DNA of 64,000 bases from Natronococcus sp. A-GB7. GTDB lineage: Archaea > Halobacteriota > Halobacteria > Halobacteriales > Natrialbaceae. Positions 1 through 64,000 of this stretch are shown piece by piece; position 1 is the stretch's first letter; every line of letters starts with the position of its first letter. Under the pieces are notes generated by a model, which saw nothing but the letters and a program-made list of their open reading frames with translations, searched no databases and had not been told where the DNA came from. The stretch spans positions 1 through 64,000 of the forward strand of contig NZ_JARUKV010000006.1 of assembly GCF_029688865.1 (NCBI RefSeq), written 5' to 3'. The position numbers were made by a program, and so were the translations under genes.

Positions 1-401
1 CACGCCACCGCAGGAAGAGCGGTCGGACCGAACTGATACATGGTCCGCCTACACGTAACACGAGTTTCACACCAAACCCTGGGTGAAGCAATCGCGTTAC
101 CGGCTATCGCTATCGGCGATCCCACGGTCCAGAAGCGCTATCCGGCTCTACGGGCAGTCTCGAATCCGAGCCACCCCGAGCGGCCACGGCAGACACCACT
201 GTCGACGTCATCATTTCGAGGGGTTCGACGAAACGACCGTCAGCCAATGGGATCAGTTCCGGGCCGGAGACACTCTCCCGCACATAACTGTCGCAACTGT
301 TAACCCGACCGACGATAGGGTCGGCCCGAGACGGTTCGGCCGATGAGCGAGCGAGGACGAACGTGGCGAGGGGCCGCTCGAGCGCCGCCGGCGGAGGGAC
401 C
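1..401. other. Left edge, no supported gene
   Basis: I see no convincing coding sequence here. The open frames on the + strand are rich in Arg, Ser and His and lack the acidic composition of haloarchaeal proteins. A reverse-strand ATG at 41-43 opens a short frame (MYQFGPTALPAV...) that leaves the window after 14 codons; it could be the start of a leftward gene but cannot be judged from so few residues. Confidence 0.4.
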
Positions 402-707
402 GTGATCGAGGATCTGCGGACCGAAGCGGTTCTCGAAGGGTCCGACGGGAGCTACTACACCGGCTGGGAGGTCGCCCGCCGACTCCGATCGGGCGACTGG
501 AGTCCCTGTCTTCGGCAGGACGACCCCGACCGACGGCTGGTCGAAACGGAGTCGGGCGAGCTACTGCTGCTCGCTCCGATCGACCCCGCGGCGCTGCCGG
601 CTCGAGCGGCGGTTCGGCTCGAGGGCGAGGCCGCGCGCGTAGTTCGAACGCGACCGCGGTGTCGTCGGCTCCGAAGCCGACAGTACGGGTTCCCTGACGG
701 TCAATAG
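402..707 (+). CDS. Small hypothetical protein
   Basis: Open frame of 101 residues from a GTG codon at 402. This start is preferred to an in-frame GTG at 363 because a GGAGG Shine-Dalgarno-like sequence lies just before it (393-397) and because the extra 13 residues upstream look non-coding. The N-terminal part is acidic and regular (VIEDLRTEAVLEGSDGSYY, then GWEVARRLRSGDW), the end is Arg-rich. There are no membrane segments and no motif I recognise. It stands alone 80 bases before the metalloprotease gene on the same strand, so co-transcription is possible. Family unknown. Confidence 0.5.
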   Translation: MIEDLRTEAVLEGSDGSYYTGWEVARRLRSGDWSPCLRQDDPDRRLVETESGELLLLAPIDPAALPARAAVRLEGEAARVVRTRPRCRRLRSRQYGFPDGQ

Positions 708-787
708 TCCGAATGGAACCGTTTTAGGGTGAGCCATCGTAGTCCGTAGGGGTCGCCAAACGCGCGCCGAGATCGATTTCAGCGAAC

Positions 788-1600
788 ATGAACGACGAGG
801 ACGCGAGCGACGAGAGACCGGCCCTGACGCGGCGCCAGCTGCTGGTCGGGCTGGCCGGGTCGACCGCCTCGGTCGCCACCGTCGGAACGGTCGGCTACGC
901 GAGGCGGGAGCCGACCGACCGACTCGAGGTTCGACTCTGGTTCTCCGAGCGGGCTGCGGGATACGACGGGATCGCCGACCGCGTTCGCGACTACCTCGAG
1001 GCGTTGCTGTCCGACGAGTACTGGGACCTCGAGCTGTCGGTCGGCGGAACGGTCGCGGTCTCGACGGAGGACGGCGCCCGCGTGACCAGCGGCGGCGAGT
1101 GGCCCGCGACGCTGGCGACGGGGGCGGTCGGGATCGGCGACGTCGACCCGGTTTCGGACGTCAACCTGCTCGTTACGGACGGCCAGATGACGACCGCACC
1201 GACCGGGTTCGCGCTGCCCCACGTCGCGTCCGTCGGCGGCGCCCGCTACCTCGCGACGCTACCGCCGATCACGGAACTTGGGACGGTTCGGGACGGCGAG
1301 GCGGTCCACCGGACCGTTCCCAACGAGCGCCCGACTCGGACGATCCAGATCCTGTTGCACGAACTCGGGCACGCACTCGGGCTCGAGCACGATCACGGGG
1401 TCGCCTTCCGAAGCGAGGAGACCGTCGTCGCGACGCCGATGCTCAGCAGCTACGCCTGGGATCCCGACTACGAACAGGACCGATCGCGCTGTGGAACGGT
1501 CTACCCGTCGACGGCGGGACGCGACCGCGCACTGAGTTTGACGTTCTCGGCGTGTTCGCGCCGGGAACTCGAGTCCTACAGCGGCGGCTTGACGTTGTGA
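788..1600 (+). CDS. Tat-exported metzincin-like zinc metalloprotease
   Basis: 270 residues. The N-terminus carries a twin-arginine signal (RRQLLVGLAG, residues 15-24) followed by a hydrophobic stretch, so the protein should cross the membrane folded. At 191-204 it has HELGHALGLEHDHG, the extended zinc motif HExxHxxGxxH of metzincins, with three His ligands and the catalytic Glu. A Met-turn candidate follows at TPMLSSY (Met218), at the distance expected of matrixin/archaemetzincin-like folds. The domain between signal and zinc site is acidic and has no second recognisable domain. It is likely an extracellular or cell-surface peptidase; substrate unknown. It is convergent with the regulator at 1625, 24 bases away. 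The enzyme class is well supported, the subfamily is not. Confidence 0.8.
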   Translation: MNDEDASDERPALTRRQLLVGLAGSTASVATVGTVGYARREPTDRLEVRLWFSERAAGYDGIADRVRDYLEALLSDEYWDLELSVGGTVAVSTEDGARVTSGGEWPATLATGAVGIGDVDPVSDVNLLVTDGQMTTAPTGFALPHVASVGGARYLATLPPITELGTVRDGEAVHRTVPNERPTRTIQILLHELGHALGLEHDHGVAFRSEETVVATPMLSSYAWDPDYEQDRSRCGTVYPSTAGRDRALSLTFSACSRRELESYSGGLTL

Positions 1601-1624
1601 TCGGCCGAAAACGCGTCGAGGAGT

Positions 1625-1972
1625 CTACTCCTCGTCGGTCTCGTTCTCGCCGCGGGCGAAACTCCCCTGCTCGCCGGTCGACTCGTCGATCTCCGGGGAT
1701 GGCCCTTCGATAAGCGACTCGAAGTCGTCGGTCTCGTCGTACTGGTCGCGGTAGACCAGCGCCGCCCGCCCGAGCGAGGTGATCTCGTAGAGCCCGGAGC
1801 GCTCGGCCGGACCGATCTTCTCGACGAGCCCGTAATCCTCGAGCACCGGCAGTCGGGTGTTGATGTTCTTGCGGCTCTTGCCGGTGTGGGCCGCCAGGTT
1901 GGTCGCGACGTTGCGTCCCTTGTCCTCGAGCTCCTCGAGGATCAGGAAGTCAGTTGGTTGTCGTAGTTTCAC
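1625..1972 (-). CDS. Winged-helix transcriptional regulator (PhiH1-repressor-like)
   Basis: 115 residues. The first 75 form a winged helix: a helix (DFLILEELEDKG), a helix-turn-helix (VATNLAAHTGKSRKNINTRL) and a wing (LVEKIGPAERSGLYEITSLG). The last 40 residues are an acidic, probably disordered tail. This layout matches the small PhiH1-repressor-like/MarR-type regulators common in haloarchaea. The target is not shown by the sequence; the nearest gene on the same strand is otsB, 139 bases downstream. The bases before the start are AT-rich (around 1997-2020) and could hold its promoter. Confidence 0.8.
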   Translation of the reverse strand: MKLRQPTDFLILEELEDKGRNVATNLAAHTGKSRKNINTRLPVLEDYGLVEKIGPAERSGLYEITSLGRAALVYRDQYDETDDFESLIEGPSPEIDESTGEQGSFARGENETDEE

Positions 1973-2111
1973 TCTCGGTCACGCTCGCACCTGCCACTAT
2001 ATTTCCAGTGGTGACTAATTCTTTCGACTCCGACCGGTCGACCCGATTCGAATGACATATTGAACGTCCCAGCGCTCCTGGAGCTACAAAAGCGGCCTCT
2101 CGGCCGTCGGC

Positions 2112-2963
2112 TCATCCACTGTCAGCAGTCCGAGTCGTGGGAGTGGCGGAGTCGTCCCGAACGTGTTCGACACCCGTCGTCGCGAACCACTCGAGCAGCG
2201 AGGCGACCCCCCCGGGCGAGCGGACGCGTCCCGACGCGGCCGTCGGGGCGTCGTCGCCGACGCGGACGCCGACGCCCCGGGGTTCGACGGTTCGGAACGC
2301 GGACTCGTCCGTGACGTCGTCGCCGATGTAGATCGGAACCGTCCCGTCCGAGCGGTCGGCGACGAGCATTCCGACGGCGTTTCCCTTCCCCCAGTCGATC
2401 GAGGGGCCGATCTCGAGGATCGCCTTCCCGGTCGAGAGTTCGAGCCCCTCACCCCCGAACCGGGAAACGGTCTCGCGGGTGAGTCGCTCGACCTGTGGTC
2501 TCGCGGGTTCGGGCACCGACCGGTAGTGGACCGTAGCGGTCAGGCGCTTGTTCTCGACGCGGGCGTTCGGAACCGGATCGAGGGCGATCTCGAGGGCCTC
2601 GCAGACCGCGTCGACGCGCGCGGCGCGCTTTCGGGCGATCGGGTGGACCGCGACCGAATCGCCCCGTTCGAGTTCGAGGCCGTGGTTGCCCGCGTAGATC
2701 CGCGGACCGTCGACGCGCTCGCGGACGTCGGCGAGCCCGCGCCCGCTGACGATCGCGGTCGTTACATCCGGCTGGTCGGTGAGCGTCTCGAGGACGTCGC
2801 TGACGGCTCGCGTCGGGGTTGCCTCGTCGGGGTCGTCGACGATCGGCGCCAGCGTGCCGTCGAAGTCCAGACACAACAGAAGCTCCGTCGCCGCCTCGAG
2901 TCGCGTTCGGATCCGGGGCCGTACCTCGTCGATCGGATTCGGCTTCGTTTGCTGTCGTTGCAT
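2112..2963 (-). CDS. otsB: Trehalose-6-phosphate phosphatase
   Basis: 283 residues, HAD superfamily. It removes phosphate from trehalose 6-phosphate, the second step of the OtsAB route to the compatible solute trehalose. Motif I is LDFDGTLAP with nucleophile Asp33 and acid/base Asp35. SGR follows in motif II (AIVSGRGLADV). Near the end come KGNAVGML and YIGDDVTDESAF, the motif IV acidic pair. GNHGLE in the cap region is also typical of trehalose phosphatases. The ATG lies one base after the otsA stop, so the two genes are one transcript with otsA first. Length is normal for the family. Confidence 0.93.
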   Translation of the reverse strand: MQRQQTKPNPIDEVRPRIRTRLEAATELLLCLDFDGTLAPIVDDPDEATPTRAVSDVLETLTDQPDVTTAIVSGRGLADVRERVDGPRIYAGNHGLELERGDSVAVHPIARKRAARVDAVCEALEIALDPVPNARVENKRLTATVHYRSVPEPARPQVERLTRETVSRFGGEGLELSTGKAILEIGPSIDWGKGNAVGMLVADRSDGTVPIYIGDDVTDESAFRTVEPRGVGVRVGDDAPTAASGRVRSPGGVASLLEWFATTGVEHVRDDSATPTTRTADSG

Positions 2964-2964
2964 A

Positions 2965-4614
2965 CTATATTTGTGGGGTCCGCGCGCCGGGACCGTCGTC
3001 GTCCGACTCGTTCGGGTCGTGAAGACGGCGGATCGACGCGAACTGGCTGTCCATCCACGCCTCGAGGTCGGCCTCGAACACGTCGGTCCGCAGCGACCGC
3101 ATCCGGCGTCGTCGCTCGCTGGCCGGCATCGCCAGCGCGGTCTCGAGCTGGGCGGCGAACGCGTCGGTGTCGGTCGGATCGATCGTCACCGCGTCGTCGC
3201 CGAGCCGTTCGTGAGCGCCGGTTCGCTCGCTCAACAACAGGACGCCGTCGCCGTGGGGTTCGCCCGGCGCCGTTTCGCTCGCGGGGCCCTCGCCGACGCA
3301 GGAGGCGACGTACTCCTGGGCGACGAGGTTCATCCCGTCCAGCAGCGGGCTGATGACCATGACGTCGGCCCGCCGGTAGAGCCCGCAGAGGTTCTCCTGG
3401 GGGACGTACTCCTCGGTGTAGACGATCGGCTGCCAGTCGTCGGTGCCGAACCGGCTGTTGATCCTGGTGACCTCGCTGCGGACCAGGTCGCCGAGCCGTT
3501 CGTAGGCCGGAATGCCGGTCCGGGAGGGCGTCGCCTTCTGGAGGAACGTAAACGTCCCGCGCCGATCGGGGTTGCGCTCGAAGAACCGCTCGAGGGCGGC
3601 GAGACGTTCGGGGATCCCCTTCGAGTAGTCGAGGCGGTCGACGCCGAGTCCGAGCGTGACCTCGGGAGAGACGCCGAACTCCTCGAGCAGTGCGTCCGTC
3701 TCCTCGACCGCCCGGGCACTCTCGTCGTGGCTCTCGGCGTCGATCCCCATCGCTGCAGTCGCCAGCCGCGTCGTCCCCTCGTCGTAGTCGACAAGCCACT
3801 CCTCGTGGTCGACGACCGCGCCGTCGAGGTACTGCTCGACGCACTCGAGGAACAGCCGCGCGTACCGATCGACGTGGAAGCCCAGCAGGTCGTTGCCGAG
3901 CAGCCCCTCGAGCAGCTCCTCGCGGACGGGACACTCCGCGAACGTCTCCGGCGTCGGCCACGGGATGTGCCAGAAGTGTGCGATCGTCGCGGCCTTCGGG
4001 ATCCGCTCGCGGATCAACCGCGGCGCGAGCCCGAAGTGGTAGTCCTGGATCCAGACGATCGACTCGGCCGTCGCGTGCTCGGCGACGGCGTCGGCGAACC
4101 GCTCGTTGACCGTTCGGTACCACTCGAAGTCGTTCGTCCAGCCGTCTCGCTCCCTGATCAGGTCGGGAAACTCGTGACAGAGCGGCCAGAGGACCTGGTT
4201 GCTGAAGCCGTAGTAGTAGGAGTCGACGGCCTCCTCCGAGAGGCCGATCCGATGAAGGGTGTAGGCGTCCTCCCCGGGCGGCACGGAGACGCAGTCGTTC
4301 GCGTCGGTGACCGCGAAGTCGGCCTCGCCGTCGCCCCAGGCGATCCAGGTGCCGTTGGCCTCCCGGACGACCGGGTCCAGCCCGGCGGTCAGTCCGCCGG
4401 CGGGCTCGTCGACGACGATCGACCGGTCCTCGCCGTCCGATTCGGCCTCGGACTCGTACTCGTGGCGGTACGGCTGGCGGTTCGAGACGACGATCAGCGA
4501 TCCCGGACAGCCCGGACCGTCGTCACCGTCGTCCGTCTCGTCGGGGCGGCTCCCCCCGTCCGCTCGTCGCCCGTCGGTCCGTCCGTCGGGCAGCCGGTGC
4601 TCCGTATTTCGCAT
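2965..4614 (-). CDS. otsA: Trehalose-6-phosphate synthase (GT20)
   Basis: 549 residues. It joins a nucleotide-activated glucose to glucose 6-phosphate. Family signs in order: LIVVSNRQPY near residue 42, the glycine-rich EPAGGLTAGLDP, VWIQDYHFGLAPRLIRE, the nucleotide-sugar site LGVDRLDYSKGIPERL, and DGMNLVAQEYVA. About 40 residues of acidic, low-complexity sequence precede the catalytic domain, which is longer than bacterial OtsA. It is first gene of an operon with otsB. A likely TATA element on the minus strand lies near 4671-4680, leaving a leader of some 35 bases. Trehalose is a known osmolyte in several Natrialbales; role here is inferred as osmoprotection. Confidence 0.93.
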   Translation of the reverse strand: MRNTEHRLPDGRTDGRRADGGSRPDETDDGDDGPGCPGSLIVVSNRQPYRHEYESEAESDGEDRSIVVDEPAGGLTAGLDPVVREANGTWIAWGDGEADFAVTDANDCVSVPPGEDAYTLHRIGLSEEAVDSYYYGFSNQVLWPLCHEFPDLIRERDGWTNDFEWYRTVNERFADAVAEHATAESIVWIQDYHFGLAPRLIRERIPKAATIAHFWHIPWPTPETFAECPVREELLEGLLGNDLLGFHVDRYARLFLECVEQYLDGAVVDHEEWLVDYDEGTTRLATAAMGIDAESHDESARAVEETDALLEEFGVSPEVTLGLGVDRLDYSKGIPERLAALERFFERNPDRRGTFTFLQKATPSRTGIPAYERLGDLVRSEVTRINSRFGTDDWQPIVYTEEYVPQENLCGLYRRADVMVISPLLDGMNLVAQEYVASCVGEGPASETAPGEPHGDGVLLLSERTGAHERLGDDAVTIDPTDTDAFAAQLETALAMPASERRRRMRSLRTDVFEADLEAWMDSQFASIRRLHDPNESDDDGPGARTPQI

Positions 4615-4780
4615 TCGCTGAAGGGAAACAGGACCCTAGCGGGTCGGTTCGCGGCTTGCACCAGCCTGGACCTCTAATACCCCCTGGTATCGTTTCGACC
4701 GGGAGACCGGTCGCTACGCCGTCCGTTCGACGTCCCCGCGACCCGAACGCTCTTTTCGGGACGGGAGAAACGCTCGTCAC

Positions 4781-5944
4781 ATGCACCCGCCGTTCGACGC
4801 CCGCATCGAGGCCTGTCGGCGCCGACTCGAGACCGTCGGCGCGGAGCTGCTCGTCTGCTTTCCGAGCCCGAACCTGACCTACCTGTCCGGGTTCGTCGAA
4901 TCACCGTCCGAACGCCACTTCCTGCTGTTCGTCCCACAGAGCGGGTCGCCCGCGATCGTCGCGCCCGCGATGTACGGGGCACAGCTCGACTCGCTCGGGC
5001 TACCCGACGTTCGGCTCTGGGACGACGAGACGGATCCACTGATCGTCGTCGAGGACGTCCTCGAGGGGATGGCGCTCGAGAAGGAAGACGGGACTACGGG
5101 GTCGACCGTCTTGCTCGACGACCGCATGTGGACGACGTTCAACCACGACCTACGCTCACTGCTCCCCGACGCCGAGTTCGGCCTCGCGAGCGCGGCCCTC
5201 GAGGAGCTTCGCATCCGCAAGGACGAGACCGAACTCGCGGCGCTTCGCCGAGCGGGCGCGATCGCCGACCGCGTCTCCCTCGAGCTCCGCTCCCGGGGCG
5301 AGGAACTCGTCGGGACGACCGAGGCCGAACTCGCGAGCGAGATCGACTCGCTGCTGTCGGCGGAAGGCGGGGGCGAGCCCGCCTTCGAGACGATCGTCGC
5401 CGCGGGGCCGAACGGCGCCCGTCCCCACCACCACCCCGGGGATCGCGAGATCGACCGGGGTGAGCCGATCGTGCTCGACTTCGGCGCGTTCGTCGAGAGC
5501 GAGCTCGAGGCGGGAACCGCGCGCTACCCCGGTGACCAGACCCGGACGATCGTCGTCGGCGAGCCCCCCGCCGAGTACGAGCGGGTCCACGAGGTCGTCC
5601 GCGAGGCCCAGGGGGCAGCCGTCGAGGCCGTCGAACCCGGCGTCGAGGCCGGCGAAATCGACCGCATCGCTCGCTCGGTGATCGAGGACGCGAGCTACGG
5701 CGACGCCTTCGTCCACCGCACCGGCCACGGCGTCGGCCTCGAGGTCCACGAGCCGCCCTACATCACCGCGGGCAACGACCGCGAACTCGAGCCCGGGATG
5801 GTCTTTTCCGTCGAGCCGGGGATCTACCTCGAGGGCGAGTTCGGGGTGCGGATCGAGGACCTCGTGGTCGTCACCGACGAGGGCTGCGAACGGCTGAACG
5901 ACTCCCCTCGAGGGTGGGAGAGCGGCGAAAACGTCGGTCGGTAG
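4781..5944 (+). CDS. M24 family Xaa-Pro peptidase
   Basis: 387 residues with the two-domain plan of prolidases and aminopeptidase P. The N-terminal creatinase-like domain (about 1-135) is followed by a pita-bread catalytic domain. The five metal ligands are all visible: Asp233 (VLDFGAF), Asp252 (PGDQTRT), His316 (HRTGHGVGLEVHE), Glu345 (SVEPGIY) and Glu359 (RIEDLV). PHHHPG at 215-220 is the usual substrate-side His cluster. It should release residues before proline from short peptides in the cytoplasm. It is divergent from otsA. The ATG is the first start after a T-rich TATA-like stretch (about 4750), suggesting a leaderless message. Confidence 0.92.
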   Translation: MHPPFDARIEACRRRLETVGAELLVCFPSPNLTYLSGFVESPSERHFLLFVPQSGSPAIVAPAMYGAQLDSLGLPDVRLWDDETDPLIVVEDVLEGMALEKEDGTTGSTVLLDDRMWTTFNHDLRSLLPDAEFGLASAALEELRIRKDETELAALRRAGAIADRVSLELRSRGEELVGTTEAELASEIDSLLSAEGGGEPAFETIVAAGPNGARPHHHPGDREIDRGEPIVLDFGAFVESELEAGTARYPGDQTRTIVVGEPPAEYERVHEVVREAQGAAVEAVEPGVEAGEIDRIARSVIEDASYGDAFVHRTGHGVGLEVHEPPYITAGNDRELEPGMVFSVEPGIYLEGEFGVRIEDLVVVTDEGCERLNDSPRGWESGENVGR

Positions 5945-6048
5945 CAGTAGATCGTAGCACGGTCTTCATAGTGGGTGAAGCTCGGCCGTCGTCACAACAG
6001 ACGGGCAATAAGGGAAGCGGATAGAGATCGCGTTACCCGATGACGATC

Positions 6049-6591
6049 TTACGCTTCGAGTTCAAATCTGAACGCCCACGAGCCATGATCGCCATATTTG
6101 TAGGTTGTGCGATAGATTCCGGGCTCTGGACACCTCTCATCCAGCTCGTAGTCGGACCCCGCAATACCATACCGTTGCTCGATGGATTCACCGGGTTCGA
6201 GATCCGTCGTTATCAGCACATCGTCTCGGCCGATTCCTCGTTCCACGCGGGCACATCCGCCTCCTTCCAATAATTGCGTCTCGATCTCGCCTTCCAATCC
6301 GATCACAAGTCCGCCACCAGCTACAGATCGTCCCGGGAAAGCGAAATCGTTCCCTGCCTGCTCCCATGCAGCTGTTTCCTCACTACCGTTCTCAACAGAG
6401 ATGTCGAGTGTTGGAAACGAATCGTCAGATAGCGTGTCTTCAATTACCTCTATATCGAACGAAAGGATATCCAGATCGTCGTTCGTGGAGACGAGGACGA
6501 GAGTTAACTCGGTCTGGCCGAGTGCAGTGCAACCGGTAATCGCCGGGGAGAGGCCAAGACCAGCACTGGCGAGGAGCTGACGACGATTCAT
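6049..6591 (-). CDS. Putative Tat lipoprotein
   Basis: 180 residues from the ATG at 6591. The longer frame to 6636 adds 15 residues with no signal-like property, while this start places MNRRQLLASAGLG at the very N-terminus. The twin-arginine signal ends in a lipobox, AITGC (Cys21), so the mature protein should be lipid-anchored outside the cell. The rest is a single acidic beta-rich domain with one further pair of Cys-containing turns (GGGCARVERG and ERCPEPG). Its last segment, YRTTYKYGDHGSWAFRFEL, resembles the end of the neighbouring lipoprotein (RFKNAHEYAGTEFTWGFTL), so the two may be distant paralogues. Function unknown. Confidence 0.75.
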   Translation of the reverse strand: MNRRQLLASAGLGLSPAITGCTALGQTELTLVLVSTNDDLDILSFDIEVIEDTLSDDSFPTLDISVENGSEETAAWEQAGNDFAFPGRSVAGGGLVIGLEGEIETQLLEGGGCARVERGIGRDDVLITTDLEPGESIEQRYGIAGSDYELDERCPEPGIYRTTYKYGDHGSWAFRFELEA

Positions 6592-6762
6592 GTATGGATA
6601 ACGACAAGAATTGTACAAATAACTTTCCACGCTCAAACAGTGATTCGAGTTTCTCTGTACCGCGCGTTCGTCTCAGGTGCAGTTTGTCCTCGAAGGAGTG
6701 GCTGCTCTATACGTGTCACGGGGAGCAACACACCGGTTTACGACGACTACCGGAAGAAGTAA

Positions 6763-7404
6763 TTAATTTGTGTCTGCATTAGTGATTCTGAGCGTAAATC
6801 CCCACGTGAACTCGGTACCAGCATACTCATGAGCGTTTTTGAAGCGATACTCGCCAGTCGGAAAACATCCTTCGACGGTTGGATCGTCGACGACAATGAG
6901 CCGATCCGTCCCCGTTTCGTTGGGACCGAGTGTGTGACTTAGCGGGCCTTCGTCCGTCATTTCGACGTATTCGTCCGTGGCTTTCGGGTTTTCAATACAG
7001 TCCGGAGTATAGTCTTCTTCGGGGCTATCAGGAGCTGTAAGCGAGTAGAGGAGTATGCCCGCCTCGCTATCGGCTGAGCTCGATCCCTTGTAGTACGGAC
7101 TCCAAATCTGCTTTTCAGTATCGCTCGTGTTCGTAGCGGAGACCTCGATAAACCCAGTTCCGTCGGCCGTCACAGTCTCTTCAACTACTTGCACATCGAA
7201 CTCGACGGGTGCGTTGCTCGGGATGTCGTCGGCGTCCGGTATCGAGATCTGTCGTTCAAACCCGTCGGTCGAAACCGCTCTGTCGCCGTTCGGGTCGTCG
7301 TCTGATCCGTTCCCGTCGTCGGTGCTACCACTCTCGCTTACGCAACCAGCGAGCGTAATTGAGAGTGCAACACCAAGACTGAGAAGCCCTTGGCGGCGGT
7401 TCAT
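6763..7404 (-). CDS. Putative Tat lipoprotein, possible paralogue of the gene at 6049
   Basis: 213 residues. Signal MNRRQGLLSLGVALSITLAGC with lipobox LAGC (Cys21), then a Ser/Asp/Gly-rich linker (about 22-45) that would extend from the membrane. The domain after it begins with VQVVEETVTADGTGFIEVSATNTS-like beta strands and ends with a YRFKN...FTWGFTLRITN strand pair, an Ig-like or cupredoxin-like beta sandwich by appearance. There are only two Cys after the lipobox (DCIENP and EGCFPTG), which could form a disulphide. It lies upstream of the similar lipoprotein on the same strand with 171 bases between. Function unknown. Confidence 0.75.
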   Translation of the reverse strand: MNRRQGLLSLGVALSITLAGCVSESGSTDDGNGSDDDPNGDRAVSTDGFERQISIPDADDIPSNAPVEFDVQVVEETVTADGTGFIEVSATNTSDTEKQIWSPYYKGSSSADSEAGILLYSLTAPDSPEEDYTPDCIENPKATDEYVEMTDEGPLSHTLGPNETGTDRLIVVDDPTVEGCFPTGEYRFKNAHEYAGTEFTWGFTLRITNADTN

Positions 7405-7543
7405 GTCAGATGATCGTCCACAGGTGCATAAAATCCTTCTCTAAGCTCAAGCGTCGATTTTACCTTCTCGCCTGTTCGGTACGCCTCCCTCTCCGACGAT
7501 TCGGCCGATTCGGATTCACGATCCGGACTGAATACAGAACCCA

Positions 7544-8380
7544 CTAAGACTGGAGGAACGATCGCAGCTCCTCGCGATAGGCCTCTGGGCGGTCCTCGGG
7601 AACCCAGTGGTTCGCCTCCTCGAGCCCGACGCAGTCGGCGCCGTCGATATCGCTCTCGAGACGCTCGGCGTACTCGATCGGCTGGAACTCGTCCTCGGCG
7701 CCCCAGAGCATGAGCGTGCGGGCAGTCACCGCGGACGGATCGATCTCGGTCGTGTGGCTCGTGTTCGTCCCGATCGCGTTTCGGGACAGCGAGACCATCC
7801 CCTCCTCGGAGGCCCACTGGTCGACCATCCCCTCGACGAAAGCGTCGTCGGCGTCGTCGCCGTACAGCGTCCCGCGAAACACCGACTCGAGCGTGTCGGT
7901 CAGGTCGTCGACACCCATTCCCTCGATCGTCGACGGAAGGCCGAGATCGACGATCGTCTCGATCGGCCAGGAGTCGTAGCAGACGGCGTTCGAGAGTACG
8001 AGCTCGTCGACCGCGTCGGGTTCGTGAACGGCGTAGCGCAGGCCGACCCCGCCCCCGAGGTCGTGACCGACGAAGGAAAGCGAGTCGAGGCCGAGCTGCT
8101 CGAGCAGGTCGGCGACCGCCCGCTCCTGGGCCCGGATCGAACGGTCGAACCGGTCGTCCATCGTCGACTCGCCGTAGCCGACCATGTCGGGGACGATCAC
8201 GCGGTAGTCGTCGGTGAACTCCGGCGCGACCCGCTGCCAGAGGTACGACGACGTCGGGATCCCGTGGAGGAACACCAGGGGCTGGCCGTCGCCCTCGTCG
8301 GCGTACGCCATCTCGAGGTCGTGGCCGTCGACGGTCACCGTCGTCGACTCGAGTCGGTCGGTCCACTCGTCGTGATCCAT
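7544..8380 (-). CDS. Alpha/beta hydrolase, haloalkane dehalogenase/epoxide hydrolase type
   Basis: 278 residues from the ATG at 8380; 32 upstream in-frame residues are Arg/Ser-rich and overlap the opposite promoter, so I leave them out. The oxyanion loop is FLHGIPTSSYLW (about 38-48). The nucleophile elbow is VGHDLGGG with Asp107, not Ser, as in haloalkane dehalogenases and epoxide hydrolases. The acid is in WGAEDEF and the catalytic His in EANHWVPEDRP. A cap region with many acidic residues lies between. It should hydrolyse a carbon-halogen or epoxide bond through an aspartyl ester in the cytoplasm; the real substrate cannot be read. Divergent from the zinc-ribbon gene at 8487. Confidence 0.85.
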   Translation of the reverse strand: MDHDEWTDRLESTTVTVDGHDLEMAYADEGDGQPLVFLHGIPTSSYLWQRVAPEFTDDYRVIVPDMVGYGESTMDDRFDRSIRAQERAVADLLEQLGLDSLSFVGHDLGGGVGLRYAVHEPDAVDELVLSNAVCYDSWPIETIVDLGLPSTIEGMGVDDLTDTLESVFRGTLYGDDADDAFVEGMVDQWASEEGMVSLSRNAIGTNTSHTTEIDPSAVTARTLMLWGAEDEFQPIEYAERLESDIDGADCVGLEEANHWVPEDRPEAYREELRSFLQS

Positions 8381-8486
8381 GCGCGTCGCTCCGTCGGACG
8401 GACCGATAGTGATTCGGCCCGAACGCGACGCCGCGATCCGAGCCGACCGAGAAACGCTTAGGGGTGTCGGGGCCACACACTCGAGC

Positions 8487-8714
8487 GTGAGCGAAAATCG
8501 CGTCGTTCAGGGACGAATGGTCACGGCGAAGAAACTCGCGGAGCTGATCGAGGACGACTCCGTCATGGACGCCGAGGCGATCGAGGAGGCCGACAGGGAG
8601 TGTCCCGACTGCGGCGGGGACGTCCTCGAGGTCGGCTACATGCCGTCGGTCACGGAGTTCGTCACGGGACAAAAATGCCAGGACTGCGACTGGAGCGAGA
8701 CGGATCGGGACTGA
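8487..8714 (+). CDS. Small zinc-ribbon protein (DUF5795-like)
   Basis: 75 residues from a GTG at 8487 (SENRVVQGRMVTAKKLAEL...). The frame can be extended to 8379, but those residues overlap the start of the divergent hydrolase. An alternative ATG is at 8517. Two CxxC knuckles, CPDCGG (Cys39, Cys42) and CQDCDW (Cys64, Cys67), make a zinc ribbon after an acidic helical half. I associate this with a haloarchaeal family of unknown function (DUF5795, from memory). A TATA-like CGCTTAG near 8455-8461 fits a leaderless GTG start. Confidence 0.75.
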   Translation: MSENRVVQGRMVTAKKLAELIEDDSVMDAEAIEEADRECPDCGGDVLEVGYMPSVTEFVTGQKCQDCDWSETDRD

Positions 8715-8904
8715 ATCGGCTGCTTTTCAACGGACCGGGCTACCGAACGTAGCTACCCGGGTCTGTCGCGGTTGAGTCCGGCGAGCGACGGCGAACGCTG
8801 GACGGCGCAACGCCCGCTCGAGGAGGTTTCGAAAGGAACGGATCGGCGATTACGGTCCGCCCGGAGCGTTCAGAACGTTCGAGCGATGATCGGTCGTCTA
8901 CGCC

Positions 8905-10524
8905 CTAGTGCGTCGTCTTTTTCTTCTCTTTCTCGTCCTTGTCCTTCTCGTCCTTGCCGTTCTTCTTCTCGTCTTTCTTGTCCTTGTCGTCCTTCTTCCC
9001 CTTCTTTTCGTCTTTCTCCTCGCCGTCGCCCTCGCCGACCGCGCGCGCCTCGGTCAGCTGGACGTTCTGGTTCGCCTGGTAGTTCAGCTGTTCGGCCGTC
9101 GCCTCGCCGCAGTGGGTAGCGTAGGCGATCGCGCTGAACTGCTCGTTGACGTTCACCTGCTCGACGAACTGGTACTGGTCGATCTCGGCGGCGGCCGCCT
9201 CGAGGTCGATGTCGCTGTCGCCGTTCTCGTAGGCCAGCGCCCAGGAGCCGTCGTCGTTAGCGGCGGCGCCGTTGAGCACCGTACACGCGCTGCAGCGTCC
9301 GTCGCTGACGTTCAGCCCCTCCGCGGTGGCCACCTGCGCGTTGAAGTTGCCCTGGTAGCTCACCTGTCGGGCGGTCGCGTCGCTGTCTTTCTTGGCGAGC
9401 GCGATGGCAGCGTTTTGCAGGTTGATGTTCTCCTGGCCGACGCGCTGGACCTGCGTGATATCCGCCGACGCCCCCTGTCCGTTCGACTGGTGCTTGCCGT
9501 CGTCCGTTCGCTCCACGGCGCCGTCCGGAAGCTCGCCCTCCATCTCGGCGCAGTCGAGGATATCGTCGGCCGACCGGAAGCCGAAGCTGATCGCCGTCGC
9601 GTCGGCGGTCTGCTCGTTGACGTTGAGCTGGGAGCTCAGCTGGTAGGCCTCCGCGGTACTACACTCGCCGACGGCGATCGCGATGGCGACGCCCTGCTCG
9701 CTGACGTTGAGCTGGGAGACGTCCTGGGCCTGCTCGACCGACGCTTCGGCCTCCTGTCGGTCCCCTTCGCCGATGTTCGCCGCGACGGCCTCGGCGTGCT
9801 GGTAGTTCTCGTTCGCCTGCCAGCTGCGCTGGTAGGACCGGGCGCAGCTGCCCTTCTCGGCGAGGGCCATCGAGGCGCTCTGACTGTTGTAGTTGAACTG
9901 GTCGACCGTCTGGGTCTGTTCGATCGTCGCCCGGGCCGACTGTTCGTTCCGGTAGGAGTCCTCCCTGGCGACCCAGCCCGAGAACGTCCGACAGCCGGTC
10001 TCCTCTGCGAAGACGATGTACACCCGGCTGGGGTCGTAGAACGTCTCGTCTCTCGTCTCGTGTGCGACGTCTATCGACTCCGCACTCGCGTCCTGGACGT
10101 TGACGTTGTCCTGCTCGGTCTCTTGGACGGCCGTCGCGTCACCGCCGTCGATAGCGATGCTGATGGCGTTGCCCTGCTGGAGCACGTTGAGCTGGGAGAC
10201 CTCCTGGTACTGGATGACGTTCGGGAGGGACTCCCCTGAGTCGCCGTTGATCTCGTCGCGGTGCTTGTCGACCCAGCTGTCGAGATCCTTCTCGGAGGAG
10301 TCGGCGCCGAAGACCAGGTACAGATCGTCGCCGTTGATCTCGTGACTCTTCGCTTCCTCCTCCTCTTCCTTCTCATCGTCCTTCTTTTCGTCGTCCTTCC
10401 CTGCATCCGCACGCGTACGGGTACTCGCCACCGAAAGTGTTCCGACGCCGAGTCCGCCCGCCGCGAGTCCTTTGAGATACCCTCGTCGCTTCATCGTGCC
10501 GCGGTTCGTGTTCTTTTCTGCCAT
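8905..10524 (-). CDS. Tat-exported curlin-like Q/N repeat protein
   Basis: 539 residues. A Tat signal (KRRGYLKGLAAGGLG, residues 12-26) follows a short lead; an in-frame ATG at 10494 (MKRRG) is an equally good start. After an acidic linker come five repeats of about 48 residues, at roughly 103-150, 200-247, 262-310, 355-402 and 447-495. Each repeat holds two strands-and-turn units of about 23 residues of the form Q-x-x-V-x-Q-L-N-V-N-x-Q followed by A-I-A-x-A, for example DVSQLNVSEQGVAIAIAV. This spacing of Gln/Asn and small residues closely recalls CsgA curlin repeats (SxLNIxQxG) and predicts a beta-solenoid with Q/N ladders. Repeats 1 and 2 are each preceded by a related segment (DLYLVFGAD at 67-75; RVYIVFAEE at 167-175). 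Seven Cys are present, including CSAC at 411-414. The tail 503-536 is almost only Lys, Asp, Glu and Gly. No CsgG- or CsgB-like partner is nearby. A functional amyloid or surface matrix protein is my inference. Confidence 0.8.
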   Translation of the reverse strand: MAEKNTNRGTMKRRGYLKGLAAGGLGVGTLSVASTRTRADAGKDDEKKDDEKEEEEEAKSHEINGDDLYLVFGADSSEKDLDSWVDKHRDEINGDSGESLPNVIQYQEVSQLNVLQQGNAISIAIDGGDATAVQETEQDNVNVQDASAESIDVAHETRDETFYDPSRVYIVFAEETGCRTFSGWVAREDSYRNEQSARATIEQTQTVDQFNYNSQSASMALAEKGSCARSYQRSWQANENYQHAEAVAANIGEGDRQEAEASVEQAQDVSQLNVSEQGVAIAIAVGECSTAEAYQLSSQLNVNEQTADATAISFGFRSADDILDCAEMEGELPDGAVERTDDGKHQSNGQGASADITQVQRVGQENINLQNAAIALAKKDSDATARQVSYQGNFNAQVATAEGLNVSDGRCSACTVLNGAAANDDGSWALAYENGDSDIDLEAAAAEIDQYQFVEQVNVNEQFSAIAYATHCGEATAEQLNYQANQNVQLTEARAVGEGDGEEKDEKKGKKDDKDKKDEKKNGKDEKDKDEKEKKKTTH

Positions 10525-10840
10525 AGCGCGGTTGGACCGACGAGCATATCACACTCTGTAATTGACCGGCTTCCAGGAATAATTGGGCATCTAACGGGTG
10601 TTGCAGCATCGAAACCGAACGGGGGGCTGGACAGGTCGCGGATAATTATATGCGCGTATCGAGAGCCGGTTACGATCCGATCGGCGGACACCGCGTCGAC
10701 GGGACGAGGGTGCTCGAGACGCCGCGTGACCCCTCGAGCGCCCTGAGCGCGGCCGATGGAGGCTCGATCGGAAACGGGAGGCGGTACGGCCGGAATCCCC
10801 AGTCGAAAGGAATAATAGCCGGTGCTAGCTGTCAACAGAC
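10525..10840. promoter_or_regulatory. Divergent promoter region of the curlin-like gene and the glmU-like gene
   Basis: 316 bases without a gene. On the + strand AATAATAG (10811-10818) lies about 27 bases before the ATG at 10841, the right place for a TATA box of a leaderless message. On the minus strand GATATG (about 10546-10551) lies some 25 bases before the ATG at 10524. A third AT-rich patch, AATTATATGCGCG (10634-10646), lies in the middle and is not assigned. I see no repeats or clear operator. Confidence 0.45.
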
Positions 10841-12010
10841 ATGGGATACTCCGCAGTGGTGCTCGCGGCAGGGGAGGGGAGACGACTTCGGCCCCTGACG
10901 ACACACCGGCCGAAGCCGATGCTTCCGGCGGCGACGAAACCGATCCTCGAGCACGTTTTCGACGCGCTGATCGACGCCGGCGTCACCGACATCACGGTCG
11001 TCGTCGGCTACCGCCGGACCCGGGTACAGTCCGAGTTCGGCCCGAGCTACCGTGACGTGCCCCTGACGTACGTCGCTCAGGACAAACAGCTCGGCAGCGG
11101 CCACGCGCTGCTCGCGGCCGAGCCGGCGATCGAGGGCGAGGCACTCGTCGTCAACGGCGATCAGCTGATCGACAGCCGAATCATCGAGGACGTCATCGCG
11201 GCCCACGACCAGGAGTCGGCGACGGCGACGCTGGGGCTGGTCCGACGGGCCGACGTCACCCGGTACGGCGGCGTGCTCCTCGAGGACGGTGTCGTTACGG
11301 AGATCGTCGAGAACCCGCGTGACGACCGGGGCTATCAGCTCAATGCCGGTGTCTACGCCTTCGAGCCGTCGATCTTCGAGGCGATTCGCCGGAGCGAGCC
11401 TCGCGCTGGCGAGCAGTCGCTGGTCGACGGAATCACGACGCTGCTCGAGGCCGGCGACGAGGTCCGAGGGGTCGTCTCGGAGGGAACCTGGATCGACGCC
11501 ACCTACCCGTGGGATCTGTTGCGGATCGCCGACGACCTGCTCGAGGAGGGTGAGGAACGGCAAATCGCCGCGAGCGCGTCGGTCCACGAGGACGCGACGG
11601 TGCTCGAGCCGGTCGTGATCGACGACGACTGCGTCGTCGGCCCCGGCGCGGTCGTCGGACCGAACGTCTGTCTCGGCGAGAACGTCACCATCGGATCGAA
11701 CGCGACGGTCGAACGGTCGGTACTCGACGCCGACACTCGCGTCGACAACGGCGCCACGCTGCGAGACTGCGTAACCGGACGGGGCGTCGGGATCGGTCCG
11801 AACTCGACGGTCGTCGGCGGCCCGGGTGACGTCGAGATCGGCGACCGCGTCCACCGGGAGACGATCCTCGGCGCGGTGCTGGCCGATCACGTCCGCGACG
11901 TCGGCGGGGTGACCTACGAGCCCGGAACGGTCGTCGGCCACGGCGCGGTCTGCCACGGGGGGTCGACCGTCGGCGGAACGATCGCCGCCGACGCGGAGGT
12001 GTGGAGCTGA
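10841..12010 (+). CDS. Sugar-1-phosphate nucleotidyltransferase with left-handed beta-helix (GlmU-like)
   Basis: 389 residues. The N-terminal Rossmann-like domain carries VVLAAGEGRRLRPLT...KPMLP (nucleotide-sugar pyrophosphorylase signature, residues 6-27), VVNGDQL with the metal-binding Asp, and GTWIDATYPWDLL. From about residue 245 hexapeptide repeats form a beta helix (IDDDCVVGPGAVVGPNVCLGEN and similar). Archaeal bifunctional enzymes of this design make UDP-GlcNAc or dTDP/UDP-glucose. Its stop overlaps the glmS ATG (TGATG at 12008-12012), so it is co-translated with the enzyme that makes glucosamine 6-phosphate. That supports an amino-sugar role: glucosamine-1-phosphate acetyl-/uridylyltransferase. 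Whether the acetyltransferase half is active is not certain. Confidence 0.85.
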   Translation: MGYSAVVLAAGEGRRLRPLTTHRPKPMLPAATKPILEHVFDALIDAGVTDITVVVGYRRTRVQSEFGPSYRDVPLTYVAQDKQLGSGHALLAAEPAIEGEALVVNGDQLIDSRIIEDVIAAHDQESATATLGLVRRADVTRYGGVLLEDGVVTEIVENPRDDRGYQLNAGVYAFEPSIFEAIRRSEPRAGEQSLVDGITTLLEAGDEVRGVVSEGTWIDATYPWDLLRIADDLLEEGEERQIAASASVHEDATVLEPVVIDDDCVVGPGAVVGPNVCLGENVTIGSNATVERSVLDADTRVDNGATLRDCVTGRGVGIGPNSTVVGGPGDVEIGDRVHRETILGAVLADHVRDVGGVTYEPGTVVGHGAVCHGGSTVGGTIAADAEVWS

Positions 12011-13809
12011 TGTGCGGAATCATCGGCTACGTCGGCGCCGACCGCTCGAACGCGGCCGACGTTCTGCTCCACGGCCTCTCCCAGCTCGAGTACCGGGGGT
12101 ACGACTCGGCGGGGATCGCGCTCGCTGACGGCAGACTCGACGTCCACAAGCGCCAGGGCGAGCTCTCGGCGCTCGAGAACGCGCTCGCGGGTGCCGAGCT
12201 CGGCAACCAGACCACGGGGATCGGCCACACCCGCTGGAGCACCCACGGACGGCCGTCGGACCGCAACGCTCACCCCCACACGGACGCCGAGAACCGGGTC
12301 GCAGTCGTCCACAACGGGATCATCGAGAACTACCAGGGGCTGCGCGACGAGCTCTCGGCCGAGGGCGTCGAGTTCCGCAGCGAGACCGACACGGAGGTCA
12401 TCCCCCACCTGATCGCCGGCTACCTCGAGGACGGGCTCGACCACGAGGCCGCGTTCCGCGCGGCGATCGGTCGACTCGAGGGAAGCTACGCCGTGGCGGC
12501 CGTCTTCGCCGGCTCGGAGACGGTGTACGCAGCGCGCCACGAGTCGCCGCTGGTGCTCGGCCTCGCTGACGACGGTACCTACCTCGCCAGCGACGTCCCC
12601 GCGTTCATCGAGTTCACCGATCGAGTGATCTACCTCGAGGACGGCGAGTTCGCCCGGCTCGAGGGCGACGAGATCTCGGTCACCGACAGCGAGGGCCGGG
12701 TCGTCGAGACCTCGATCGAGACGATCGAGTGGGACCCCGAGGACGCCGGCAAGAGCGGCTACGACCACTACATGCGAAAGGAGATCAACGAGCAGCCGTC
12801 GTCGCTCCGGGAGTGTTTCCGGGGTCGGCTCGACGAGCTCAGCGGCCGGGTCACTCTCGAGGAGTTCGAGGGGTTCGAGCTGAACCCGCCCGTAACGTTC
12901 GTCGCCTGTGGCACCTCCTACCACGCGGCGCTATTCGGCGCGCAGCTGTTCCGGGAGTGGGGCGTTCCGGCCCACGCCTACCTGGCCAGCGAGTTCGAGG
13001 CCGAGTCGATGCCGATCGACACCGACTCGGTCGTCGTCGGCGTCACCCAGAGCGGCGAGACCGCGGATACCCTGCGCGCGCTCCGAGAGGCGAACGCCGC
13101 CGGCGCGACGACGGTCGCCGTGACGAACGTCGTCGGCAGCTCGGCCGCCCGCGAGACCGATCGCGTGCTGTACATCCGCGCCGGACCGGAGATCAGCGTC
13201 GCCGCGACGAAGACCTTCGCTTCCCAGCAGGCCGCACTGACGATGCTCGCGGCCTCACTGAGCGACCACCGCTCCCGGGAGCTCGTCCGCGAGCTGCGGT
13301 CGGTTCCCGACCGAATCCAGTCCGTCCTCGACGAGGACGCCGCCCGCGAGGTCGCCTCGACGTACGCCGACGCGAGCGCCTACTTCTTTATTGGGCGGGG
13401 GTATCACTACCCCGTCGCCCTCGAGGGCGCGCTGAAGATGAAGGAGATCACGTACAAACACGCCGAGGGGTTCGCGGCCGGCGAGCTCAAACACGGGCCG
13501 CTCGCGCTCGTCACGGAGCAGACGCCGGTGTTCGCCATCGTCACCGGCGACGGCCGCCGCGCCGAGAAGACCATCGGGAACGTCAAGGAAGTCGAGGCCC
13601 GGGGGACGCCGGTCGTCGCCGTCACCGACGGCCGATCGGAGGTCGGCCGTTACGCCGACCACGTCCTCGAGGTGCCGCCGGCTGGCGAGATCACGAGCTC
13701 GATGGTCGCGAACGTCCAGCTCCAGCGAGTCGCCTACTGGACGGCCCACGAGCTGGGTCGGTCGATCGACAAACCCCGGAACCTCGCCAAGAGCGTCACG
13801 GTCGAGTAA
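12010..13809 (+). CDS. glmS: Glutamine-fructose-6-phosphate aminotransferase (isomerizing)
   Basis: 599 residues from the ATG at 12010 that puts Cys at position 2 (MCGIIGYVG), the N-terminal nucleophile exposed after Met removal. The glutaminase domain shows LEYRGYDSAGIAL, GIGHTRWSTHG and VVHNGIIENY. Two SIS isomerase domains follow, with ACGTSYHAALFG, VTQSGETADTLRALREA, and YFFIGRGYHYPVALEGALKMKEITYKHAEG. The C-terminus ends in the usual DKPRNLAKSVTVE. It converts fructose 6-phosphate and glutamine into glucosamine 6-phosphate. The start overlaps the stop of the nucleotidyltransferase gene by one base, so translation is coupled. Confidence 0.96.
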   Translation: MCGIIGYVGADRSNAADVLLHGLSQLEYRGYDSAGIALADGRLDVHKRQGELSALENALAGAELGNQTTGIGHTRWSTHGRPSDRNAHPHTDAENRVAVVHNGIIENYQGLRDELSAEGVEFRSETDTEVIPHLIAGYLEDGLDHEAAFRAAIGRLEGSYAVAAVFAGSETVYAARHESPLVLGLADDGTYLASDVPAFIEFTDRVIYLEDGEFARLEGDEISVTDSEGRVVETSIETIEWDPEDAGKSGYDHYMRKEINEQPSSLRECFRGRLDELSGRVTLEEFEGFELNPPVTFVACGTSYHAALFGAQLFREWGVPAHAYLASEFEAESMPIDTDSVVVGVTQSGETADTLRALREANAAGATTVAVTNVVGSSAARETDRVLYIRAGPEISVAATKTFASQQAALTMLAASLSDHRSRELVRELRSVPDRIQSVLDEDAAREVASTYADASAYFFIGRGYHYPVALEGALKMKEITYKHAEGFAAGELKHGPLALVTEQTPVFAIVTGDGRRAEKTIGNVKEVEARGTPVVAVTDGRSEVGRYADHVLEVPPAGEITSSMVANVQLQRVAYWTAHELGRSIDKPRNLAKSVTVE

Positions 13810-13998
13810 CGGCGGTCGGCATCCTCCACAAAGCATATACTTTCGATCTATCGAGTAGCGGTAAGGAATCGAGATGGACGCTCGAGTACAGCGCGGCACC
13901 GCGGATCGGTTCGAGGTTCGACGACGATCCGGAACGCGGAGTCGGACCGAGAGCATTCCCGATCGCATCGGACCCGAATACCGTCCGAGGGAGACCGA

Positions 13999-14184
13999 AT
14001 GACCGTTGTCGTCGAGTTCGTCGACGGCACCAGCAAGGAGTTCGAGACCGCCGAAGCGCTCGAGTCGGGGTGGCTCAAGTGTACGCGCCCGCGAAGCGAG
14101 CCGCGATCGGATCTACCGGGTGAGACGACGACGAAGTACTATCGGCTCGAAACGGTCGACGCCGTCGAGCGGGACTCGACGTGA
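13999..14184 (+). CDS. Small hypothetical protein
   Basis: 61 residues, MTVVVEFVDGTSKEFETAEA... then GWLKC, ending TKYYRLETVDAVERDST. The pattern (beta strand, acidic helix, beta strands) and codon use are like haloarchaeal coding DNA, and the shape recalls small barrel proteins. It stands 189 bases after glmS on the same strand. TATA-like AGCATATAC (13842-13850) is too far for a leaderless start. Function unknown. Confidence 0.55.
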   Translation: MTVVVEFVDGTSKEFETAEALESGWLKCTRPRSEPRSDLPGETTTKYYRLETVDAVERDST

Positions 14185-14230
14185 GCGTCGAGACGGCCCG
14201 TTGGAGTCGAACACCGATCACGCCGACGGC

Positions 14231-14258
14231 CGGTCCCCGCCGGCCGGTGCCGGGACCG
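14231..14258. terminator. Candidate hairpin after the small gene at 13999
   Basis: CGGTCCC (14231-14237) and GGGACCG (14252-14258) are perfect inverted repeats with a 14-base G/C-rich loop that itself can pair. It lies 47 bases after a stop codon, between convergent genes. There is no T-run, so an archaeal terminator role is only a suggestion. Confidence 0.25.
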
Positions 14259-14392
14259 CTCGTGCCCTAACGGTCAGTCTCCGGCAATCGTATTCCCCGC
14301 AGTCACGTCGATCACCTACGTCGAAATAGTTCTGTCGGCCAATTGAATATCTTGAGAACGCGAGAGGAATCGACGTTCGGCTCGGCGAGCGG

Positions 14393-14959
14393 TCAGTTCG
14401 AGTCGTGCGTCGAACGACCGGGGAGAACCCGCTCGAGCAGCGTTCGGATCGCCGCGAGTCCGGGATAGCCGTCGCGTCGCCAGACGACGAGTGCGACGGC
14501 GGCGAGAGCGAACTCCGAGAGGAAGTAGGGGTCGCCCAGCGACTCGAGGAAGAGGGCGGTCACCGTCGGTGCGCCCGACTCGTAGCCCTCGACGGGAAGC
14601 ACGGGCCACAGCAGGAAGCTCGGGTCGGTACCGCCCCACAGCGCCGGCAGAGCGTCGACCAGCGTGTGCGAGATCGCGCCGAGTCCGAACGCGAACCCGT
14701 ACTCGGGGCGGCCGTACCGCCGCGCGAGGAGGTAGACGCCGACCGAGACCGGAACCAGAAACAGCAGGGAGTGCGCCAGCGTTCGGCCGGTCGGGATCAC
14801 GCCCAGGTACCACGCCAGGGGTTTATCGATCAGATCGGGGAACTGGGTGCCGACCAGCAGGACGAGGAGGGCAAACTCGCCAGGCGGTCGATCGAATCGG
14901 GTCCGTGTCGCGAGCGCGTAACAGAGATAGCCGATAGCTGCGTGTCCGAGCGGCCACAT
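14393..14959 (-). CDS. Membrane-bound metal-dependent hydrolase-like protein (DUF457/YdjM type)
   Basis: 188 residues with about five hydrophobic segments. It begins MWPLGHAAIGYLCYAL, and conserved polar residues sit in or near membrane segments: GTQFPDLIDKPLAW, RTLAHSLLFL and GAISHTLVDALPALW. The His and Asp of GH, FPDLIDKP, AHS and SHTLVD are the putative metal ligands of this family. Inferred to be an inner-membrane hydrolase of unknown substrate. It lies 46 bases before the 3' end of the permease pair on the same strand and may be separately transcribed. Confidence 0.8.
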   Translation of the reverse strand: MWPLGHAAIGYLCYALATRTRFDRPPGEFALLVLLVGTQFPDLIDKPLAWYLGVIPTGRTLAHSLLFLVPVSVGVYLLARRYGRPEYGFAFGLGAISHTLVDALPALWGGTDPSFLLWPVLPVEGYESGAPTVTALFLESLGDPYFLSEFALAAVALVVWRRDGYPGLAAIRTLLERVLPGRSTHDSN

Positions 14960-15005
14960 ACGGTTCGACCGACGGGGGCGCCACCTATAATGGGCCTGAT
15001 TCGAC

Positions 15006-16208
15006 TCAGGACTCGAGCACTGCCACCGTCGCCGATCGGCTCGCGTGCCAGCCCGTGATGAGCGCGACGAGGACCCCGACGACGACGGCGACCGCGAACC
15101 CGAGGGCGAACACCTCGAGGGGCGTCCGAACCAGCCGTTCGAAGCCGATGACGGTCGTCGAGAGGCGGTTCAGTCCCGTCGCGAGGACCGGCGTCGCGGC
15201 GACGCCGATCGCGCCGCCGAGGAGGCCGACGACCGCACCCTGGACGCCGATCGTCCCGGCCAGCAGCCGCCGCGAGAGGCCGATCGCCCGCAGCGCCGCC
15301 AGCGTCTCGCGTTGCTGGTAGGCGACCAGCACGAACAGGTTCGTCGTCAGCGCGACGCCGCCGACGATCGCCAGTCCGACGAGCGCGACCCCGCTTGCGA
15401 CGACGAGGTGCCGGTCGCTCACCATCGCGGCGAACTGGTCGTCGGCGGTGCGGACGTCGTACGTCGGGTACTCCGCCCGAACGTCGTCGGCGAACGCCTC
15501 GCGGTCGGCGCCGTCCTCGAGGTTGACCGTGACGAACGAGGCCCGACTCGAGCCGGCGGTGCCGGTCATCGACTGGAGTTCCGGCAGGCGGAGGGTCGCG
15601 GCCTCGGTCCCCAGAAACTGCGAGTAGTACGAGCCGACGCCGACGACCGTGTAGGCGTCGACGGCCTGGCGTCCGGCGCCGACGTAGACGGTGTCGCCGA
15701 CCCCGACGTCGAACCGGTCGGCAGTGGCGGGATCGAGCACGACGACGCTCGAGCGGATCTCCTCGTCTCCGTCGGCGGTCATCGCGCCGTCGAACCCGTC
15801 GCCGTCCTCGAACTCGAAGTGGCCGTGGGTGCCCTCGACGCCGACGGCGGCGATCGGCTCGACGGCGTCGGGGTCGGTGCCGAGGTAGACGTCGTGCATC
15901 GCGACCGTCGAGACGTCGCCGACGCCCTCGCGCTCGCGGAGGTCGGCCGCGACGGCCGAAGCGTCGACGACCTCGTTCTCGCCGCCGGCCGCGGGGCCGC
16001 CGGTGATCCAGATATCCCGGCCGGCGTCGTCGAACTGCTCCTGGCCGGTCTCGACGACGCCGACACCGAGGCTGGCGAGCAGCGTCACGGAGAGCACCGC
16101 GAGCACGACCCCGCCGACCGCGAGCGCGGTCCGACCCGGGGAGTGACGAAGCTGGGCGAGTCCGAGGCCGACGACGGCGCGAACCCGAGCGAGCGAGGCG
16201 CGGCTCAC
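15006..16208 (-). CDS. ABC transporter permease, FtsX/MacB type (second of pair)
   Basis: 400 residues. One N-terminal membrane segment (AVGGVVLAVLSVTLLASLG, about 29-47), a long extracellular acidic domain (about 55-265, with WITGGPAAGGENE and DRFDVGVGDTVYVG), then three C-terminal membrane segments, with ALRAIGLSRRLLAGTIGVQG between the first and second. This is the FtsX-fold topology of MacB/LolC-type mechanotransmission permeases. It overlaps the upstream permease gene by 4 bases (ATGA), so the two should form a heterodimer. No ATPase gene is next to the pair in this window. Substrate unknown. Confidence 0.85.
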   Translation of the reverse strand: MSRASLARVRAVVGLGLAQLRHSPGRTALAVGGVVLAVLSVTLLASLGVGVVETGQEQFDDAGRDIWITGGPAAGGENEVVDASAVAADLREREGVGDVSTVAMHDVYLGTDPDAVEPIAAVGVEGTHGHFEFEDGDGFDGAMTADGDEEIRSSVVVLDPATADRFDVGVGDTVYVGAGRQAVDAYTVVGVGSYYSQFLGTEAATLRLPELQSMTGTAGSSRASFVTVNLEDGADREAFADDVRAEYPTYDVRTADDQFAAMVSDRHLVVASGVALVGLAIVGGVALTTNLFVLVAYQQRETLAALRAIGLSRRLLAGTIGVQGAVVGLLGGAIGVAATPVLATGLNRLSTTVIGFERLVRTPLEVFALGFAVAVVVGVLVALITGWHASRSATVAVLES

Positions 16209-17428
16209 CGACCCACCTCCGCGAGGGCGTCGGTTCGGGCCGCGAGTGCGAGCGGGTACGGCAGGGCGACCAGCGTCGAGACGACGGCGACCGCTAACGC
16301 GTACGGAACTACCAGCGGGTGCAGGGTCGCAACCGCCTCGGGGGCAACCGTCGCGGTCGCGACCGCGTTCGTCACCCGAATGCCGACGACTCCGAGGGCC
16401 ACGCCCAGCAGAGCGCCGGCAGTCGCGGTCGCGAGCGTCGTCGTCGCGACGACGGCCAGCCGGCTTCCGGTCGGGAACCCGACCGCGCCCAGCGTCGCGA
16501 GCGTCCGGCGATCGGCCTCGACTCGCATTCCCGCGGTGGTCGCCACCAGTAGCGAACAGACGCCGAGCGCGACGACCAGCGCGAGAACACTCGTCGCGAG
16601 CGCGAGGCCGTCACCGAACAGCGCTCGAACGTCAGTTGTCCCATCGTTCTCGAGCGCGGCGTCGGGGTACGCCTCGGTCGCCCCCTCCCGGATCGCGTCG
16701 TCCTCGCCCCAGATCAACACCTCGTCGGCCAGTCCGTTCCCCTCGGTACCCGACAGCGACTGGAGCACCGCGAACTCGACGAGTGCGACGGGCGGCTCGC
16801 CGTCGGGCCCCTCCTCGACGACGCTAACCGTCGCCGAGTGACGCTCGACGCCCTCGAGGAAGAGTCCCTCGCCCGGTTCGACGCCGAGCTCGGCGGCGGC
16901 AGCCCTCGAGAGGACGAGTTCGGTGTCGTCAGCGGCGGCCGGTTCGTCCTCGAGACCCGCCGTCGGGAGCTCCGCCACCGTCGACGGCTCGTCGCCGGGA
17001 ACGACGCCGACGAGCAGGAGGTACGCCGAGTCGTCGGCCTCGGGGTGGTCGACTCGAATCGGCTCCCGGAGCACGGGCGAGGCGTGGGCGACGCCGTCAC
17101 GGTCGGCGATCAGTTCGACCCGGTCGGGGCTCTCGCCCAGCCGCGGCGGTTCGACGCCGGTGACCGAGCCGTGAATATCGGCGTCGTCGGCCACGATCCG
17201 GGCGTCGGCGTCGTGCTCTACCTCCCCGTCGTCGGCCAGCGCGAGCGCGACGCCCGTGACGAGCACGAGGTTCGCGACCGTCAGCGCGACGACGAGGATC
17301 GTCGCGAGCGTGCGGCCCCGCGCAGTCGTCAGCTGCGTTCGAACGAGCGTCACCGCGACCGCGAGCAGCCCCCACCATCGGCTCGAGCGCCGCGAGCCCT
17401 CCCCGGAGTCGAGATCCCGTCCTGACAT
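16205..17428 (-). CDS. ABC transporter permease, FtsX/MacB type (first of pair)
   Basis: 407 residues with the same layout as its neighbour: N-terminal membrane segment ATILVVALTVANLVLVTGVA (about 42-61), acidic outer domain (about 65-285), and C-terminal membrane segments around residues 290-395 that include TLATLGAVGFPTGSRLAVVA, equivalent to the coupling region. About 25 residues of charged cytoplasmic sequence come first. It is the first gene of the coupled pair. FtsX-type permeases normally need a LolD/MacB-type ATPase; none lies within reach, so it is probably supplied from elsewhere in the genome. Confidence 0.85.
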   Translation of the reverse strand: MSGRDLDSGEGSRRSSRWWGLLAVAVTLVRTQLTTARGRTLATILVVALTVANLVLVTGVALALADDGEVEHDADARIVADDADIHGSVTGVEPPRLGESPDRVELIADRDGVAHASPVLREPIRVDHPEADDSAYLLLVGVVPGDEPSTVAELPTAGLEDEPAAADDTELVLSRAAAAELGVEPGEGLFLEGVERHSATVSVVEEGPDGEPPVALVEFAVLQSLSGTEGNGLADEVLIWGEDDAIREGATEAYPDAALENDGTTDVRALFGDGLALATSVLALVVALGVCSLLVATTAGMRVEADRRTLATLGAVGFPTGSRLAVVATTTLATATAGALLGVALGVVGIRVTNAVATATVAPEAVATLHPLVVPYALAVAVVSTLVALPYPLALAARTDALAEVGR

Positions 17429-17661
17429 CGGTGGCGGTCGAGGGAGCCGTCATCGCGTCGCGCGATCCGAACGACCATCGGCTCCCGGTCACGCCGAGAC
17501 AGTCCGACGAGTCCTATTGTTTGTCTCTCGTTACTTTCCGGCCGCTCGAACCGACGGTTCAGTTCGACTCGCGGAACGGCGGTGGGTTCGCTCCCTGATG
17601 GGGCTCTCGGTTCCTCCACTTCCGGTTCGTTCGAACCGACGGCCCCGGAACGCCCGATACA

Positions 17662-17667
17662 CTTATC
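17662..17667 (+). promoter_or_regulatory. TATA-like element for the gene at 17687
   Basis: CTTATC, within ACACTTATCG, lies about 23 bases before the ATG at 17687, which fits a leaderless transcript. The flanks are G/C-rich. Confidence 0.4.
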
Positions 17668-17686
17668 GTGTCAACCGTTGACAACC

Positions 17687-17818
17687 ATGGCGATGGTCGG
17701 AAAGCTCATCGCCCTCCTGACGTTCGCCCTCCTGTTGCTCTTTCTGGCCGGCGCGCCCGCGATCGCCGAGTTCACGGCCGCTCAGCTGTGCGGTCCGCTC
17801 GAGTCGATCGAGTGTTGA
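17687..17818 (+). CDS. Small single-pass membrane protein
   Basis: 43 residues from the ATG at 17687; upstream in-frame codons to 17582 overlap the promoter and are not used. The sequence is a short start, one long hydrophobic helix (LIALLTFALLLLFLAGAPA, about 6-24) and a small tail, EFTAAQLCGPLESIEC, with two Cys. It could be a small exported or membrane peptide. The strong TATA-like element at leaderless distance supports expression. It is convergent with the acetyltransferase gene. Function unknown. Confidence 0.5.
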   Translation: MAMVGKLIALLTFALLLLFLAGAPAIAEFTAAQLCGPLESIEC

Positions 17819-17857
17819 GCGATCGGGGCGGCGACCGCGGCTAGGAGGCGAGAGCCG

Positions 17858-18565
17858 TCAGTCGGTCGGCGCCGACCGCGCGAGCGGGACGTCCTCGGTT
17901 TCGCCGAGGCTGCGCTCGAAAAACGCCCGGTTCTCGCGAATACGCCGGTCGCTCCACTCCCACCACTCGAGTTCGAGCAGCCGGGATCTAACCTCCGGTG
18001 GGAACCGCCAGCCGATCCGATCAGCCGGTACGCCCCCGACGATCGCGTAGGGCTCGACGTCTCTCGTGACGACCGCTCCCGCACCGACGACGGCGCCGTC
18101 CCCGATCGACACACCCGAGAGGACCGTCGCCCCCGTCCCGATCCAGACGTCGCTGCCGACAGAGATGGGACCGTCGGCCGTCGGCGGGAGTTCGCTGTCG
18201 AGGACCTCCTCGTAGAGGCGGATCTGCATCGACGGCTGGTCGATCCGGTGGTTCGTCTGCTGAAAGGTGCTCTCGCGGGCGATCGCACAGAAGTTGCCGA
18301 TCTCGACCTCCCCGACGAGATCGCAGTCGGGCTCGAGGTTCGTCCGTCGCCCGATCCTGACGTCGCCGTCGAGGATACAGCCCCGGCTCAGCCTGGCGTA
18401 CGGCCCGATATCGACCCGGCGACGGAGCAGACAGCCGACCGAGATCCGGGCCGAAGGAGCGATCTCGAGCTCGGCGGAGTCGAAGTACCGATTGAGAAGC
18501 CCGTGGGTTGCCGGCGGATAGCCGAGAACGGAGGCCGACCGTTCGACGATGGTATCGAGACTCAT
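17858..18565 (-). CDS. Left-handed beta-helix acetyltransferase (maltose/serine-acetyltransferase-like)
   Basis: 235 residues from the ATG at 18565. The frame continues 56 codons upstream, but that part is Arg/Thr/Asn-rich and overlaps the promoter. Hexapeptide repeats run from about 40 to 190 (IAPSARISVGCLLRR, ISVGSDVWIGTGATVLSGV, IGDGAVVGAGAVVTRDVEPY), with the typical trimer/acyl-CoA region IVGGVPADRIGWRFP. These enzymes O-acetylate sugars or other small acceptors using acetyl-CoA. FQQTNHRID may contain the catalytic His. A TATA element (minus-strand ACTATATCCC, about 18596-18605) is about 33 bases before the start. Acceptor unknown. Confidence 0.85.
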   Translation of the reverse strand: MSLDTIVERSASVLGYPPATHGLLNRYFDSAELEIAPSARISVGCLLRRRVDIGPYARLSRGCILDGDVRIGRRTNLEPDCDLVGEVEIGNFCAIARESTFQQTNHRIDQPSMQIRLYEEVLDSELPPTADGPISVGSDVWIGTGATVLSGVSIGDGAVVGAGAVVTRDVEPYAIVGGVPADRIGWRFPPEVRSRLLELEWWEWSDRRIRENRAFFERSLGETEDVPLARSAPTD

Positions 18566-18943
18566 GCGCGTAGACACCGACCCAACGCGGTTCGGGATAT
18601 AGTTTGTTCGAGTATTTCGTAGAGTCAGCGATCGAGACCGTTCGCAGCCCTCGACTACCGAGGGTAGGTAGCACCTGTCGACGTTCCGATTCGGAAACCG
18701 AGTCGGTGAAACCGGACAGACGGCGGCTACCACGGTTCGACGTCGATTCCGCCGTCCACAGGAGATTTCGGAACTCCGTTACCGGTGGATCGCCCGCCTC
18801 GAGTACGGATCGTCGACCGAACGACCGAAACGAATCGGTCGAACGGTCAGGTTACCGTTACTATCGTCACAGTAACACTGGTCGGACAGCTGGGAGGTCG
18901 GTCCATAACAAACCGTGGTTCGAGGTTGGTCTCGGGTGGACCA
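18566..18943. other. Intergenic region between divergent genes
   Basis: 378 bases without a supported gene. It contains the minus-strand TATA near 18596-18605 and a GTTAC-rich patch (18850-18873: GTTACCGTTACTATCGTCAC) with GTAAC just after it, a weak inverted arrangement some 80 bases before the lipoprotein gene at 18944. No strong repeat is seen. Confidence 0.3.
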
Positions 18944-20269
18944 ATGGACCGACGAACCTATCTCGTGACCGCGACGGGAGCAGTCGTGGCGCTTGCCGGC
19001 TGTTCGGAAATGGGCGGCCCGGGCGAGACCGACGACGAGGACCACGACGACGACGCGGCCAACGGCGACGACGATCACGACGAGCCGGAAACGGACGACG
19101 AGGAACCGGAGGAAGAGGACGAAGAGGAGGAGGACGGCGACCACAGCGATCTGGTCGGCACGTACGACGACTTCGAGGACCTCGAGCCCTGGCAGGCGTT
19201 CCAGGATATCGGCGAGATCGAGGCCGACACGGAGCAGTACTACGACGGCTCGCAGTCGGCGCGACTCCTGCCGGACTCCGAGGACGGCCAGGTGCGGGTG
19301 CGCCGCGAGACCGACGAGCCGATCGATATCCGGGACGTGGCACCGGGGCTGGCCATGACCGCCTCCGATAGCGGAATGGTGTTGATCCAGCTGCAAGACG
19401 AGAACGGCGACTACGTCGAGTACAGCCAGCAGGTGATGGGGGACATGCCGCTGGCGCGGCACAACTTCGGGCTCACCCGCGTTCGGGGCGATCCGAATCT
19501 GGAGGAGATCATCGTCCTCCAGATCATCCGCTGGTTCGGCGAGACCGAGGACGGCGAAGACGAGGACGAGGGCGCCGGCGAGGAGATGTGGGTCGACGAC
19601 TTCCACTTCGTGCCAAAGCCCGACACCCCGACGGTGATGCTACAGTTCCACGGCGGCTACGAGACCCACTACGAGGAGGCCCTGCCACGGGTCGCCCAGT
19701 ACGACTTCCCGGCGACGACGTTCGTGCCGACCGACCGACTTCGGGCCGACCCCGCCGTCGAGGGCGACCGACTGACCGAGAGCCAGGTCGAGGAGCTCGC
19801 GGCGAACGGGTGGACGATCGGTTGCCAGACCGCGAACGGAGCACAGGCGGGCTCGATCGACGAGGTCGGAGCCGAGGACGTTATCGTCGAACCCGCGGAG
19901 TGGCTCGAGGAGGAGGGGTACGACGACGACGGCCGGTTCTTCGCGTTCCCCGGCTCGCAGTACAACGAGGAGACGTACGAACTCGTCCAGGAGAACTACG
20001 ACCTGGCGTTCGCGGGTCAGACCCAGTCCCAGGGGTACGCCGGCAACCCCCACCTCTGTTCGGTGGTCTCGAACCCGAGCGGCGACGAGGGTGCAAGCCT
20101 CGTCGAGTGGACCGCCGAGATGGGCGGGATCACCTCGATCGGGTTCTACCAGCTCGAGGAGAGCGAGGCGATCGAGGGGCTCGAGTCGACGCTGGCCGCG
20201 CTCGACGAGTACTCCGGCGAGGTCGACGTGATCACGCCCGGCCAGATGGCCGACGACTACGTCTACTGA
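18944..20269 (+). CDS. Tat lipoprotein with degenerate polysaccharide-deacetylase domain
   Basis: 441 residues from the ATG at 18944, which begins MDRRTYLVTATGAVVALAGC, a Tat signal with lipobox Cys20. A highly acidic linker (about 25-70) is followed by a beta-rich module (about 75-205) that looks like a carbohydrate-binding or concanavalin-like domain. The NodB-like domain starts at TVMLQFHGGYETHYEEALPR and continues with FPATTFVPTDRL, LAANGWTIGCQT and RFFAFPGSQYNEETYELV. The usual catalytic TFDDG is replaced by QFHGG and the HSxxH metal motif by GCQTANG, so deacetylase activity is doubtful. It is likely a cell-surface, polysaccharide-binding or altered-chemistry protein. Confidence 0.8.
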   Translation: MDRRTYLVTATGAVVALAGCSEMGGPGETDDEDHDDDAANGDDDHDEPETDDEEPEEEDEEEEDGDHSDLVGTYDDFEDLEPWQAFQDIGEIEADTEQYYDGSQSARLLPDSEDGQVRVRRETDEPIDIRDVAPGLAMTASDSGMVLIQLQDENGDYVEYSQQVMGDMPLARHNFGLTRVRGDPNLEEIIVLQIIRWFGETEDGEDEDEGAGEEMWVDDFHFVPKPDTPTVMLQFHGGYETHYEEALPRVAQYDFPATTFVPTDRLRADPAVEGDRLTESQVEELAANGWTIGCQTANGAQAGSIDEVGAEDVIVEPAEWLEEEGYDDDGRFFAFPGSQYNEETYELVQENYDLAFAGQTQSQGYAGNPHLCSVVSNPSGDEGASLVEWTAEMGGITSIGFYQLEESEAIEGLESTLAALDEYSGEVDVITPGQMADDYVY

Positions 20270-20336
20270 GCGTCTCGGGCTCGGCCTCGAGAAGAGATCC
20301 GTCCTGTTCGTTCGTACTCGTCTCGATCGTGCGCGT

Positions 20337-21161
20337 TCACTCCGGAGTTCGGTGAGAGCCGAGAGCTGACGCCACCGCGACGCCGACCGCGATCGCGTAC
20401 CCGCCGAGCTCGAGACTCCAGTGGACCCCCCGCGTCGTCGACAGCAGCCGAACGGCGACCATCGCGAGCGCCGCGAGACCGAACGCCGCGTGGCTGCCCT
20501 CGAGCCGGCTCGGACGGCGCTCGAGGATGTACCACGCACCGACGGCACCCAGTGCTGCGCCGACAGTCGCCGGCATGAACGCGCGGGCCGGCGTCGCGTA
20601 CGAGGCGACGGCGAGCGCGCCCGCAAGCGCGAACAGGCGACCGGGATCGATCGCCGGGAGCCACAGCACGCCGACGGCGATGCCGATCCCGATCGCCGTG
20701 CCGGCGACGATGTCGCCGACGTAGTGGACGCCGAGGACGAGTCGGGAGAGCGCGACCAGGACGATCAGGACGCCGGCGACCGCGTAGCGCCGACGCGGTC
20801 TGACCCACTCGGCGGCGATCGCGACCGCACCGTAGACCGCCGCCGCCCCGAGTGCGTGCCCGCTCGGAAACGCGTAGCCGCCGTAGTCGTCCGCGGCGAC
20901 GGCGAGCTGTTCGACGGGACGCTCGAGGACGAACAGTCCCTTCAGCCCGTTCGTAACTGCGAACGCGACGAGCGCGACCGCGAGCACGCGGGCGCCGCGC
21001 TCGCGGCTCGAGCCGATCCAGGCGAACCCGAGCGCGACGACGAGCACCGTCGCCGGATCGCCGAGGTGGGTCGCGACCTCGACGATCGGGCGCAGCGGGT
21101 CGGGGACGGCCGCCCGAATCGTCTCGTTGACCGAGGGATCGAACAGCGGCGTCTCGAGCAT
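20337..21161 (-). CDS. PAP2 family membrane phosphatase
   Basis: 274 residues from the ATG at 21161 (a GTG four codons upstream is possible). It is strongly hydrophobic with about eight membrane segments. The three phosphatase motifs are clear: KGLFVLERP (motif 1, KxxxxxxRP), AFPSGHALG (motif 2) and SRLVLGVHYVGD (motif 3, SRxxxxxHxxxD). Such enzymes dephosphorylate lipid phosphates or polyprenyl pyrophosphate on the outer membrane face. Extra C-terminal membrane segments beyond the core are present. A second PAP2 protein occurs at 60207 in the glycan cluster. Confidence 0.88.
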   Translation of the reverse strand: MLETPLFDPSVNETIRAAVPDPLRPIVEVATHLGDPATVLVVALGFAWIGSSRERGARVLAVALVAFAVTNGLKGLFVLERPVEQLAVAADDYGGYAFPSGHALGAAAVYGAVAIAAEWVRPRRRYAVAGVLIVLVALSRLVLGVHYVGDIVAGTAIGIGIAVGVLWLPAIDPGRLFALAGALAVASYATPARAFMPATVGAALGAVGAWYILERRPSRLEGSHAAFGLAALAMVAVRLLSTTRGVHWSLELGGYAIAVGVAVASALGSHRTPE

Positions 21162-21319
21162 GCGACGGATCACGGACCGGTATCGACGGAAACGCGCTGC
21201 AAAATCCTATCGGCGATTTTCTGGTTACGACGCGGCTGCCGTCGGTCGACCCCAGCGTGAACCAAAGCGACGCGAACGTCGAGCTGTGGTTTTCCAGCGG
21301 GCGAGCATCGGCTGCGGGG

Positions 21320-22522
21320 CTACTCCCGTGGCATCCGCAGCGTCAGCAGCGTTCCGAGCGCGATGATCAGCGCCAGCAGGAGGTAGCCGGCGTCGAAGTA
21401 CCCCCGCTCGGCGATCACGCCGAAGACGAGCGGTCCCGACGCACCCAGCACCGAGGCGCTCGAGCGGATTACACCCAGCCCTGTTCCCTGGATCTCCGGC
21501 GGGATAATCTCGGCGAGGTACGACTGCGTGATCGCGCCGGAGCCGAGCATCGTACTCGAGAGGACGGTGACGAAGACGAGTCCGACGAGTCCGTCGACGA
21601 ACGGCAACAGCGCGAGGCCGACGATCGATCCCAGCAGGACAAGCGGAAGCGAGCCCCGAAGCCCGATGCGGTCGTAGGCCATTCCGGCGACCGGTTTGAC
21701 GACGACGCCGACCGCGAAGAAGAGACCGAACAGCCCCCCGGCCATCGTCGAGGACAGCCCCTTCTGTTCGACGAGGTAGGTCGGGTAGAACGCCGAGAAC
21801 GTCTGCCAGACGAAGATAAAAAGAAAGAGGATCACGCCCATGACCGCGAGGACGGGACTGCGGAGTTCCCGGACCACGTACCGTAGGCTCTCGCTCGAGC
21901 CGTCGTCACCCTCCTCGAGGTCGGGATCGGGCGCCGGCAGCGTCAGCCAGATGACGACCGCGGTGATACAGAGCAGCGGCAGGACGAAGCCCAGGCCGAG
22001 TCGCCAGGCGACCGCGACCGCCAGCACGCTCGCGATCGGCGGTAACACGGTCTGGCCGATGTCGCCGGCCGCCATCGTGACGCCGAGCGCTCGTCCGATC
22101 CGATCGGGGTAGAGATCCGACAGCGCGGTGATCCGGGCGATCGGGTACTGCGAGAGTCCCAGGCCGACCAGCGCCGTCGCTCCGAACAGGGTCGCGGCGG
22201 TCGGCGAGAGGAGGACGACGGTTACCCCGACGACGACCATCGAGACGCTCGCGGTCAGCACGGAGCGCTCGCCGTGACGATCGGCGAGCATTCCACCGGG
22301 AACCTGCCCGACAGCGTAGCCGAGCCAGATCAGCGTGACGAGCAGGCCGGCCGTCGAGAGCGTGAGATCGAACTCGGCGCTGAAGTAGGGCAACAGGACG
22401 GGGTAGATCATCCGAGTGCCGTTCAGCAACCCCCAGCCGAGCGCGATGGCCAGCAGCGTCTTTCCGGTGCCGCCGGCCCACAACCCGACCAGTTCGCGTC
22501 GAATCGAATCCAGGCGACTCAT
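21320..22522 (-). CDS. MFS transporter
   Basis: 400 residues with 12 predicted membrane segments. The start is the ATG at 22522 (MSRLDSIRRELVGLW); the open frame continues 87 codons further but those codons run through the repeat cluster 22654-22873. The loop 2-3 motif of the family, GMLADRHGERSVLT, follows the second segment, and the repeated motif AYDRIGLRGSLPLV is in the second half. The profile is like the nitrate/oxalate or general organic-anion MFS groups, but the substrate cannot be read. It ends 158 bases from the PAP2 gene start on the same strand. Confidence 0.88.
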   Translation of the reverse strand: MSRLDSIRRELVGLWAGGTGKTLLAIALGWGLLNGTRMIYPVLLPYFSAEFDLTLSTAGLLVTLIWLGYAVGQVPGGMLADRHGERSVLTASVSMVVVGVTVVLLSPTAATLFGATALVGLGLSQYPIARITALSDLYPDRIGRALGVTMAAGDIGQTVLPPIASVLAVAVAWRLGLGFVLPLLCITAVVIWLTLPAPDPDLEEGDDGSSESLRYVVRELRSPVLAVMGVILFLFIFVWQTFSAFYPTYLVEQKGLSSTMAGGLFGLFFAVGVVVKPVAGMAYDRIGLRGSLPLVLLGSIVGLALLPFVDGLVGLVFVTVLSSTMLGSGAITQSYLAEIIPPEIQGTGLGVIRSSASVLGASGPLVFGVIAERGYFDAGYLLLALIIALGTLLTLRMPRE

Positions 22523-22653
22523 TCGGCGTGTGCGTGGCAAGGCCGGTCCCGTTGAAACCGTTTTACTTCGAGGCGGCGGTTGCTGATTCCGGATTTCGCT
22601 TCCCGTAGCCGGAGCGACGAAGGCGGATCGATCGGCCCGCTCGAGCCGATGCT

Positions 22654-22873
22654 CCCCGTGTGCGAAGTGAAACGTTCCCACGGCCGACTCCGGACACCCC
22701 CCGTGTGCGAGATGAATTTTCCGTGTCGAGCGCCGGCTCGATCGGCCGAAACCGACTCGAGTGTCGACCGAAACCTCCGACACCCCGTGTGCGAAATGAA
22801 TTGGCGGGAACGATGAGCCGACTCACGCCGGTATCGGCGTTTCGGCTCGCCCTCCCCGTGTGCGAGATGAAAT
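22654..22873 (+). repeat. Cluster of four origin-recognition-box-like elements (downstream of orc1/cdc6)
   Basis: Four copies of CCCC-GTGTGCGARATGAA lie in the same orientation: 22654-22673 (variant CGAAGTGAAA), 22697-22720 (six C), 22783-22802 and 22854-22873. The GTG positions are 45, 84 and 71 bases apart. On the opposite strand each reads TTCATTTCGCACACGGGG, a core with a terminal G-string, the arrangement known for archaeal origin recognition boxes bound by Orc1/Cdc6. They fill the gap between the MFS gene and the 3' end of orc1. Confidence 0.65.
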
Positions 22874-22945
22874 CTGCTTCGGTGTCGTCGTCTGCTTCGG
22901 TGTCATAGGCTGGCGCCTCGAGTTCCAACGACGAGAGGCTCGAAC

Positions 22946-24292
22946 TCAGGCTTCGTCGAAGAACTCGTCGATCTGTGCGTTGACGACGGACTGGATCAGC
23001 TCGTCCGCTTCGTCGATCTCCTCGAGGCGGAAGTCAGTCTGTAACGTCTCGGCGACGACGGCCGGATCGTCGACGAACGTGTACTCCTTGTGGACGCCGC
23101 TGCCGTAGCCGCGGCCGCGTTTCTCCGAGGTGATGAAGTTGTACGTCTCGGCCTCGGTCATGTATCGGAGGTAGGAGTCGCGGGACTTCTTGTCGGCGTC
23201 GAGTCGCTCGGTCAGGTACTGGTAGACCCGATAGGCGACGGTGCTGGGAATCGCGTTCAGGCTCCGCTCGGCGTGGACGGGCACGATCGCGGTGGCGTAC
23301 AGGGAGAGTTTCTTCTGGGTCGAGAGTCCCTGCATCTGGGTCAGGGTTCGATCGCGCTCGGCCTCCCGCTGGGCGTCGCGAACGTGGTCCTCGAGGACCG
23401 TCTCCTCGCCCCGGCGGTTCGCGATCTCGCCGGCCTTCCGAAAGAGATCGATCGCCTTCCGCGCGTCGCCGTGATCCTGGGCGGCGAAGGCGGCGCTCAG
23501 CGGGATGATCCCGGCCTCGAGCACCCCGTCCTGGTAGGCGTCCCGTCTGCGATCGAGGATCGCCTGGAGCTGGTTGGCGTCGTAATCCGAGAAGACGACG
23601 TCCTGGGGATTGAACGAGCTCTCGGCGCGGCCGTCGAGATCCTCCATGAACCGGGGATCGTTGGTGAGCGCGGCGACCGAGACGTGGCCGTCGATCCGAC
23701 CGAGCTGTGAGGCCCGCGAGAGCTGGTACAGCAGCTTCGAGTAGGCGGGTTCGTCGTTCGGATCGCGCTGGCGGCCGACCAGGAGGTCGACCTCGTCGAG
23801 GATGATGATGACGGAGTCGAACTCCTCGCTCAACAGCTGATACAGCCGGTTCAGTTTTCGGTCCGTCGACACCCCGCTCTCGGGGACGCCGACCTCGACG
23901 CCGGCCGTCGTCGCGGTGTTCTCGACGAGGCGGTACACCGCCCGATCGTGGGACTTGATCGTCTGGCAGTTGATCTGGATGACGCCGAAGCGATCGCCCT
24001 GAGCCTCCGCGAGCTCGACGACCTGCTCGCAGACGGCGTTGATGATCAGGGACTTCCCGGTCCCCGAGGGGCCGTACAGCAACATGTTCGGCGGTCGGTT
24101 TCCCTGGAGCGCAGGCCGGAGATAGGTGATGATGTCCTCGAGCTGTTGATCCCGGCCGACGATGCGGTCCTCGTCGATGACGGCGTCGGGGTCGAGCAGA
24201 CCCCTCTCCCTGAACACCGACTGCTGGACGCCGTCCTGCAGCCGCCCCTTGATCGATTCCGAGAGGGAGTGGCGATCGTCGCCGTCGGTCAT
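22946..24292 (-). CDS. orc1/cdc6: Orc1/Cdc6 replication initiator
   Basis: 448 residues. AAA+ ATPase that recognises the origin and loads MCM helicase. Walker A is LLYGPSGTGKS (about 72-82), Walker B IIILDEVDLL, sensor 1 VAALTNDPRF, and sensor 2 GDARKAIDLFRKAG. The winged-helix DNA-binding domain begins after about residue 310 and ends with the wing RGRGYGSGVHKEYTFV. The short N-terminal part HSLSESIKGRLQDGVQQSVFRERGLLDPD precedes the initiator signature VGRDQQLEDI. It is flanked on both sides by ORB-like repeats and reads away from the AT-rich dyad at 25241, the classical layout of a haloarchaeal oriC with its linked initiator gene. Confidence 0.95.
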   Translation of the reverse strand: MTDGDDRHSLSESIKGRLQDGVQQSVFRERGLLDPDAVIDEDRIVGRDQQLEDIITYLRPALQGNRPPNMLLYGPSGTGKSLIINAVCEQVVELAEAQGDRFGVIQINCQTIKSHDRAVYRLVENTATTAGVEVGVPESGVSTDRKLNRLYQLLSEEFDSVIIILDEVDLLVGRQRDPNDEPAYSKLLYQLSRASQLGRIDGHVSVAALTNDPRFMEDLDGRAESSFNPQDVVFSDYDANQLQAILDRRRDAYQDGVLEAGIIPLSAAFAAQDHGDARKAIDLFRKAGEIANRRGEETVLEDHVRDAQREAERDRTLTQMQGLSTQKKLSLYATAIVPVHAERSLNAIPSTVAYRVYQYLTERLDADKKSRDSYLRYMTEAETYNFITSEKRGRGYGSGVHKEYTFVDDPAVVAETLQTDFRLEEIDEADELIQSVVNAQIDEFFDEA

Positions 24293-24313
24293 ACCCTGTC
24301 ACTCGCACCGACA

Positions 24314-24322
24314 TCATAAATA
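24314..24322 (-). promoter_or_regulatory. TATA box of orc1/cdc6
   Basis: Minus-strand TATTTATGA, centred about 26 bases before the ATG at 24292. The spacing predicts a leaderless transcript. Confidence 0.6.
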
Positions 24323-24554
24323 CGTGACGAGTACCGCGTGCGAGAGCAACAGCCCCACGATCGTGATTGGGAGCGACTCTACGGCACGAATACGTCTCGA
24401 GGCTGGAAACCGTGGGCGAGATCAAATACCCGAATCGAACGGGAAGCCTCGCGACCGATCGGGAGCACGGCTACGATGCGGACGCGGCGATGCGTTCGAC
24501 CCTGTCGGTGCGGTCCCAGCCGTGGACGCAACTGCTCTACGGATGCAACAGATG

Positions 24555-24664
24555 GCACGTGCGGCTACGGCCAGCGGTACGTGCGATCGCAGCCGACGGT
24601 GTGTGTGATTGCGGCCAGCGGTGCGTACGGTCGCGGTCGCCGGTACGTACGATCGGAGTCGGTC
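24555..24664. repeat. Five 22-bp tandem repeats in the origin region
   Basis: Units are 24555-24576, 24577-24598, 24599-24620, 24621-24642 and 24643-24664. Approximate consensus begins GTACGTGCGATCGCGGCC and ends AGCG. Units differ at several positions but keep the 22-base register, about two helical turns, which suits stacked protein binding on one face of the DNA. The array is alternating purine-pyrimidine rich. Confidence 0.7.
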
Positions 24665-24688
24665 CGCTGCAACCGCGGTCAGTGCACA

Positions 24689-24710
24689 CCCCGTGTGCGA
24701 GATGAAATCT
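24689..24710 (+). repeat. ORB-like element
   Basis: CCCCGTGTGCGAGATGAAAT, same orientation as the four copies beyond the far end of orc1. It begins 24 bases after the 22-bp tandem array. Confidence 0.65.
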
Positions 24711-24742
24711 TCCGGGAAACGAGTGCGCAGACTCGAGGGAGG

Positions 24743-24763
24743 CCCCGCGTGCCGAATGAATTT
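24743..24763 (+). repeat. Degenerate ORB-like element
   Basis: CCCCGCGTGCCGAATGAATT differs from the consensus at two or three positions. Same orientation as its neighbour 54 bases away, so it is probably a decayed or weaker site. Confidence 0.5.
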
Positions 24764-25021
24764 GCTGTGACTCCTCCCATACTTCGTTCCGCTCGTCTCC
24801 TACCGAACCCGAGTACGGATTCCTTGCACCGAGAGGTCGCGAACGATAGTCGTCGCTGAACGCCAGAGCGTACCCGACCGTGCGACGGAGATCAGTAAAG
24901 GACCCGGATAAGACGGCCAGTCGGACGGTGAGGATAGCGCGGGCGACAGACGGAGCGGACGATCGGATGGTGTGGACAGCCGGGCGGACGAGGCGAGAGG
25001 AGATTGTTCCGCCAACCCCCT

Positions 25022-25043
25022 CCCCCCGTGTGCGAAATGAATT
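25022..25043 (+). repeat. ORB-like element, left of the AT-rich dyad
   Basis: Six C then GTGTGCGAAATGAATT. Its C-run points away from the AT-rich dyad about 200 bases to the right. It is the nearer left partner of the inverted copy at 25454. Confidence 0.65.
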
Positions 25044-25240
25044 GGGATCGCGAACGGGGAGGGGGAGGGAGGGGAGGAAGGGCTGGTAACCGGGCGGTAG
25101 CATAGAACGGAGAAACGGCGAACCGAGCGGACGAGCGGGGAGATTGCGGTGGTCGCCGGCGGCCCCTCGAGCGTGGCGATCGCCTCCCAGACGGCGTACT
25201 TCAGCTTGCAAACTGGATGACGCACTTCGGCTCGCGAAGG

Positions 25241-25291
25241 GTTCTAGTACCGGTAGTTTTATGTTGTTTCTATAGCAACAAAATCCGTACT
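25241..25291. other. AT-rich imperfect dyad, candidate unwinding element
   Basis: A patch clearly richer in A/T than its surroundings. TGTTG (25262-25266) pairs with CAACA (25276-25280), and the outer AGTACCGG (25246-25253) nearly pairs with CCGTACT (25285-25291). It lies between the oppositely oriented ORB-like copies at 25022 and 25454. Position and composition fit a duplex unwinding element; alternatively it is a divergent promoter. Confidence 0.5.
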
Positions 25292-25453
25292 GGGTCCCGA
25301 TCGGTCCGAGAAGGTAACTACGCTTCGAGGCCGATCGGAAGAGCCCACGGACTCGTCGAATTTATCCGTTCTCGCACGGCGATCCCGTCCACACTGCTCC
25401 CGACAGGTATCGATCACACCGTCTTCCCTCCCCCACCCCCGGTTTCGCACCGG

Positions 25454-25475
25454 ATTTCATTTCGCACACGGGGGG
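25454..25475 (-). repeat. Inverted ORB-like element, right of the AT-rich dyad
   Basis: On the + strand it reads ATTTCATTTCGCACAC followed by six G, the reverse complement of the other copies. A partial copy, GGTTTCGCACCGG (25441-25453), abuts it. It is the only full copy in this orientation. Confidence 0.65.
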
Positions 25476-25600
25476 AGGGACGGGGGAAAGGGACCGCTCA
25501 CTCCTCACGCACCCCCACTCCTCACTGCTTTCGCTCCTCACGTACTGACGGCTCCCGGCTAACGGATCGAAGAAACCCACGTAACGAGCGATCGACTCGC

Positions 25601-25840
25601 TCAGTCCGAACTGATGACGATCCTGTCGTCGATGTTCTCGACGCGCTCGAGGGGCAGCCGGAATCGGCCGTCGGCGTCGAGTTCGATCCGCCCGGGAACG
25701 TGGTCCTGCGGTTCGACGACCAGTTCCTCGATCGTTCCGGGCTCCGCGCCCATCGTGATGTTCTCGAGCGTCCCGAAATCGGTGCCGTCGATACCGACGA
25801 TCGTCTTCCCCTGAAGCTGTCGTGCCAAACGGGTTGCCAT
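25601..25840 (-). CDS. PRC-barrel domain protein
   Basis: 79 residues, one domain. The barrel shows as short strands: LQGKTIVGIDGTDFGTLENI, then GTIEELVVEP and FRLPLERVENIDDRIVI. Stand-alone PRC-barrel proteins are common in archaea and are proposed to act in RNA processing or, for a related haloarchaeal group, cell division (CdpB-type); which group this one belongs to I cannot tell. Its start is followed by AT-rich DNA at about 25860-25870. Its 3' end abuts the origin region, 126 bases from the inverted ORB-like element. Confidence 0.85.
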   Translation of the reverse strand: MATRLARQLQGKTIVGIDGTDFGTLENITMGAEPGTIEELVVEPQDHVPGRIELDADGRFRLPLERVENIDDRIVISSD

Positions 25841-26284
25841 ACTCGTCGTTTCGCGGACTCCTACTAAACACCGTGGGATCGATCACAGTTTCCGAGAGCG
25901 GCCGCGTTTCGGAGATCGACGAACTGACCGCTTTCGGAGTATCGAAAGGAAGGAAGGCCCCCGACATCGGTCGGGGGGCACCACTGAACCACGATTGCGA
26001 ACCAGCAACGGAATGTCGTCCAACGCGGGAGACACCTGGGATGCGCTGCTGGTCACGATATCTTACACTCGAGTACAAAAGTACCTCTCGGTTCGCGTCG
26101 ACGGAGGCCCATCGTTGTGAACGGACCCACGAACCGCCTCTGTCTCGGAATCTGTACGTCTCGCTGTCGCGACGAACCGATCGAACCGATTCGGTCGGTT
26201 TCCCGTATATAACTGTTGGGGGCCGTGTGGCGACTCGCCAACCTCGCCTTAGTTTACAGGTGGATGGCGCCCGTTGACTCGAGT
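25841..26284. other. Intergenic region with a G/C hairpin and a TATA box
   Basis: 444 bases without a gene. GCCCCCGA (25957-25964) and TCGGGGGGC (25971-25979) form a strong hairpin with one bulged base and a 6-base loop. TATATAA (26206-26212) lies 73 bases before the ATG at 26285 and 52 bases before an in-frame ATG at 26264. The rest shows nothing I recognise. Confidence 0.4.
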
Positions 26285-27127
26285 ATGACAGTAAACCACA
26301 CCCGACGACGACTGCTCGGCGGGCTGTCCGCCGCGGGGGCGGCGGCGCTGGCCGGCTGTACCGGTTCGACGCCGTTCGTCGGCCGACGCCTCGAGGACGA
26401 GGAGACGATCGCTCCCGACGACGCCGAATCGATCGCGATCACCGGCTCGGTCGGCGATCTGACGGTCACCGGCGCCGACCGCGAGACGATCGGGCTGAAT
26501 CTCGAGAAGCAGGCCAGCTCCGTTCGGACTGACCTCGAGGCGCTCCGCCTCGACTCCGCTCGGAGCGAGCAACTCCTCGAGCTCCGGGCCGAGTACGACG
26601 GCGAGACGGGTTGGTTCGAGAGCGAGCCCGCGATGGATATCGACGTCGCCCTCCCCGACGAGCTGTCGGTCGATCGCCTGGTCACGGGAACTGGTCGAGT
26701 CGCCGTTACCGACGTCGGCGGAGATCTGGAGGCTCGGTCGAGTACCGGTAGCGTTGAGATCAGAAACGTCGACGGAACGGTCGTCGCCGAAACGAGCACG
26801 GGGAGCATCGACGTCGCGGACGTCGACGCCGTCGGGAACCTGACTGCGAGCACCGGGAGTATCGAGGCGGCGGTCCCGGCGATCGACGGGGACACTACGT
26901 TCTCCGCGAGCACGGGCAGCGTCGAGATCGCGCTCTCGCCGACTATCGACGCCGACCTCGAGGCCCGAACCAGCACCGGCAGCCTCGAGATCGACGACGA
27001 GGGGCTGGGACTCGAGGAGTACCGTCGCGACAACGACCGCGTCAGCGCCGTTCTCGGCGAGGGCGGCCCGCGGCTCCGGATCGAGACGAGCACGGGAAGT
27101 GTCGAGATATCGACGCTCGAGGAGTAG
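26285..27127 (+). CDS. Tat lipoprotein with STGS beta repeats (DUF4097-like)
   Basis: 280 residues from the ATG at 26285 (MTVNHTRRRLLGGLSAAG...), a Tat signal with lipobox LAGC, Cys25. An alternative ATG lies at 26264. After an acidic stretch comes a beta-helical domain of repeats whose turns read STGSVEI, STGSIDV, STGSIEA, STGSVEI, STGSLEI and STGSVEI, spaced about 18-35 residues. This is the DUF4097/DUF4098 type beta-solenoid, of unknown function, often next to membrane sensor-domain genes. The last repeat's DNA (27094-27123) recurs inverted at 28223-28252. Anchored outside the cell. Confidence 0.85.
   Translation: MTVNHTRRRLLGGLSAAGAAALAGCTGSTPFVGRRLEDEETIAPDDAESIAITGSVGDLTVTGADRETIGLNLEKQASSVRTDLEALRLDSARSEQLLELRAEYDGETGWFESEPAMDIDVALPDELSVDRLVTGTGRVAVTDVGGDLEARSSTGSVEIRNVDGTVVAETSTGSIDVADVDAVGNLTASTGSIEAAVPAIDGDTTFSASTGSVEIALSPTIDADLEARTSTGSLEIDDEGLGLEEYRRDNDRVSAVLGEGGPRLRIETSTGSVEISTLEE
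27094..27123 (+). repeat. 30-bp segment repeated in inverted orientation at 28223
   Basis: Encodes the C-terminal GSVEISTLE of the lipoprotein. Compared with the reverse complement of 28223-28252, 29 of 30 bases agree (ATATCG here, ATCTCG there). The two copies bracket the frameshifted hydrolase. Confidence 0.75.
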
Positions 27128-27161
27128 GGAACGACGTGGGGATTGCGCCGTTACAGTGGTT

Positions 27162-27203
27162 CAAGGAGAAAGCCACCGACTTCAGTCGTGGGAGGAAGTC
27201 AGG
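27162..27203 (+). mobile_element. IS200/IS605-type right-end remnant
   Basis: CAAGGAGAAAGCCACCGACT, continuing TTCAGTCGTGGGAGGAAGTC, has the look of the right ends of haloarchaeal IS200/IS605 elements, with a hairpin CCAC-C-GAC-TTCA-GTC-GTGG (27173-27191). No tnpA or tnpB frame is present, so this would be an orphan end. In active elements this region also gives the TnpB guide RNA scaffold. Recognition is from memory of such ends, not from a search. Confidence 0.45.
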
Positions 27204-27282
27204 GCGACGTAACAGTTCTCGTATGTATCGACACGAAATCGTACATATCAACGCTCAATACCCCGGAAAACGGGAAGAAATG

Positions 27283-27298
27283 TATTTATAATTATTTA
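27283..27298 (+). promoter_or_regulatory. AT-rich promoter of the frameshifted hydrolase
   Basis: TATTTATAATTATTTA, the longest A/T run of this stretch, starts 30 bases before the ATG at 27313, the leaderless position. A working-looking promoter in front of a broken frame suggests a recent break or a sequence error. Confidence 0.6.
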
Positions 27299-27312
27299 TC
27301 GTATACTATCTA

Positions 27313-28157
27313 ATGGCCTACATCGAAACCACAGACGGTGTCCCACTGTATTACAGGGAACGCGGCGACGGAGAGACGATCGTCCTCGTGCACGGCTGGA
27401 CGTGTGACTCGGAGTACTGGTGGCGGAAAAACGTCGACGCGCTCGCCGAGGAGTACCACGTTCTGACGTACGATCTCCGAGGACACGGGCTCTCGGGGAA
27501 GACCGACGATGGACACACGCTCTCGGAGTACGCTGCAGATCTCGAGTTCCTCATGGAGTCACTCGACGTCTCGGCTGCCGTCCTCGTCGGGTGGTCGATG
27601 GGCGCCGCGATCACGCTGACCTACCTCGAGGAAATCGGCGACGAGCGGGTCCGGGCGATCGCCATGATCGATCAGACGCCGAAGTTCTACTCCGACGACG
27701 ACTGGAGTTCGCCCTCATGGGTGAGTTCTCGGAGGAGGGGCTCGCCGAAATCGTCGGCGGACTCGAGGCGAGTCGCGCCGAAGCGGCGAAGCCGATCATC
27801 CAGGCGTTCTTCGCCGACCCCCGCTCGGAAGAGCGACTCAACGAGATGTACGCCCGAACGACGCTGACGCCGACTTCGGTCGCGACCGCCATGCTCGAGG
27901 ACATGGTTCCTCGAGACTTCCGGGGCCACCTCCCGACGATAGACGTTCCGACACTGCTACTCTACGGCGAACAGAGTAAGATCTTCCCGGGACCGCTCGG
28001 CGAGTGGATGCACGAACGGATCCCGGACTCCGAGCTCGTGACGTTCGACGGGAGTGGACACAACCCCTTCTGGGAGGAACCCGAGACGTTCAACACGGAA
28101 CTGCTGGAGTTCGTGAGCCGACTCGCGGAGAGAGAAGAGCCGGCGACCAGTCACTAG
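27313..28157 (+). pseudogene. Alpha/beta hydrolase, frameshifted
   Basis: The first part (27313 to about 27705) encodes MAYIETTDGVPLYYRERGDG, oxyanion loop LVHGWTCDSEYW, DLRGHGLSG and the nucleophile elbow VGWSMGAAI with Ser, ending at FYSDDDW. The remainder (from about 27706) continues in another frame with EFALMGEFSEEGLAEIVGG, the acid region LLLYGEQSKIFPG and the His in GSGHNPFWEEPETF. Reading GGGAG in place of GGAG at 27704-27707 would restore one frame of about 281 residues, so one base appears to be missing. Either it is a young pseudogene or a sequencing error. An intact protein would be a serine hydrolase, such as an esterase or peroxidase-like enzyme. Confidence 0.8.
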
Positions 28158-28197
28158 CGTCGATCCCGCTTTCGGCCTCGAGGAGCTCGTCGGCGTC

Positions 28198-28233
28198 GAA
28201 CCCGTCCTCGAGCGTGAACCCGTCCTCGAGCGT
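28198..28233. repeat. Perfect 18-bp tandem duplication
   Basis: GAACCCGTCCTCGAGCGT occurs at 28198-28215 and again at 28216-28233. Read on the minus strand in frame with the sensor-protein gene beyond its stop it gives TLEDGF-TLEDGF, an acidic coding-like sequence. Confidence 0.8.
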
Positions 28234-28252
28234 CGAGATCTCGACACTTCCC
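28223..28252 (-). repeat. Inverted copy of the lipoprotein C-terminal coding segment
   Basis: On the minus strand this encodes GSVEISTLE in the same frame as the sensor-domain gene, three codons after that gene's TGA. 29 of 30 bases match 27094-27123. It looks like the leftover 3' end of a second DUF4097-like gene. Confidence 0.7.
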
Positions 28253-28260
28253 TCTGCCTC

Positions 28261-28941
28261 TCACGTCTCGCCACGGCCCTCGAGCAGCGACGCGGCGACG
28301 ACGGCCGAGACGCGACCGAGGAGGTTCGCGAGGTACAGCGTCCCGAGGCCGACGAGGAGCCCGCCGGTCGCGGCGCCCAGCGCTCGCGGAAGCGTCCCGA
28401 TCGTGACCGGATCGCCGACGCCGGCGTACACCACGAGGTCGGTTCCGTAGACGAAGGGCGTGACCAGCAGGCTCGTCGCGAGCGAGACGCCGACGACGAG
28501 CGCGACGAAGCCGACGATCCCGAGCAGGATCTTCCAGCCGAGGTACACCGCGCCGAGCCAGGTTTCGCGCCCGAGCACGAGCCGTTTCAGGAACGCGCCG
28601 ACCCCGTCGTCGGTCGGCGGAAGGGACGGGGTGACGTCGACGGCGAGCAGTCCTCGAGTGAGGGCGCCGTCGAGCCAGGCGAGCGCGACGATCGACAGCA
28701 GCGTGGCGACCAGCGCGATCGGCCCGAGCAGCGTGAGGTTCAGGCCGACGGTCATCGAGAAGCCGACGGTGATCGCGACCAGGTAGGCGATCCCGAGCGG
28801 GAACGCGAGCAGGACGTAGGCGAGCGATCGGTACGTCCAGGGGTCGATCGGTGCGGCGTGAAACGGTCGTTCGCTACCGTTCCGCGACGAGTCGGTCGGT
28901 GCGAGGTCGCCGGAACTGGCAGCGAGTTGGTTCGGTGGCAT
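28261..28941 (-). CDS. Membrane sensor-domain protein
   Basis: 226 residues. About 35 polar N-terminal residues are followed by a TYRSLAYVLLAFPLGIAYLV motif and six or so membrane segments. The same motif (TYRRLGYLLLAFPLGLAYFV) opens the protein at 30272, so the two are paralogues. They resemble the putative sensor domain usually attached to histidine kinases, here without a kinase. The TGA stop at 28261 is followed in frame by EAEGSVEISTLEDGFTLEDG, an acidic coding-like tail; the gene may have been joined to another gene or may carry a premature stop. Ligand unknown. Confidence 0.75.
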   Translation of the reverse strand: MPPNQLAASSGDLAPTDSSRNGSERPFHAAPIDPWTYRSLAYVLLAFPLGIAYLVAITVGFSMTVGLNLTLLGPIALVATLLSIVALAWLDGALTRGLLAVDVTPSLPPTDDGVGAFLKRLVLGRETWLGAVYLGWKILLGIVGFVALVVGVSLATSLLVTPFVYGTDLVVYAGVGDPVTIGTLPRALGAATGGLLVGLGTLYLANLLGRVSAVVAASLLEGRGET

Positions 28942-29021
28942 ACGAACGGATCGACGGCTCCTACGGCGGTAAAACGGAGTCTCGGGCTGTCGGCTCGACC
29001 ACCGTGCGAAACAATTTTGTA

Positions 29022-29306
29022 CTAGGTCCCCTCGAGCGAGTAGAGGATCGCCACCAGCCCGGCGATGGTCACCCAGAGCACCCCGAGCAGGCTGGCGGCG
29101 TCCGACAGCGAAAGCAGCGGCGCGAGCCCGTAGCTGACCGCGACCGGACCGACGGCGATCAGTGCGATCCCGATCGAGAGGTAGAACATCGCGGGGCTGT
29201 CGTTGCGACGGTATCCCCGGTAGGCGTAGCCGGCGACGACGAGCCCGACGACCGCGGTCGCCAGCGCCGTCGCGAACAGCACCGTCGCGGGCTCAACGGC
29301 GACCAT
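29022..29306 (-). CDS. Small membrane protein (three segments, DUF7521-like)
   Basis: 94 residues with three membrane helices (about 8-27, 40-60, 68-90) and short loops, including AGYAYRGYRRNDSPAMFYLS. The next gene upstream has the same plan with LALRLYRGYRAGGGRAMLLL, so they are paralogues. Its start overlaps the end of that gene by 14 bases, so the two and the HTH gene form one translationally coupled operon. I associate this group with haloarchaeal DUF7521 (from memory). Possibly a membrane partner controlling the HTH regulator. Confidence 0.75.
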   Translation of the reverse strand: MVAVEPATVLFATALATAVVGLVVAGYAYRGYRRNDSPAMFYLSIGIALIAVGPVAVSYGLAPLLSLSDAASLLGVLWVTIAGLVAILYSLEGT

Positions 29307-29721
29307 GGATCACCCCCAGGATGACCACCAGCCCGACCAGCTGACAGGCGGTGACGATCGTCTCCTGCCAGACGACCGCCACGCTCCCGACGTTCGACAG
29401 CGCGAGGCGCAACAGCAACGGGACGGTCGTCAGCAAGACGAGTCCGACGCCGAGCAGGAGCATCGCTCGTCCGCCGCCGGCGCGGTAGCCGCGGTAGAGC
29501 CGCAGCGCCAAGTACACCGACAGCAGCGTCGCGAGTACGAGCGAGAGAAACACCAGCGCGATTACGGTCGGCGAGCCTCCGACCGTCGACAGCGGAACGC
29601 TCTCGAGTATCGACGCGGGGGTCATTCCGACCGTCGACTCGAGGGGAGACGGTACCGCCATCCACGCTGTCGAACTCGAGTCGAATCCCACGAGGATCGA
29701 TCGAGAGTTTCGGGGGATCAT
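29293..29721 (-). CDS. Membrane protein, paralogue of the gene at 29022
   Basis: 142 residues from the ATG at 29721; the longer open frame upstream is a shadow of the HTH gene. About 50 polar residues come first, then three membrane helices (about 53-73, 86-104, 112-138) with YRGYRAGGG in the first loop as in its paralogue. The ATG overlaps the HTH gene stop by 4 bases. Middle gene of the three-gene operon. Function unknown. Confidence 0.75.
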   Translation of the reverse strand: MIPRNSRSILVGFDSSSTAWMAVPSPLESTVGMTPASILESVPLSTVGGSPTVIALVFLSLVLATLLSVYLALRLYRGYRAGGGRAMLLLGVGLVLLTTVPLLLRLALSNVGSVAVVWQETIVTACQLVGLVVILGVIHGRR

Positions 29722-30059
29722 TTGAACCCCTCGTAGAGCCTGGTGAAGCGGTCGGCGGCCGATTCCTCCCGTTCGATCTCGACGTCGTACCCCTCCTCGG
29801 CGAGGCGGATCCGAACTTCCCGAAGCCGGGCCGCGTACACCTTGTGGTGGTGGCCGTCCGGATCGAGCTGCTGGTGGGCCTCGAGCAGGTCGGCCTCCGT
29901 GAGTCGCTCGACCCGGCGGTAGATCGTCGAGGGATCGGCGTCGCAGGCGTCGCTCAGGGCCCGGACCGACTGGGGCTCGGCGCGGGTGCGGACGAGGATC
30001 GTCTTGGCGTAGTCGTCGCCGAGGATCTCGACGACGTCCACCTCGCCGTCGTCGGCCAT
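29718..30059 (-). CDS. Winged-helix transcriptional regulator
   Basis: 113 residues from the ATG at 30059 (MADDGEVDVVEILGDDYAK); an ATG 9 codons upstream is possible. The helix-turn-helix is QSVRALSDACDADPSTIYRRVERLTEADL, of the ArsR/TrmB-like type, followed by a wing with HHHKVYAAR that might bind metal. First gene of the operon with two small membrane proteins. It is divergent from the sensor-domain gene at 30272; two 36-bp direct repeats in the space between are candidate binding sites. Confidence 0.82.
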   Translation of the reverse strand: MADDGEVDVVEILGDDYAKTILVRTRAEPQSVRALSDACDADPSTIYRRVERLTEADLLEAHQQLDPDGHHHKVYAARLREVRIRLAEEGYDVEIEREESAADRFTRLYEGFK

Positions 30060-30130
30060 CGGCAGGTGGTACTCGGGCCAGAACAAAAGGTTGTCTCCCG
30101 ACTCCGGGACGGAGGATCGGGAGTCGCTCG

Positions 30131-30202
30131 AGCGCTCGCGGATCGTGACCGATCCGTTCGGACCTCAGCGCTCGCGAGTCGGGAGCGGTCCGTTCGGATC
30201 GG
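30131..30202. repeat. Two 36-bp tandem repeats in the divergent promoter region
   Basis: Unit 1 is 30131-30166, unit 2 is 30167-30202; 28 of 36 bases agree. Both start AGCGCTCGCG and both hold TCCGTTCGGA (30153-30162 and 30189-30198). They lie 70-141 bases before the ATG at 30272 and 72-143 bases before the HTH start at 30059. Candidate operator. Confidence 0.6.
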
Positions 30203-30238
30203 CTTCTACCGGCGACCGAGACCCGACCGAGCCGAACG

Positions 30239-30246
30239 TTTATTTT
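30239..30246 (+). promoter_or_regulatory. TATA box of the gene at 30272
   Basis: TTTATTTT, centred about 29 bases before the ATG, predicts a leaderless transcript. The tandem repeats lie directly upstream. Confidence 0.6.
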
Positions 30247-30271
30247 CCCACACCGGGGAGTCATCCTCGAG

Positions 30272-31042
30272 ATGGCGTCCCCGACGGCCGAGCGACTCGA
30301 CCTCGGCGCCGACCGACTCCGGGGCGGACTCCGGTGGTTCGTCTCGGTTCCCGTCCGGCGGGAGACGTACCGCCGTCTGGGCTACCTGCTGCTGGCCTTT
30401 CCGCTCGGACTCGCGTACTTCGTCTTCCTCGTCGTCGGCCTCTCGGTCGGCGTCAGCCTCTCGATACTGGTCGTCGGGCTCCCGATCCTGGCGGTCGTAC
30501 TGGGGGCGACGCTGCTTGCGGCCCAGTTCGAACGCTGGCTCGTCACGCGCTTGCTCCCGGTCGAGATCGACGGCAGCCGTCGACTCGAGGGAGACCGGCG
30601 CCGGGATCGAGCGCTCGACCTGCTCACCGACCTCCGGACGTGGACGCCGTTCGTCTACCTTCCGTCGGTGTTCGTCCTGGGTCTCGTCTCGTTCGTCGTC
30701 CTCACGACCGGGCTGTCGACGGCCCTGGCGATGCTCCTCGTACCGCTGTACTACGACCAGCCGGGGCTGTACGTGGGGGTCGTGACCGATCGAGCGCCCG
30801 AGTTCCACCAGACCGTCTATCTGGCGTGGAATCAGCTGCTGGTCGGATTCGAGGCGGTCCTCACGGTCGGCTACTGGGAGATCACAACGCTTCCGCAGGC
30901 GCTCGTCGTCGCCGGCGGCGGCTTTCTGCTCGGCTTGCTCACCCTCCACGCGCTCAACGGACTGGCGTGGCTGTTCGGCCGATACGCCACACTGCTGCTC
31001 GAGGGAGGGTACGACGTGACCGCGTTGATCGACTCCTCCTGA
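30272..31042 (+). CDS. Membrane sensor-domain protein
   Basis: 256 residues, paralogue of the protein at 28261. After about 30 residues comes RRETYRRLGYLLLAFPLGLAYFV, then membrane segments at roughly 41-63, 68-90, 129-155 and 205-235, with short charged loops. It lacks kinase, HAMP or output domains, so it may pass a signal by direct contact with other proteins. Divergent from the HTH operon, with shared promoter space that holds two 36-bp repeats, so it is likely controlled by that regulator. Confidence 0.78.
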   Translation: MASPTAERLDLGADRLRGGLRWFVSVPVRRETYRRLGYLLLAFPLGLAYFVFLVVGLSVGVSLSILVVGLPILAVVLGATLLAAQFERWLVTRLLPVEIDGSRRLEGDRRRDRALDLLTDLRTWTPFVYLPSVFVLGLVSFVVLTTGLSTALAMLLVPLYYDQPGLYVGVVTDRAPEFHQTVYLAWNQLLVGFEAVLTVGYWEITTLPQALVVAGGGFLLGLLTLHALNGLAWLFGRYATLLLEGGYDVTALIDSS

Positions 31043-31416
31043 CTGCACCGACCGCGTCCGTTCGAATCGGATCTCGCCCGCTCGAGGGATCGCAGCGTGG
31101 GTCGGCTCTCGAAGCGAGTACTCCTCCTGACGCCGCTCTCCCACGGTAGTCAAAACGCTTTCAATAGGTGCCTCAGCTGAGGTAGCTGAGCTACAATAGG
31201 TGGATGCCGTACTAACCGGTACTACCGGAGTACACTGACCCCGCGAGGCGGAGGTGAGTTCCCGCCCGAGACTCGGATCGGTCGCCGACCGACGGTTCGA
31301 CGAACCGAGTCGTTCGCGAACGCGACCGGGCCGTAATACCGGTTCCGTCCGCGACGGTCGGAGCCCCGTTGCTGTGCAAGCCTCAAACTCATCGGTCGGC
31401 TCGTTGATGGTTCGGT
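31043..31416. other. Intergenic region with nested palindromes
   Basis: 374 bases without a gene. CAATAGGTG occurs at 31162-31170 and again at 31194-31202, a 32-base period. Between them lie two perfect palindromes, CCTCAGCTGAGG (31171-31182) and TAGCTGAGCTA (31183-31193). A third near-palindrome with GTAC ends follows (31210-31234). No TATA box at leaderless distance from 31417 is obvious. Confidence 0.55.
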
Positions 31417-31845
31417 ATGGCATCACTCGAGACGACACAGGAGCGGACCCGTTCCGAAATCGCCGCGTACCTCCGACAGTTCGCCGACGAACTCGATCCG
31501 CAAACCCGACCCGACGCCGCCGGCCGTGGCGAAAACACCACCGAGACGGTTGGAACCGGATCGACGGAAACGACCGGGACGGAAACCGGTATCGGAGACG
31601 AAACGAACCGCCGTGACGACGCTACGACCGGTGACCGCGACCGCGCCGAAAGCGTCGGGGACAAGGTTACGGTGATTACCGGCAACGAGAGCGCGACGAT
31701 CAACCCACCACAGACGTGTGCGTTCGACGTCGCAGTCGACACCGACTCAGATCTGCTCGACACCGGTGCCGAACGGAGTACGACGTTCACGATCCGCTGG
31801 GACGCCGACCACGTCGAAGCCGACGACGAACTGCGCGTCGAGTAG
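31417..31845 (+). CDS. Amphi-Trp domain protein
   Basis: 142 residues. The N-terminus, SLETTQERTRSEIAAYLRQF with ADELD, is the helix that opens amphi-Trp domain proteins. A long Thr/Gly/Asp-rich linker (about 33-85) separates it from the beta half, KVTVITGNESATINPPQTCAFDVAVDTD, ending FTIRWDADHVEADDELRVE. Family members usually have the two parts adjoining; the linker here is an insertion of about 45 residues. No membrane segment. Function unknown. Confidence 0.7.
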   Translation: MASLETTQERTRSEIAAYLRQFADELDPQTRPDAAGRGENTTETVGTGSTETTGTETGIGDETNRRDDATTGDRDRAESVGDKVTVITGNESATINPPQTCAFDVAVDTDSDLLDTGAERSTTFTIRWDADHVEADDELRVE

Positions 31846-31960
31846 TCACCGAAACGCCGGTAGCCGCTCTTCTCGCGACGATCGACTCCGCCCGAGAGGC
31901 AACGCGGTCTCGAGCGACAGCCGGCGGACGCCGTAGCGTTCGTAGGACCGGTGAACGCCG

Positions 31961-33100
31961 TCAGCAGACGCCGTGTCGCTCGTAGAATCGACGAACGCGG
32001 TCGTCGGTCAGCAGCGGCCCGTGGACCTGCATCGCCTTGAGCCCGGAGTGATCGTTCGCCTCGATGATCTTGAACGGGCCCTCGTCGTCGGTAAGCACGA
32101 GATCCCAGCCGACGTAGGGGAGCATCGGATGGCTCGAGGCCAGCTCGAGGATTCGCTCCCGGATCGTCTCCCAGGCCGGGATCTCGGCGCCCTGGATCCG
32201 CGTTCCGGTTTCGGGATGGTGGCCGTACCACTCGAGGCGGTCGCTCTCGGCGGGAAGCTGTGCGCCCGGGCCCAGCTCGCCGGTGTCGACGTCGATCTCG
32301 GCGCTGAGACCGCCCTGCGAGAAGTTGTCCATCGAGCCGGAGCGGTCGGTTCCGATCCGCTGGACCGCGGCCGCGATGAACGCCTCCTCGGCCTCGTCGT
32401 CGTACATCGTGAGTACGCGGATCGTGTTCGGCGTCTCGGGGTAGAGGGCGGCCGCGTACGGACCCTGCTCGACGTGCTCGCAGACGAGGTAGTTCTCGAG
32501 ATCGTCGATCCGGGCGACGAGGGCGTCGCGGTCGTAGCGCTCGCCGTTGATCTCGTAGCCGTTCTCGGTCCGCGAACAGAGCAAGACGTTCTCGCCGCCG
32601 CCGCCACGGACCCATTTGAGAACCAGTTTCCCGTCCGTCTCGAGCCGGTCGGCGACCCACGCACCGGCCTCGCGGCGAGTGGCAGTCCTCGAGTCGAGCG
32701 CCGGCTCGAGTGCTGTCGTTCCGTCGCCGGCGACCGCCGCGGGTGCCGGCTCGCGGGAGTCGTCGAACTCGTGGAAGATGCCGTCGCGGACGAGGCCGTA
32801 GACGACCATTCGGTGGTCGCCGTAGGCCCGCATCAGCCAGTCGAAAAACAGCTTGTTCGAGAGCGCGACCGACCACGTACCGTTGAGGTTCTTCGCCCGA
32901 ACGAACCGCTGGTAGTCGCTGACGAACGATTCCGGATCGTAGCGATCGAAGTCGTAGATCGGGCCGGCCCTGCTCAGAAAGCCGCGTCGCCAGAGTGCGA
33001 GTCGGTGCGGGAGCGACTGCGAGTACGATGGGGTGTCCCGTTCGGTGTCGACGAGGTTCTGGACCCCCTTCGCCGTGAAGTAGTAGTCGCGGACGTTCAT
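31961..33100 (-). CDS. ATP-grasp protein, sugar-transfer-associated type
   Basis: 379 residues from the ATG at 33100 (MNVRDYYFTAKGVQNLV); the frame continues upstream across the start of the divergent lipoprotein gene and is not used. ATP-grasp features: KLVLKWVRGGGGENVLLC (glycine-rich ATP loop, about 161-178), YLVCEHVEQGPYAAALYP, RVLTMYDDEAEEAFIAAAVQRIG, and the metal-binding end PYVGWDLVLTDDEGPFKIIEAND. This profile fits the sugar-transfer-associated ATP-grasp family, which ligates amino acids or other acids to glycans or peptides. The acceptor is unknown and no glycan genes are adjacent. Confidence 0.8.
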   Translation of the reverse strand: MNVRDYYFTAKGVQNLVDTERDTPSYSQSLPHRLALWRRGFLSRAGPIYDFDRYDPESFVSDYQRFVRAKNLNGTWSVALSNKLFFDWLMRAYGDHRMVVYGLVRDGIFHEFDDSREPAPAAVAGDGTTALEPALDSRTATRREAGAWVADRLETDGKLVLKWVRGGGGENVLLCSRTENGYEINGERYDRDALVARIDDLENYLVCEHVEQGPYAAALYPETPNTIRVLTMYDDEAEEAFIAAAVQRIGTDRSGSMDNFSQGGLSAEIDVDTGELGPGAQLPAESDRLEWYGHHPETGTRIQGAEIPAWETIRERILELASSHPMLPYVGWDLVLTDDEGPFKIIEANDHSGLKAMQVHGPLLTDDRVRRFYERHGVC

Positions 33101-33204
33101 ATCGTCCCGTGTCGATCGCTCGCTGTGAACGTTGCGTTTCACACCGTCGAGGACGAGCGGCCGGCGGGAGCAACGTTTTTTCCCGCGGTGTCCGGAGAAG
33201 GGAT

Positions 33205-34578
33205 ATGAACCGCCGTCGAGTCCTGGCAACCGCCGGCACCGCGCTCTCGCTGTCGCTCCCGCTCGCGGGCTGTTCGGCCGACGACGCCGATGACGGCGAC
33301 CCCGGACGTATCGACCCCCGCGGTCACGCACGCGGGAGCGAATCTCCGATGTACACGTTCGGCCACGCGAGCGACGACGGTCGGTGGGGCGTCCTCGGGA
33401 GCTTCCCGACGGCCGAAAGCGACGTCGCCAGTACGCTGCTCGATCTCTCGGAACTCGAGTCGCCGACGGTGGCACACGAACTCGAGAGCGCGAACCCAGA
33501 AACGCGGTCGAACGACGTCAAGTTCGATGCGCTTCGAGAAGGAATCTACTACCGGTCACAGGAGGCCGACGGCGCGGACGGACGGGAAGGACTCGAGGTG
33601 ATCGACTTCGGCTGGGCCGAGGGAACCCCGTCGGAACCCGAGCGGATCGCCCGCCTCGAGACGCCGAACACGGGCGTCCACAAGCTGACGACCCACCCCG
33701 AAGAACCCGTGCTCTACCTCGTCGACCTCGATCCGACCGTCGAGACCGGCGTTGTAACGGTCGACGTCGGCGACCCCGCGGCACCGGAGCTCGTCGACGC
33801 AGTCGGCCCCGCAGGCGGGTGTCACGACCTCGAGTACGATCCAGTCCGGGAGGTCCTGCACGCGGCGTACATCATGGGGCCCGGCGAGGGGTACGTCGTC
33901 TACGACGTCGACGACCCGCTGCGGCCGACGGTGCGGAGCCACTTCGAGTACGCCGATCGACCCGACTACGAGACGGTCGGCGAGCCGGGGTTCGAGCTGT
34001 GTCACCAGGCCCATCCCGATCCCGAACGCGACCTCGTGATCGTCGGCGACGAGGTCGAAACCGGCATCCCCGGTGGAAAACACGTCCTCGATATCGGGTG
34101 GGACGAGGGCTCGCTCGAGGATCCGGAGCCGATCGGGTTCACGCACGCGCCGGACGCACGGGAGATGGATTCCTCGGAAGCGTTCTGGTGGACGACCCAC
34201 TTTCACGACCTCGTCCACGCCGACGACGAGGCGCTGCTCGTCGACGGCGGCTACCGCCAGGGCGCGTGGGTCGCGAACCTGACGGATCCGACGAACCCGG
34301 TGCCGACTGAGCGACTCGCGACCGTCGGCGAACTCGACGAGGTCGAGGCGCTCGAGGAGACGGTCGCCCCGTCGACGCCCCCGTTCGCCTGGAGCGCCGT
34401 CTACAACGACGAGCGCGAGTTCGTCTTCGTCAGCGACAGCGTCAGTGGCGCCCACGTCCTCGAGCTGTCGGCCGAGCCGGCCCGAGGATCCGACGGCGGC
34501 GGCCCCGGGGACCACTACGATCTCGAGGCGGTTCGGTCGGACGATGCGGAGGCGATCGACGGCGCTCACGATCGGTGA
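33205..34578 (+). CDS. Tat lipoprotein with LVIVD beta-propeller
   Basis: 457 residues from the ATG at 33205 (MNRRRVLATAGTALSLSLPL, lipobox AGC, Cys23). A GGAG Shine-Dalgarno-like run (33192-33197) precedes it. Repeated blades resemble LVIVD repeats: VLYLVDLDPTVETGVVTVDV, YVVYDVDDPLRPTVRSHFE, LLVDGGYRQGAWVANLTDPT and FVFVSDSVSGAHVLELS. His and Cys are frequent at blade ends (GGCHDLEYDP, ELCHQAHPDPE, WWTTHFHDLVHAD), which could hold metal. Anchored outside the cell. Its 108-base gap to the cupredoxin gene suggests separate but perhaps related redox or metal roles. Confidence 0.8.
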   Translation: MNRRRVLATAGTALSLSLPLAGCSADDADDGDPGRIDPRGHARGSESPMYTFGHASDDGRWGVLGSFPTAESDVASTLLDLSELESPTVAHELESANPETRSNDVKFDALREGIYYRSQEADGADGREGLEVIDFGWAEGTPSEPERIARLETPNTGVHKLTTHPEEPVLYLVDLDPTVETGVVTVDVGDPAAPELVDAVGPAGGCHDLEYDPVREVLHAAYIMGPGEGYVVYDVDDPLRPTVRSHFEYADRPDYETVGEPGFELCHQAHPDPERDLVIVGDEVETGIPGGKHVLDIGWDEGSLEDPEPIGFTHAPDAREMDSSEAFWWTTHFHDLVHADDEALLVDGGYRQGAWVANLTDPTNPVPTERLATVGELDEVEALEETVAPSTPPFAWSAVYNDEREFVFVSDSVSGAHVLELSAEPARGSDGGGPGDHYDLEAVRSDDAEAIDGAHDR

Positions 34579-34685
34579 CGCGCTCGATGGGAGGAGCGTT
34601 CGGTTCCACTCGATCGAATTTCCCAATCGTCGGGAACGCGCTCCACCTTTGAACATAAGTCGAAGATTACACCGAAGCGAAGACG

Positions 34686-35171
34686 ATGACCAACCACACA
34701 CGCCGAACGGTACTGAAGGCTGCGGGAGCATCGACGATCGCCATCGCGCTCGCCGGCTGTGCTGGCGACGACGATAACGGCGAGGACGGAGACGGCGAGG
34801 AGAACGGCGACGACAACGGGGAGGACGCCGCCGACGGCTACGAAATCGAGGCCGGCACCGAGATCGTCCTCGACGGCTACGCCTCCCACTGGGAGGGCGT
34901 CGAGCCCGGCGAGATCGACGGCGAAGAGAATCCGACGCTCGTCCTCGAGGAGGGTGAGGAGTACACGATGGAGTGGATCAACGCCGATGGCGTCACCCAC
35001 GACCTCCAGATCTGGGACGAGGGCGACGAGCTCGTGGACGATCTGGCGACCGACAGCATCGACGCCGAAGACGAGAGCGACTCGCTCGAGTTCACGGCCG
35101 AGCCCGAGATGGTCACGTACGTCTGCGAGTACCACGAGGCGAACCAGGTCGGCGACCTGGTCGTCGAGTAA
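34686..35171 (+). CDS. Halocyanin-like cupredoxin lipoprotein
   Basis: 161 residues. Tat signal MTNHTRRTVLKAAGASTIAI with lipobox LAGC (Cys25), then an Asp/Glu/Gly linker (26-50). The cupredoxin domain carries the type 1 copper ligands His105 (GVTHDLQIWD), Cys147 and His150 (YVCEYHEANQVG). The usual axial Met is absent; Gln154 occupies a near-equivalent place, as in stellacyanin. It would carry single electrons at the outer membrane face, with a lowered redox potential if Gln is the ligand. It is followed by the DUF305 gene, another exported metal-related protein. Confidence 0.8.
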   Translation: MTNHTRRTVLKAAGASTIAIALAGCAGDDDNGEDGDGEENGDDNGEDAADGYEIEAGTEIVLDGYASHWEGVEPGEIDGEENPTLVLEEGEEYTMEWINADGVTHDLQIWDEGDELVDDLATDSIDAEDESDSLEFTAEPEMVTYVCEYHEANQVGDLVVE

Positions 35172-35518
35172 CGACGACGCCTCTTTTCCGGCTTCGATCC
35201 TCGTCCGATCCCCCCTCGAGGGGTCTCGTTTCGAGTCCGTGACGGGTCTCCCTGTCGCTCGATTTCGTGAGGGTACTGCGGGCGAGGGGGACGGTCCAGA
35301 TCCCGTCGTCGGCTCCGATCGATTCGATCGGCCGAAAACCCGCGGCTCGCGGTTCGACGAACGATCTCACTAGTTGTATTCGCTCGAGACACACCCTCGA
35401 GACGGCGGCTCACTAGTTGGCCGTCGGCCGCTCTTTCGCCTGGTATCGGGACTCTTCAGTTGCAATCGTACAACGATCTCACACGCTAAAGACGGGTCGA
35501 GAACCGAACGCTGGTACG
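35172..35518. other. Intergenic region
   Basis: 347 bases without a gene. CTCACTAGTTG occurs twice (35366-35376 and 35409-35419), 43 bases apart. I see no clear TATA box at leaderless distance before 35519. Confidence 0.35.
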
Positions 35519-36190
35519 ATGCGTAGAACGACACGACGCCGAGTGCTGGCCGTCACGGGAGCAACGACCGCGGGGCTTGCGGGTCTGGCCACCGCCGACG
35601 ATCACGGCGACGACGAGAACCACGACCACGACGGTGAAACGGACGACCACGAACATCACGACGACGATCACGAACATCACGACGACGATCACGAACATCA
35701 CAACGACGATCACGAATATCACGACGACGGGGAGTTCAACGACGCCGACGTCGCGTTCATGCAGGGAATGATCCCACACCACGAGCAGGCGATCGAGATG
35801 GCCGAGCTCGTTCCCGATCGGACCGATAGCCGGCGGCTGTGCGATCTCGCCCCGGAGATCATCGAGGTGCAAGAGGCGGAGATCGAACAGCTCCAGGAGT
35901 GGCTCGAGGAGGCCGGTGCCGACGCTGGCGGCGACCACGACCACGACGAGATGGAGGGGATGCTCTCCGACGAGGAGCTAACCGAACTCCGCGAGGCCGA
36001 GGGCCAAGAGTTCGACTGTCTGTTCGCCGAACAGATGATTTTCCACCACGAGGGTGCGATCGAGATGGCCGAGGACGTCCTCGAGGGCGGACGGGCGGAG
36101 CGCGTGGCCGATCTGGCCGAGGAGATCATCGCGGTCCAACGCGAGGAAATCGAGATGATGGAGTGCTGGCGGGACGACTGGGGCTGTTAA
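35519..36190 (+). CDS. Exported DUF305 protein with His-rich repeats
   Basis: 223 residues from the ATG at 35519 (MRRTTRRRVLAVTGATTAGL), a Tat signal without a lipobox. Residues about 29-65 hold four 7-residue repeats of the form DDDHEHH, coded by 21-base direct repeats (about 35650-35730). The DUF305 domain follows with VAFMQGMIPHHEQAIEMAEL and FAEQMIFHHEGAIEMAEDV, a ferritin-like helical pair in which HH-E and Met residues can bind metal. It ends in ECWRDDWGC. DUF305 proteins are linked to copper handling. The neighbouring cupredoxin supports a copper role, by inference. Confidence 0.85.
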   Translation: MRRTTRRRVLAVTGATTAGLAGLATADDHGDDENHDHDGETDDHEHHDDDHEHHDDDHEHHNDDHEYHDDGEFNDADVAFMQGMIPHHEQAIEMAELVPDRTDSRRLCDLAPEIIEVQEAEIEQLQEWLEEAGADAGGDHDHDEMEGMLSDEELTELREAEGQEFDCLFAEQMIFHHEGAIEMAEDVLEGGRAERVADLAEEIIAVQREEIEMMECWRDDWGC

Positions 36191-36254
36191 GCCAGCTCCG
36201 TCCGCCGAGCGGACGTCGAGCCGATCTCGAACGGCCGAATTTCGGGACTCGTTT

Positions 36255-36806
36255 TCAGTCCTCGAGGTCGACTCTGCCCTGGAGGTAACGTTCGCCGAGT
36301 TCGGTCAGCCGATACTTCCCCCGTTCGACGCGTTCTACGAGGCCCGCCTCCTCGAGTCTCGTCAGTCGACGGTTCACCTCCTCGCGGCTATAGTCGATGT
36401 TGTACGCGATGATCGTGGGGGTGAGCACCAGCTCCGAGGAGTGGAACAGCCCGAGAACGGCGTCGTCGATCGGCACCATCCACTCGGCCGGCTTCCGGAT
36501 CTGGGTCGGGTCGGTCAGGAGCAGGGACGCCCACTCCTCCCGTCGGAGGTCGTTCTGGACGGGACTGTACAGCCCGAACAACACCAGAAGCGCGGCGACG
36601 CCATGGATCCAGTGGACGGCCGACGGGGCCAGTAGCTCCGTGAGCGGACCACCGATGGTAAACAGGAACAGCCCGGCGACGGTGAGCAGCACGAACGAGT
36701 CGTACTCGACCGCGTCGAACTCGGTGTAGAGCAACACCAGCAGTCCCAGCCCGGCCACCACGCCCATCAGGAGGACGTATCCCGTAAAGAGGTCGAGTTC
36801 GCTCAT
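36255..36806 (-). CDS. Membrane-anchored winged-helix regulator
   Basis: 183 residues from the ATG at 36806 (MSELDLFTGYVLLMGVVAGL). Three membrane helices (about 7-27, 38-58, 62-80) are followed by LRREEWASLLLTDPTQIR and a C-terminal winged helix, TIIAYNIDYSREEVNRRLTRLEEAGLVERVERGKYRLTELG. This is the architecture of membrane-bound HTH proteins of haloarchaea that may sense membrane or outside signals. It follows the small membrane protein at 36812 by 5 bases, so they are co-transcribed. Confidence 0.8.
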   Translation of the reverse strand: MSELDLFTGYVLLMGVVAGLGLLVLLYTEFDAVEYDSFVLLTVAGLFLFTIGGPLTELLAPSAVHWIHGVAALLVLFGLYSPVQNDLRREEWASLLLTDPTQIRKPAEWMVPIDDAVLGLFHSSELVLTPTIIAYNIDYSREEVNRRLTRLEEAGLVERVERGKYRLTELGERYLQGRVDLED

Positions 36807-36811
36807 CAGTG

Positions 36812-37099
36812 TCACTCGAGGGTCGCCCCTCGCTGTATCGCTCGGTGTCTGTACACGACGAGCCAGATCGAGACCGCGAGCAGGGTGTAGACGCTTCCGC
36901 GAAGGATGCGAAGCGCCGTCGATTCCGTCCCGACGACGAGCAACACGGTGTGATAGATCGTCGTTCCCGACATCACGATCGCGACCATCGCCACGGCCGT
37001 TCCGAACGGCGATTCGCGGAACACCTCCCACGACAGCAGCGCGAGCAGGCCCGCACCGGTTCCGGTGACGATCGCGAACGGAACGCTCACTGTGTGCAT
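36812..37099 (-). CDS. Small membrane protein
   Basis: 95 residues with three hydrophobic helices (about 8-24, 33-58, 66-83). A His-bearing stretch, MSGTTIYHTVLLVVG, is in the second helix and RHRAIQRG in the tail. The plan matches the N-terminal half of the next gene and the DUF7521-type pair at 29022. First gene of a two-gene operon with the membrane winged-helix protein; it could be that regulator's partner. Function unknown. Confidence 0.7.
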   Translation of the reverse strand: MHTVSVPFAIVTGTGAGLLALLSWEVFRESPFGTAVAMVAIVMSGTTIYHTVLLVVGTESTALRILRGSVYTLLAVSIWLVVYRHRAIQRGATLE

Positions 37100-37417
37100 T
37101 GTTTTGGTTCCGTGTTAGCGGTGGGGGTCGATAAGTGTGGTTTCGGAGCGAGAACCGGTCCCGTGATCGATCGTGGGCCCGATCGGCCGTTCGATGGTTG
37201 CACTCCTCCCGACGAGTGGGACTCTCGCCGCTGATTCCGTTCGCCGAAGTTGCCGCTTTCGGTGCCGCTGACCCGTTATTCGAGTCACCCGGACCTGCAG
37301 GCACAACGCACTTCCGTAATCCGATGATGTGCTTTGCTACCACGAAAACCACACGTACTATGATCCACAACTCGCCGCACCGATGCGTTCAGTACAGCCT
37401 CACCTCTCTCACCACCG
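37100..37417. other. Intergenic region
   Basis: 318 bases between divergent genes. The bases 37330-37390 are less G/C-rich than the rest and may hold the promoter of the reductase gene at 37418. No repeat or clear RNA gene is visible. Confidence 0.3.
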
Positions 37418-38137
37418 ATGTCGATTGAAATCGATATCGAGTCCGCCAGCTTCGACGAAAAGCTCGAGAAATCCCTCGAGGTACTCGACGAGGCCTGGGA
37501 CAGGTTCGACGATCCGACGTTCACCTGCAGCTTCGGGAAGGACTCGAACGCCGTCCTCGACCTCCTCGCGCGATCGGACGCCGACCTCGAGAGCGACGTT
37601 GCCCTCTCCTTTCTCGACCACGGCAACCACTTCGAGTCGACCTGGGAGATGAAAGCCACCCTCGAGGACCGCTACGGCGTCGAGTTCGAAACGTACGAAC
37701 CCGACTCGAGCTACGAGGAACTCGTCGCCGAACACGGTCCGCGCGTGAACCAGCGCAAGCCGGAGCTCTGCTGTCAGACGCTCAAGTCGGCGCCGATGGA
37801 GCGGATGGTCGACGGCTACGACGGCTGGATCACCGGTTACCGGATGGACGAGGGGCTCGACGACGGCGAGGGCGAGGGGAGCTACGAGTGGCGAAAGCAC
37901 CTCGACTTCTTCGAGGAGAAAGAAGCGGTAACTCGGATCAACCCGATCGTCCACTGGACGACCGAGGACGTCTGGGAGTACCACGAGCGGCGTGATATCC
38001 CGTACAACGAACTCTACGACGAGGGGTTCGAGTGTCTCGGCTGCAAGCAGTGTACGCTGGACGGCGACCCGCTGTTCGCCTACGACAGCATTCGCCGGGT
38101 CGGCGACGGAACGGAACCCGAGGAGGCCGGCGACTGA
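37418..38137 (+). CDS. APS/PAPS reductase-like enzyme (PP-loop, Fe-S type)
   Basis: 239 residues. The PP-loop CSFGKDSNAVLDLL (about 37-50) binds the adenylyl nucleotide. Cys118-Cys119 (ELCCQTLKSAP) and the later Cys206-x2-Cys209-x2-Cys212 (ECLGCKQC) are spaced as the CC...CxxC ligands of the [4Fe-4S] cluster in assimilatory APS reductases, with one Cys extra. The usual C-terminal catalytic ECGLH is missing. It may reduce adenylyl sulfate, or belong to the related group used in other sulfur transfers. The downstream small gene starts 2 bases after its stop. Confidence 0.8.
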   Translation: MSIEIDIESASFDEKLEKSLEVLDEAWDRFDDPTFTCSFGKDSNAVLDLLARSDADLESDVALSFLDHGNHFESTWEMKATLEDRYGVEFETYEPDSSYEELVAEHGPRVNQRKPELCCQTLKSAPMERMVDGYDGWITGYRMDEGLDDGEGEGSYEWRKHLDFFEEKEAVTRINPIVHWTTEDVWEYHERRDIPYNELYDEGFECLGCKQCTLDGDPLFAYDSIRRVGDGTEPEEAGD

Positions 38138-38139
38138 CG

Positions 38140-38508
38140 ATGACGGTCGACAGACAGTCTCCGGACGAGATCGTGGATCACCTGCTCAGGAGAACTGACG
38201 ACGACGAACTCGTCCTCTACCTGGACGAGGAGACCGAACTGCCCGTCTCGATCAGGCGCCCGCTCCACCTCCCCAGCTCCGTCCAGGGTGGCGTCGAGGG
38301 CGGGAGCATCCGCTACTCGGTGCTGGCGGACGACCAAGCGGTCGAGGAGCTAGAGCTGCCGGCTCGAGAGGGCGTTATCGCCGCCGAGGAGCTCGAGCCC
38401 GACTCCTGGACGCGCTCCCGCCTCGAGTTCCACGACCAGCACGCCGAGGACGAGTTCGGCGACCTCGAGCGCTCCGACGAGGTCGTCGCGGTCGCCGACG
38501 CACCGTAA
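38140..38508 (+). CDS. Small acidic hypothetical protein
   Basis: 122 residues from the ATG at 38140, two bases after the reductase stop; the frame before it lies inside that gene. Sequence: MTVDRQSPDEIVDHLLRRTD, LVLYLDEETELPVSIRRPLH, then strand-rich GSIRYSVLADDQAVEELELP and LEFHDQHAEDEFGDLERSDE. No membrane segment, no Cys. The close spacing suggests a joint role with the reductase. Family not recognised. Confidence 0.65.
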   Translation: MTVDRQSPDEIVDHLLRRTDDDELVLYLDEETELPVSIRRPLHLPSSVQGGVEGGSIRYSVLADDQAVEELELPAREGVIAAEELEPDSWTRSRLEFHDQHAEDEFGDLERSDEVVAVADAP

Positions 38509-38515
38509 CCTCCCC

Positions 38516-40009
38516 CTAATTCTTGACCGCGGTCACGACCAGCGAGAGTGCGATGAGTGCGAGCAGGCCGACCGCGATAGAGCTGTTGAACAGGAACGCG
38601 GTGGCGCTCTCTCCGGTCAGCAGCCAGCCGGTGACGAATCCGGACTCGGCGATGTCGCCGAGGATCACCCCCAGGACGAGACTGACCAGCGGGTAGTCGT
38701 AGACGACGAACAGCACGCCGAGCAGCCCGAACAGGAGCACGATGTAGAGGTCGACGGGCGCGTTCCGGACCGCGAAACCGCCGACGACCGCCAGCACCGC
38801 AACCGACGGAATGATATAGCGGATAGGAATGTATGCCAGCTTCCCGAAGTACTGCGAGCCGGCGAGCCCGTAGATCAGAATCAGGACGTTACCGACGAAC
38901 AGCGAGAGGATCATCGCGTACACGATGTCGCCCGAGGCGTCGAACAGGCCGGGACCGGGGTTGAGTCCGTGGAGCGCGATCGCACCCAGTAGCGCCGCCG
39001 TCGCGCCGCTGCCGGGGATGCCGAGGGTGAGCGTCGGGATCAGGGCGCTACCCTGGGTCGCGTTGTTACTCGAGTCCGCCGCGATGACGCCCTCGATGAT
39101 CCCGCTGCCGAATCGGTCGGCGAGTTCGTCGTTGGCCCAGCGCTTGGCCTCGTTGTAGGAGACGAAGTTCGCCACGTCGGCGCCGGCGCCGGGCAGCGAG
39201 CCGATGAACGTCCCGATGAGCGCGCCGCGGACGAACCCGACCGGCCGCGAGACGACCGCTCGAGCCGCGTCGTACACCTCGGAAGCCCCGCGCTGGACGG
39301 TGTTATCGCCGGTGACGACGGTCCCGCGGTAGGCCAGCCAGAACACCTCCGCAAGCACGAACAGCCCGATGAGGACGACGACGAAGTCGACGCCCTCGAG
39401 CAGCGCCGTCTGCCCGAACGTGGCGCGGGGCTGTGCGAGCTGCGGGTCGTTCCCGATCGTCCCGATCAGCAGCCCGAACGCCCCGGCGAGCAGGGCCTTC
39501 GAGAGCGACGACCCCTTCGCCGCGGGGATGATCGTCAGGGCGAACACCGCAAGCAGGAACATCTCCGGGTTGCCGAAGTTGAGCGCGAAATCGGAGATCG
39601 GCGGGGCGAACACGAGCAGGAACGTCGCCGCGATCAGGCCCGCGAGCCCCGAGACGATCGCCGAAACCGCGAGCGCGTAGATCGCCCGGCCCTGTTTGGT
39701 GAGTTCGTACCCGTCCCAGCAGGTGACGATCGACCCCGGCGCGCCGGGGGTGTTGATGAGGATCGCCGGGATCGAGCCGCCGTAGACGGCCCCGCCGTAG
39801 GCCGAGACCAGAAAGATCAGCGCGACGGTCGGCTCGAACGGGATCGTCACCGGGGTGAAGAGAATGATCGTCATCGTCGCGGAGAACCCGGGGATCGCCC
39901 CGAAGACGATGCCGACCGCCGTCCCCAGCAGGATTGCGAACAGCACGTACGGGCTCGAGAGAATGCCGAGCGCGCCGTCGATCGCTGCGGGAAAGAGGAG
40001 TCCGAGCAT
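38516..40009 (-). CDS. tctA: Tripartite tricarboxylate transporter, large membrane subunit
   Basis: 497 residues from the ATG at 40009 (MLGLLFPAAIDG), two bases after the tctB stop. About 12 membrane segments. Family signatures are GIVFGAIPGFSATMTIILF, YGGAVYGGSIPAILINTPGAPGS, GTFIGSLPGAGADVANFVSY and TLTLGIPGSGATAALLGA. It is the large channel subunit that moves citrate or other carboxylates with sodium or protons, fed by the TctC binding protein. Last gene of the tctCBA operon. Confidence 0.93.
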   Translation of the reverse strand: MLGLLFPAAIDGALGILSSPYVLFAILLGTAVGIVFGAIPGFSATMTIILFTPVTIPFEPTVALIFLVSAYGGAVYGGSIPAILINTPGAPGSIVTCWDGYELTKQGRAIYALAVSAIVSGLAGLIAATFLLVFAPPISDFALNFGNPEMFLLAVFALTIIPAAKGSSLSKALLAGAFGLLIGTIGNDPQLAQPRATFGQTALLEGVDFVVVLIGLFVLAEVFWLAYRGTVVTGDNTVQRGASEVYDAARAVVSRPVGFVRGALIGTFIGSLPGAGADVANFVSYNEAKRWANDELADRFGSGIIEGVIAADSSNNATQGSALIPTLTLGIPGSGATAALLGAIALHGLNPGPGLFDASGDIVYAMILSLFVGNVLILIYGLAGSQYFGKLAYIPIRYIIPSVAVLAVVGGFAVRNAPVDLYIVLLFGLLGVLFVVYDYPLVSLVLGVILGDIAESGFVTGWLLTGESATAFLFNSSIAVGLLALIALSLVVTAVKN

Positions 40010-40011
40010 GG

Positions 40012-40554
40012 TCACAGGGGGATCATCAGCCACTGGACGAACACGAGCCAGACGCCGATCGCGAAGCCGAGCGAGTACCCAGCGAGCGCGAGCGGGTTCC
40101 GCTCGCCGAACAGGTACAGCGTGGCCGCGAGGAAGGCGACCGTCGCGGCGAGAAAGCCGATCGGCTCGAGCGCGACGATGTAGCCGGCAGTCAGCACGAT
40201 CAGCACCGCTGCGCTTCGAACGGTGAAGACGGCCTCCTCGTCGGCCTCGGGGTCGCTGTCGGGGTCGAACGCGGCCGCCGCGCTCTCGACGCCGCCGTCA
40301 CCGCCACCGCGGGGATCGTCGCCGCCGCCGACGGAGACGGCCTGGACCGCCACGGTCACGACCGCGAGCGCGATAGTCGTGTACAACAGCGGTCCCGCGT
40401 ACAGCATCGAGAGCTCCGGGAGGGCGCGCGTATCCCAGTAGTAAAACAGGCAGAACGCCAGGACGAGCCCCGGAAACAGGAGCTCGCCCGTGTCGATCTC
40501 GAGCGTTCGCGAGCCGGTACTCATCGTCACCGTCGGCGGCGTAATTCTCGTCAT
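40012..40554 (-). CDS. tctB: Tripartite tricarboxylate transporter, small membrane subunit
   Basis: 180 residues from the ATG at 40554; a second ATG at 40524 is possible. Four membrane helices: GELLFPGLVLAFCLFYYWD, YTTIALAVVTVAVQAVSV, then after an acidic loop AAVLIVLTAGYIVALEPIG and the pair FLAATVAFLAATLYLFG and LGFAIGVWLVFVQWLMIPL. This is the plan of TctB. It begins 5 bases after the tctC stop and ends 2 bases before the tctA start, so the three genes are one operon. Confidence 0.87.
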   Translation of the reverse strand: MTRITPPTVTMSTGSRTLEIDTGELLFPGLVLAFCLFYYWDTRALPELSMLYAGPLLYTTIALAVVTVAVQAVSVGGGDDPRGGGDGGVESAAAAFDPDSDPEADEEAVFTVRSAAVLIVLTAGYIVALEPIGFLAATVAFLAATLYLFGERNPLALAGYSLGFAIGVWLVFVQWLMIPL

Positions 40555-40559
40555 CGTCG

Positions 40560-41585
40560 TTATCGATCGTAGATGAAGTTCTCGACCACGTCGGCGTACG
40601 TTTCCATGAACTGTGAGGTCTCTTCGACTTCCGCTTCGGTCTCGTCGGGGCCGCGGTACTCGAGGATCTCGTCGAGCCCGCCCTGGTTTTCGGCCTCGGC
40701 GAGGAACGTCTCGTCCTCGAGAGCCGCGGCGTAGGTATCGGCGAGGCGCTCGAAGCGCTCGGGGTCGTTTTCCCGGAGCCCGCCGGGAACCACCACGAGT
40801 TTCCACTGCCCGAGCCCCTCCTCGACGAGCGGGACGTCCTCGAGTCCGAGATCGGCGAACGATGGCGTATCGGGCCAGAGCTCCTGTGGCTCGGCGGTGT
40901 GCGAGCCCAGGGCAAGCACGTCGCCGACGTGGTCGGGGTTGAACGCCCACGGCTGGTTGACGCCCGCGTCGACGTCGCCCGCGAGGACGGCCTGGCGGAC
41001 CTCCGATCCGCCCTCCATGTTGACGACCGTCAGGTCGAGATCGTAGGTGTCCTCGACCAGCAGCGCCGACAGCGCCGTGTTCCCGATGGCGGAGGTGATT
41101 CCGACGGTCGCGCCGTCCTCGCGGGCGTAGTCGACGAACTCGGCGAGGTCGTCGTACGGCCGATCGAGCGGGGCGAACCACATCGTCGGGTCCCAGTGGT
41201 GCGTGCCGAGGTAGTCGAACGACTCCATCCGGTAGGGCGCGTTCTGGAACAGCCACGTCGCCTGCATCTGTGGCATGTTCCACATCGCGACCGTCGTACC
41301 GTCCGGATCGGCGTTGTATAGCTCCTCGCCGCCGACCTGGGTCGAGCCGCCGGGGTAGTTCTCGACGACGAACTCGATACCGAGCCGATCGGACCACGCC
41401 GGCGTCGTGATTCGCATCGCCCGGTCGGTTCCCCCGCCCTGGGCCCAGGGAACGACCGCCGTAACTCTCGCGTCGTCGAACCGTTCGGTGACGCCGAACG
41501 CTTCGGCGCCGTACGCCGCCGTTACCGAGAGTCCCGTAACGCCGGCCGCGAGAAACTCCCGTCTACCGAGGTCTGTGAGTGTCAT
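40560..41585 (-). CDS. tctC: Tripartite tricarboxylate transporter, substrate-binding protein
   Basis: 341 residues. A Tat signal GRREFLAAGVTGLSVTAAYG (about 7-26) exports it; there is no lipobox. TctC features: VTAVVPWAQGGGTDRAMRIT, FVVENYPGGSTQVGGEELYN, and DGATVGITSAIGNTALSALL. It binds a carboxylate outside the membrane and hands it to TctAB. First gene of the operon. The family is large and the substrate cannot be told. Confidence 0.9.
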   Translation of the reverse strand: MTLTDLGRREFLAAGVTGLSVTAAYGAEAFGVTERFDDARVTAVVPWAQGGGTDRAMRITTPAWSDRLGIEFVVENYPGGSTQVGGEELYNADPDGTTVAMWNMPQMQATWLFQNAPYRMESFDYLGTHHWDPTMWFAPLDRPYDDLAEFVDYAREDGATVGITSAIGNTALSALLVEDTYDLDLTVVNMEGGSEVRQAVLAGDVDAGVNQPWAFNPDHVGDVLALGSHTAEPQELWPDTPSFADLGLEDVPLVEEGLGQWKLVVVPGGLRENDPERFERLADTYAAALEDETFLAEAENQGGLDEILEYRGPDETEAEVEETSQFMETYADVVENFIYDR

Positions 41586-41980
41586 TGGTTGCTATGTTCG
41601 TCCCCCGAAACCGTTGCACCGACCCGACCGAGGACACGTTTCGGATCGGCTCTCCTCCGGTGGCCGTCGACCGACCGTCACGTTCGACGACGCCGACGAC
41701 CGCGACGGATCGGCGCCGGCCGCCGGTACGGTCGCTCACTGCTCTAAATGTTACTTCGTGTATATGTACAGTAATCCGCTTTCGGGGTTGGGGGTTCTGC
41801 CTGCGTGTGCAGCGAAAGATCATGAAGGATTCTCGGTGACGGATCTCGCGGAGAGTCCGATCGGTGCCTCGAGAATCGTTTCGAGCGTTCACGATCCGTC
41901 GACCGGTGAACCCGACGGAGTATCGTGACCCGTGATACCTTCCAACAAGGGTTTGGCGATCGGCGGCCATACCGTTTCGC
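41586..41980. other. Intergenic region between tctC and the radical SAM gene
   Basis: 395 bases without a supported gene; open frames here are rich in Arg/Thr. TATATGTACA (41761-41770) is flanked by TTACT (41751-41755) and AGTAA (41770-41774), an inverted pair. It would leave a leader of about 150 bases to tctC or about 190 to the radical SAM gene, so which it serves is not clear. Confidence 0.35.
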
Positions 41981-42934
41981 ATGGGATCCGGTTCACCGGC
42001 GACGACGCCGAACGCGCGCTCACTTCCGCCCGAGACCCTCGAAGCGCGGGTCGACGACCTCTGGGAGCGCTACGCCGACTGCGACCTCTGTGCGTACGAC
42101 TGCGGGGTCGACCGCACTGCCGGCCGCGTCGGCACCTGCCAGGTCGACGACACCGCGTACGTCTCGACGTACTTCCCACATTTCGGCGAGGAGGACTGCC
42201 TGCGCGGTCACAACGGGAGCGGAACGATCTTCCTCGCGAACTGTAACATGAAGTGCGTCTTCTGCCAGAACTTCGAGACCAGCCACGAGGCGCGCGGCGA
42301 GCCGGCGACGCCCGCGGAGATCGCCGAGATGGCCCTCGAGCTCGAGGCGAGGGGCTGTCACAACGTCAACTTCGTCTCCCCGACCCACCACTCCCCGCAC
42401 CTGGTCGAGGCCGTCCGGATCGCCACCGAGGCCGGACTGGATCTGCCGATCGTCTGGAACTGCGGGGGGTACGAGCGACCGGAGATCCTCGAGCGACTCG
42501 AGGGGATCGTCGATATCTACATGCCCGACGTGAAGTGGGGCGAGGACGCCGCTGCGGCGACGTACTCGAAGGCGCCGAACTACTGGTCGAACGTCACCGA
42601 CTCGCTGCGTGAGATGCACCGACAGGTCGGCGATCTCCGGCTCGACGACACCGGGCTCGCGACGGGCGGGCTCCTCGTGCGCCACCTCGTCATGCCCAAC
42701 CACGTCGAGAGCGCACAACGGGTGCTCGAGTTTCTCGCCGACGAGATTTCGACGAAGACGTTCGTCGACGTGATGGCGCAGTACCAACCCTACTACAAGG
42801 CGGCCGAAGCGGAGTTCTACGAGGAGATCAATCGTCCGATCACCGCCGACGAGTACGCTGCGGTGGTCGACCACGCCCGCGACGTCGGCCTCGAACGACT
42901 CTATCTCGACCGTTCGATGCTGGCCGAGCGCTAA
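41981..42934 (+). CDS. Radical SAM protein (PflX/PflA-like)
   Basis: 317 residues. The radical SAM cluster motif is CNMKCVFCQN, Cys88, Cys92 and Cys95 (Cx3Cx2C). Before it lies a second Cys set, CDLCAYDCGVDRTAGRVGTC (34-53), typical of the PflX group (COG1313). VWNCGGYERPEILERLEGIV, DIYMPDVKWG and LVRHLVMPNHV follow as barrel strands. These proteins are thought to be glycyl-radical activating or related Fe-S enzymes, but no target is known. Its last codon overlaps the convergent nucleotidyltransferase gene by 4 bases. Confidence 0.85.
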   Translation: MGSGSPATTPNARSLPPETLEARVDDLWERYADCDLCAYDCGVDRTAGRVGTCQVDDTAYVSTYFPHFGEEDCLRGHNGSGTIFLANCNMKCVFCQNFETSHEARGEPATPAEIAEMALELEARGCHNVNFVSPTHHSPHLVEAVRIATEAGLDLPIVWNCGGYERPEILERLEGIVDIYMPDVKWGEDAAAATYSKAPNYWSNVTDSLREMHRQVGDLRLDDTGLATGGLLVRHLVMPNHVESAQRVLEFLADEISTKTFVDVMAQYQPYYKAAEAEFYEEINRPITADEYAAVVDHARDVGLERLYLDRSMLAER

Positions 42935-43635
42935 TCGATCAGCTCTTCGGCCCGCTCGACGTCCTCGGGCGCGTTGATATTGATCCGTTCGCCCGGCAAC
43001 TCGACGGCGTCGACGTGTCGACCCGCCCGCGCCAACAGGCCGACGGCCTCGCTGAGTTCGTACTCGCCGCGGTCTGACGGCTGCGCGAGCGCGAGCGCGT
43101 GGAATATTTCGGGTGGCAGGACGTAACAGCCGGTCGTCACCAGCCGGGACGGCGGGTCGTCGGGCTTCTCGACGATCTCCCTGACCTGGCCGTCCTCGAC
43201 GTCGACGACGCCGGTTTCACGGGCCGTCTCGCGGTCGACCTTCTCGAGGAGCAATGCACCCTCCGCGTCGGTGGATTCGACGCGCTCGAGGGCTGGTCCG
43301 ATCCCGCCGTTGAAGACGTTGTCGCCGTTGAGGACGACGAACGGGCCGTCGACGTGTGGCTCCGCCAGCGAGACCGCGTGACCGAGCCCTCGTTGCTCGC
43401 GTTGGTGGAGGTAGCTGATCGGGATACCGGCGTAGGCGTCGCCGTAGCGGTCGACGATCGCCTCCTTGCGGTAGCCGACGACGACGAGGAGTTCGTCGAC
43501 GCCGGCCTCGAGCAGCGTCTCGAAGACGTGGGTGAGGATCGGTCGCCCGTCGACCTCGACGAGCCCCTTCGGTTTCTCGTCGGTCAGCGGACGCAGCCTC
43601 GTCCCTTCCCCGGCCGCGGGAACGACTCCCTTCAT
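42931..43635 (-). CDS. Sugar-1-phosphate nucleotidyltransferase
   Basis: 234 residues, a single catalytic domain. VVPAAGEGTRLRPLTDEKPKGL (about 4-25, nucleotide-binding), VLNGDNVF (metal Asp), VEKPDDPPSRLVTTGCYVLP and GEYELSEAV are the family signs. It is clearly related to the AglF-like protein at 56550 (shared KPKGLVEVD, VVVGY, HQREQ, GLGHA/GLAHA and PSDRGEYE). It makes a UDP- or dTDP-sugar from a sugar 1-phosphate. Its 5' region contains an IS200/IS605-like hairpin. No pathway genes are adjacent. Confidence 0.85.
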   Translation of the reverse strand: MKGVVPAAGEGTRLRPLTDEKPKGLVEVDGRPILTHVFETLLEAGVDELLVVVGYRKEAIVDRYGDAYAGIPISYLHQREQRGLGHAVSLAEPHVDGPFVVLNGDNVFNGGIGPALERVESTDAEGALLLEKVDRETARETGVVDVEDGQVREIVEKPDDPPSRLVTTGCYVLPPEIFHALALAQPSDRGEYELSEAVGLLARAGRHVDAVELPGERININAPEDVERAEELID

Positions 43636-43650
43636 GCGAACTCGTATCGC

Positions 43651-43680
43651 ACTCGCGGGGCTAAAGCCGTGGGCTTTCGT
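43651..43680 (-). mobile_element. IS200/IS605-type end remnant in the 5' region of the nucleotidyltransferase gene
   Basis: On the minus strand ACGAAAGCCCACGGCTTTAG continues CCCCGCGAGT. AAAGCC and GGCTTT (43663-43668 and 43672-43677) form a perfect 6-base stem with a 3-base loop, and the sequence resembles the CCCACGGCTTTAGCC ends common in IS200/IS605 and tnpB elements. No transposase frame is close. AT-rich DNA (43690-43735) follows. Assigned from memory of such ends. Confidence 0.4.
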
Positions 43681-43736
43681 CCAGCAGATTAGTAAGAAAA
43701 GAAGAAAGTATTTATTTCAATAGTTTTCAGTTTGAA

Positions 43737-43790
43737 TTGCAGCCGGCGGAGTCACCGACGCCGCACCCCATGCATCTCGGTCGGCTGCAA
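43737..43790. repeat. Inverted repeat between the nucleotidyltransferase gene and trxB
   Basis: TTGCAGCCG (43737-43745) and CGGCTGCAA (43782-43790) are perfect inverted repeats with a 36-base loop, 14 bases beyond the trxB stop. It could end the trx transcript or mark an old mobile-element end. Confidence 0.4.
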
Positions 43791-43803
43791 CTCCCCCACC
43801 GTT

Positions 43804-44856
43804 TTACTGCGCAGTCGGCTCCGCAAGGGCTCGAGACGCCGAGCGAACGGCCTGTGCCTCGAGCCACGCCTCGGCGTCGAGGGCGGCCATGCTCCCGGTA
43901 CCCGCCGAGGTCACCGCCTGGCGGTAGTCGGGATCCATCACGTCTCCCGCGCCGAAGACGCCCTCGAGCGCGGTCTCGGTCGTCATCCCCTCGCGGGTCT
44001 CCAGGTGGCCGGAGTCGTCGAGTTCGATCGCGGTGTCCTCGAGGAAGTCGGTGTTTGGAACGTGGCCGACGCCGTAGAAGATCCCGCCGACGTCGACGGT
44101 CTCTCGCTTGACCTCGGTCGTGGCCTCCGGCGCCGCGCTCCCCTCGAGCTTCTCCATCGGGTGACCGTCGGGATGGGAAACGAGCGTCGCGCCGGTGACG
44201 CCGTCATCCCGGGAGCCGTGGATCTCGAGGAGCTCCGCGTTCCAGCGGAAGGCGATCTTCTCGTGATCGCGAGCCCGCTGAGCCATCACCTCGGAAGCGC
44301 GCAGCTCGTCGCGTCGGTGGACGACCGTCACCGAGTCGGCGAACTTCGCGAGGAACAGCGCCTCCTCCATCGCCGAGTCGCCCCCGCCGATCACGAGGAC
44401 GTCGTCGCCGCGGTGGAAGGCGCCGTCGCAGGTCGCACACGTCGAGACGCCGTACCCCATCAGCTCGTCCTCGCCGTCGGCGCCGACCCAGCGGGCGCTG
44501 GCGCCGGTCGCGACGATCAGCGCTCGCGTTCGGACGAGGTCGCCGTTCGCGAGCTCGAGTTCGAACGGGCGGTCCTCGAGCTCTGCGTCCTCGACGGTGC
44601 CGTGGCGAAAGTCGGCGCCGAACCGTTCGGCCTGTTCCTTCCCGCGCTGGATCAGCTCCATCCCGCCGACGCCCTCGGGAAAGCCGAGGTAGTTCTCGAC
44701 GTCGGTGGTCAGGGTGAGCTGGCCGCCCGGTTCGGGTCCCTCGAGGACGAGGGGGTCGAGATCGGCCCGCGCGGCGTAGACGGCGGCCGAGAGACCGGCG
44801 ACGCCGGAGCCGACGATTACGACGTCGCGAACGGTTGCGTTCGAGTCCCCGCTCAT
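43804..44856 (-). CDS. trxB: Thioredoxin reductase
   Basis: 350 residues from the ATG at 44856. FAD site VVIVGSGVAGLSAAVYAARA (12-31); redox motif STCATCDGAF with Cys140 and Cys143; second dinucleotide site DVLVIGGGDSAMEEALFLAK; end GVFGAGDVMDPDYRQAVTSAG. The second fold keeps GGGDSA but the usual HRR motif is present as VVHRRDELRAS, which favours NADPH. It reduces thioredoxin in the cytoplasm. The start overlaps the trxA stop by 4 bases (ATGA), and thioredoxin comes first in the operon. About 40 residues of the middle are more acidic than in bacterial TrxB. Confidence 0.93.
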   Translation of the reverse strand: MSGDSNATVRDVVIVGSGVAGLSAAVYAARADLDPLVLEGPEPGGQLTLTTDVENYLGFPEGVGGMELIQRGKEQAERFGADFRHGTVEDAELEDRPFELELANGDLVRTRALIVATGASARWVGADGEDELMGYGVSTCATCDGAFHRGDDVLVIGGGDSAMEEALFLAKFADSVTVVHRRDELRASEVMAQRARDHEKIAFRWNAELLEIHGSRDDGVTGATLVSHPDGHPMEKLEGSAAPEATTEVKRETVDVGGIFYGVGHVPNTDFLEDTAIELDDSGHLETREGMTTETALEGVFGAGDVMDPDYRQAVTSAGTGSMAALDAEAWLEAQAVRSASRALAEPTAQ

Positions 44857-45212
44857 TCGGTGTAGCGCTCGATCAGGCTGCGGAGGCGGTCGGCCGGCAG
44901 GGCGCCGGTGTGCTGTTCGACCTGCTCGCCGTCGGCGAACATCAGCAGCGTGGGGACGCCGCGGACGCCGTAAGCGGCGGCGAGTTGCTGGTTGCTGTCG
45001 ACGTCGACTTTCGCGATCGTCGCGTCCGTTTCGGCAGCCAGCCCGTCGAGGACGGGCTCGAGCATCTGACAGGGGCCACACCAGTCGGCGTAGAAGTCCA
45101 CGAGTACGACGTCGCGGTCGCTCACGATCGTCTCGAGGTCGTCCTCGCCGTCGACGTAGAGCGGTTCGTTCGTCGGCCGGTCCGCCGAGGGACTGGTTGC
45201 ATCGGTTGTCAT
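44853..45212 (-). CDS. trxA: Thioredoxin
   Basis: 119 residues from the ATG at 45212. Chosen because a TATA box sits about 28 bases before it; the open frame continues 35 codons upstream without coding character. The first 25 residues are polar, then the thioredoxin fold: VVLVDFYADWCGPCQMLEPV with active site WCGPC (44-48), AKVDVDSNQQLAAAYGVRGV, and the cis-Pro GVPTLLMFADGE. It reduces protein disulphides and is recharged by TrxB, the next gene. Confidence 0.94.
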   Translation of the reverse strand: MTTDATSPSADRPTNEPLYVDGEDDLETIVSDRDVVLVDFYADWCGPCQMLEPVLDGLAAETDATIAKVDVDSNQQLAAAYGVRGVPTLLMFADGEQVEQHTGALPADRLRSLIERYTE

Positions 45213-45237
45213 CACGTTCACGTACGGGCCGGAGACG

Positions 45238-45245
45238 CTTAAAGG
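45238..45245 (-). promoter_or_regulatory. TATA box of trxA-trxB
   Basis: Minus-strand CCTTTAAG, about 28 bases before the trxA ATG; leaderless spacing. Confidence 0.6.
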
Positions 45246-45256
45246 TTTTGCAGGTC

Positions 45257-45274
45257 GTGTACAATACAGTACAC
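45257..45274. promoter_or_regulatory. Inverted repeat upstream of the trxA TATA box
   Basis: GTGTAC (45257-45262), spacer AATACA, GTACAC (45269-45274): a perfect 6-6-6 palindrome 11 bases upstream of the TATA box, in the place of an activator or repressor site. A related TGTAC/GTACA pattern is typical of small dimeric HTH proteins. Candidate operator. Confidence 0.5.
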
Positions 45275-45436
45275 CGCGGTCGCAGTTGAACACCTCCTGC
45301 TTCGAGGTTTTGACCACGTTCTGGCCACTATACAGCGAAATGTGCTATGGTTCGGGACCGTGTCCCGGTCGATAGCTCCTTCGAAATTGCACGTACTATG
45401 CAAAGAATTACGGGCGTCGAACTCGTCTCACGAACT

Positions 45437-45718
45437 ATGAGTGAACGATCCGAGACGGTTCGCGTCTGGCTGGTCGAGCGAACCTATTCCGACGACGAAC
45501 AGAATCTTATTATCCTGGTGTACGCGACGCCCGACGGCGAGCGGTACTTCCGGAAGGAGCGGGCGCTCACGAGTTCGACCGACGACCGACCGACGACGGC
45601 CGCGGTGACCGTCGCCCCGTCGAACCTCGGCGCCGTCGACGATCCGGAGCTCCGGGAGCAGTACGCGACGGAAGCGAGCCGGATGGCCGAGGTCCACGAG
45701 CCGGACGACGCGATCTAG
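45437..45718 (+). CDS. Small hypothetical protein
   Basis: 93 residues from the ATG at 45437. The frame runs back to 45347 (30 more residues, with another ATG at 45398). The core, MSERSETVRVWLVERTYSDD, then IILVYATPDGERYFRKERAL and a Thr-rich stretch, is a beta-alpha pattern with normal acidic composition; the last third, LREQYATEASRMAEVHEPDD, is a charged helix. No membrane segment. It is divergent from trxA and convergent with the antiporter. Function unknown. Confidence 0.6.
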   Translation: MSERSETVRVWLVERTYSDDEQNLIILVYATPDGERYFRKERALTSSTDDRPTTAAVTVAPSNLGAVDDPELREQYATEASRMAEVHEPDDAI

Positions 45719-45737
45719 CGGTCTTCGCTCCTGCCGA

Positions 45738-47591
45738 TCAGTCGTGTGGATGGAACCGCTTGACCGCGCGGTCGACCGCCTCCGTCCGCCCAAGGAAGGT
45801 GACCCGGTCGCCGTCGCGCAGCACGTGGTCGCCAGTCGGCACCTCGGTCTGCCCGTCGCCGTGGGTCACCAGCCCGACGAGACAGCCGTCGGGGATCTCG
45901 GCGTTGAGCTCGGCGATCGTCTTCCCGACGAGATCCGTCGCCGTCACCTCGATCTCCTGGACGTCACCCGTTCGGCCGAGTTCGTTCATCCACGCCGACA
46001 GCGACGGACGCTCGAGGACGTTCTCGAGCGACCACGCGGTCGCCATCGAGAGGTCGATCGCGCGGACGCCCAGCGATTCGAACGCCTCGACGTTGCCGGG
46101 CTGGTTGACCCGCGAGGCGACCGTCTCGACGTCGAAGCTGGTCCGTGCGAGCTGGCAGGCCAGCAGGTTTGCGTCGTCGTCAGGCGTCGTTGCGATAACG
46201 TTTTTCGCCTCGTCGATCCCCGCCCGCTCGAGGACGTCGGCGTCGGTGCCGTCGCCCTCGAGGGCGCGCAGTCCCCGTTCGCGGATCCGTTCGACCGCGT
46301 CCGGGTCCTCGTCGACGACGAGGACGTTCTCTCCGTCCCGTTCGAGCCGTTCTGCGAGGGAGAGGCCGACTCGTCCCCCGCCGATGATTATCGTACGCAT
46401 TGGTGAGACTCCGAGGTAGGTCGCGATCTGTCGTGCGAGGCCGGCCTGGAGGACGACCGTCGCGAAGATGATCAAGAAGACGGTACCAGCCAGCAGCTGG
46501 GCCTCCTGTGGCTGCCCGAGCGTCTGGAGTTCGACCGCAAACAGCGTCGCGACGCTCGCGGGGATGATCCCGCGGGGACCGACGGCGCTGAGAAAGAGCC
46601 GCTCGTCCCGCGTGAACCGCTCGCCGGTCGTCGCCAGATAGATCACCGCCGGCCGGAGCACGAGCGTGATCGCGACGACGACGGCGATCCCGGCGACCCC
46701 GAGGGTCGCGATGTCGCCGAAGTCGATCAGTGCCGCCAGCGCGACGAAGATAAACGAGAGGACGACGACCGAGAGATCGTCCAGGAAGTCGACGACGTCC
46801 TCGTGGTGGGGGAGGTCGACGTTGCCGAGCGCGAAGCCGGCCATCGCCGCGGCGGCGATCCCGGTCTCGCTCGCGAGCAGCTCCGCGCCGCCGTAGGCGA
46901 CGACGATTCCCGCGAGGACGACCAGTCGAGCGTGCAGCGGCGCGGTCCCGGGCGAGAGGTTGCCCCGGCTGAGAAACAGCCAGACGGCGCCGGCGACGGC
47001 GGCGCCGACGGCCAGTCCGATCGCCAGCCGACCCCCGAACTCGCCGAGGAGCCGCAGTGGACCGCCGTCGCTGGCGATCAACACCTCGAAGACGACGACG
47101 ACCAGGATCGCGGCGGTGACGTCGTTGAGCACGCCCTCGCCCTCGAGGACGGCCGCGACGTGATCCCGGACGGTGACGACCTGGAGGATGGGGCCGATCA
47201 CCGTCGGCCCGGTCGCGATCAGCAGGGCGCCGACCAGCAGGCCGACCTCGAGGCTCGTGTCGAGGAAGACGACGACGGCGGCCGCGGTTCCCAGCCAGGT
47301 GATCGCCGCGCCGACTGTCGTGAGCCGCAGTAGGGCCGTCGGGCTCTCCCTGAGCTTCTCGAGGCGGAGGTGGTAGCCCCCCTCGAAGAGGATGATCGCG
47401 ACGCTGACGCCGACCATCACGGGGAGTCCCTCGCCGAAGGTCGCCTGCGAGACGAGGCCGAGCCCCTCCGGACCGATCGCGACGCCCGCGAGGATCAGAA
47501 ACAGGACGCTCGGGATCCGAAGCCGATCCGCGAACACGCGGGAGGCGACCCCGAGCGCCAACACGACGGCGACGACGCCGATCAGCGTCAC
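45738..47591 (-). CDS. Monovalent cation:proton antiporter (CPA type) with TrkA-N and TrkA-C domains
   Basis: 617 residues from a GTG at 47591 (VTLIGVVAVVLALGVASRVF); the longer upstream frame overlaps the next gene's end and is Ser/Arg-rich. About 12 membrane segments with family motifs VLFLILAGVAIGPEGLG, GTAAAVVVFL, GALLIATGPTVIGPILQ and VGPRGIIPASVATLFAV. From about residue 400 a TrkA-N (RCK) domain begins, PMRTIIIGGGRVGLSLAERL with ENVLVVDEDPDAVERIRERG, then a TrkA-C domain. This couples Na+ or K+ export to proton uptake, gated by a nucleotide such as NAD. Important for salt and pH balance in halophiles. Confidence 0.9.
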   Translation of the reverse strand: MTLIGVVAVVLALGVASRVFADRLRIPSVLFLILAGVAIGPEGLGLVSQATFGEGLPVMVGVSVAIILFEGGYHLRLEKLRESPTALLRLTTVGAAITWLGTAAAVVVFLDTSLEVGLLVGALLIATGPTVIGPILQVVTVRDHVAAVLEGEGVLNDVTAAILVVVVFEVLIASDGGPLRLLGEFGGRLAIGLAVGAAVAGAVWLFLSRGNLSPGTAPLHARLVVLAGIVVAYGGAELLASETGIAAAAMAGFALGNVDLPHHEDVVDFLDDLSVVVLSFIFVALAALIDFGDIATLGVAGIAVVVAITLVLRPAVIYLATTGERFTRDERLFLSAVGPRGIIPASVATLFAVELQTLGQPQEAQLLAGTVFLIIFATVVLQAGLARQIATYLGVSPMRTIIIGGGRVGLSLAERLERDGENVLVVDEDPDAVERIRERGLRALEGDGTDADVLERAGIDEAKNVIATTPDDDANLLACQLARTSFDVETVASRVNQPGNVEAFESLGVRAIDLSMATAWSLENVLERPSLSAWMNELGRTGDVQEIEVTATDLVGKTIAELNAEIPDGCLVGLVTHGDGQTEVPTGDHVLRDGDRVTFLGRTEAVDRAVKRFHPHD

Positions 47592-47658
47592 GGGTGGGTA
47601 CCCGGACGTGGGTCGATCGGAACGGCGCGACGATCGGTCGCTCGCGCGAAGGCCATCG

Positions 47659-48684
47659 TTATCCCTTACTATCGGTCGCCGACTGTGTATCCGTTTCGGC
47701 TCCCTCGGCCGATACGAGCACCTGATAGAGGATGATCGAGGCGACGGCGAACGACGAGCCGACGAGCAGGACGACGCTGAGCACGTCGAGCGCGCCCGTT
47801 CCCAGCCAGTTGGCGAGCTCACTGAGTCCGATCCCGGCGCTGGCCAGCACCATCATGATCCCGAAGTAGACGATCACGTCGTCTTCCTCGACGATCGCGG
47901 TCGCCGCCGAACCGATGCGTGCGCCCAGCGCGCTGCCGACCAGCAGCAGGGAGACGACCGCGAGGTCGACGCCCCCGGACATCCCGTAGGTGAAGGTGCC
48001 GAACGCGCCCGAGAACAGTCCGGCGAACAGGCTCGTCCCGACGGCCGCGGTCAGGGGCGTCCCGATCAGATAGTAGATCGCGGGCATCCGGATGAACCCG
48101 CCGCCGACGCCGATCAGCCCCGAGATGAGACCGACGCCGCCGCCGGAGCCGAGGATCGTCCACAGCGAGGCCCGCCCGCCGGAGGTCAGCGAGAGCATCG
48201 GCGGCACCTCGTAGGACTGGATTTTCCGGGCGACCGGGGGGATCTCCTCGTCGCTGACTTCGTCGTCATCGTCCTCGGCGTCCTCGAGCCTGTAGGCCCG
48301 TCGCAGAAACAGGAGTCCGATCCCCGCCAGCAGGACGACGTACGCGACGCCGGTGACGAGTCCGGCGATCCCCAGGGCCTCGAGACCGAAGACGAGTCGA
48401 CTCCCGAGTTCGATCCCGATCGAGAGGACGACGAAGAGGAGGGCTCCGAGCCTGTAGTCGACCTGTCCGACGTCGTAGTGTTTCAACACGGCGATGACGG
48501 ACGTGCCGAAGTAAAACGCCAGGCCGCTACCGATCGCGACGGGCGCGGGGTAGCCCAGTATCAGCAGCGTCGGGGTGATCAGGAACGACCCGCCCATCCC
48601 GAAGAAGCCAAACAGCACGCCGACCGCGAAGCCGAAGCTCACGAACAGCGCCAGCAGGGCCGGGGAGAGGCCGAGTAGCTCCAT
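47659..48684 (-). CDS. TauE/SafE family membrane transporter
   Basis: 341 residues with about eight membrane segments in two repeats. FGFFGMGGSFLITPTLLILGYP (about 26-47) and GVGLISGLIGVGGGFIRMPAI (about 188-208) are the two TauE signatures, one per half. An acidic cytoplasmic loop (about 133-155) lies between. The family exports or imports sulfite, sulfoacetate and other sulfur or organic anions; substrate unknown. It begins 3 bases after the small membrane gene at 48688, so the two are co-transcribed. Confidence 0.88.
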   Translation of the reverse strand: MELLGLSPALLALFVSFGFAVGVLFGFFGMGGSFLITPTLLILGYPAPVAIGSGLAFYFGTSVIAVLKHYDVGQVDYRLGALLFVVLSIGIELGSRLVFGLEALGIAGLVTGVAYVVLLAGIGLLFLRRAYRLEDAEDDDDEVSDEEIPPVARKIQSYEVPPMLSLTSGGRASLWTILGSGGGVGLISGLIGVGGGFIRMPAIYYLIGTPLTAAVGTSLFAGLFSGAFGTFTYGMSGGVDLAVVSLLLVGSALGARIGSAATAIVEEDDVIVYFGIMMVLASAGIGLSELANWLGTGALDVLSVVLLVGSSFAVASIILYQVLVSAEGAETDTQSATDSKG

Positions 48685-48687
48685 CGG

Positions 48688-48840
48688 TTACGCGCTCGCG
48701 CTCGTAACTCGATCGATCAGCGGCGATGCAACTCGCTCGAGGATTCCGTAGCCGACGTAGAGGGCGACCGCTTGCAGGAAGACGACGCCGACGAGCGCCG
48801 TCGCCTGTGCGAGCGGCGGGAGACCGGCGAACTCGATCAT
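48688..48840 (-). CDS. Small membrane protein next to TauE (DUF7512-like)
   Basis: 50 residues read from the reverse complement: MIEFAGLPPLAQATALVGVV, then FLQAVALYVGYGILERVASP and a short polar tail ending SASA. One membrane helix (about 13-31) followed by an amphipathic part. I recall a haloarchaeal small-protein family (DUF7512) that sits before TauE genes; identification from memory. The stop is 3 bases from the TauE start, and the pair likely forms one complex. Confidence 0.6.
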   Translation of the reverse strand: MIEFAGLPPLAQATALVGVVFLQAVALYVGYGILERVASPLIDRVTSASA

Positions 48841-49200
48841 TCGTTTCGACCTCCGTTCGCTATGGGTTGTGTGCGCGTCATGGATTTCTACTCACTACTC
48901 ACTACCCGGGACGAGTGTATAACGCTTTTGGGATTGTAGAACAATATTACTGCAGAGAATCGCACGGATATCCAACGAGAATATTCCGGTACGTTACGGG
49001 AATATAGGGGTTCGGAGCGGATGGTTCGACGTCGCTTGAGCGGCGCAACCGAACGCGCTCTCGCGGAAGTCGGTACCCGGTAGTTTCGATTCGTCGCGTT
49101 CGTCCTCCTCGATTCGGTTCGTTCGTCATTCGTCGTTTTGACGAACGGTTGGTATTGGATTACCCAAACAATATTATAGCGCCGGCCCCGTACCACTGAT
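48841..49200. promoter_or_regulatory. Intergenic region with the UspA promoter
   Basis: 360 bases between divergent genes. AATATTATAG (49170-49179) lies about 27 bases before the ATG at 49201 and is its likely TATA box. CTCACTACTCACTAC (48891-48905) is a short direct repeat. The segment 48930-49160 is less G/C-rich than the coding DNA but shows no gene. Confidence 0.5.
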
Positions 49201-50037
49201 ATGAAAGCGGTACTCGCAACGGATCTCTCGGCGGCCAGCGAGGCGACGATCCGGAACGAAACCTGTCTCGACTGTCTCGGACGGATCGGTATCGAGGAGT
49301 TTCACCTCGTGACGGTCGTCCCGTCGAACGTCCACGCGGGAATGCCCGGTATCGACTTCGAGAAACGTCGAACGAAAGCGATCCGACGGTACAGTCGGGT
49401 GATCGAGGACGCCGGGTTCGACGTCGAAACCCACGTCGTTCGCGGCACGCCTCACCGACGGATCATCGGTATCGCCAACACCATCGGCGCGGGTCTCACG
49501 GTCGTCGGCTCTCGCGGGAAGAGCCCACTCGAGAACCGCGTCGTCGGGTCGACCGCGCGCAACCTCGCCCGGACGACCGAGACGCCGCTGCTGGTCAACC
49601 GGATCGAGCGCGGCGTCGACGACCCCGAGGTCGTCCGACAGCACCTCTTCCAGCGGATGCTGTACGCGACCGACTTCTCCGAGAACGCCGACCGCGCGTT
49701 CGAGACGTTCTCCTACCTGCGACACGCCACGCAGGAGGCGACGCTCGTCCACGTCGCTACCCCGAAGGATCCCGATCTCCCCGAGGGGGGCGACCCCGAG
49801 CCGCGACTGGGGGAGCTGGCAGCAGAGCTCGAGGACTGGGGGATCGACACCGAGACCGTCGTCAGGCAGGGCGACCCCGCCGAGGAGATCCTCGCTACGG
49901 AGGCCGCGGTGAACCCGACGACGGTGCTGGTCGGCTCGCGGGGACACAGCCGCCTCCGTCGACTGCTGCTGGGCAGCGTCTCCGAGGAGCTCGTCGCTCG
50001 AGCGACCGGGAACGTGATGCTCGTTCCGCCGGCGTAA
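49201..50037 (+). CDS. Tandem universal stress protein (two UspA domains)
   Basis: 278 residues in two halves. First UspA domain (1-140): MKAVLATDLSAASEATIRNE at the start and LTVVGSRGKSPLENRVVGSTARNLARTTETPLL, the ATP-binding GxRGKS...G9-type loop. Second domain (150-278): MLYATDFSENADRAFETFSY and VLVGSRGHSRLRRLLLGSVS. Both nucleotide loops look intact, so both may bind ATP. Such tandem proteins act in stress survival or as nucleotide-dependent regulators of transporters. It stands alone, with a leaderless promoter. Confidence 0.9.
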   Translation: MKAVLATDLSAASEATIRNETCLDCLGRIGIEEFHLVTVVPSNVHAGMPGIDFEKRRTKAIRRYSRVIEDAGFDVETHVVRGTPHRRIIGIANTIGAGLTVVGSRGKSPLENRVVGSTARNLARTTETPLLVNRIERGVDDPEVVRQHLFQRMLYATDFSENADRAFETFSYLRHATQEATLVHVATPKDPDLPEGGDPEPRLGELAAELEDWGIDTETVVRQGDPAEEILATEAAVNPTTVLVGSRGHSRLRRLLLGSVSEELVARATGNVMLVPPA

Positions 50038-50217
50038 GCGGGGACTTCGTCCGCTCGACGGGGTCCGAGCGAGATCCCTTCGGAGGAGCGTGCTTGCAAT
50101 AGAAGGGTGTGAGGTCCTGTAACGGTCGATCCATGTCGGAACCTTGAACTTGCCGTTGACGCAAAACGGGGTAGGACACGCGTTGCGATCCGCCGACGGG
50201 CGGTCCCCTCCGACACC

Positions 50218-51402
50218 ATGCTCGAACTCACGCTCCTGGCCGTCCTCGTCGTCTCCGCTCTCCTGTTGGTCCACTCGTATCTCCTCTATCTCCCCGCGCT
50301 GGCGCTGCTGTCTCGACTCACTTCGAACCCGGCGTCATCGACTCCGAACACCCTCCCCTCGGTCGCACTCGTCGTCGCCGCGTACAACGAGGAGGAGATC
50401 ATCGCCGAGAAGATCGAGAACAGCCTGGAACTCGACTACCCCGAGGACCGACTCTCGATCGTCGTCTTCTCGGACGCCTCCTCGGATCGAACCGACGAGA
50501 TCGTTCGCTCCTACGCCGACGAGGGGGTCGACCTCGTCCGCATCGAGGGGCGGGTCGGCAAGACCGGGTGCCAGAACCGGGTCGCCGACGCCGTCGACGA
50601 GGAGATCATCGTCTTCTCGGACGCGAACAGTATGTACGAACCCGAGGCGATCCGCAAGCTGGTGGCGTCGTTCGGACCCGACGTAGGGTGTGTCGTCGGC
50701 GAGCTCAAGTACCGCGACTCGAGCGACGTCGATGGCGAGTCGATCTACTGGCGCTACGAGTCGCTGATCAAACGCCTCGAGTCGGCGGTCGGCTCGTCGG
50801 TGACCGGAAACGGCGCTATTTATGCGGTCCGCAACTCCTCGTACGTCCCCCTTCGACGGGGTGCGATCAGCGACTTCGCGGAGCCGCTGGCGATCGTCGC
50901 GAACGGCGAGCGGGTCGCGTACACCCCCGACGCGGTCGCCTGGGAGAACACCGAGGAGACGGTCGACGACGAACTCGACCGTCGGAGCCGGATCGTCACA
51001 CGATCGTGGCACACCGTCGCGAACAACGCCGAGCTGCTCAACCCCGTTCGGTACCCGGTGTTTTCGTTCCAGCTCCTCTCTCACAAGGTGCTCCGGTGGC
51101 TCTCGCCGATCCTTCTCGCCGTCGCCCTCCTCTCGAACCTCGCGCTCGTCCTCGTCTCGGCGAGCCCCATCTACCTGGCGCTGTTCGGGGCCCAGCTGGC
51201 GTTCTACGCGCTCGCGCTCGTCGGCGCCGCCCTCGACCGAACCTCGCTCTCGCCGCCGACGCTCGTCCACGTCCCCCATTTCTTCCTCGTCGCGAACTAC
51301 GGCATGCTCGTCGGCCTGTGGAACTTCCTCCGGCGGGAGAACATCGTCACCTGGAACACGACCGCTCGAGACTCGACCCAGAACGAGGAGACCGAACCAT
51401 GA
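50218..51402 (+). CDS. Membrane-bound glycosyltransferase, family 2
   Basis: 394 residues. One N-terminal membrane helix (LAVLVVSALLLVHSYLLYL), then the GT2 domain with VALVVAAYNEEEIIAEKIEN, VFSDASSDRTDEIV and the sugar-nucleotide DxD equivalent VFSDANSMY. AWENTEETVDDELDRRSRIVTRSWHTV is the R-rich acceptor-side motif of processive GT2 enzymes. Two to three C-terminal membrane helices (about 290-360) follow. First gene of the polysaccharide cluster; its stop overlaps the next start by 4 bases. It would build a polysaccharide or lipid-linked glycan at the inner face. Confidence 0.88.
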   Translation: MLELTLLAVLVVSALLLVHSYLLYLPALALLSRLTSNPASSTPNTLPSVALVVAAYNEEEIIAEKIENSLELDYPEDRLSIVVFSDASSDRTDEIVRSYADEGVDLVRIEGRVGKTGCQNRVADAVDEEIIVFSDANSMYEPEAIRKLVASFGPDVGCVVGELKYRDSSDVDGESIYWRYESLIKRLESAVGSSVTGNGAIYAVRNSSYVPLRRGAISDFAEPLAIVANGERVAYTPDAVAWENTEETVDDELDRRSRIVTRSWHTVANNAELLNPVRYPVFSFQLLSHKVLRWLSPILLAVALLSNLALVLVSASPIYLALFGAQLAFYALALVGAALDRTSLSPPTLVHVPHFFLVANYGMLVGLWNFLRRENIVTWNTTARDSTQNEETEP

Positions 51403-52586
51403 CCCACGTCGTCCACCTCTCGTCCGTCCACTACCCGTTCGATCCGCGCATCTTCCACAAGCAACTACAGACCCTGTCGGCCGCGGGCTACCGGACGACC
51501 CTGCTCGTCCACCACGACGAGTCGATCGTCCGCGAGAACGTCGACGTACGCTCGGTCGGCGACGTCGAGACGCGACTCGAGCGCTGGCGCAACCTGCCGA
51601 CGCTGTTCCGGGCGGCGCGGGCCGAGGACGCCGACGTCTACCACGTCCACGATCCGGAGCTGTTGCCGATCGGGCTGGCGCTCTCGCTGACCACGGACGC
51701 GAAGGTCGTCTACGACGTCCACGAGGACTACGCGGATGCGATTCGCGTTCGCGAGTGGATTCCCGACGCGGTCAAGCCCATCCTGCAGCGGGCGTTCCCG
51801 GCCGTCCAGGCGGCGCTGACCCGACCGCTGGATCTCGTCGTCACGGCCGACGACTCGACTCGAGAGAAGCTCGCCTCGCGGACGAGTACGCCCGTCGAGA
51901 CGATTCGGAACCTGCCGAAAGTCGCGGGGATCGAGACCGACCGGGCCGATCTCGAGCGCTCCCACGAGCACGTGCTGGCCTACGTCGGTGGGCTCGACCG
52001 CGAGCGGGGACTGCTGGACATGCTGACGGTCACCGCCCGGCTACGGGAGGCGGGTCTCGACGTCGGGCTCTGGCTGCTCGGGTCGTTCCAGAACGAGGAG
52101 ATCGAGCGCGAGGCCCGACGGTACATGGACGAGACGGGGATCTCGGAGCACGTCCGGCTGTTCGGCTACGTCGACTACGACGAGATCTTCTCCTCTCTCT
52201 CGGCGGCCGATATCGGCCTGTTGCTCGTCGACGAGGAGCGCTTCGAGCGCAACGTCCCGACGAAGTTCTTCGAGTACCTCTACTGTGGCCTCCCCGTCGT
52301 GCTGACCGAAGTGCCGTCGCTCGAGCCCTACGCCGATTCGGACTACTGCGTCTCCGTTCCCGAAGGCGACCTCGAGCGGGCGACGACGGAGATCGAACGC
52401 CTGCTCGAGGACGCCGATACCCGGCGGGCGATGAGCGACGCGGGGCGCGAGGCGGTCGTCTCGGAGTACAGCTGGGAGGTCGAACGGGACCGGCTGCTCG
52501 CCGCGTACGCACAGCTGGTGGGGACTCCAGGAACCGACGACGTCGTCGGACCGACCGACGAAACCGCACGGAGCGACGATACATGA
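51399..52586 (+). CDS. Glycosyltransferase, family 4 type
   Basis: 395 residues from the ATG at 51399. GT-B fold: N-terminal VVHLSSVHYPFDPRIFHKQL (acceptor domain), YHVHDPELLPIGLALSLTT, and C-terminal donor domain with LAYVGGLDRERGLLDMLTVT, LRLFGYVDYDEIFSSL-like motif and FFEYLYCGLPVVLTEVPSLE, where the Glu residues hold the nucleotide sugar. No membrane segment. It should add a hexose, using a UDP- or GDP-sugar, to a growing glycan. The ATGA overlaps with both neighbours indicate coupled translation of all three transferase genes. Confidence 0.88.
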   Translation: MTHVVHLSSVHYPFDPRIFHKQLQTLSAAGYRTTLLVHHDESIVRENVDVRSVGDVETRLERWRNLPTLFRAARAEDADVYHVHDPELLPIGLALSLTTDAKVVYDVHEDYADAIRVREWIPDAVKPILQRAFPAVQAALTRPLDLVVTADDSTREKLASRTSTPVETIRNLPKVAGIETDRADLERSHEHVLAYVGGLDRERGLLDMLTVTARLREAGLDVGLWLLGSFQNEEIEREARRYMDETGISEHVRLFGYVDYDEIFSSLSAADIGLLLVDEERFERNVPTKFFEYLYCGLPVVLTEVPSLEPYADSDYCVSVPEGDLERATTEIERLLEDADTRRAMSDAGREAVVSEYSWEVERDRLLAAYAQLVGTPGTDDVVGPTDETARSDDT

Positions 52587-53485
52587 CTACCGTTTCAGTT
52601 ATCACGCCGACGTACAACCGGGCGGAGACCCTTCCGCGAGCGATCGAGAGCGTCCTCGCACAGAGCTACGGGGGGTTCGAACACGTGATCGTCGACGACG
52701 GCTCGACCGACGACACCGCGGCCGTCGTCGAGCGCTACGACGACGACCGCATCGAGTATATCCGACTCGAGGGGAACAACGGGGCGAACGTCGCCCGAAA
52801 CGAGGGGATTCGGGCGGCCTCCGGAGAGTACGTCGCCTTCCTCGACTCCGACGACGAGTACTACCCGCGCAAGCTCGAGAGCTGCGTCGCCGCCCTCGAG
52901 TCGCTGCCCGAGACCTACGGCGGCGTCTTCCACGGCTACGACATCTATCGGGGTGAGGAGTACCTCGGCCCGGAAGCCACCCGCGAGGGCCGCGTGACGC
53001 GGTCGGCTCTCGGCGAGGCGAACGTCCCCGGCAGCTTCATCACGACGACGTTTCGCGCGTCCGTCTTCGACGCCGTCGGCGACCTCGACGAGGCGATGGC
53101 CTCCTCACAGGACTACGAGTTCTACCTGCGGGTCGGCCGGGAGTACGACCTCTACGGACTGGGCACGATCCTGGCGAAACACTACCGTCGGGCGGACTCG
53201 ATCTCACTCGACGTCGCGGCGAGACGCGAGGGGAAGGCCCAGCTCGTCGAGCGCCACGGCGACGTGTTGACCGACCGCCGACACGCCCACCACCACTACC
53301 TGCTCGGGCTGACCCACGCGAGACGCGGCGAGATGGCGACGGCGCGACGGGAGCTCGCCAGGGCGATCCGGCTCCACCCGACGAACCCGTTCCCCTACGT
53401 CCACCTCGCGACCTGCGTGACGCCGCGAACGTTCGCCGCCGGGATGGACGTGAAACGACTGGTGAAGCGCCTCATCGGCCGATGA
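52583..53485 (+). CDS. Glycosyltransferase, family 2
   Basis: 300 residues from the ATG at 52583. VSVITPTYNRAETLPRAIES (4-23), VIVDDGSTDDTAAVVERYDD, and the metal-binding FLDSDDEYYPRKL define a GT-A fold GT2 enzyme, with SQDYEFYLRVGREYD near the acceptor loop. The last 70 residues, HAHHHYLLGLTHARRGEMAT and following, look like a short TPR-type helical tail that may dock other subunits. No membrane helix. Third gene of the overlapping transferase set. Confidence 0.9.
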   Translation: MTTVSVITPTYNRAETLPRAIESVLAQSYGGFEHVIVDDGSTDDTAAVVERYDDDRIEYIRLEGNNGANVARNEGIRAASGEYVAFLDSDDEYYPRKLESCVAALESLPETYGGVFHGYDIYRGEEYLGPEATREGRVTRSALGEANVPGSFITTTFRASVFDAVGDLDEAMASSQDYEFYLRVGREYDLYGLGTILAKHYRRADSISLDVAARREGKAQLVERHGDVLTDRRHAHHHYLLGLTHARRGEMATARRELARAIRLHPTNPFPYVHLATCVTPRTFAAGMDVKRLVKRLIGR

Positions 53486-53547
53486 CGGGCCACCCACCCG
53501 TTTCGAATTGGCAAGGCACATCAACGGAACTCAAATACTATCTATAG

Positions 53548-54777
53548 ATGCGTCTCCACGATGATGATCTCGATGCTGCCGTCGCCGTCTGCTACGTCGC
53601 GTTCGTCTTCTCCGGCGTGTACAAAAGCGCCTGGTACCTCGAGTGGTCGCCGATCGATCTGACGGTGTTGCTCGGCGGGGCAACCGTCGGGCTCTCCGCG
53701 CTGCTGATCGCCGTCGGGCGGCTCGAGCTCACGCTCCCGTCGGTCGTCATCCCCGCGCTGTTCGGCCTCTTCTCCGGCTACGCCGTCCTCTCCGGGCTCT
53801 GGACTCCGAGCACCGAGTACTACCTCTCCAAGTCGTTGCGGCTGGTCGGGGTGACCGGCCTGGCGCTCGGCGCGGGTTCGGTGGTCGTCGCGACGTCGTT
53901 CCGGCGGCTCCGGTACGCCGGGTTCGCCACGGCGGGGGTCGGCTTCGTCACCGCCCTCGAGATGCTGTATCGGTACCTGTTAGCCGGCGGCGGCGAGCTC
54001 TCCCCGTTCGGGACGAACTACCTGATTACGGGGCGGGCGATCGGGCTGGGGCTGTTGCTCGCGGTCGGCTACCTCGTCCTCTCGCGAGAGGATCGAACGC
54101 TCACGGTCGCGGCGCTTTTCGGCGCCGTCGCGATGAGCTACGCCCTGCTCGTGAGCGGGGCTCGCGGACCGACAGTCGCCGTCGCCGGGTCGATCGGGCT
54201 GCTCGTTCTTGCGGGAATCGTCCTCGGAACGCTGCCGAACGGTCGGATCGCGCTGGCAGGGTACGGCGTCGCGGGGGTCGTTTCGCTGATCGGATTCGTC
54301 ACCGTCGCCCGACAACTGCGGGGCATCCAGCGACTCCTCACGCTGGCCGACGGCCCGGGGCGCTCGCTCGGTCTTCGCTTCGGCTACTGGACGAACACGT
54401 TCGACGCCCTACACCCAGTCATGCTCCTCTTCGGCGAGGGATTGGGTGCCTGGCCGGTACTGATCGATCCGGGCTACGACACCCGCTACTACCCACACAA
54501 TATCGTACTCGAGGTGCTGTTCGAACTCGGCATCGTCGGACTCGTGCTCCTCGGTGCGCTGTTCGGCTACGCGCTGTTGAACGCCGCCCGGGACTGGATC
54601 GACCACGGGGAGGCGACTCACGTCGTTCTCGGAGTCCTCTTCGCTTACATGCTCGTGAACGCGATGGTAACCGGTGACCTGAACGATAACCGGTTCCTGT
54701 TCGCGATCGTCGGCGTGATGGCCTACGCCGTCGGGAGTCGCCGAATCAGCTCCCTTCGACTGGGATCGACTCCCTGA
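53548..54777 (+). CDS. O-antigen polymerase/ligase-like membrane protein
   Basis: 409 residues, 11-12 membrane segments. A large outer loop ends with LLFGEGLGAWPVLID and YYPHNIVLEVLFELGIVGLVLL, the PHN motif of Wzy/WaaL-type proteins. VSGARGPTVAVAGSIG is the other typical patch. It may join repeat units or attach a finished glycan to a carrier at the outer face. It starts 63 bases after the third transferase, in the same direction. Shorter than the two other family members in this cluster (54898 and 60943) and clearly different in sequence. Confidence 0.8.
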   Translation: MRLHDDDLDAAVAVCYVAFVFSGVYKSAWYLEWSPIDLTVLLGGATVGLSALLIAVGRLELTLPSVVIPALFGLFSGYAVLSGLWTPSTEYYLSKSLRLVGVTGLALGAGSVVVATSFRRLRYAGFATAGVGFVTALEMLYRYLLAGGGELSPFGTNYLITGRAIGLGLLLAVGYLVLSREDRTLTVAALFGAVAMSYALLVSGARGPTVAVAGSIGLLVLAGIVLGTLPNGRIALAGYGVAGVVSLIGFVTVARQLRGIQRLLTLADGPGRSLGLRFGYWTNTFDALHPVMLLFGEGLGAWPVLIDPGYDTRYYPHNIVLEVLFELGIVGLVLLGALFGYALLNAARDWIDHGEATHVVLGVLFAYMLVNAMVTGDLNDNRFLFAIVGVMAYAVGSRRISSLRLGSTP

Positions 54778-54897
54778 GAGCGCAGCGGCACGCTCGAGGA
54801 CGAGACGAGACGTGGCTCGAGTTCGACTATCGACCGCCGGTCGCCGACCGTCGATCCGCGGCGCTCTCCAGACCGATCCCCGCGAGTCGATCCGCCG

Positions 54898-56340
54898 CTA
54901 CGGGCGCGGCTCGGTTCGGCGTCCGAATACGAGGTAGCCGACGGCGGCGGTCGCGAGCACCGCGCCGACGGACCAGTCGAACAGGGTGTAGGACTCGAAG
55001 AACTGGTGGATCGCCCAGCCGACGGCGAGTGCGAGCATCGCGACGTCGACCTCGCGGTAGTCGACCGTGCGTGCGACGATGCTGCCGGCGACGAGCCCGA
55101 CGTAGGCGATCCCGCCGACGAGTCCGGTCTGGATAAGGACGACGAGATAGGAGTTGTGCGGCGTCGGCGCGCCGTCGCCGGGGAGGTAGGGCTCGATGAC
55201 GGTGCTGGCCGGTCCGCTACCGTGCCCGAACAGCAGGGGGCCGTCGCCGATCGCGCTCAGGCTCGCGGCCCAGAGTTCGAACCGACCCGTCGCGGAGACG
55301 CCGACGACTTCGAGTGCCATCGCGGCGATGAGCCCGAACACGCCGAGGACAGTCGTCGCGACCGCGATCGGGACGAGCTTTCGGTCGCCGACGGCGTAGG
55401 CGGCGTAGATCGCCGTCGCAACCGCCGCGGCGAGCATCGCCGCTCGAGCGTTCGAGAGGAAGAGTCCGATCCCGCAGGTGACCGCGAGAATCGCGGCGAC
55501 GGGCGTGCCGATCGGTCGTCGTTCGTCGAGCGAGCGGTGGAGTTCGACGACGGCGGCGACGAAGCCGGCGAACGACAGCAGGCCCAGCCCGTTCGGATTC
55601 GGGAAGATCGACTGCAGCGTCAGGATATCGGGGTCGAATCCGGGAACGCTCGGCGAGGACGGGGTGTACCGGCCGACTTCGAAGAGCCACAGCGTGTAGT
55701 CGCCGACGGCGTACGTCGCCAGTCCGAGCGCCACGACGACCGCGGCGAAAGCCGAGAGAACGCGAAGGAACACTCGTCCGGGAACGAGCCGGGGGAGTAC
55801 GAAGAGACTCGTTCCCATCACCGTCGCGGCCCACACCGGCCACCGCGACTGCGGGCTCGAGGGAACGAACGCGAGCGTGTGTGCGAGGTAGACGCCGACG
55901 ATCACCGCGAAGCAGCCGACGACGGCCCACTGGCCCACCGTATACCGTCTGGCGTCGGTGACGACCAGAACGTACGAGAGGAGGACGACGAACGCGAGGC
56001 CGATCCCGAGCACGCGGCTCGAGCCGATCCCAAACCCCGGCGAACTGGTCTGGTAGAGCAGGCCGGCGACGACGACCGCGATACCGAACACGGAGAGGAT
56101 CGCCGCCCACCGGTGCGTCCGACTCTCGTCGGTACCGACGGCGAGTCGAGTGCCGAGAGCCGCGCCGAGAACGACCGCAGCGACCGAGAGCTGCCACGCC
56201 AGGATCGCGTCGGTCGCGTGTGCGACGAGGACCAGAAACAGGTAGAGCCCGAACAGTCCGTAGATCACGCCCTCGAGGAGCCGATCGGGTTCCAGAGTCC
56301 CGACGGGAGACGAAGTCGAGTCTCGCTCAGCGGTGCTCAC
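54898..56340 (-). CDS. O-antigen polymerase/ligase-like membrane protein (paralogue of 60943)
   Basis: 480 residues from a GTG at 56340. The start is set by a TATA box (AAATATTTG, 56367-56375) at leaderless distance; the longer frame is not coding-like. The sequence is STAERDSTSSPVG, then LEGVIYGLFGLYLFLVLVAH and about 12 membrane segments. The Wzy-type loop has LLFGHGSGPASTVIEPYLPGD and PTPHNSYLVVLIQTGLVGGI. Long blocks match the protein at 60943 (YTLFDWSVGAVL against YTLFEWSIGGVL), so the two arose by duplication. It is transcribed against its neighbours. Confidence 0.85.
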   Translation of the reverse strand: MSTAERDSTSSPVGTLEPDRLLEGVIYGLFGLYLFLVLVAHATDAILAWQLSVAAVVLGAALGTRLAVGTDESRTHRWAAILSVFGIAVVVAGLLYQTSSPGFGIGSSRVLGIGLAFVVLLSYVLVVTDARRYTVGQWAVVGCFAVIVGVYLAHTLAFVPSSPQSRWPVWAATVMGTSLFVLPRLVPGRVFLRVLSAFAAVVVALGLATYAVGDYTLWLFEVGRYTPSSPSVPGFDPDILTLQSIFPNPNGLGLLSFAGFVAAVVELHRSLDERRPIGTPVAAILAVTCGIGLFLSNARAAMLAAAVATAIYAAYAVGDRKLVPIAVATTVLGVFGLIAAMALEVVGVSATGRFELWAASLSAIGDGPLLFGHGSGPASTVIEPYLPGDGAPTPHNSYLVVLIQTGLVGGIAYVGLVAGSIVARTVDYREVDVAMLALAVGWAIHQFFESYTLFDWSVGAVLATAAVGYLVFGRRTEPRP

Positions 56341-56366
56341 TGTCCTACAGGCTCGAAGTCGGAAAC

Positions 56367-56375
56367 AAATATTTG
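56367..56375 (-). promoter_or_regulatory. TATA box of the polymerase-like gene at 54898
   Basis: AAATATTTG, a palindromic AT patch about 30 bases before the GTG at 56340. The other divergent promoter, AAATATACAAAATAAATA (56481-56498), is beyond it and belongs to the gene at 56550, which would have a leader of about 30 bases with AAGGAGA at 56524-56530. Confidence 0.5.
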
Positions 56376-56549
56376 CTCCTATTCGCACGACCGCTGTCGC
56401 GGTCTCGAGGACGGATCGGATGTGGTCCGATAGGGGAACGAACCACCTCTGAGTCGCACACAGCAATCGTCTTGCGGCCGAAATATACAAAATAAATACC
56501 GGTCCGTACCAGAACGTTATTGTAAGGAGAGACTCACCAGTTAGTGTCA

Positions 56550-57287
56550 ATGCAAGCCGTCGTACTCGCCGCCGGAGAGGGGACGCGACTCCGGCCGCTA
56601 ACCGAAGACAAGCCAAAGGGACTCGTCGAGGTCGACGAGAAGCCGATCATCACCCACTGTCTCGACCGCCTCGTCGAGCTGGGCGCGAGCGAGTTCGTTA
56701 TCGTCGTCGGCTACCTCAAGGAGAAGATCATCGACCACTACGGCGACGAGTACCGCGGCGTTCCGATCACGTACGCCCACCAGCGCGAACAGAACGGACT
56801 GGCCCACGCGCTGCTCTGCGTCGAGGAACACATCGACGACGACTTCATGCTGATCCTCGGCGACAACGTCTTCGAGGCGAACCTCGAGGACGTCGTCCGC
56901 CGCCAGCAGGAGGAACGCGCGGACGCGGCCTTCCTCGTCGAGGAGGTCCCCTGGGAGGAGGCCTCCCGCTACGGCGTCTGCGATACGAACGCCTACGGCG
57001 AGATCACGGATGTCGTCGAGAAACCGGAGGACCCGCCGTCCAATCTCGTGATGACCGGCTTCTACACGTTCACGCCCGCGATCTTCCACGCCTGTCACCT
57101 CGTCCAGCCCTCCGACCGCGGCGAGTACGAGATCAGCGACGCCGTCGACCTGCTCATCCAGTCGGGTCGGACGATCGACGCGATCGGTCTCGAGGGCTGG
57201 CGCATCGACGTCGGCTACCCCGAGGACCGAGAGGAGGCCGAGAAGCGACTGCAGGAGAAGGTGCCAGCCGGGGCCACCTCGGACTGA
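56550..57287 (+). CDS. aglF: UTP-glucose-1-phosphate uridylyltransferase, AglF-like
   Basis: 245 residues from the ATG at 56550 (MQAVVLAAGEGTRLRPLTED); a GTG two codons earlier is possible. KPKGLVEVDEKPIITHC, VVGYLKEKIIDHYGDEYRGV, ILGDNVFEANLEDVV and VEKPEDPPSNLVMTGFYTFT match, from memory, AglF of Haloferax volcanii, which makes UDP-glucose for S-layer N-glycosylation. The metal Asp is in GDN. Followed at 57366 by the ABC exporter in the same direction. It provides the activated sugar for the cluster. It is about 60% like the enzyme at 42931 by eye, not a measured value. Confidence 0.85.
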   Translation: MQAVVLAAGEGTRLRPLTEDKPKGLVEVDEKPIITHCLDRLVELGASEFVIVVGYLKEKIIDHYGDEYRGVPITYAHQREQNGLAHALLCVEEHIDDDFMLILGDNVFEANLEDVVRRQQEERADAAFLVEEVPWEEASRYGVCDTNAYGEITDVVEKPEDPPSNLVMTGFYTFTPAIFHACHLVQPSDRGEYEISDAVDLLIQSGRTIDAIGLEGWRIDVGYPEDREEAEKRLQEKVPAGATSD

Positions 57288-57365
57288 GACGGCCGAGATG
57301 AACCGATCTGGACGGGTTCCGACGGGACTATACGATTCCGACGGCGATACAGCACTACTTCCGAA

Positions 57366-59171
57366 ATGTCTACTGACGATGCCGAGCGTATTTCTCGACG
57401 CGACAAGATCGACGCACTGTTAGACGTCGCCCGGTTCAGCCCGAAGTTCACGACGCTGATCGTCGGCCTCGGGCTACTCGCCGCGGTTCTCGAGGGGATC
57501 GGACTGAGCTTCATTCTGCCGATCATCGAGATCGTCCAGGCCGACGATCCCGTCGCCGAGGCCGACGGGCTGATGGAGGCGTTCGTCGTCGCCTACGACG
57601 CCCTCGGCGTCCCGTTTACCCTCGGATTCGTGGTCGCCGGCGTCGCGGTCGTGATGACGGTGCGGTACACGGCGAGTTTCCTCGTCGGCTGGTTCCGCGA
57701 GGCGCTGCGAACCTACTACATTCGCGATCTGCAGGTTCGGGCGTTCGACAACGCTCTCGACGCCGAGGTGAAGTACTTCGACGAGGAGGGTTCCGACGAC
57801 ATCCTCAACGCGATCGTCACCCAGACCTACTACGCGGGACGGGTGATCCGACGCGTGATCAAGGTTCTCGAGCAGCTGTTTCTCTCGCTTGCGTACCTGA
57901 CGATCGCGCTGGTGATGGCGCCGACGTTGACGCTGATCGCGATCGCGATCCTCGGCGGCCTGACGGTCCTGCTTCGCGGCGTACTCGAGGGCGGATACGA
58001 CCTCGGTGACGAGGTCGCGGACGCCAACGAGCGCCGACAGGAGGCCGCCCAGGCCGGCACGCAGGGGATCCGCGACGTGCGGATCTTCGGGCTCGCCGGG
58101 GAGCTGCGCGGGAACTTCCTCGACGCCGTCGACCAGTACACGACCGCACGAATCAAGCTCCGGCGCAACGAGGCCGCGATCGACAACTTCTACAACCTCG
58201 GCGTCGCGGTCTCCGTGTTCGTTCTCATCTACCTCGCGCTCACGTTCGCCGACCTGTCGATCGGCGCGCTCGGCGTGTTCCTCTTCGCGATGATGCAACT
58301 CGGCCCCAAGGTCAGCGCGCTCAACGAGTACTACTACAAGGTCGAGAACGACCTCCCCCACCTCGTCCGGACCCAGCAGTTCATCGAGGGCCTCGAGCGC
58401 CGCGAGGAGGTCAACGAGCCGACCCGCGAGGTGCCCGACACGGTCGACCACGTCGAGTTCGACGGCGTCGAGTTCTCCTACGACGGCGACGAACGGGTGC
58501 TCAAGGGGATCGACTTCGAGGTCGAGAAAGGCGAGTTCGTCGCCTTCGTCGGCCAGTCGGGTGCCGGCAAGTCGACGATCGTCTCCCTGCTGGCCCGGCT
58601 GTACGAGGTCGACCGCGGCGAGATCCGCGCCAACGGTGTCCCGATCGGGGAGATGGACGTCGACGAGTGGCGCGAGCGGATCTCGATCGTCCGCCAGGAC
58701 CCGTTCATCTTCAACGACACGCTGCGCTACAACCTCACGATCGGCAACCGGGACGTGACCCAGGCCGAAATCGAGCGGGCGTGTTCGATCGCGAAGATCG
58801 ACGAGTTCCTCGAGGACCTTCCGGACGGGTACGATACCGTTCTCGGTGACGACGGCACACGGCTGTCGGGCGGCCAGAAACAGCGCGTCTCGCTCGCACG
58901 AGCGCTACTCGAGGACACCGAACTCCTCATCCTGGACGAGGCGACGAGCGATCTGGACTCGAGTCTCGAACAGGAGGTTCAGGCGGCGATCGAGGGGATG
59001 GACCGGGACTACGCGATGCTCGCGATCGCCCACCGACTCTCGACCGTCGAGAACGCGGACCGCATCTACACGGTTTCGGACGGCGAGGTCGTCGAGGCCG
59101 GCCAGCACGGCGACCTGATCGACCGGGGCGGACAGTACGCCGACCTGTACGCGATCCAGTCGCGCAAGTGA
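57366..59171 (+). CDS. Type I ABC exporter/flippase (membrane and ATPase domains fused)
   Basis: 601 residues. Membrane domain (about 28-320) with six helices, including coupling-loop RVIRRVIKVLEQLFLSLAY. ATPase domain: Walker A VGQSGAGKST (395-404), Q-loop IVRQDPFIF, signature LSGGQKQRVSLARALL, Walker B LLILDEATSDLDS and the H-loop AIAHRLSTV. All catalytic residues are present, so it works as a homodimer. The cluster suggests a PglK/MsbA-like flippase of lipid-linked oligosaccharides. It begins 78 bases after aglF and its stop overlaps the next gene. Confidence 0.92.
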   Translation: MSTDDAERISRRDKIDALLDVARFSPKFTTLIVGLGLLAAVLEGIGLSFILPIIEIVQADDPVAEADGLMEAFVVAYDALGVPFTLGFVVAGVAVVMTVRYTASFLVGWFREALRTYYIRDLQVRAFDNALDAEVKYFDEEGSDDILNAIVTQTYYAGRVIRRVIKVLEQLFLSLAYLTIALVMAPTLTLIAIAILGGLTVLLRGVLEGGYDLGDEVADANERRQEAAQAGTQGIRDVRIFGLAGELRGNFLDAVDQYTTARIKLRRNEAAIDNFYNLGVAVSVFVLIYLALTFADLSIGALGVFLFAMMQLGPKVSALNEYYYKVENDLPHLVRTQQFIEGLERREEVNEPTREVPDTVDHVEFDGVEFSYDGDERVLKGIDFEVEKGEFVAFVGQSGAGKSTIVSLLARLYEVDRGEIRANGVPIGEMDVDEWRERISIVRQDPFIFNDTLRYNLTIGNRDVTQAEIERACSIAKIDEFLEDLPDGYDTVLGDDGTRLSGGQKQRVSLARALLEDTELLILDEATSDLDSSLEQEVQAAIEGMDRDYAMLAIAHRLSTVENADRIYTVSDGEVVEAGQHGDLIDRGGQYADLYAIQSRK

Positions 59172-59176
59172 CTCGA

Positions 59177-59935
59177 ATGTCCCCGACCGACCGCTCACAC
59201 GTCGAGTTTCTCGGTCCCCCGGGAGCGGGCAAGTCGGCGGTACACGGACGGCTCACGTCCGATCCGCGGTACTACGGTGGAATCTACGAGGACGGTCTCG
59301 AGCGAGTGATTCTGGACAGCTACGACGGCCCCACCCGGCTGGCGTACCGACTGCTGCCGTCGCGTCTGCGCTCGTCCGTCGAGACGCTCGCTCTACAGCA
59401 CCCGATTCGGAAACGACTGTTCTCGTCGTTCCTGCTCGAGCAGCCGTCGTTTCCGGAGGCGATGGTCGGCGCCCGACGAGCGGTCTCCCGGGAACCCGAC
59501 CAGGCTGCGTCGCTGCTCAGAGACGCCGCGGAGCGCTACCAGCTCGGGGCCGAGACGGTCCGGCCCGACGAGCGATTCTGTATGGACGAGGGGTTCGCAA
59601 TGGGTGCCGTCTCGGTCCTCTGGCGGGGCGGAGACCGGTTCTCGCTCGAGGCGTACTTCGATCGCGTGCCGACGCCGGAGACGCTCGTCTACGTCACCGC
59701 GCCGACGGCGGTCTGCCTCCGGCGCCAGCGCAGCCGGGAGAAGTCCCTCGCGGAGCGACACGGCGTCGCGAGGATGGATGACGCACAGGAACGCCACGAG
59801 CGGGCCTGCTCGAGAGTCGTCGAGGCAGCCGAGGCCGACGACTCGATTACCGTCGTCAGGGTCTCGAACGAAGGTCGCCTCGAGGACGCCGTCGCGGCAG
59901 TCGACCGCGCGCTTCGTCCCGACGGGAGCGGATGA
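59177..59935 (+). CDS. P-loop kinase-like protein
   Basis: 252 residues from the ATG at 59177; a GTG at 59168 overlaps the ABC gene stop and is equally possible. HVEFLGPPGAGKSAVHGRL (8-26) is a Walker A. RFCMDEGFAMGAVSVLWRGG may be the acceptor/Walker B region, and LVYVTAPTAVCLRRQRSREK is a lid-like Arg-rich segment as in nucleoside or sugar kinases and thymidylate-kinase-like proteins. It could phosphorylate a nucleotide or sugar, or transfer sulfate-like groups. Coupled to the ABC exporter gene. Substrate unknown. Confidence 0.7.
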   Translation: MSPTDRSHVEFLGPPGAGKSAVHGRLTSDPRYYGGIYEDGLERVILDSYDGPTRLAYRLLPSRLRSSVETLALQHPIRKRLFSSFLLEQPSFPEAMVGARRAVSREPDQAASLLRDAAERYQLGAETVRPDERFCMDEGFAMGAVSVLWRGGDRFSLEAYFDRVPTPETLVYVTAPTAVCLRRQRSREKSLAERHGVARMDDAQERHERACSRVVEAAEADDSITVVRVSNEGRLEDAVAAVDRALRPDGSG

Positions 59936-60206
59936 GCCGCCGTCTACCGCCGACACCGACCGAGTTCGAGCGCCGGCCCTCGAGAAGCGACGGTCGCTCC
60001 GGATTCCACGGCCGTTTCCGGCTCCCCGATCCGGCGACTCGATAGGCTTTTGAAGCAGAGCTAGCAGGTATGCTGTAACGCACGCGCAGAGAACCGATGA
60101 TGGGCTGTGTACCGACGCGGGGCGGTCTCCGCGTCCCGAACTCGAGGGGGGAGTGGACGGCCGAGCGCGGCGTCCGCGGGTCGTCGTGAGCCGAAGCCTC
60201 GGCGTG

Positions 60207-60914
60207 ATGGAGGCGATCCGAGCGACCCTCCCGGAGTGGCTCCTCGAGGCGTTCCTCGCGGCGACGCTGCTCGGGGATCTCCTGCTCGTCGCCCCCGCGC
60301 TGGCGCTGTTTTACCTCGTCGACGTCGGCTCGTCGATCCGACGCGGCCGGCGAGAGGAGTCGCTGTGTTCGGACCGGACGGCGACTCTCATCGCGACCGT
60401 CTTCGGCGGTCTCGCGCTCGTCGTTTTGCTCGAGTCGGTGTTCGCGCTCCCGCGGCCGCCCGCGGAGTACCACGTGATCGAGCCCAGCGAGTTCGGCTTC
60501 CCGAGTGGACACACGATGGCCGCCACGGTGTTCTGGGGCGCGCTCGCCCTGTGGCTCCCGCGGGGCCGGCGGTCGGTTCGACTCGGCGTCGCCGGGACGA
60601 TCGTCGCTCTCGTCGCCGTCTCCCGGCTCGCGCTGGGTGTTCACTACCTCGTCGACGTCGTCGCATCGGTCGCGTTCGGCGCCGTCTACCTCGCCGCGAT
60701 CGGTTGGCTCGCGCGGGGCCGACCGCTGCGAGCGTTTCTCGCGGCGCTCGGAATCGCGCTTGCGGCGGCGGCCGCCACCGGGATCAACGATCGGGCGCTT
60801 CTCGCGGTCGTCGGGACCGTCGTCGGACTGGTCGGCTGGTGGTTCGTCGAACGGCCGCCGATCCGACGACGGGTGTACGGCGCGGCCGCTCGTCTCGGAT
60901 CGAGTTCGAGCTGA
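60207..60914 (+). CDS. PAP2 family membrane phosphatase
   Basis: 235 residues from the ATG at 60207; GTG starts at 60186 and 60153 are open. Membrane segments at about 10-32, 51-70, 95-115, 125-160 and 170-210. The motifs are PSGHTMAAT (motif 2) and SRLALGVHYLVDVVAS (motif 3). Motif 1 is abnormal: LLESVFALPRPPAEYH shows the RP but no Lys at the expected place. Likely a polyprenyl-pyrophosphate phosphatase that recycles the lipid carrier of the glycan pathway, though activity with a changed motif 1 is not certain. Confidence 0.82.
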   Translation: MEAIRATLPEWLLEAFLAATLLGDLLLVAPALALFYLVDVGSSIRRGRREESLCSDRTATLIATVFGGLALVVLLESVFALPRPPAEYHVIEPSEFGFPSGHTMAATVFWGALALWLPRGRRSVRLGVAGTIVALVAVSRLALGVHYLVDVVASVAFGAVYLAAIGWLARGRPLRAFLAALGIALAAAAATGINDRALLAVVGTVVGLVGWWFVERPPIRRRVYGAAARLGSSSS

Positions 60915-60942
60915 GGTGTCGGCCGGCGACACCCTCGAGACG

Positions 60943-62391
60943 TCACCTGTGCGCTTGGCTCGAGTCCGTCCAGTCGCCAAAGAGCAGGTACCCGATCGCC
61001 ATCGACGCAAGCACGCCGCCGATCGACCACTCGAACAGGGTGTAGGACTCGAAGAACTGGTGGATCGCCCAGCCGACGACGAACGCGAGCATCGCGACGT
61101 CGACGTCGCGGTAGGCGATCAGTCCGCGAGCGATGCTACCGACGACCAGCCCGCCGTAGGCGAGGACGCCGACGATCCCGGTCTGGATCATCACCTCGAG
61201 ATAGGAGTTGTGTGGCAACGGCGCCGTCTCCCCCTCGAGATAGGGCTCGATGACGAGGTTCGCGGGACCGCTTCCGTGGCCGAACAGGAGCGGACCGTCA
61301 CGGATCGCCCGCAGGCTCGCGGCCCAGAGCTCGAATCGGCCGGACGTGGAGATGTCGATCACGTTCGCGTAGATCGCGGCGAGCAGTCCGAAGACGCCGA
61401 CGGTGCTCGCCACGGCGGCGACGGGGACGGCGAGGCGGCCGCCGGCAACGTAGGCGGCGTAGATCACGAGGACGACCGCCGAGGCGAGCATCGCCGCCCG
61501 AGCGTTCGAGAGGAAGACGCCGGCCGCACAGAGACCGGCGAGCGCGGCTGCGAGCGCGGTTCCCAGCGGTCGGCGGGCGACGGCCGAGCGGTGGAGTTCG
61601 ACGACTGCGGCGACGAGGCCGGCAAACGACACCAGCCCGAAGGAGTTGGGGTTCGGGAAGAACGACTGGATCGTCGAGCGCTCGGTCTCGATCAGTGGTA
61701 CCGACGGGGTTCCCGACCACTGGCGAACCTCGAACGCCCACAGGCTGTACTCGCCGACGGCGTACGTTCCCAGGCCGAGCACTACCGCGACTGCCGCCAG
61801 CCGAGGGAGAAACCAGAGGAAGATCCGTTCGGGAACGAGTCGCGGAACGACGAAGAGACTCGTCCCCATCACGACCGCGGCCCACAGCGGCCACCGGGAC
61901 TGCGAACTCGAGGGGTCGTACGCGAGGGTGTGGGCGAGGTAGATCCCGGTCAGAACCGCAAAACAGCCGACGGCGGCCCACTGGCCCGCCGTGTACCGCC
62001 TGGCGTCGGTGACGACGAGAAAAAAGGAGACGGTAAGAACGAACACGATCGCGATCGCGAGCGGGCGGCTCGGCCCGAGACCGAACCCCGGCGAGGAACT
62101 CTGGTAGATCACGCCGAGGGCGACGAAGGAGACGCCGAGTACCGAGAGCAGCCCCGCCTGGAGCTGGTCGAACTCCTGGTAGGCGTTTGCGACGATCCGA
62201 CAGCCACAGACCGCACCGAGCAGGACGGCGAACGCTGCCAGCTGCCACGCGAACACGGCGTCGGTCGCGTACGCGAGAAGGACCAGAATCAGATGGAGGC
62301 CGAACAGCCCGTAGACGAGTGCGTTCACGAGCCGCTGGGTGTCCCACCCATAGGCGAGCAACGTCCCCGGCTCTCGTTCGACAGCACTCAC
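60943..62391 (-). CDS. O-antigen polymerase/ligase-like membrane protein (paralogue of 54898)
   Basis: 482 residues from a GTG at 62391 (SAVEREPGTLLAYGWDTQRL). A TATA box (GAATAAATAA on the + strand, 62414-62423) is at leaderless distance, and the longer frame upstream crosses the divergent epimerase gene. About 12 membrane segments. LLFGHGSGPANLVIEPYLEG and PLPHNSYLEVMIQTGIVGVL form the Wzy-type loop with the PHN motif. The similarity to the protein at 54898 is continuous from the first helix to the end. Last gene before the epimerase, with which it is divergent. Confidence 0.85.
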   Translation of the reverse strand: MSAVEREPGTLLAYGWDTQRLVNALVYGLFGLHLILVLLAYATDAVFAWQLAAFAVLLGAVCGCRIVANAYQEFDQLQAGLLSVLGVSFVALGVIYQSSSPGFGLGPSRPLAIAIVFVLTVSFFLVVTDARRYTAGQWAAVGCFAVLTGIYLAHTLAYDPSSSQSRWPLWAAVVMGTSLFVVPRLVPERIFLWFLPRLAAVAVVLGLGTYAVGEYSLWAFEVRQWSGTPSVPLIETERSTIQSFFPNPNSFGLVSFAGLVAAVVELHRSAVARRPLGTALAAALAGLCAAGVFLSNARAAMLASAVVLVIYAAYVAGGRLAVPVAAVASTVGVFGLLAAIYANVIDISTSGRFELWAASLRAIRDGPLLFGHGSGPANLVIEPYLEGETAPLPHNSYLEVMIQTGIVGVLAYGGLVVGSIARGLIAYRDVDVAMLAFVVGWAIHQFFESYTLFEWSIGGVLASMAIGYLLFGDWTDSSQAHR

Positions 62392-62413
62392 GTCTCGAGT
62401 AATTATCGGCGAC

Positions 62414-62423
62414 GAATAAATAA
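62414..62423 (-). promoter_or_regulatory. TATA box of the gene at 60943
   Basis: On the minus strand TTATTTATTC, centred about 27 bases before the GTG at 62391. Confidence 0.55.
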
Positions 62424-62619
62424 CTGAGCCAGTAACTATATCCCGGCGGTTCAGTCCCCGCTCGAGGCCACCAAACACCCGAACCGCGGACCCGCGCCGT
62501 TCGCTCGTCGCCTTCGCTGAGCGGACCGACGAGTCGGCGTGTTCGGTCGCCCGGTCGACCCACGTCCACACATAAGAAGTCCGATGTGTTTTTGGGAGTC
62601 GGTGGTCTGTTGGCGAACG

Positions 62620-63606
62620 ATGCGCGTTCTCGTCACCGGCGGCGCCGGATTCATCGGGGGACACCTCGCCGAGTCGTTCACGAAAGCGGGACACGACGTG
62701 ACGGTACTCGACAACCTGGATCCGTACTACGATACCGGGATCAAGGAACGGACCATCGAACTCGGTCGAGCGGCTGCAGCGGAGGGCGAAGGCGCCTACG
62801 CCCTCGTCGAGGGCGACGTTCGGGACGCGACCCTCGTCGACGAACTGGTCGAGGACGCCGACATCGTCTACCACCAGGCGGCCCAGGCGGGCGTTCGAAC
62901 GAGTGTCGACAACCCGCGCAAGCCGAACTCGATCAACGTCGACGGCACGCTGAACGTGCTCGACGCGGCCCGCGAGACCGACCTCGAGCGGGTCGTCCTC
63001 GCGAGTTCGTCGTCGGTGTACGGCAAACCCGAGTCCCTCCCCTACGACGAGGACCACCCGACGACCCCCGTCAGCCCCTACGGCGTCTCCAAGCTGGCTG
63101 CCGAACAGTACGCCCGCGTCTACTGCGAGGTGTACGGACTGCCGACAGTGTCGCTGCGCTACTTCACCGTCTACGGCCCGCGGATGCGCCCCAACATGGC
63201 GATCTCGAACTTCGTCTCGCGCTGTCTGAACGGCGAGCCACCGGTGATCTACGGCGACGGTCGGCAGACGCGGGATTTCACGTACGTCGACGACGTCGTC
63301 GACGTCAACCGGCAGCTGCTCGAGGACGGCTCGGCGGACGGCGAGGTCGTCAACGTCGGGAGCACCGACACCATCGACATCCGAACGCTCGCGGAGCTGG
63401 TTCGCGACGAAATCGATCCCTCGCTCGCCCTCGAGTACGGCGAGCGACGGACGGGTGACGCCGAGCACACCCACGCCGACGTCTCGAAGGCCCGCGAGCT
63501 GCTCGGGTACGAGCCGACGACGTCGATCCGGGATGGCGTCTCGCGGTTCATCGACTGGTACCGCTGGAACCGGGGCTGGTACGAGCCGCTAGTGTTGGAC
63601 TCCTGA
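62620..63606 (+). CDS. NAD-dependent sugar-nucleotide epimerase (UDP-glucose/UDP-glucuronate type)
   Basis: 328 residues from the ATG at 62620; the ATG at 62584 adds 12 residues of no family character. NAD site MRVLVTGGAGFIGGHLAESF; DGDVRD-type EGDVRDATLVDELVEDADIV; catalytic Ser-Tyr-Lys in ASSSSVYG and SPYGVSKLAAEQ; sugar-binding TVYGPRMRPNMAISNFVSRC and DGRQTRDFTYVDDVV. The short-chain dehydrogenase family includes GalE, UDP-glucuronate epimerase and RmlB. It supplies an altered UDP-sugar for the cluster. Precise reaction not readable. Confidence 0.9.
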   Translation: MRVLVTGGAGFIGGHLAESFTKAGHDVTVLDNLDPYYDTGIKERTIELGRAAAAEGEGAYALVEGDVRDATLVDELVEDADIVYHQAAQAGVRTSVDNPRKPNSINVDGTLNVLDAARETDLERVVLASSSSVYGKPESLPYDEDHPTTPVSPYGVSKLAAEQYARVYCEVYGLPTVSLRYFTVYGPRMRPNMAISNFVSRCLNGEPPVIYGDGRQTRDFTYVDDVVDVNRQLLEDGSADGEVVNVGSTDTIDIRTLAELVRDEIDPSLALEYGERRTGDAEHTHADVSKARELLGYEPTTSIRDGVSRFIDWYRWNRGWYEPLVLDS

Positions 63607-63715
63607 TCGGGCGACGAAGCGGTTCGCGTCGCGTGGCCGGAACGCCTCCGCGAGCGACGCGGGCGCAGACGTTTTCGCGGAAAAGGTAAAGGGACGGACC
63701 TTCCGTTACTGAGGC

Positions 63716-64000
63716 ATGGCGAAAACGGCCGCGGCGTTCGTCGGTGCTGCACTCATCGTCGCGGGGCTCGCCCCGACTACGTGGCTCGTCGATCCCGCCG
63801 TCGGCTACGTCGTTTCCGGAGCCATCCTGCTGTCGATTTTCGCGCTCGGCGTCCTATACGGACTCGAGGACGGCCGGCTGGCCGGCGCCTCCCTCGAGTG
63901 GTCGATCGTCGCCCTCTTCGGCCTCTACTGGGTCGGTCTGGTCGTCCAGTTCGGCCTCACGGGCTCGACATCGTTCGTGCCGTACATCCTGCTCACGCCG
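63716..64000 (+). CDS. Membrane protein, 3' end outside the window
   Basis: Partial: 95 codons from the ATG at 63716 stay open to the right edge. MAKTAAAFVGAALIVAGLAP, WLVDPAVGYVVSGAILLSIF and VALFGLYWVGLVVQFGL are three membrane segments, with an acidic loop YGLEDGRLAGASLEWS between the second and third. The AT-rich GGAAAAGGTAAAGG (63679-63692) may hold its promoter. No family recognised. Confidence 0.65.
   Translation, partial: MAKTAAAFVGAALIVAGLAPTTWLVDPAVGYVVSGAILLSIFALGVLYGLEDGRLAGASLEWSIVALFGLYWVGLVVQFGLTGSTSFVPYILLTP

Follow-up and report, generated by a model that had tools for sequence, protein, structure and literature searches.

Curlins, the family of CsgA and CsgB, are defined by the kernel N-x-Psi-x-Psi-x-Q-x-G-x-x, and the large curli survey from which this kernel is taken covered bacterial RefSeq only (PMC10192328). 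Dueholm et al. described one archaeal protein in which curli-like repeats recur at regular spacing (PMC3521004). In FapC of Pseudomonas, the number of repeats is fixed; the repeats are long and imperfect, have conserved Asn/Gln, are separated by long linkers and form a solenoid (PMC12822426). In the descriptions that we compared, the archaeal sheath proteins SH of Methanospirillum and MspA of Methanosaeta are exported surface proteins of an amyloid-like beta-arch type (PMC10593813, PMC6242892).

We studied a repeat protein from the haloarchaeon Natronococcus sp. A-GB7, encoded in a stretch of 64,000 nucleotides that we call the window. One open frame on the minus strand, as are all its parts given below, spans positions 8905-10524 exactly and encodes 539 residues. 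The order of the protein is a twin-arginine signal, a spacer rich in acidic residues and lysine, a conserved LYLVFGAD segment, five double repeats and a charged tail.

The N-terminus, MKRRGYLKGLAAGGLGVGTLSVASTRTRADA, is a twin-arginine (Tat) signal (residues 1-41, positions 10402-10524) with the motif KRRGYLK, and a signal of the KRRGYLKG type is kept across the clade of this protein. The twin-arginine motif lies ahead of a hydrophobic stretch, as is characteristic of Tat substrates (MKRRGYLKGLAAGGLGVGTLSVAS), and this arrangement is conserved clade-wide. The signal is consistent with export by Tat, as the original prediction had proposed. In the N-terminal conserved segment (residues 61-97, positions 10234-10344), F15 and G16 are invariant among 45 homologues and LYLVFGAD is almost invariant; it is possible that this segment caps the first rung of the fold discussed below. 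The C-terminal tail (residues 501-539, positions 8908-9024) is rich in Lys, Asp and Glu. A PGF-CTERM (a C-terminal PGF motif followed by a hydrophobic helix and a basic end) is absent from the window protein.

The double repeats were located with a unit profile, A2. They are R1 at residues ~98-154 (positions 10063-10230, E 2.9e-21), R2 at ~195-252 (9769-9945, E 3.9e-21), R3 at ~257-315 (9583-9759, E 2.5e-21), R4 at ~350-407 (9304-9480, E 2.9e-20) and R5 at ~442-499 (9031-9201, E 9.0e-22); R2 to R5 each have two predicted long strands. The unit HMM thus places in the protein the five double repeats that had been predicted, and the predicted starts at 103, 200, 262, 355 and 447 agree with it in position and spacing. 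The repeat itself stands, but its length is about 56-58 residues rather than the ~48 first given. Periodicity is also evident from a self-alignment, in which the best off-diagonal score over 30 residues is 71, far above that of 50 shuffles (34 +/- 5.6, maximum 49). The motifs QxQxxxQxN and QxNxNxQ occur five and eight times, respectively, versus a mean of 0.01 in shuffles.

The protein belongs to a new repeat family. A Pfam and NCBIfam scan assigned it to no family, a PHROGs search gave no match and the best phmmer match in the PDB reached only E 0.16. A candidate match to HVO_0513_N was dropped, as its 15.6 bits (E 0.012) are below the cut-off of 29.8.

Across 340 repeats from 68 long homologues of named organisms, the consensus is Q.A.A.V.Q.Q.V.Q.N.N.Q..A.AIA..GS.ATA.Q...Q.N.N.Q.G.A.A.N. 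Alternate positions are almost fixed, with most Gln/Asn columns being invariant or having few exceptions, and the same columns dominate the invariant positions of full-length alignments. Each repeat consists of two arms of strictly alternating residues, with one face variable and acidic. The inward columns carry 3.6-3.75 bits and are occupied by Q, N, A and V, also by S and G, with 0.1-0.3% acid; the outward columns are variable (1.2-1.36 bits) and 22-29% acid. Long beta strands that bury one polar face show just such an alternation of fixed and variable columns. In the presumed core of the repeat, amide side chains and alanine would predominate and hydrophobics would be few, and an acidic outer face suits a halophilic organism.

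Given that the composition is biased, the repeats could in principle be unstructured, low-complexity Q/N-rich sequence without specific function. We regard this as extremely improbable: some 25-30 alternating columns are kept across haloarchaeal families and Firmicutes, strands are predicted with confidence, and synteny is conserved in one of the two clades described below.

The original prediction called the repeats curlin-like. As a description of the type of sequence this is apt, with alternating Q/N/A and, in some units, starts of the form S-x-LN-V. Kinship with curlins, however, was found in none of the sequence comparisons that we made. The HMM search with PF07012 that had been suggested (run with hmmscan) yields no match in the window protein, nor at the five-repeat genes and small one-repeat genes of its relatives, and the same search does detect a genuine curlin in another haloarchaeon. 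The motifs QxGxxN and NxPsixPsixQ, which occur 5 and 5 times in CsgA and 10 and 22 times in this archaeal curlin, both have a count of 0 in the window protein, and QxQxxxQxN and QxNxNxQ were found in none of CsgA, CsgB and the archaeal curlin. Against these same three proteins, hhalign gave a probability of <1%, no better than column-shuffled controls, and the unit HMM did not match them even with filters off. An hmmsearch of all PDB chain sequences with profiles A4 and A2 retrieved no CsgA or FapC chain. As the PF07012, kernel and profile-profile results and the shuffled controls are all negative, we conclude that the protein is not a curlin, although its mode of working may resemble that of curli. 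A divergent member of the CsgA/CsgB family could account for the shared sequence type and for the presence of CsgA among the best structural neighbours, but in light of these negative results it is very unlikely.

The archaeal curlin just mentioned is an observation separate from our finding. It is encoded in a haloarchaeon of the same family (genome G035; L040:1300-2037, minus strand) and has 245 residues and a signal peptide. It matches PF07012 with E 2e-45 and Pontibacter korlensis CsgA (PDB 8c50) with E 2e-16, and its match to the NCBIfam CsgB model (E 2e-27) is below the cut-off of that model.

We predicted structures using AlphaFold2 without templates, for the whole region and, in a second run with 69 sequences, for R2-R5. 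The R2-R5 model has two strands per repeat, each 24-29 residues long and joined by a short turn, with a mean pLDDT of 75.3 (mostly 80-96 in the strand blocks) and a pTM of 0.68. The whole-region model is weaker (pLDDT 64.7), again with a pair of long strands in each repeat. According to Foldseek, the nearest structures are solved functional amyloids and beta-helices, namely Pontibacter CsgA, FapC and SufB/SufD, although no match reaches significance (best E 0.03). For the second model, FapC 9u4u ranks first in Foldseek, and the CsgA structures 8c50 and 8enq are among the neighbours, likewise without significance. With a second aligner, the best match of the first model is SufD (Z 8.3, 152 residues, 3.8 Å), and E. 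coli CsgA reaches Z 7.0 with the second model, but at an rmsd of 8.2 Å over 92 residues. SufB/SufD is a cytoplasmic Fe-S assembly protein; its flat two-sheet beta-solenoid core resembles the predicted fold, but it has no sequence similarity to the repeat protein. We read the structural matches as indicating a fold class, not kinship, and folds missing from the match lists were not counted as evidence.

The repeats are thus predicted to form a long-strand beta-solenoid, and from the nature of the structural matches we infer that the rungs stack in parallel. Long strands with Gln/Asn ladders had been foreseen, and the models, with two long strands per repeat and solenoids as their best, if non-significant, neighbours, are in keeping with this. 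A convergent beta-solenoid, which the original prediction gave as its alternative, appears to be the better half of its interpretation. The two long strands and short turn of each repeat could instead pair as antiparallel hairpins within a sheet or barrel. This arrangement is improbable, since parallel beta-solenoids or beta-helices make up most of the top-ranked neighbours of either model. Moreover, a conserved face of polar Gln/Asn would be expected where ladders form, but not in a membrane barrel or a sandwich.

Orthologues in other Natronococcus are 90-91% identical, and homologues occur in 50 of 100 relatives. Across the order they are present in 62 of 293 genomes, belonging to Natrialbaceae, Haladaptataceae and a few other families, and a phylum-wide sample added only further Natrialbaceae. 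Plasmid records label homologues as hypothetical or as "PGF-CTERM sorting domain-containing". The phages and viral contigs that we searched hold no relative, so nothing points to a viral origin.

A maximum-likelihood tree separates a Tat-type clade, which contains the window protein and one Sec-like exception (L089), from a clade whose members mostly have Sec signals. The clades also differ in their C-termini. Tat-clade members, including the window protein, mostly have charged tails, which are alike. Most Sec-clade proteins stop about five residues beyond R5, leaving the last rung open. Eight Sec-clade members carry a C-terminal extension of 84-144 residues that ends in PGF or PGL plus a hydrophobic helix, and all four of these that were scanned pass the cut-off of the PGF-CTERM model TIGR04126.

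The window genome also contains a truncated paralogue on a third contig (G000:C16:52986-53681; L027:7576-8688, plus strand). It has only R4 and R5, is 73% identical to the window protein and lies in frame behind an unrelated N-terminal stretch; it looks like a recombined remnant.

Genes for a GlmU-like sugar-1-phosphate nucleotidyltransferase and then a GlmS-like transaminase lie in the window at 10841-13809 (plus strand). The original prediction drew attention to this neighbourhood, but it is not conserved: it adjoins the five-repeat gene only in Natronococcus-type loci and one other. The pair is ordinary and has no general link to the repeat gene. Elsewhere in the window (2112-4614, minus strand), a trehalose-phosphatase gene adjoins one for a glycosyltransferase of family 20 (trehalose-phosphate synthase type), consistent with osmolyte synthesis.

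Relatives encode short proteins with Sec signals, mostly of 93-260 residues, in which this repeat occurs as a single unit. One to four copies of these small genes lie divergently, just upstream of the big, five-repeat gene, in 37 of the 48 non-Tat-clade loci that were counted. The neighbourhood is conserved in the Sec clade and includes genes that we named, by sequence inspection, as a CDC48-like ATPase and a LarC-like gene. Using a profile of the small proteins, we found small genes in all nine checked genomes that have the big gene. In 17 Natrialbaceae genomes without the big gene (two of them incomplete), we found none, except for two weak matches (E 3e-5 and 1.5e-4) that cover the signal-peptide end in long frames. 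Because the checked genomes are related, this co-occurrence does not amount to 26 independent tests. The window genome has two small genes on other contigs, one of them at the CDC48-LarC locus as in relatives, and its big and small genes are therefore unlinked.

Two further arrangements of the small genes were seen. Five one-unit genes lie in tandem on the chromosome of Haladaptatus salinisoli (L150:7863-9846), with no five-repeat gene within the stretch covered. In Natronococcus, a gene for a repetitive MTETEFPWGTVTHET-type protein adjoins small repeat genes (L174:8891-9439 and L024:5144-5452, both minus strand).

By analogy, the closest functional models would be curli, for a template with subunits, and Fap, for long imperfect repeats with linkers. 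Like CsgA and CsgB, the proteins are exported, have strand-turn-strand repeats with conserved inward Gln/Asn, and comprise a several-repeat protein and partners that are encoded together. However, a rung is about 56 residues here and ~20 in curli, the curlin kernel and profile similarity are absent, export is by Tat or Sec from a cell without an outer membrane, and the big protein always has five repeats. The resemblance to FapC and FapB is a fixed count of long imperfect Asn/Gln repeats, here exactly five in 68 of 68 long homologues from named organisms, with long linkers (medians of 44, 10, 40 and 46 residues). They differ in that Fap has three repeats, that the partners here have one repeat, that FapC has a Greek-key core and that our repeat profiles have no sequence match to FapC PDB chains. 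The archaeal sheath proteins, compared by description, share the export of an amyloid-like beta-arch type protein to the surface, but SH is described as a cap domain with two six-stranded sheets that form rings, and the repeat type found here does not feature in those descriptions (PMC10593813, PMC6242892).

We propose that the big exported protein is a surface template or cap for small subunits that stack in a solenoid with Gln/Asn ladders, much as in curli or Fap, and we consider this about as likely to be right as wrong. One double repeat would be one rung of a flat beta-solenoid, with its two arms of ~25 residues folded back on each other. The inward faces of Gln, Asn, Ala and Val would stack rung on rung to give hydrogen-bonded Gln/Asn ladders, and the acidic outward faces would meet the brine. 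The big protein would bring five pre-arranged rungs, and the small partners exported by Sec, which have one or two units each, could add to its open end, so that it templates or caps a stack or fibre on the cell surface. In the clade of the window protein, the big protein would exit via Tat, probably already folded, with its partners encoded elsewhere in the genome. Counterpoints to stacking are that the window genome has its big and small genes at separate places and that the signals point to Tat for this big protein versus mostly Sec for the small ones.

The main rival is that the big protein is a stand-alone, five-rung beta-solenoid on the surface and forms no polymer. It could be an adhesin, a glycan binder or an S-layer associate, and the small proteins would then be separate adhesins or ligands with the same rung. 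This explanation is doubtful but has several points in its favour. The count is fixed at five and repeat positions are not interchangeable, with repeat identity being 0.54-0.63 at the same position versus 0.45 between positions among the 68 homologues. In addition, the linkers are long, the N-terminal segment is conserved and some relatives are anchored by PGF-CTERM. However, FapC, a true amyloid, likewise has a fixed number of repeats and long linkers (PMC12822426). Moreover, the small genes co-occur with the big gene, and one-unit proteins would hardly be stable as lone rungs.

The repeat module also occurs in Firmicutes. Three adjacent repeat genes, most with two recognisable units, are present in each of two bins, one of Thermincola and one of Clostridiaceae, and two more Clostridia contigs hold such genes (arrays at L149:7971-10283, L151:7968-10236, L168 and L169). 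The array proteins all have a different C-terminal part from the archaeal ones and no obvious signal peptides. An HMM built from archaeal sequences only matches the Thermincola proteins with E 1e-19 to 3e-31 and those of the Clostridiaceae bin with E 7e-9 to 9e-23; the best E among 100 shuffles of any of them is 6. The module is rare in Firmicutes, being present in 3 of 391 Clostridia genomes and in 1 of 398 genomes of the phylum of the Thermincola bin. As both named bins come from metagenome assembly, the assignment of these contigs depends on the assemblers. The genes flanking the Thermincola array are of the YheC/D ATP-grasp type and of a capsule-synthesis type, and another YheC/D gene lies ~4 kb away. 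YheC/D is known from spore coats, and the arrays could possibly encode endospore surface proteins.

The five-repeat protein looks like an independently evolved counterpart of bacterial surface amyloid fibres, and the repeat system is more general than the original prediction stated. More broadly, and with somewhat less than even confidence, we suggest that Haloarchaea own a functional-amyloid-like machine, without sequence kinship to curli or Fap, in which a five-rung exported template and one-rung Sec subunits stack via Gln/Asn ladders on a surface in near-saturated salt. Firmicutes would share its rung module and may use their signal-less three-gene arrays to build a layer of the endospore. 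The finding suggests that the Gln/Asn-ladder solution of curli and Fap evolved a further time, here with rungs of over twice the curli length. Protein design could also profit from a rung able to fold in concentrated brine. Haloferax biofilms bind Congo red and thioflavin T (PMC4180959). The repeat family provides concrete candidates, with a template and subunit logic and in culturable hosts, for the amyloid-like material of haloarchaeal biofilms.
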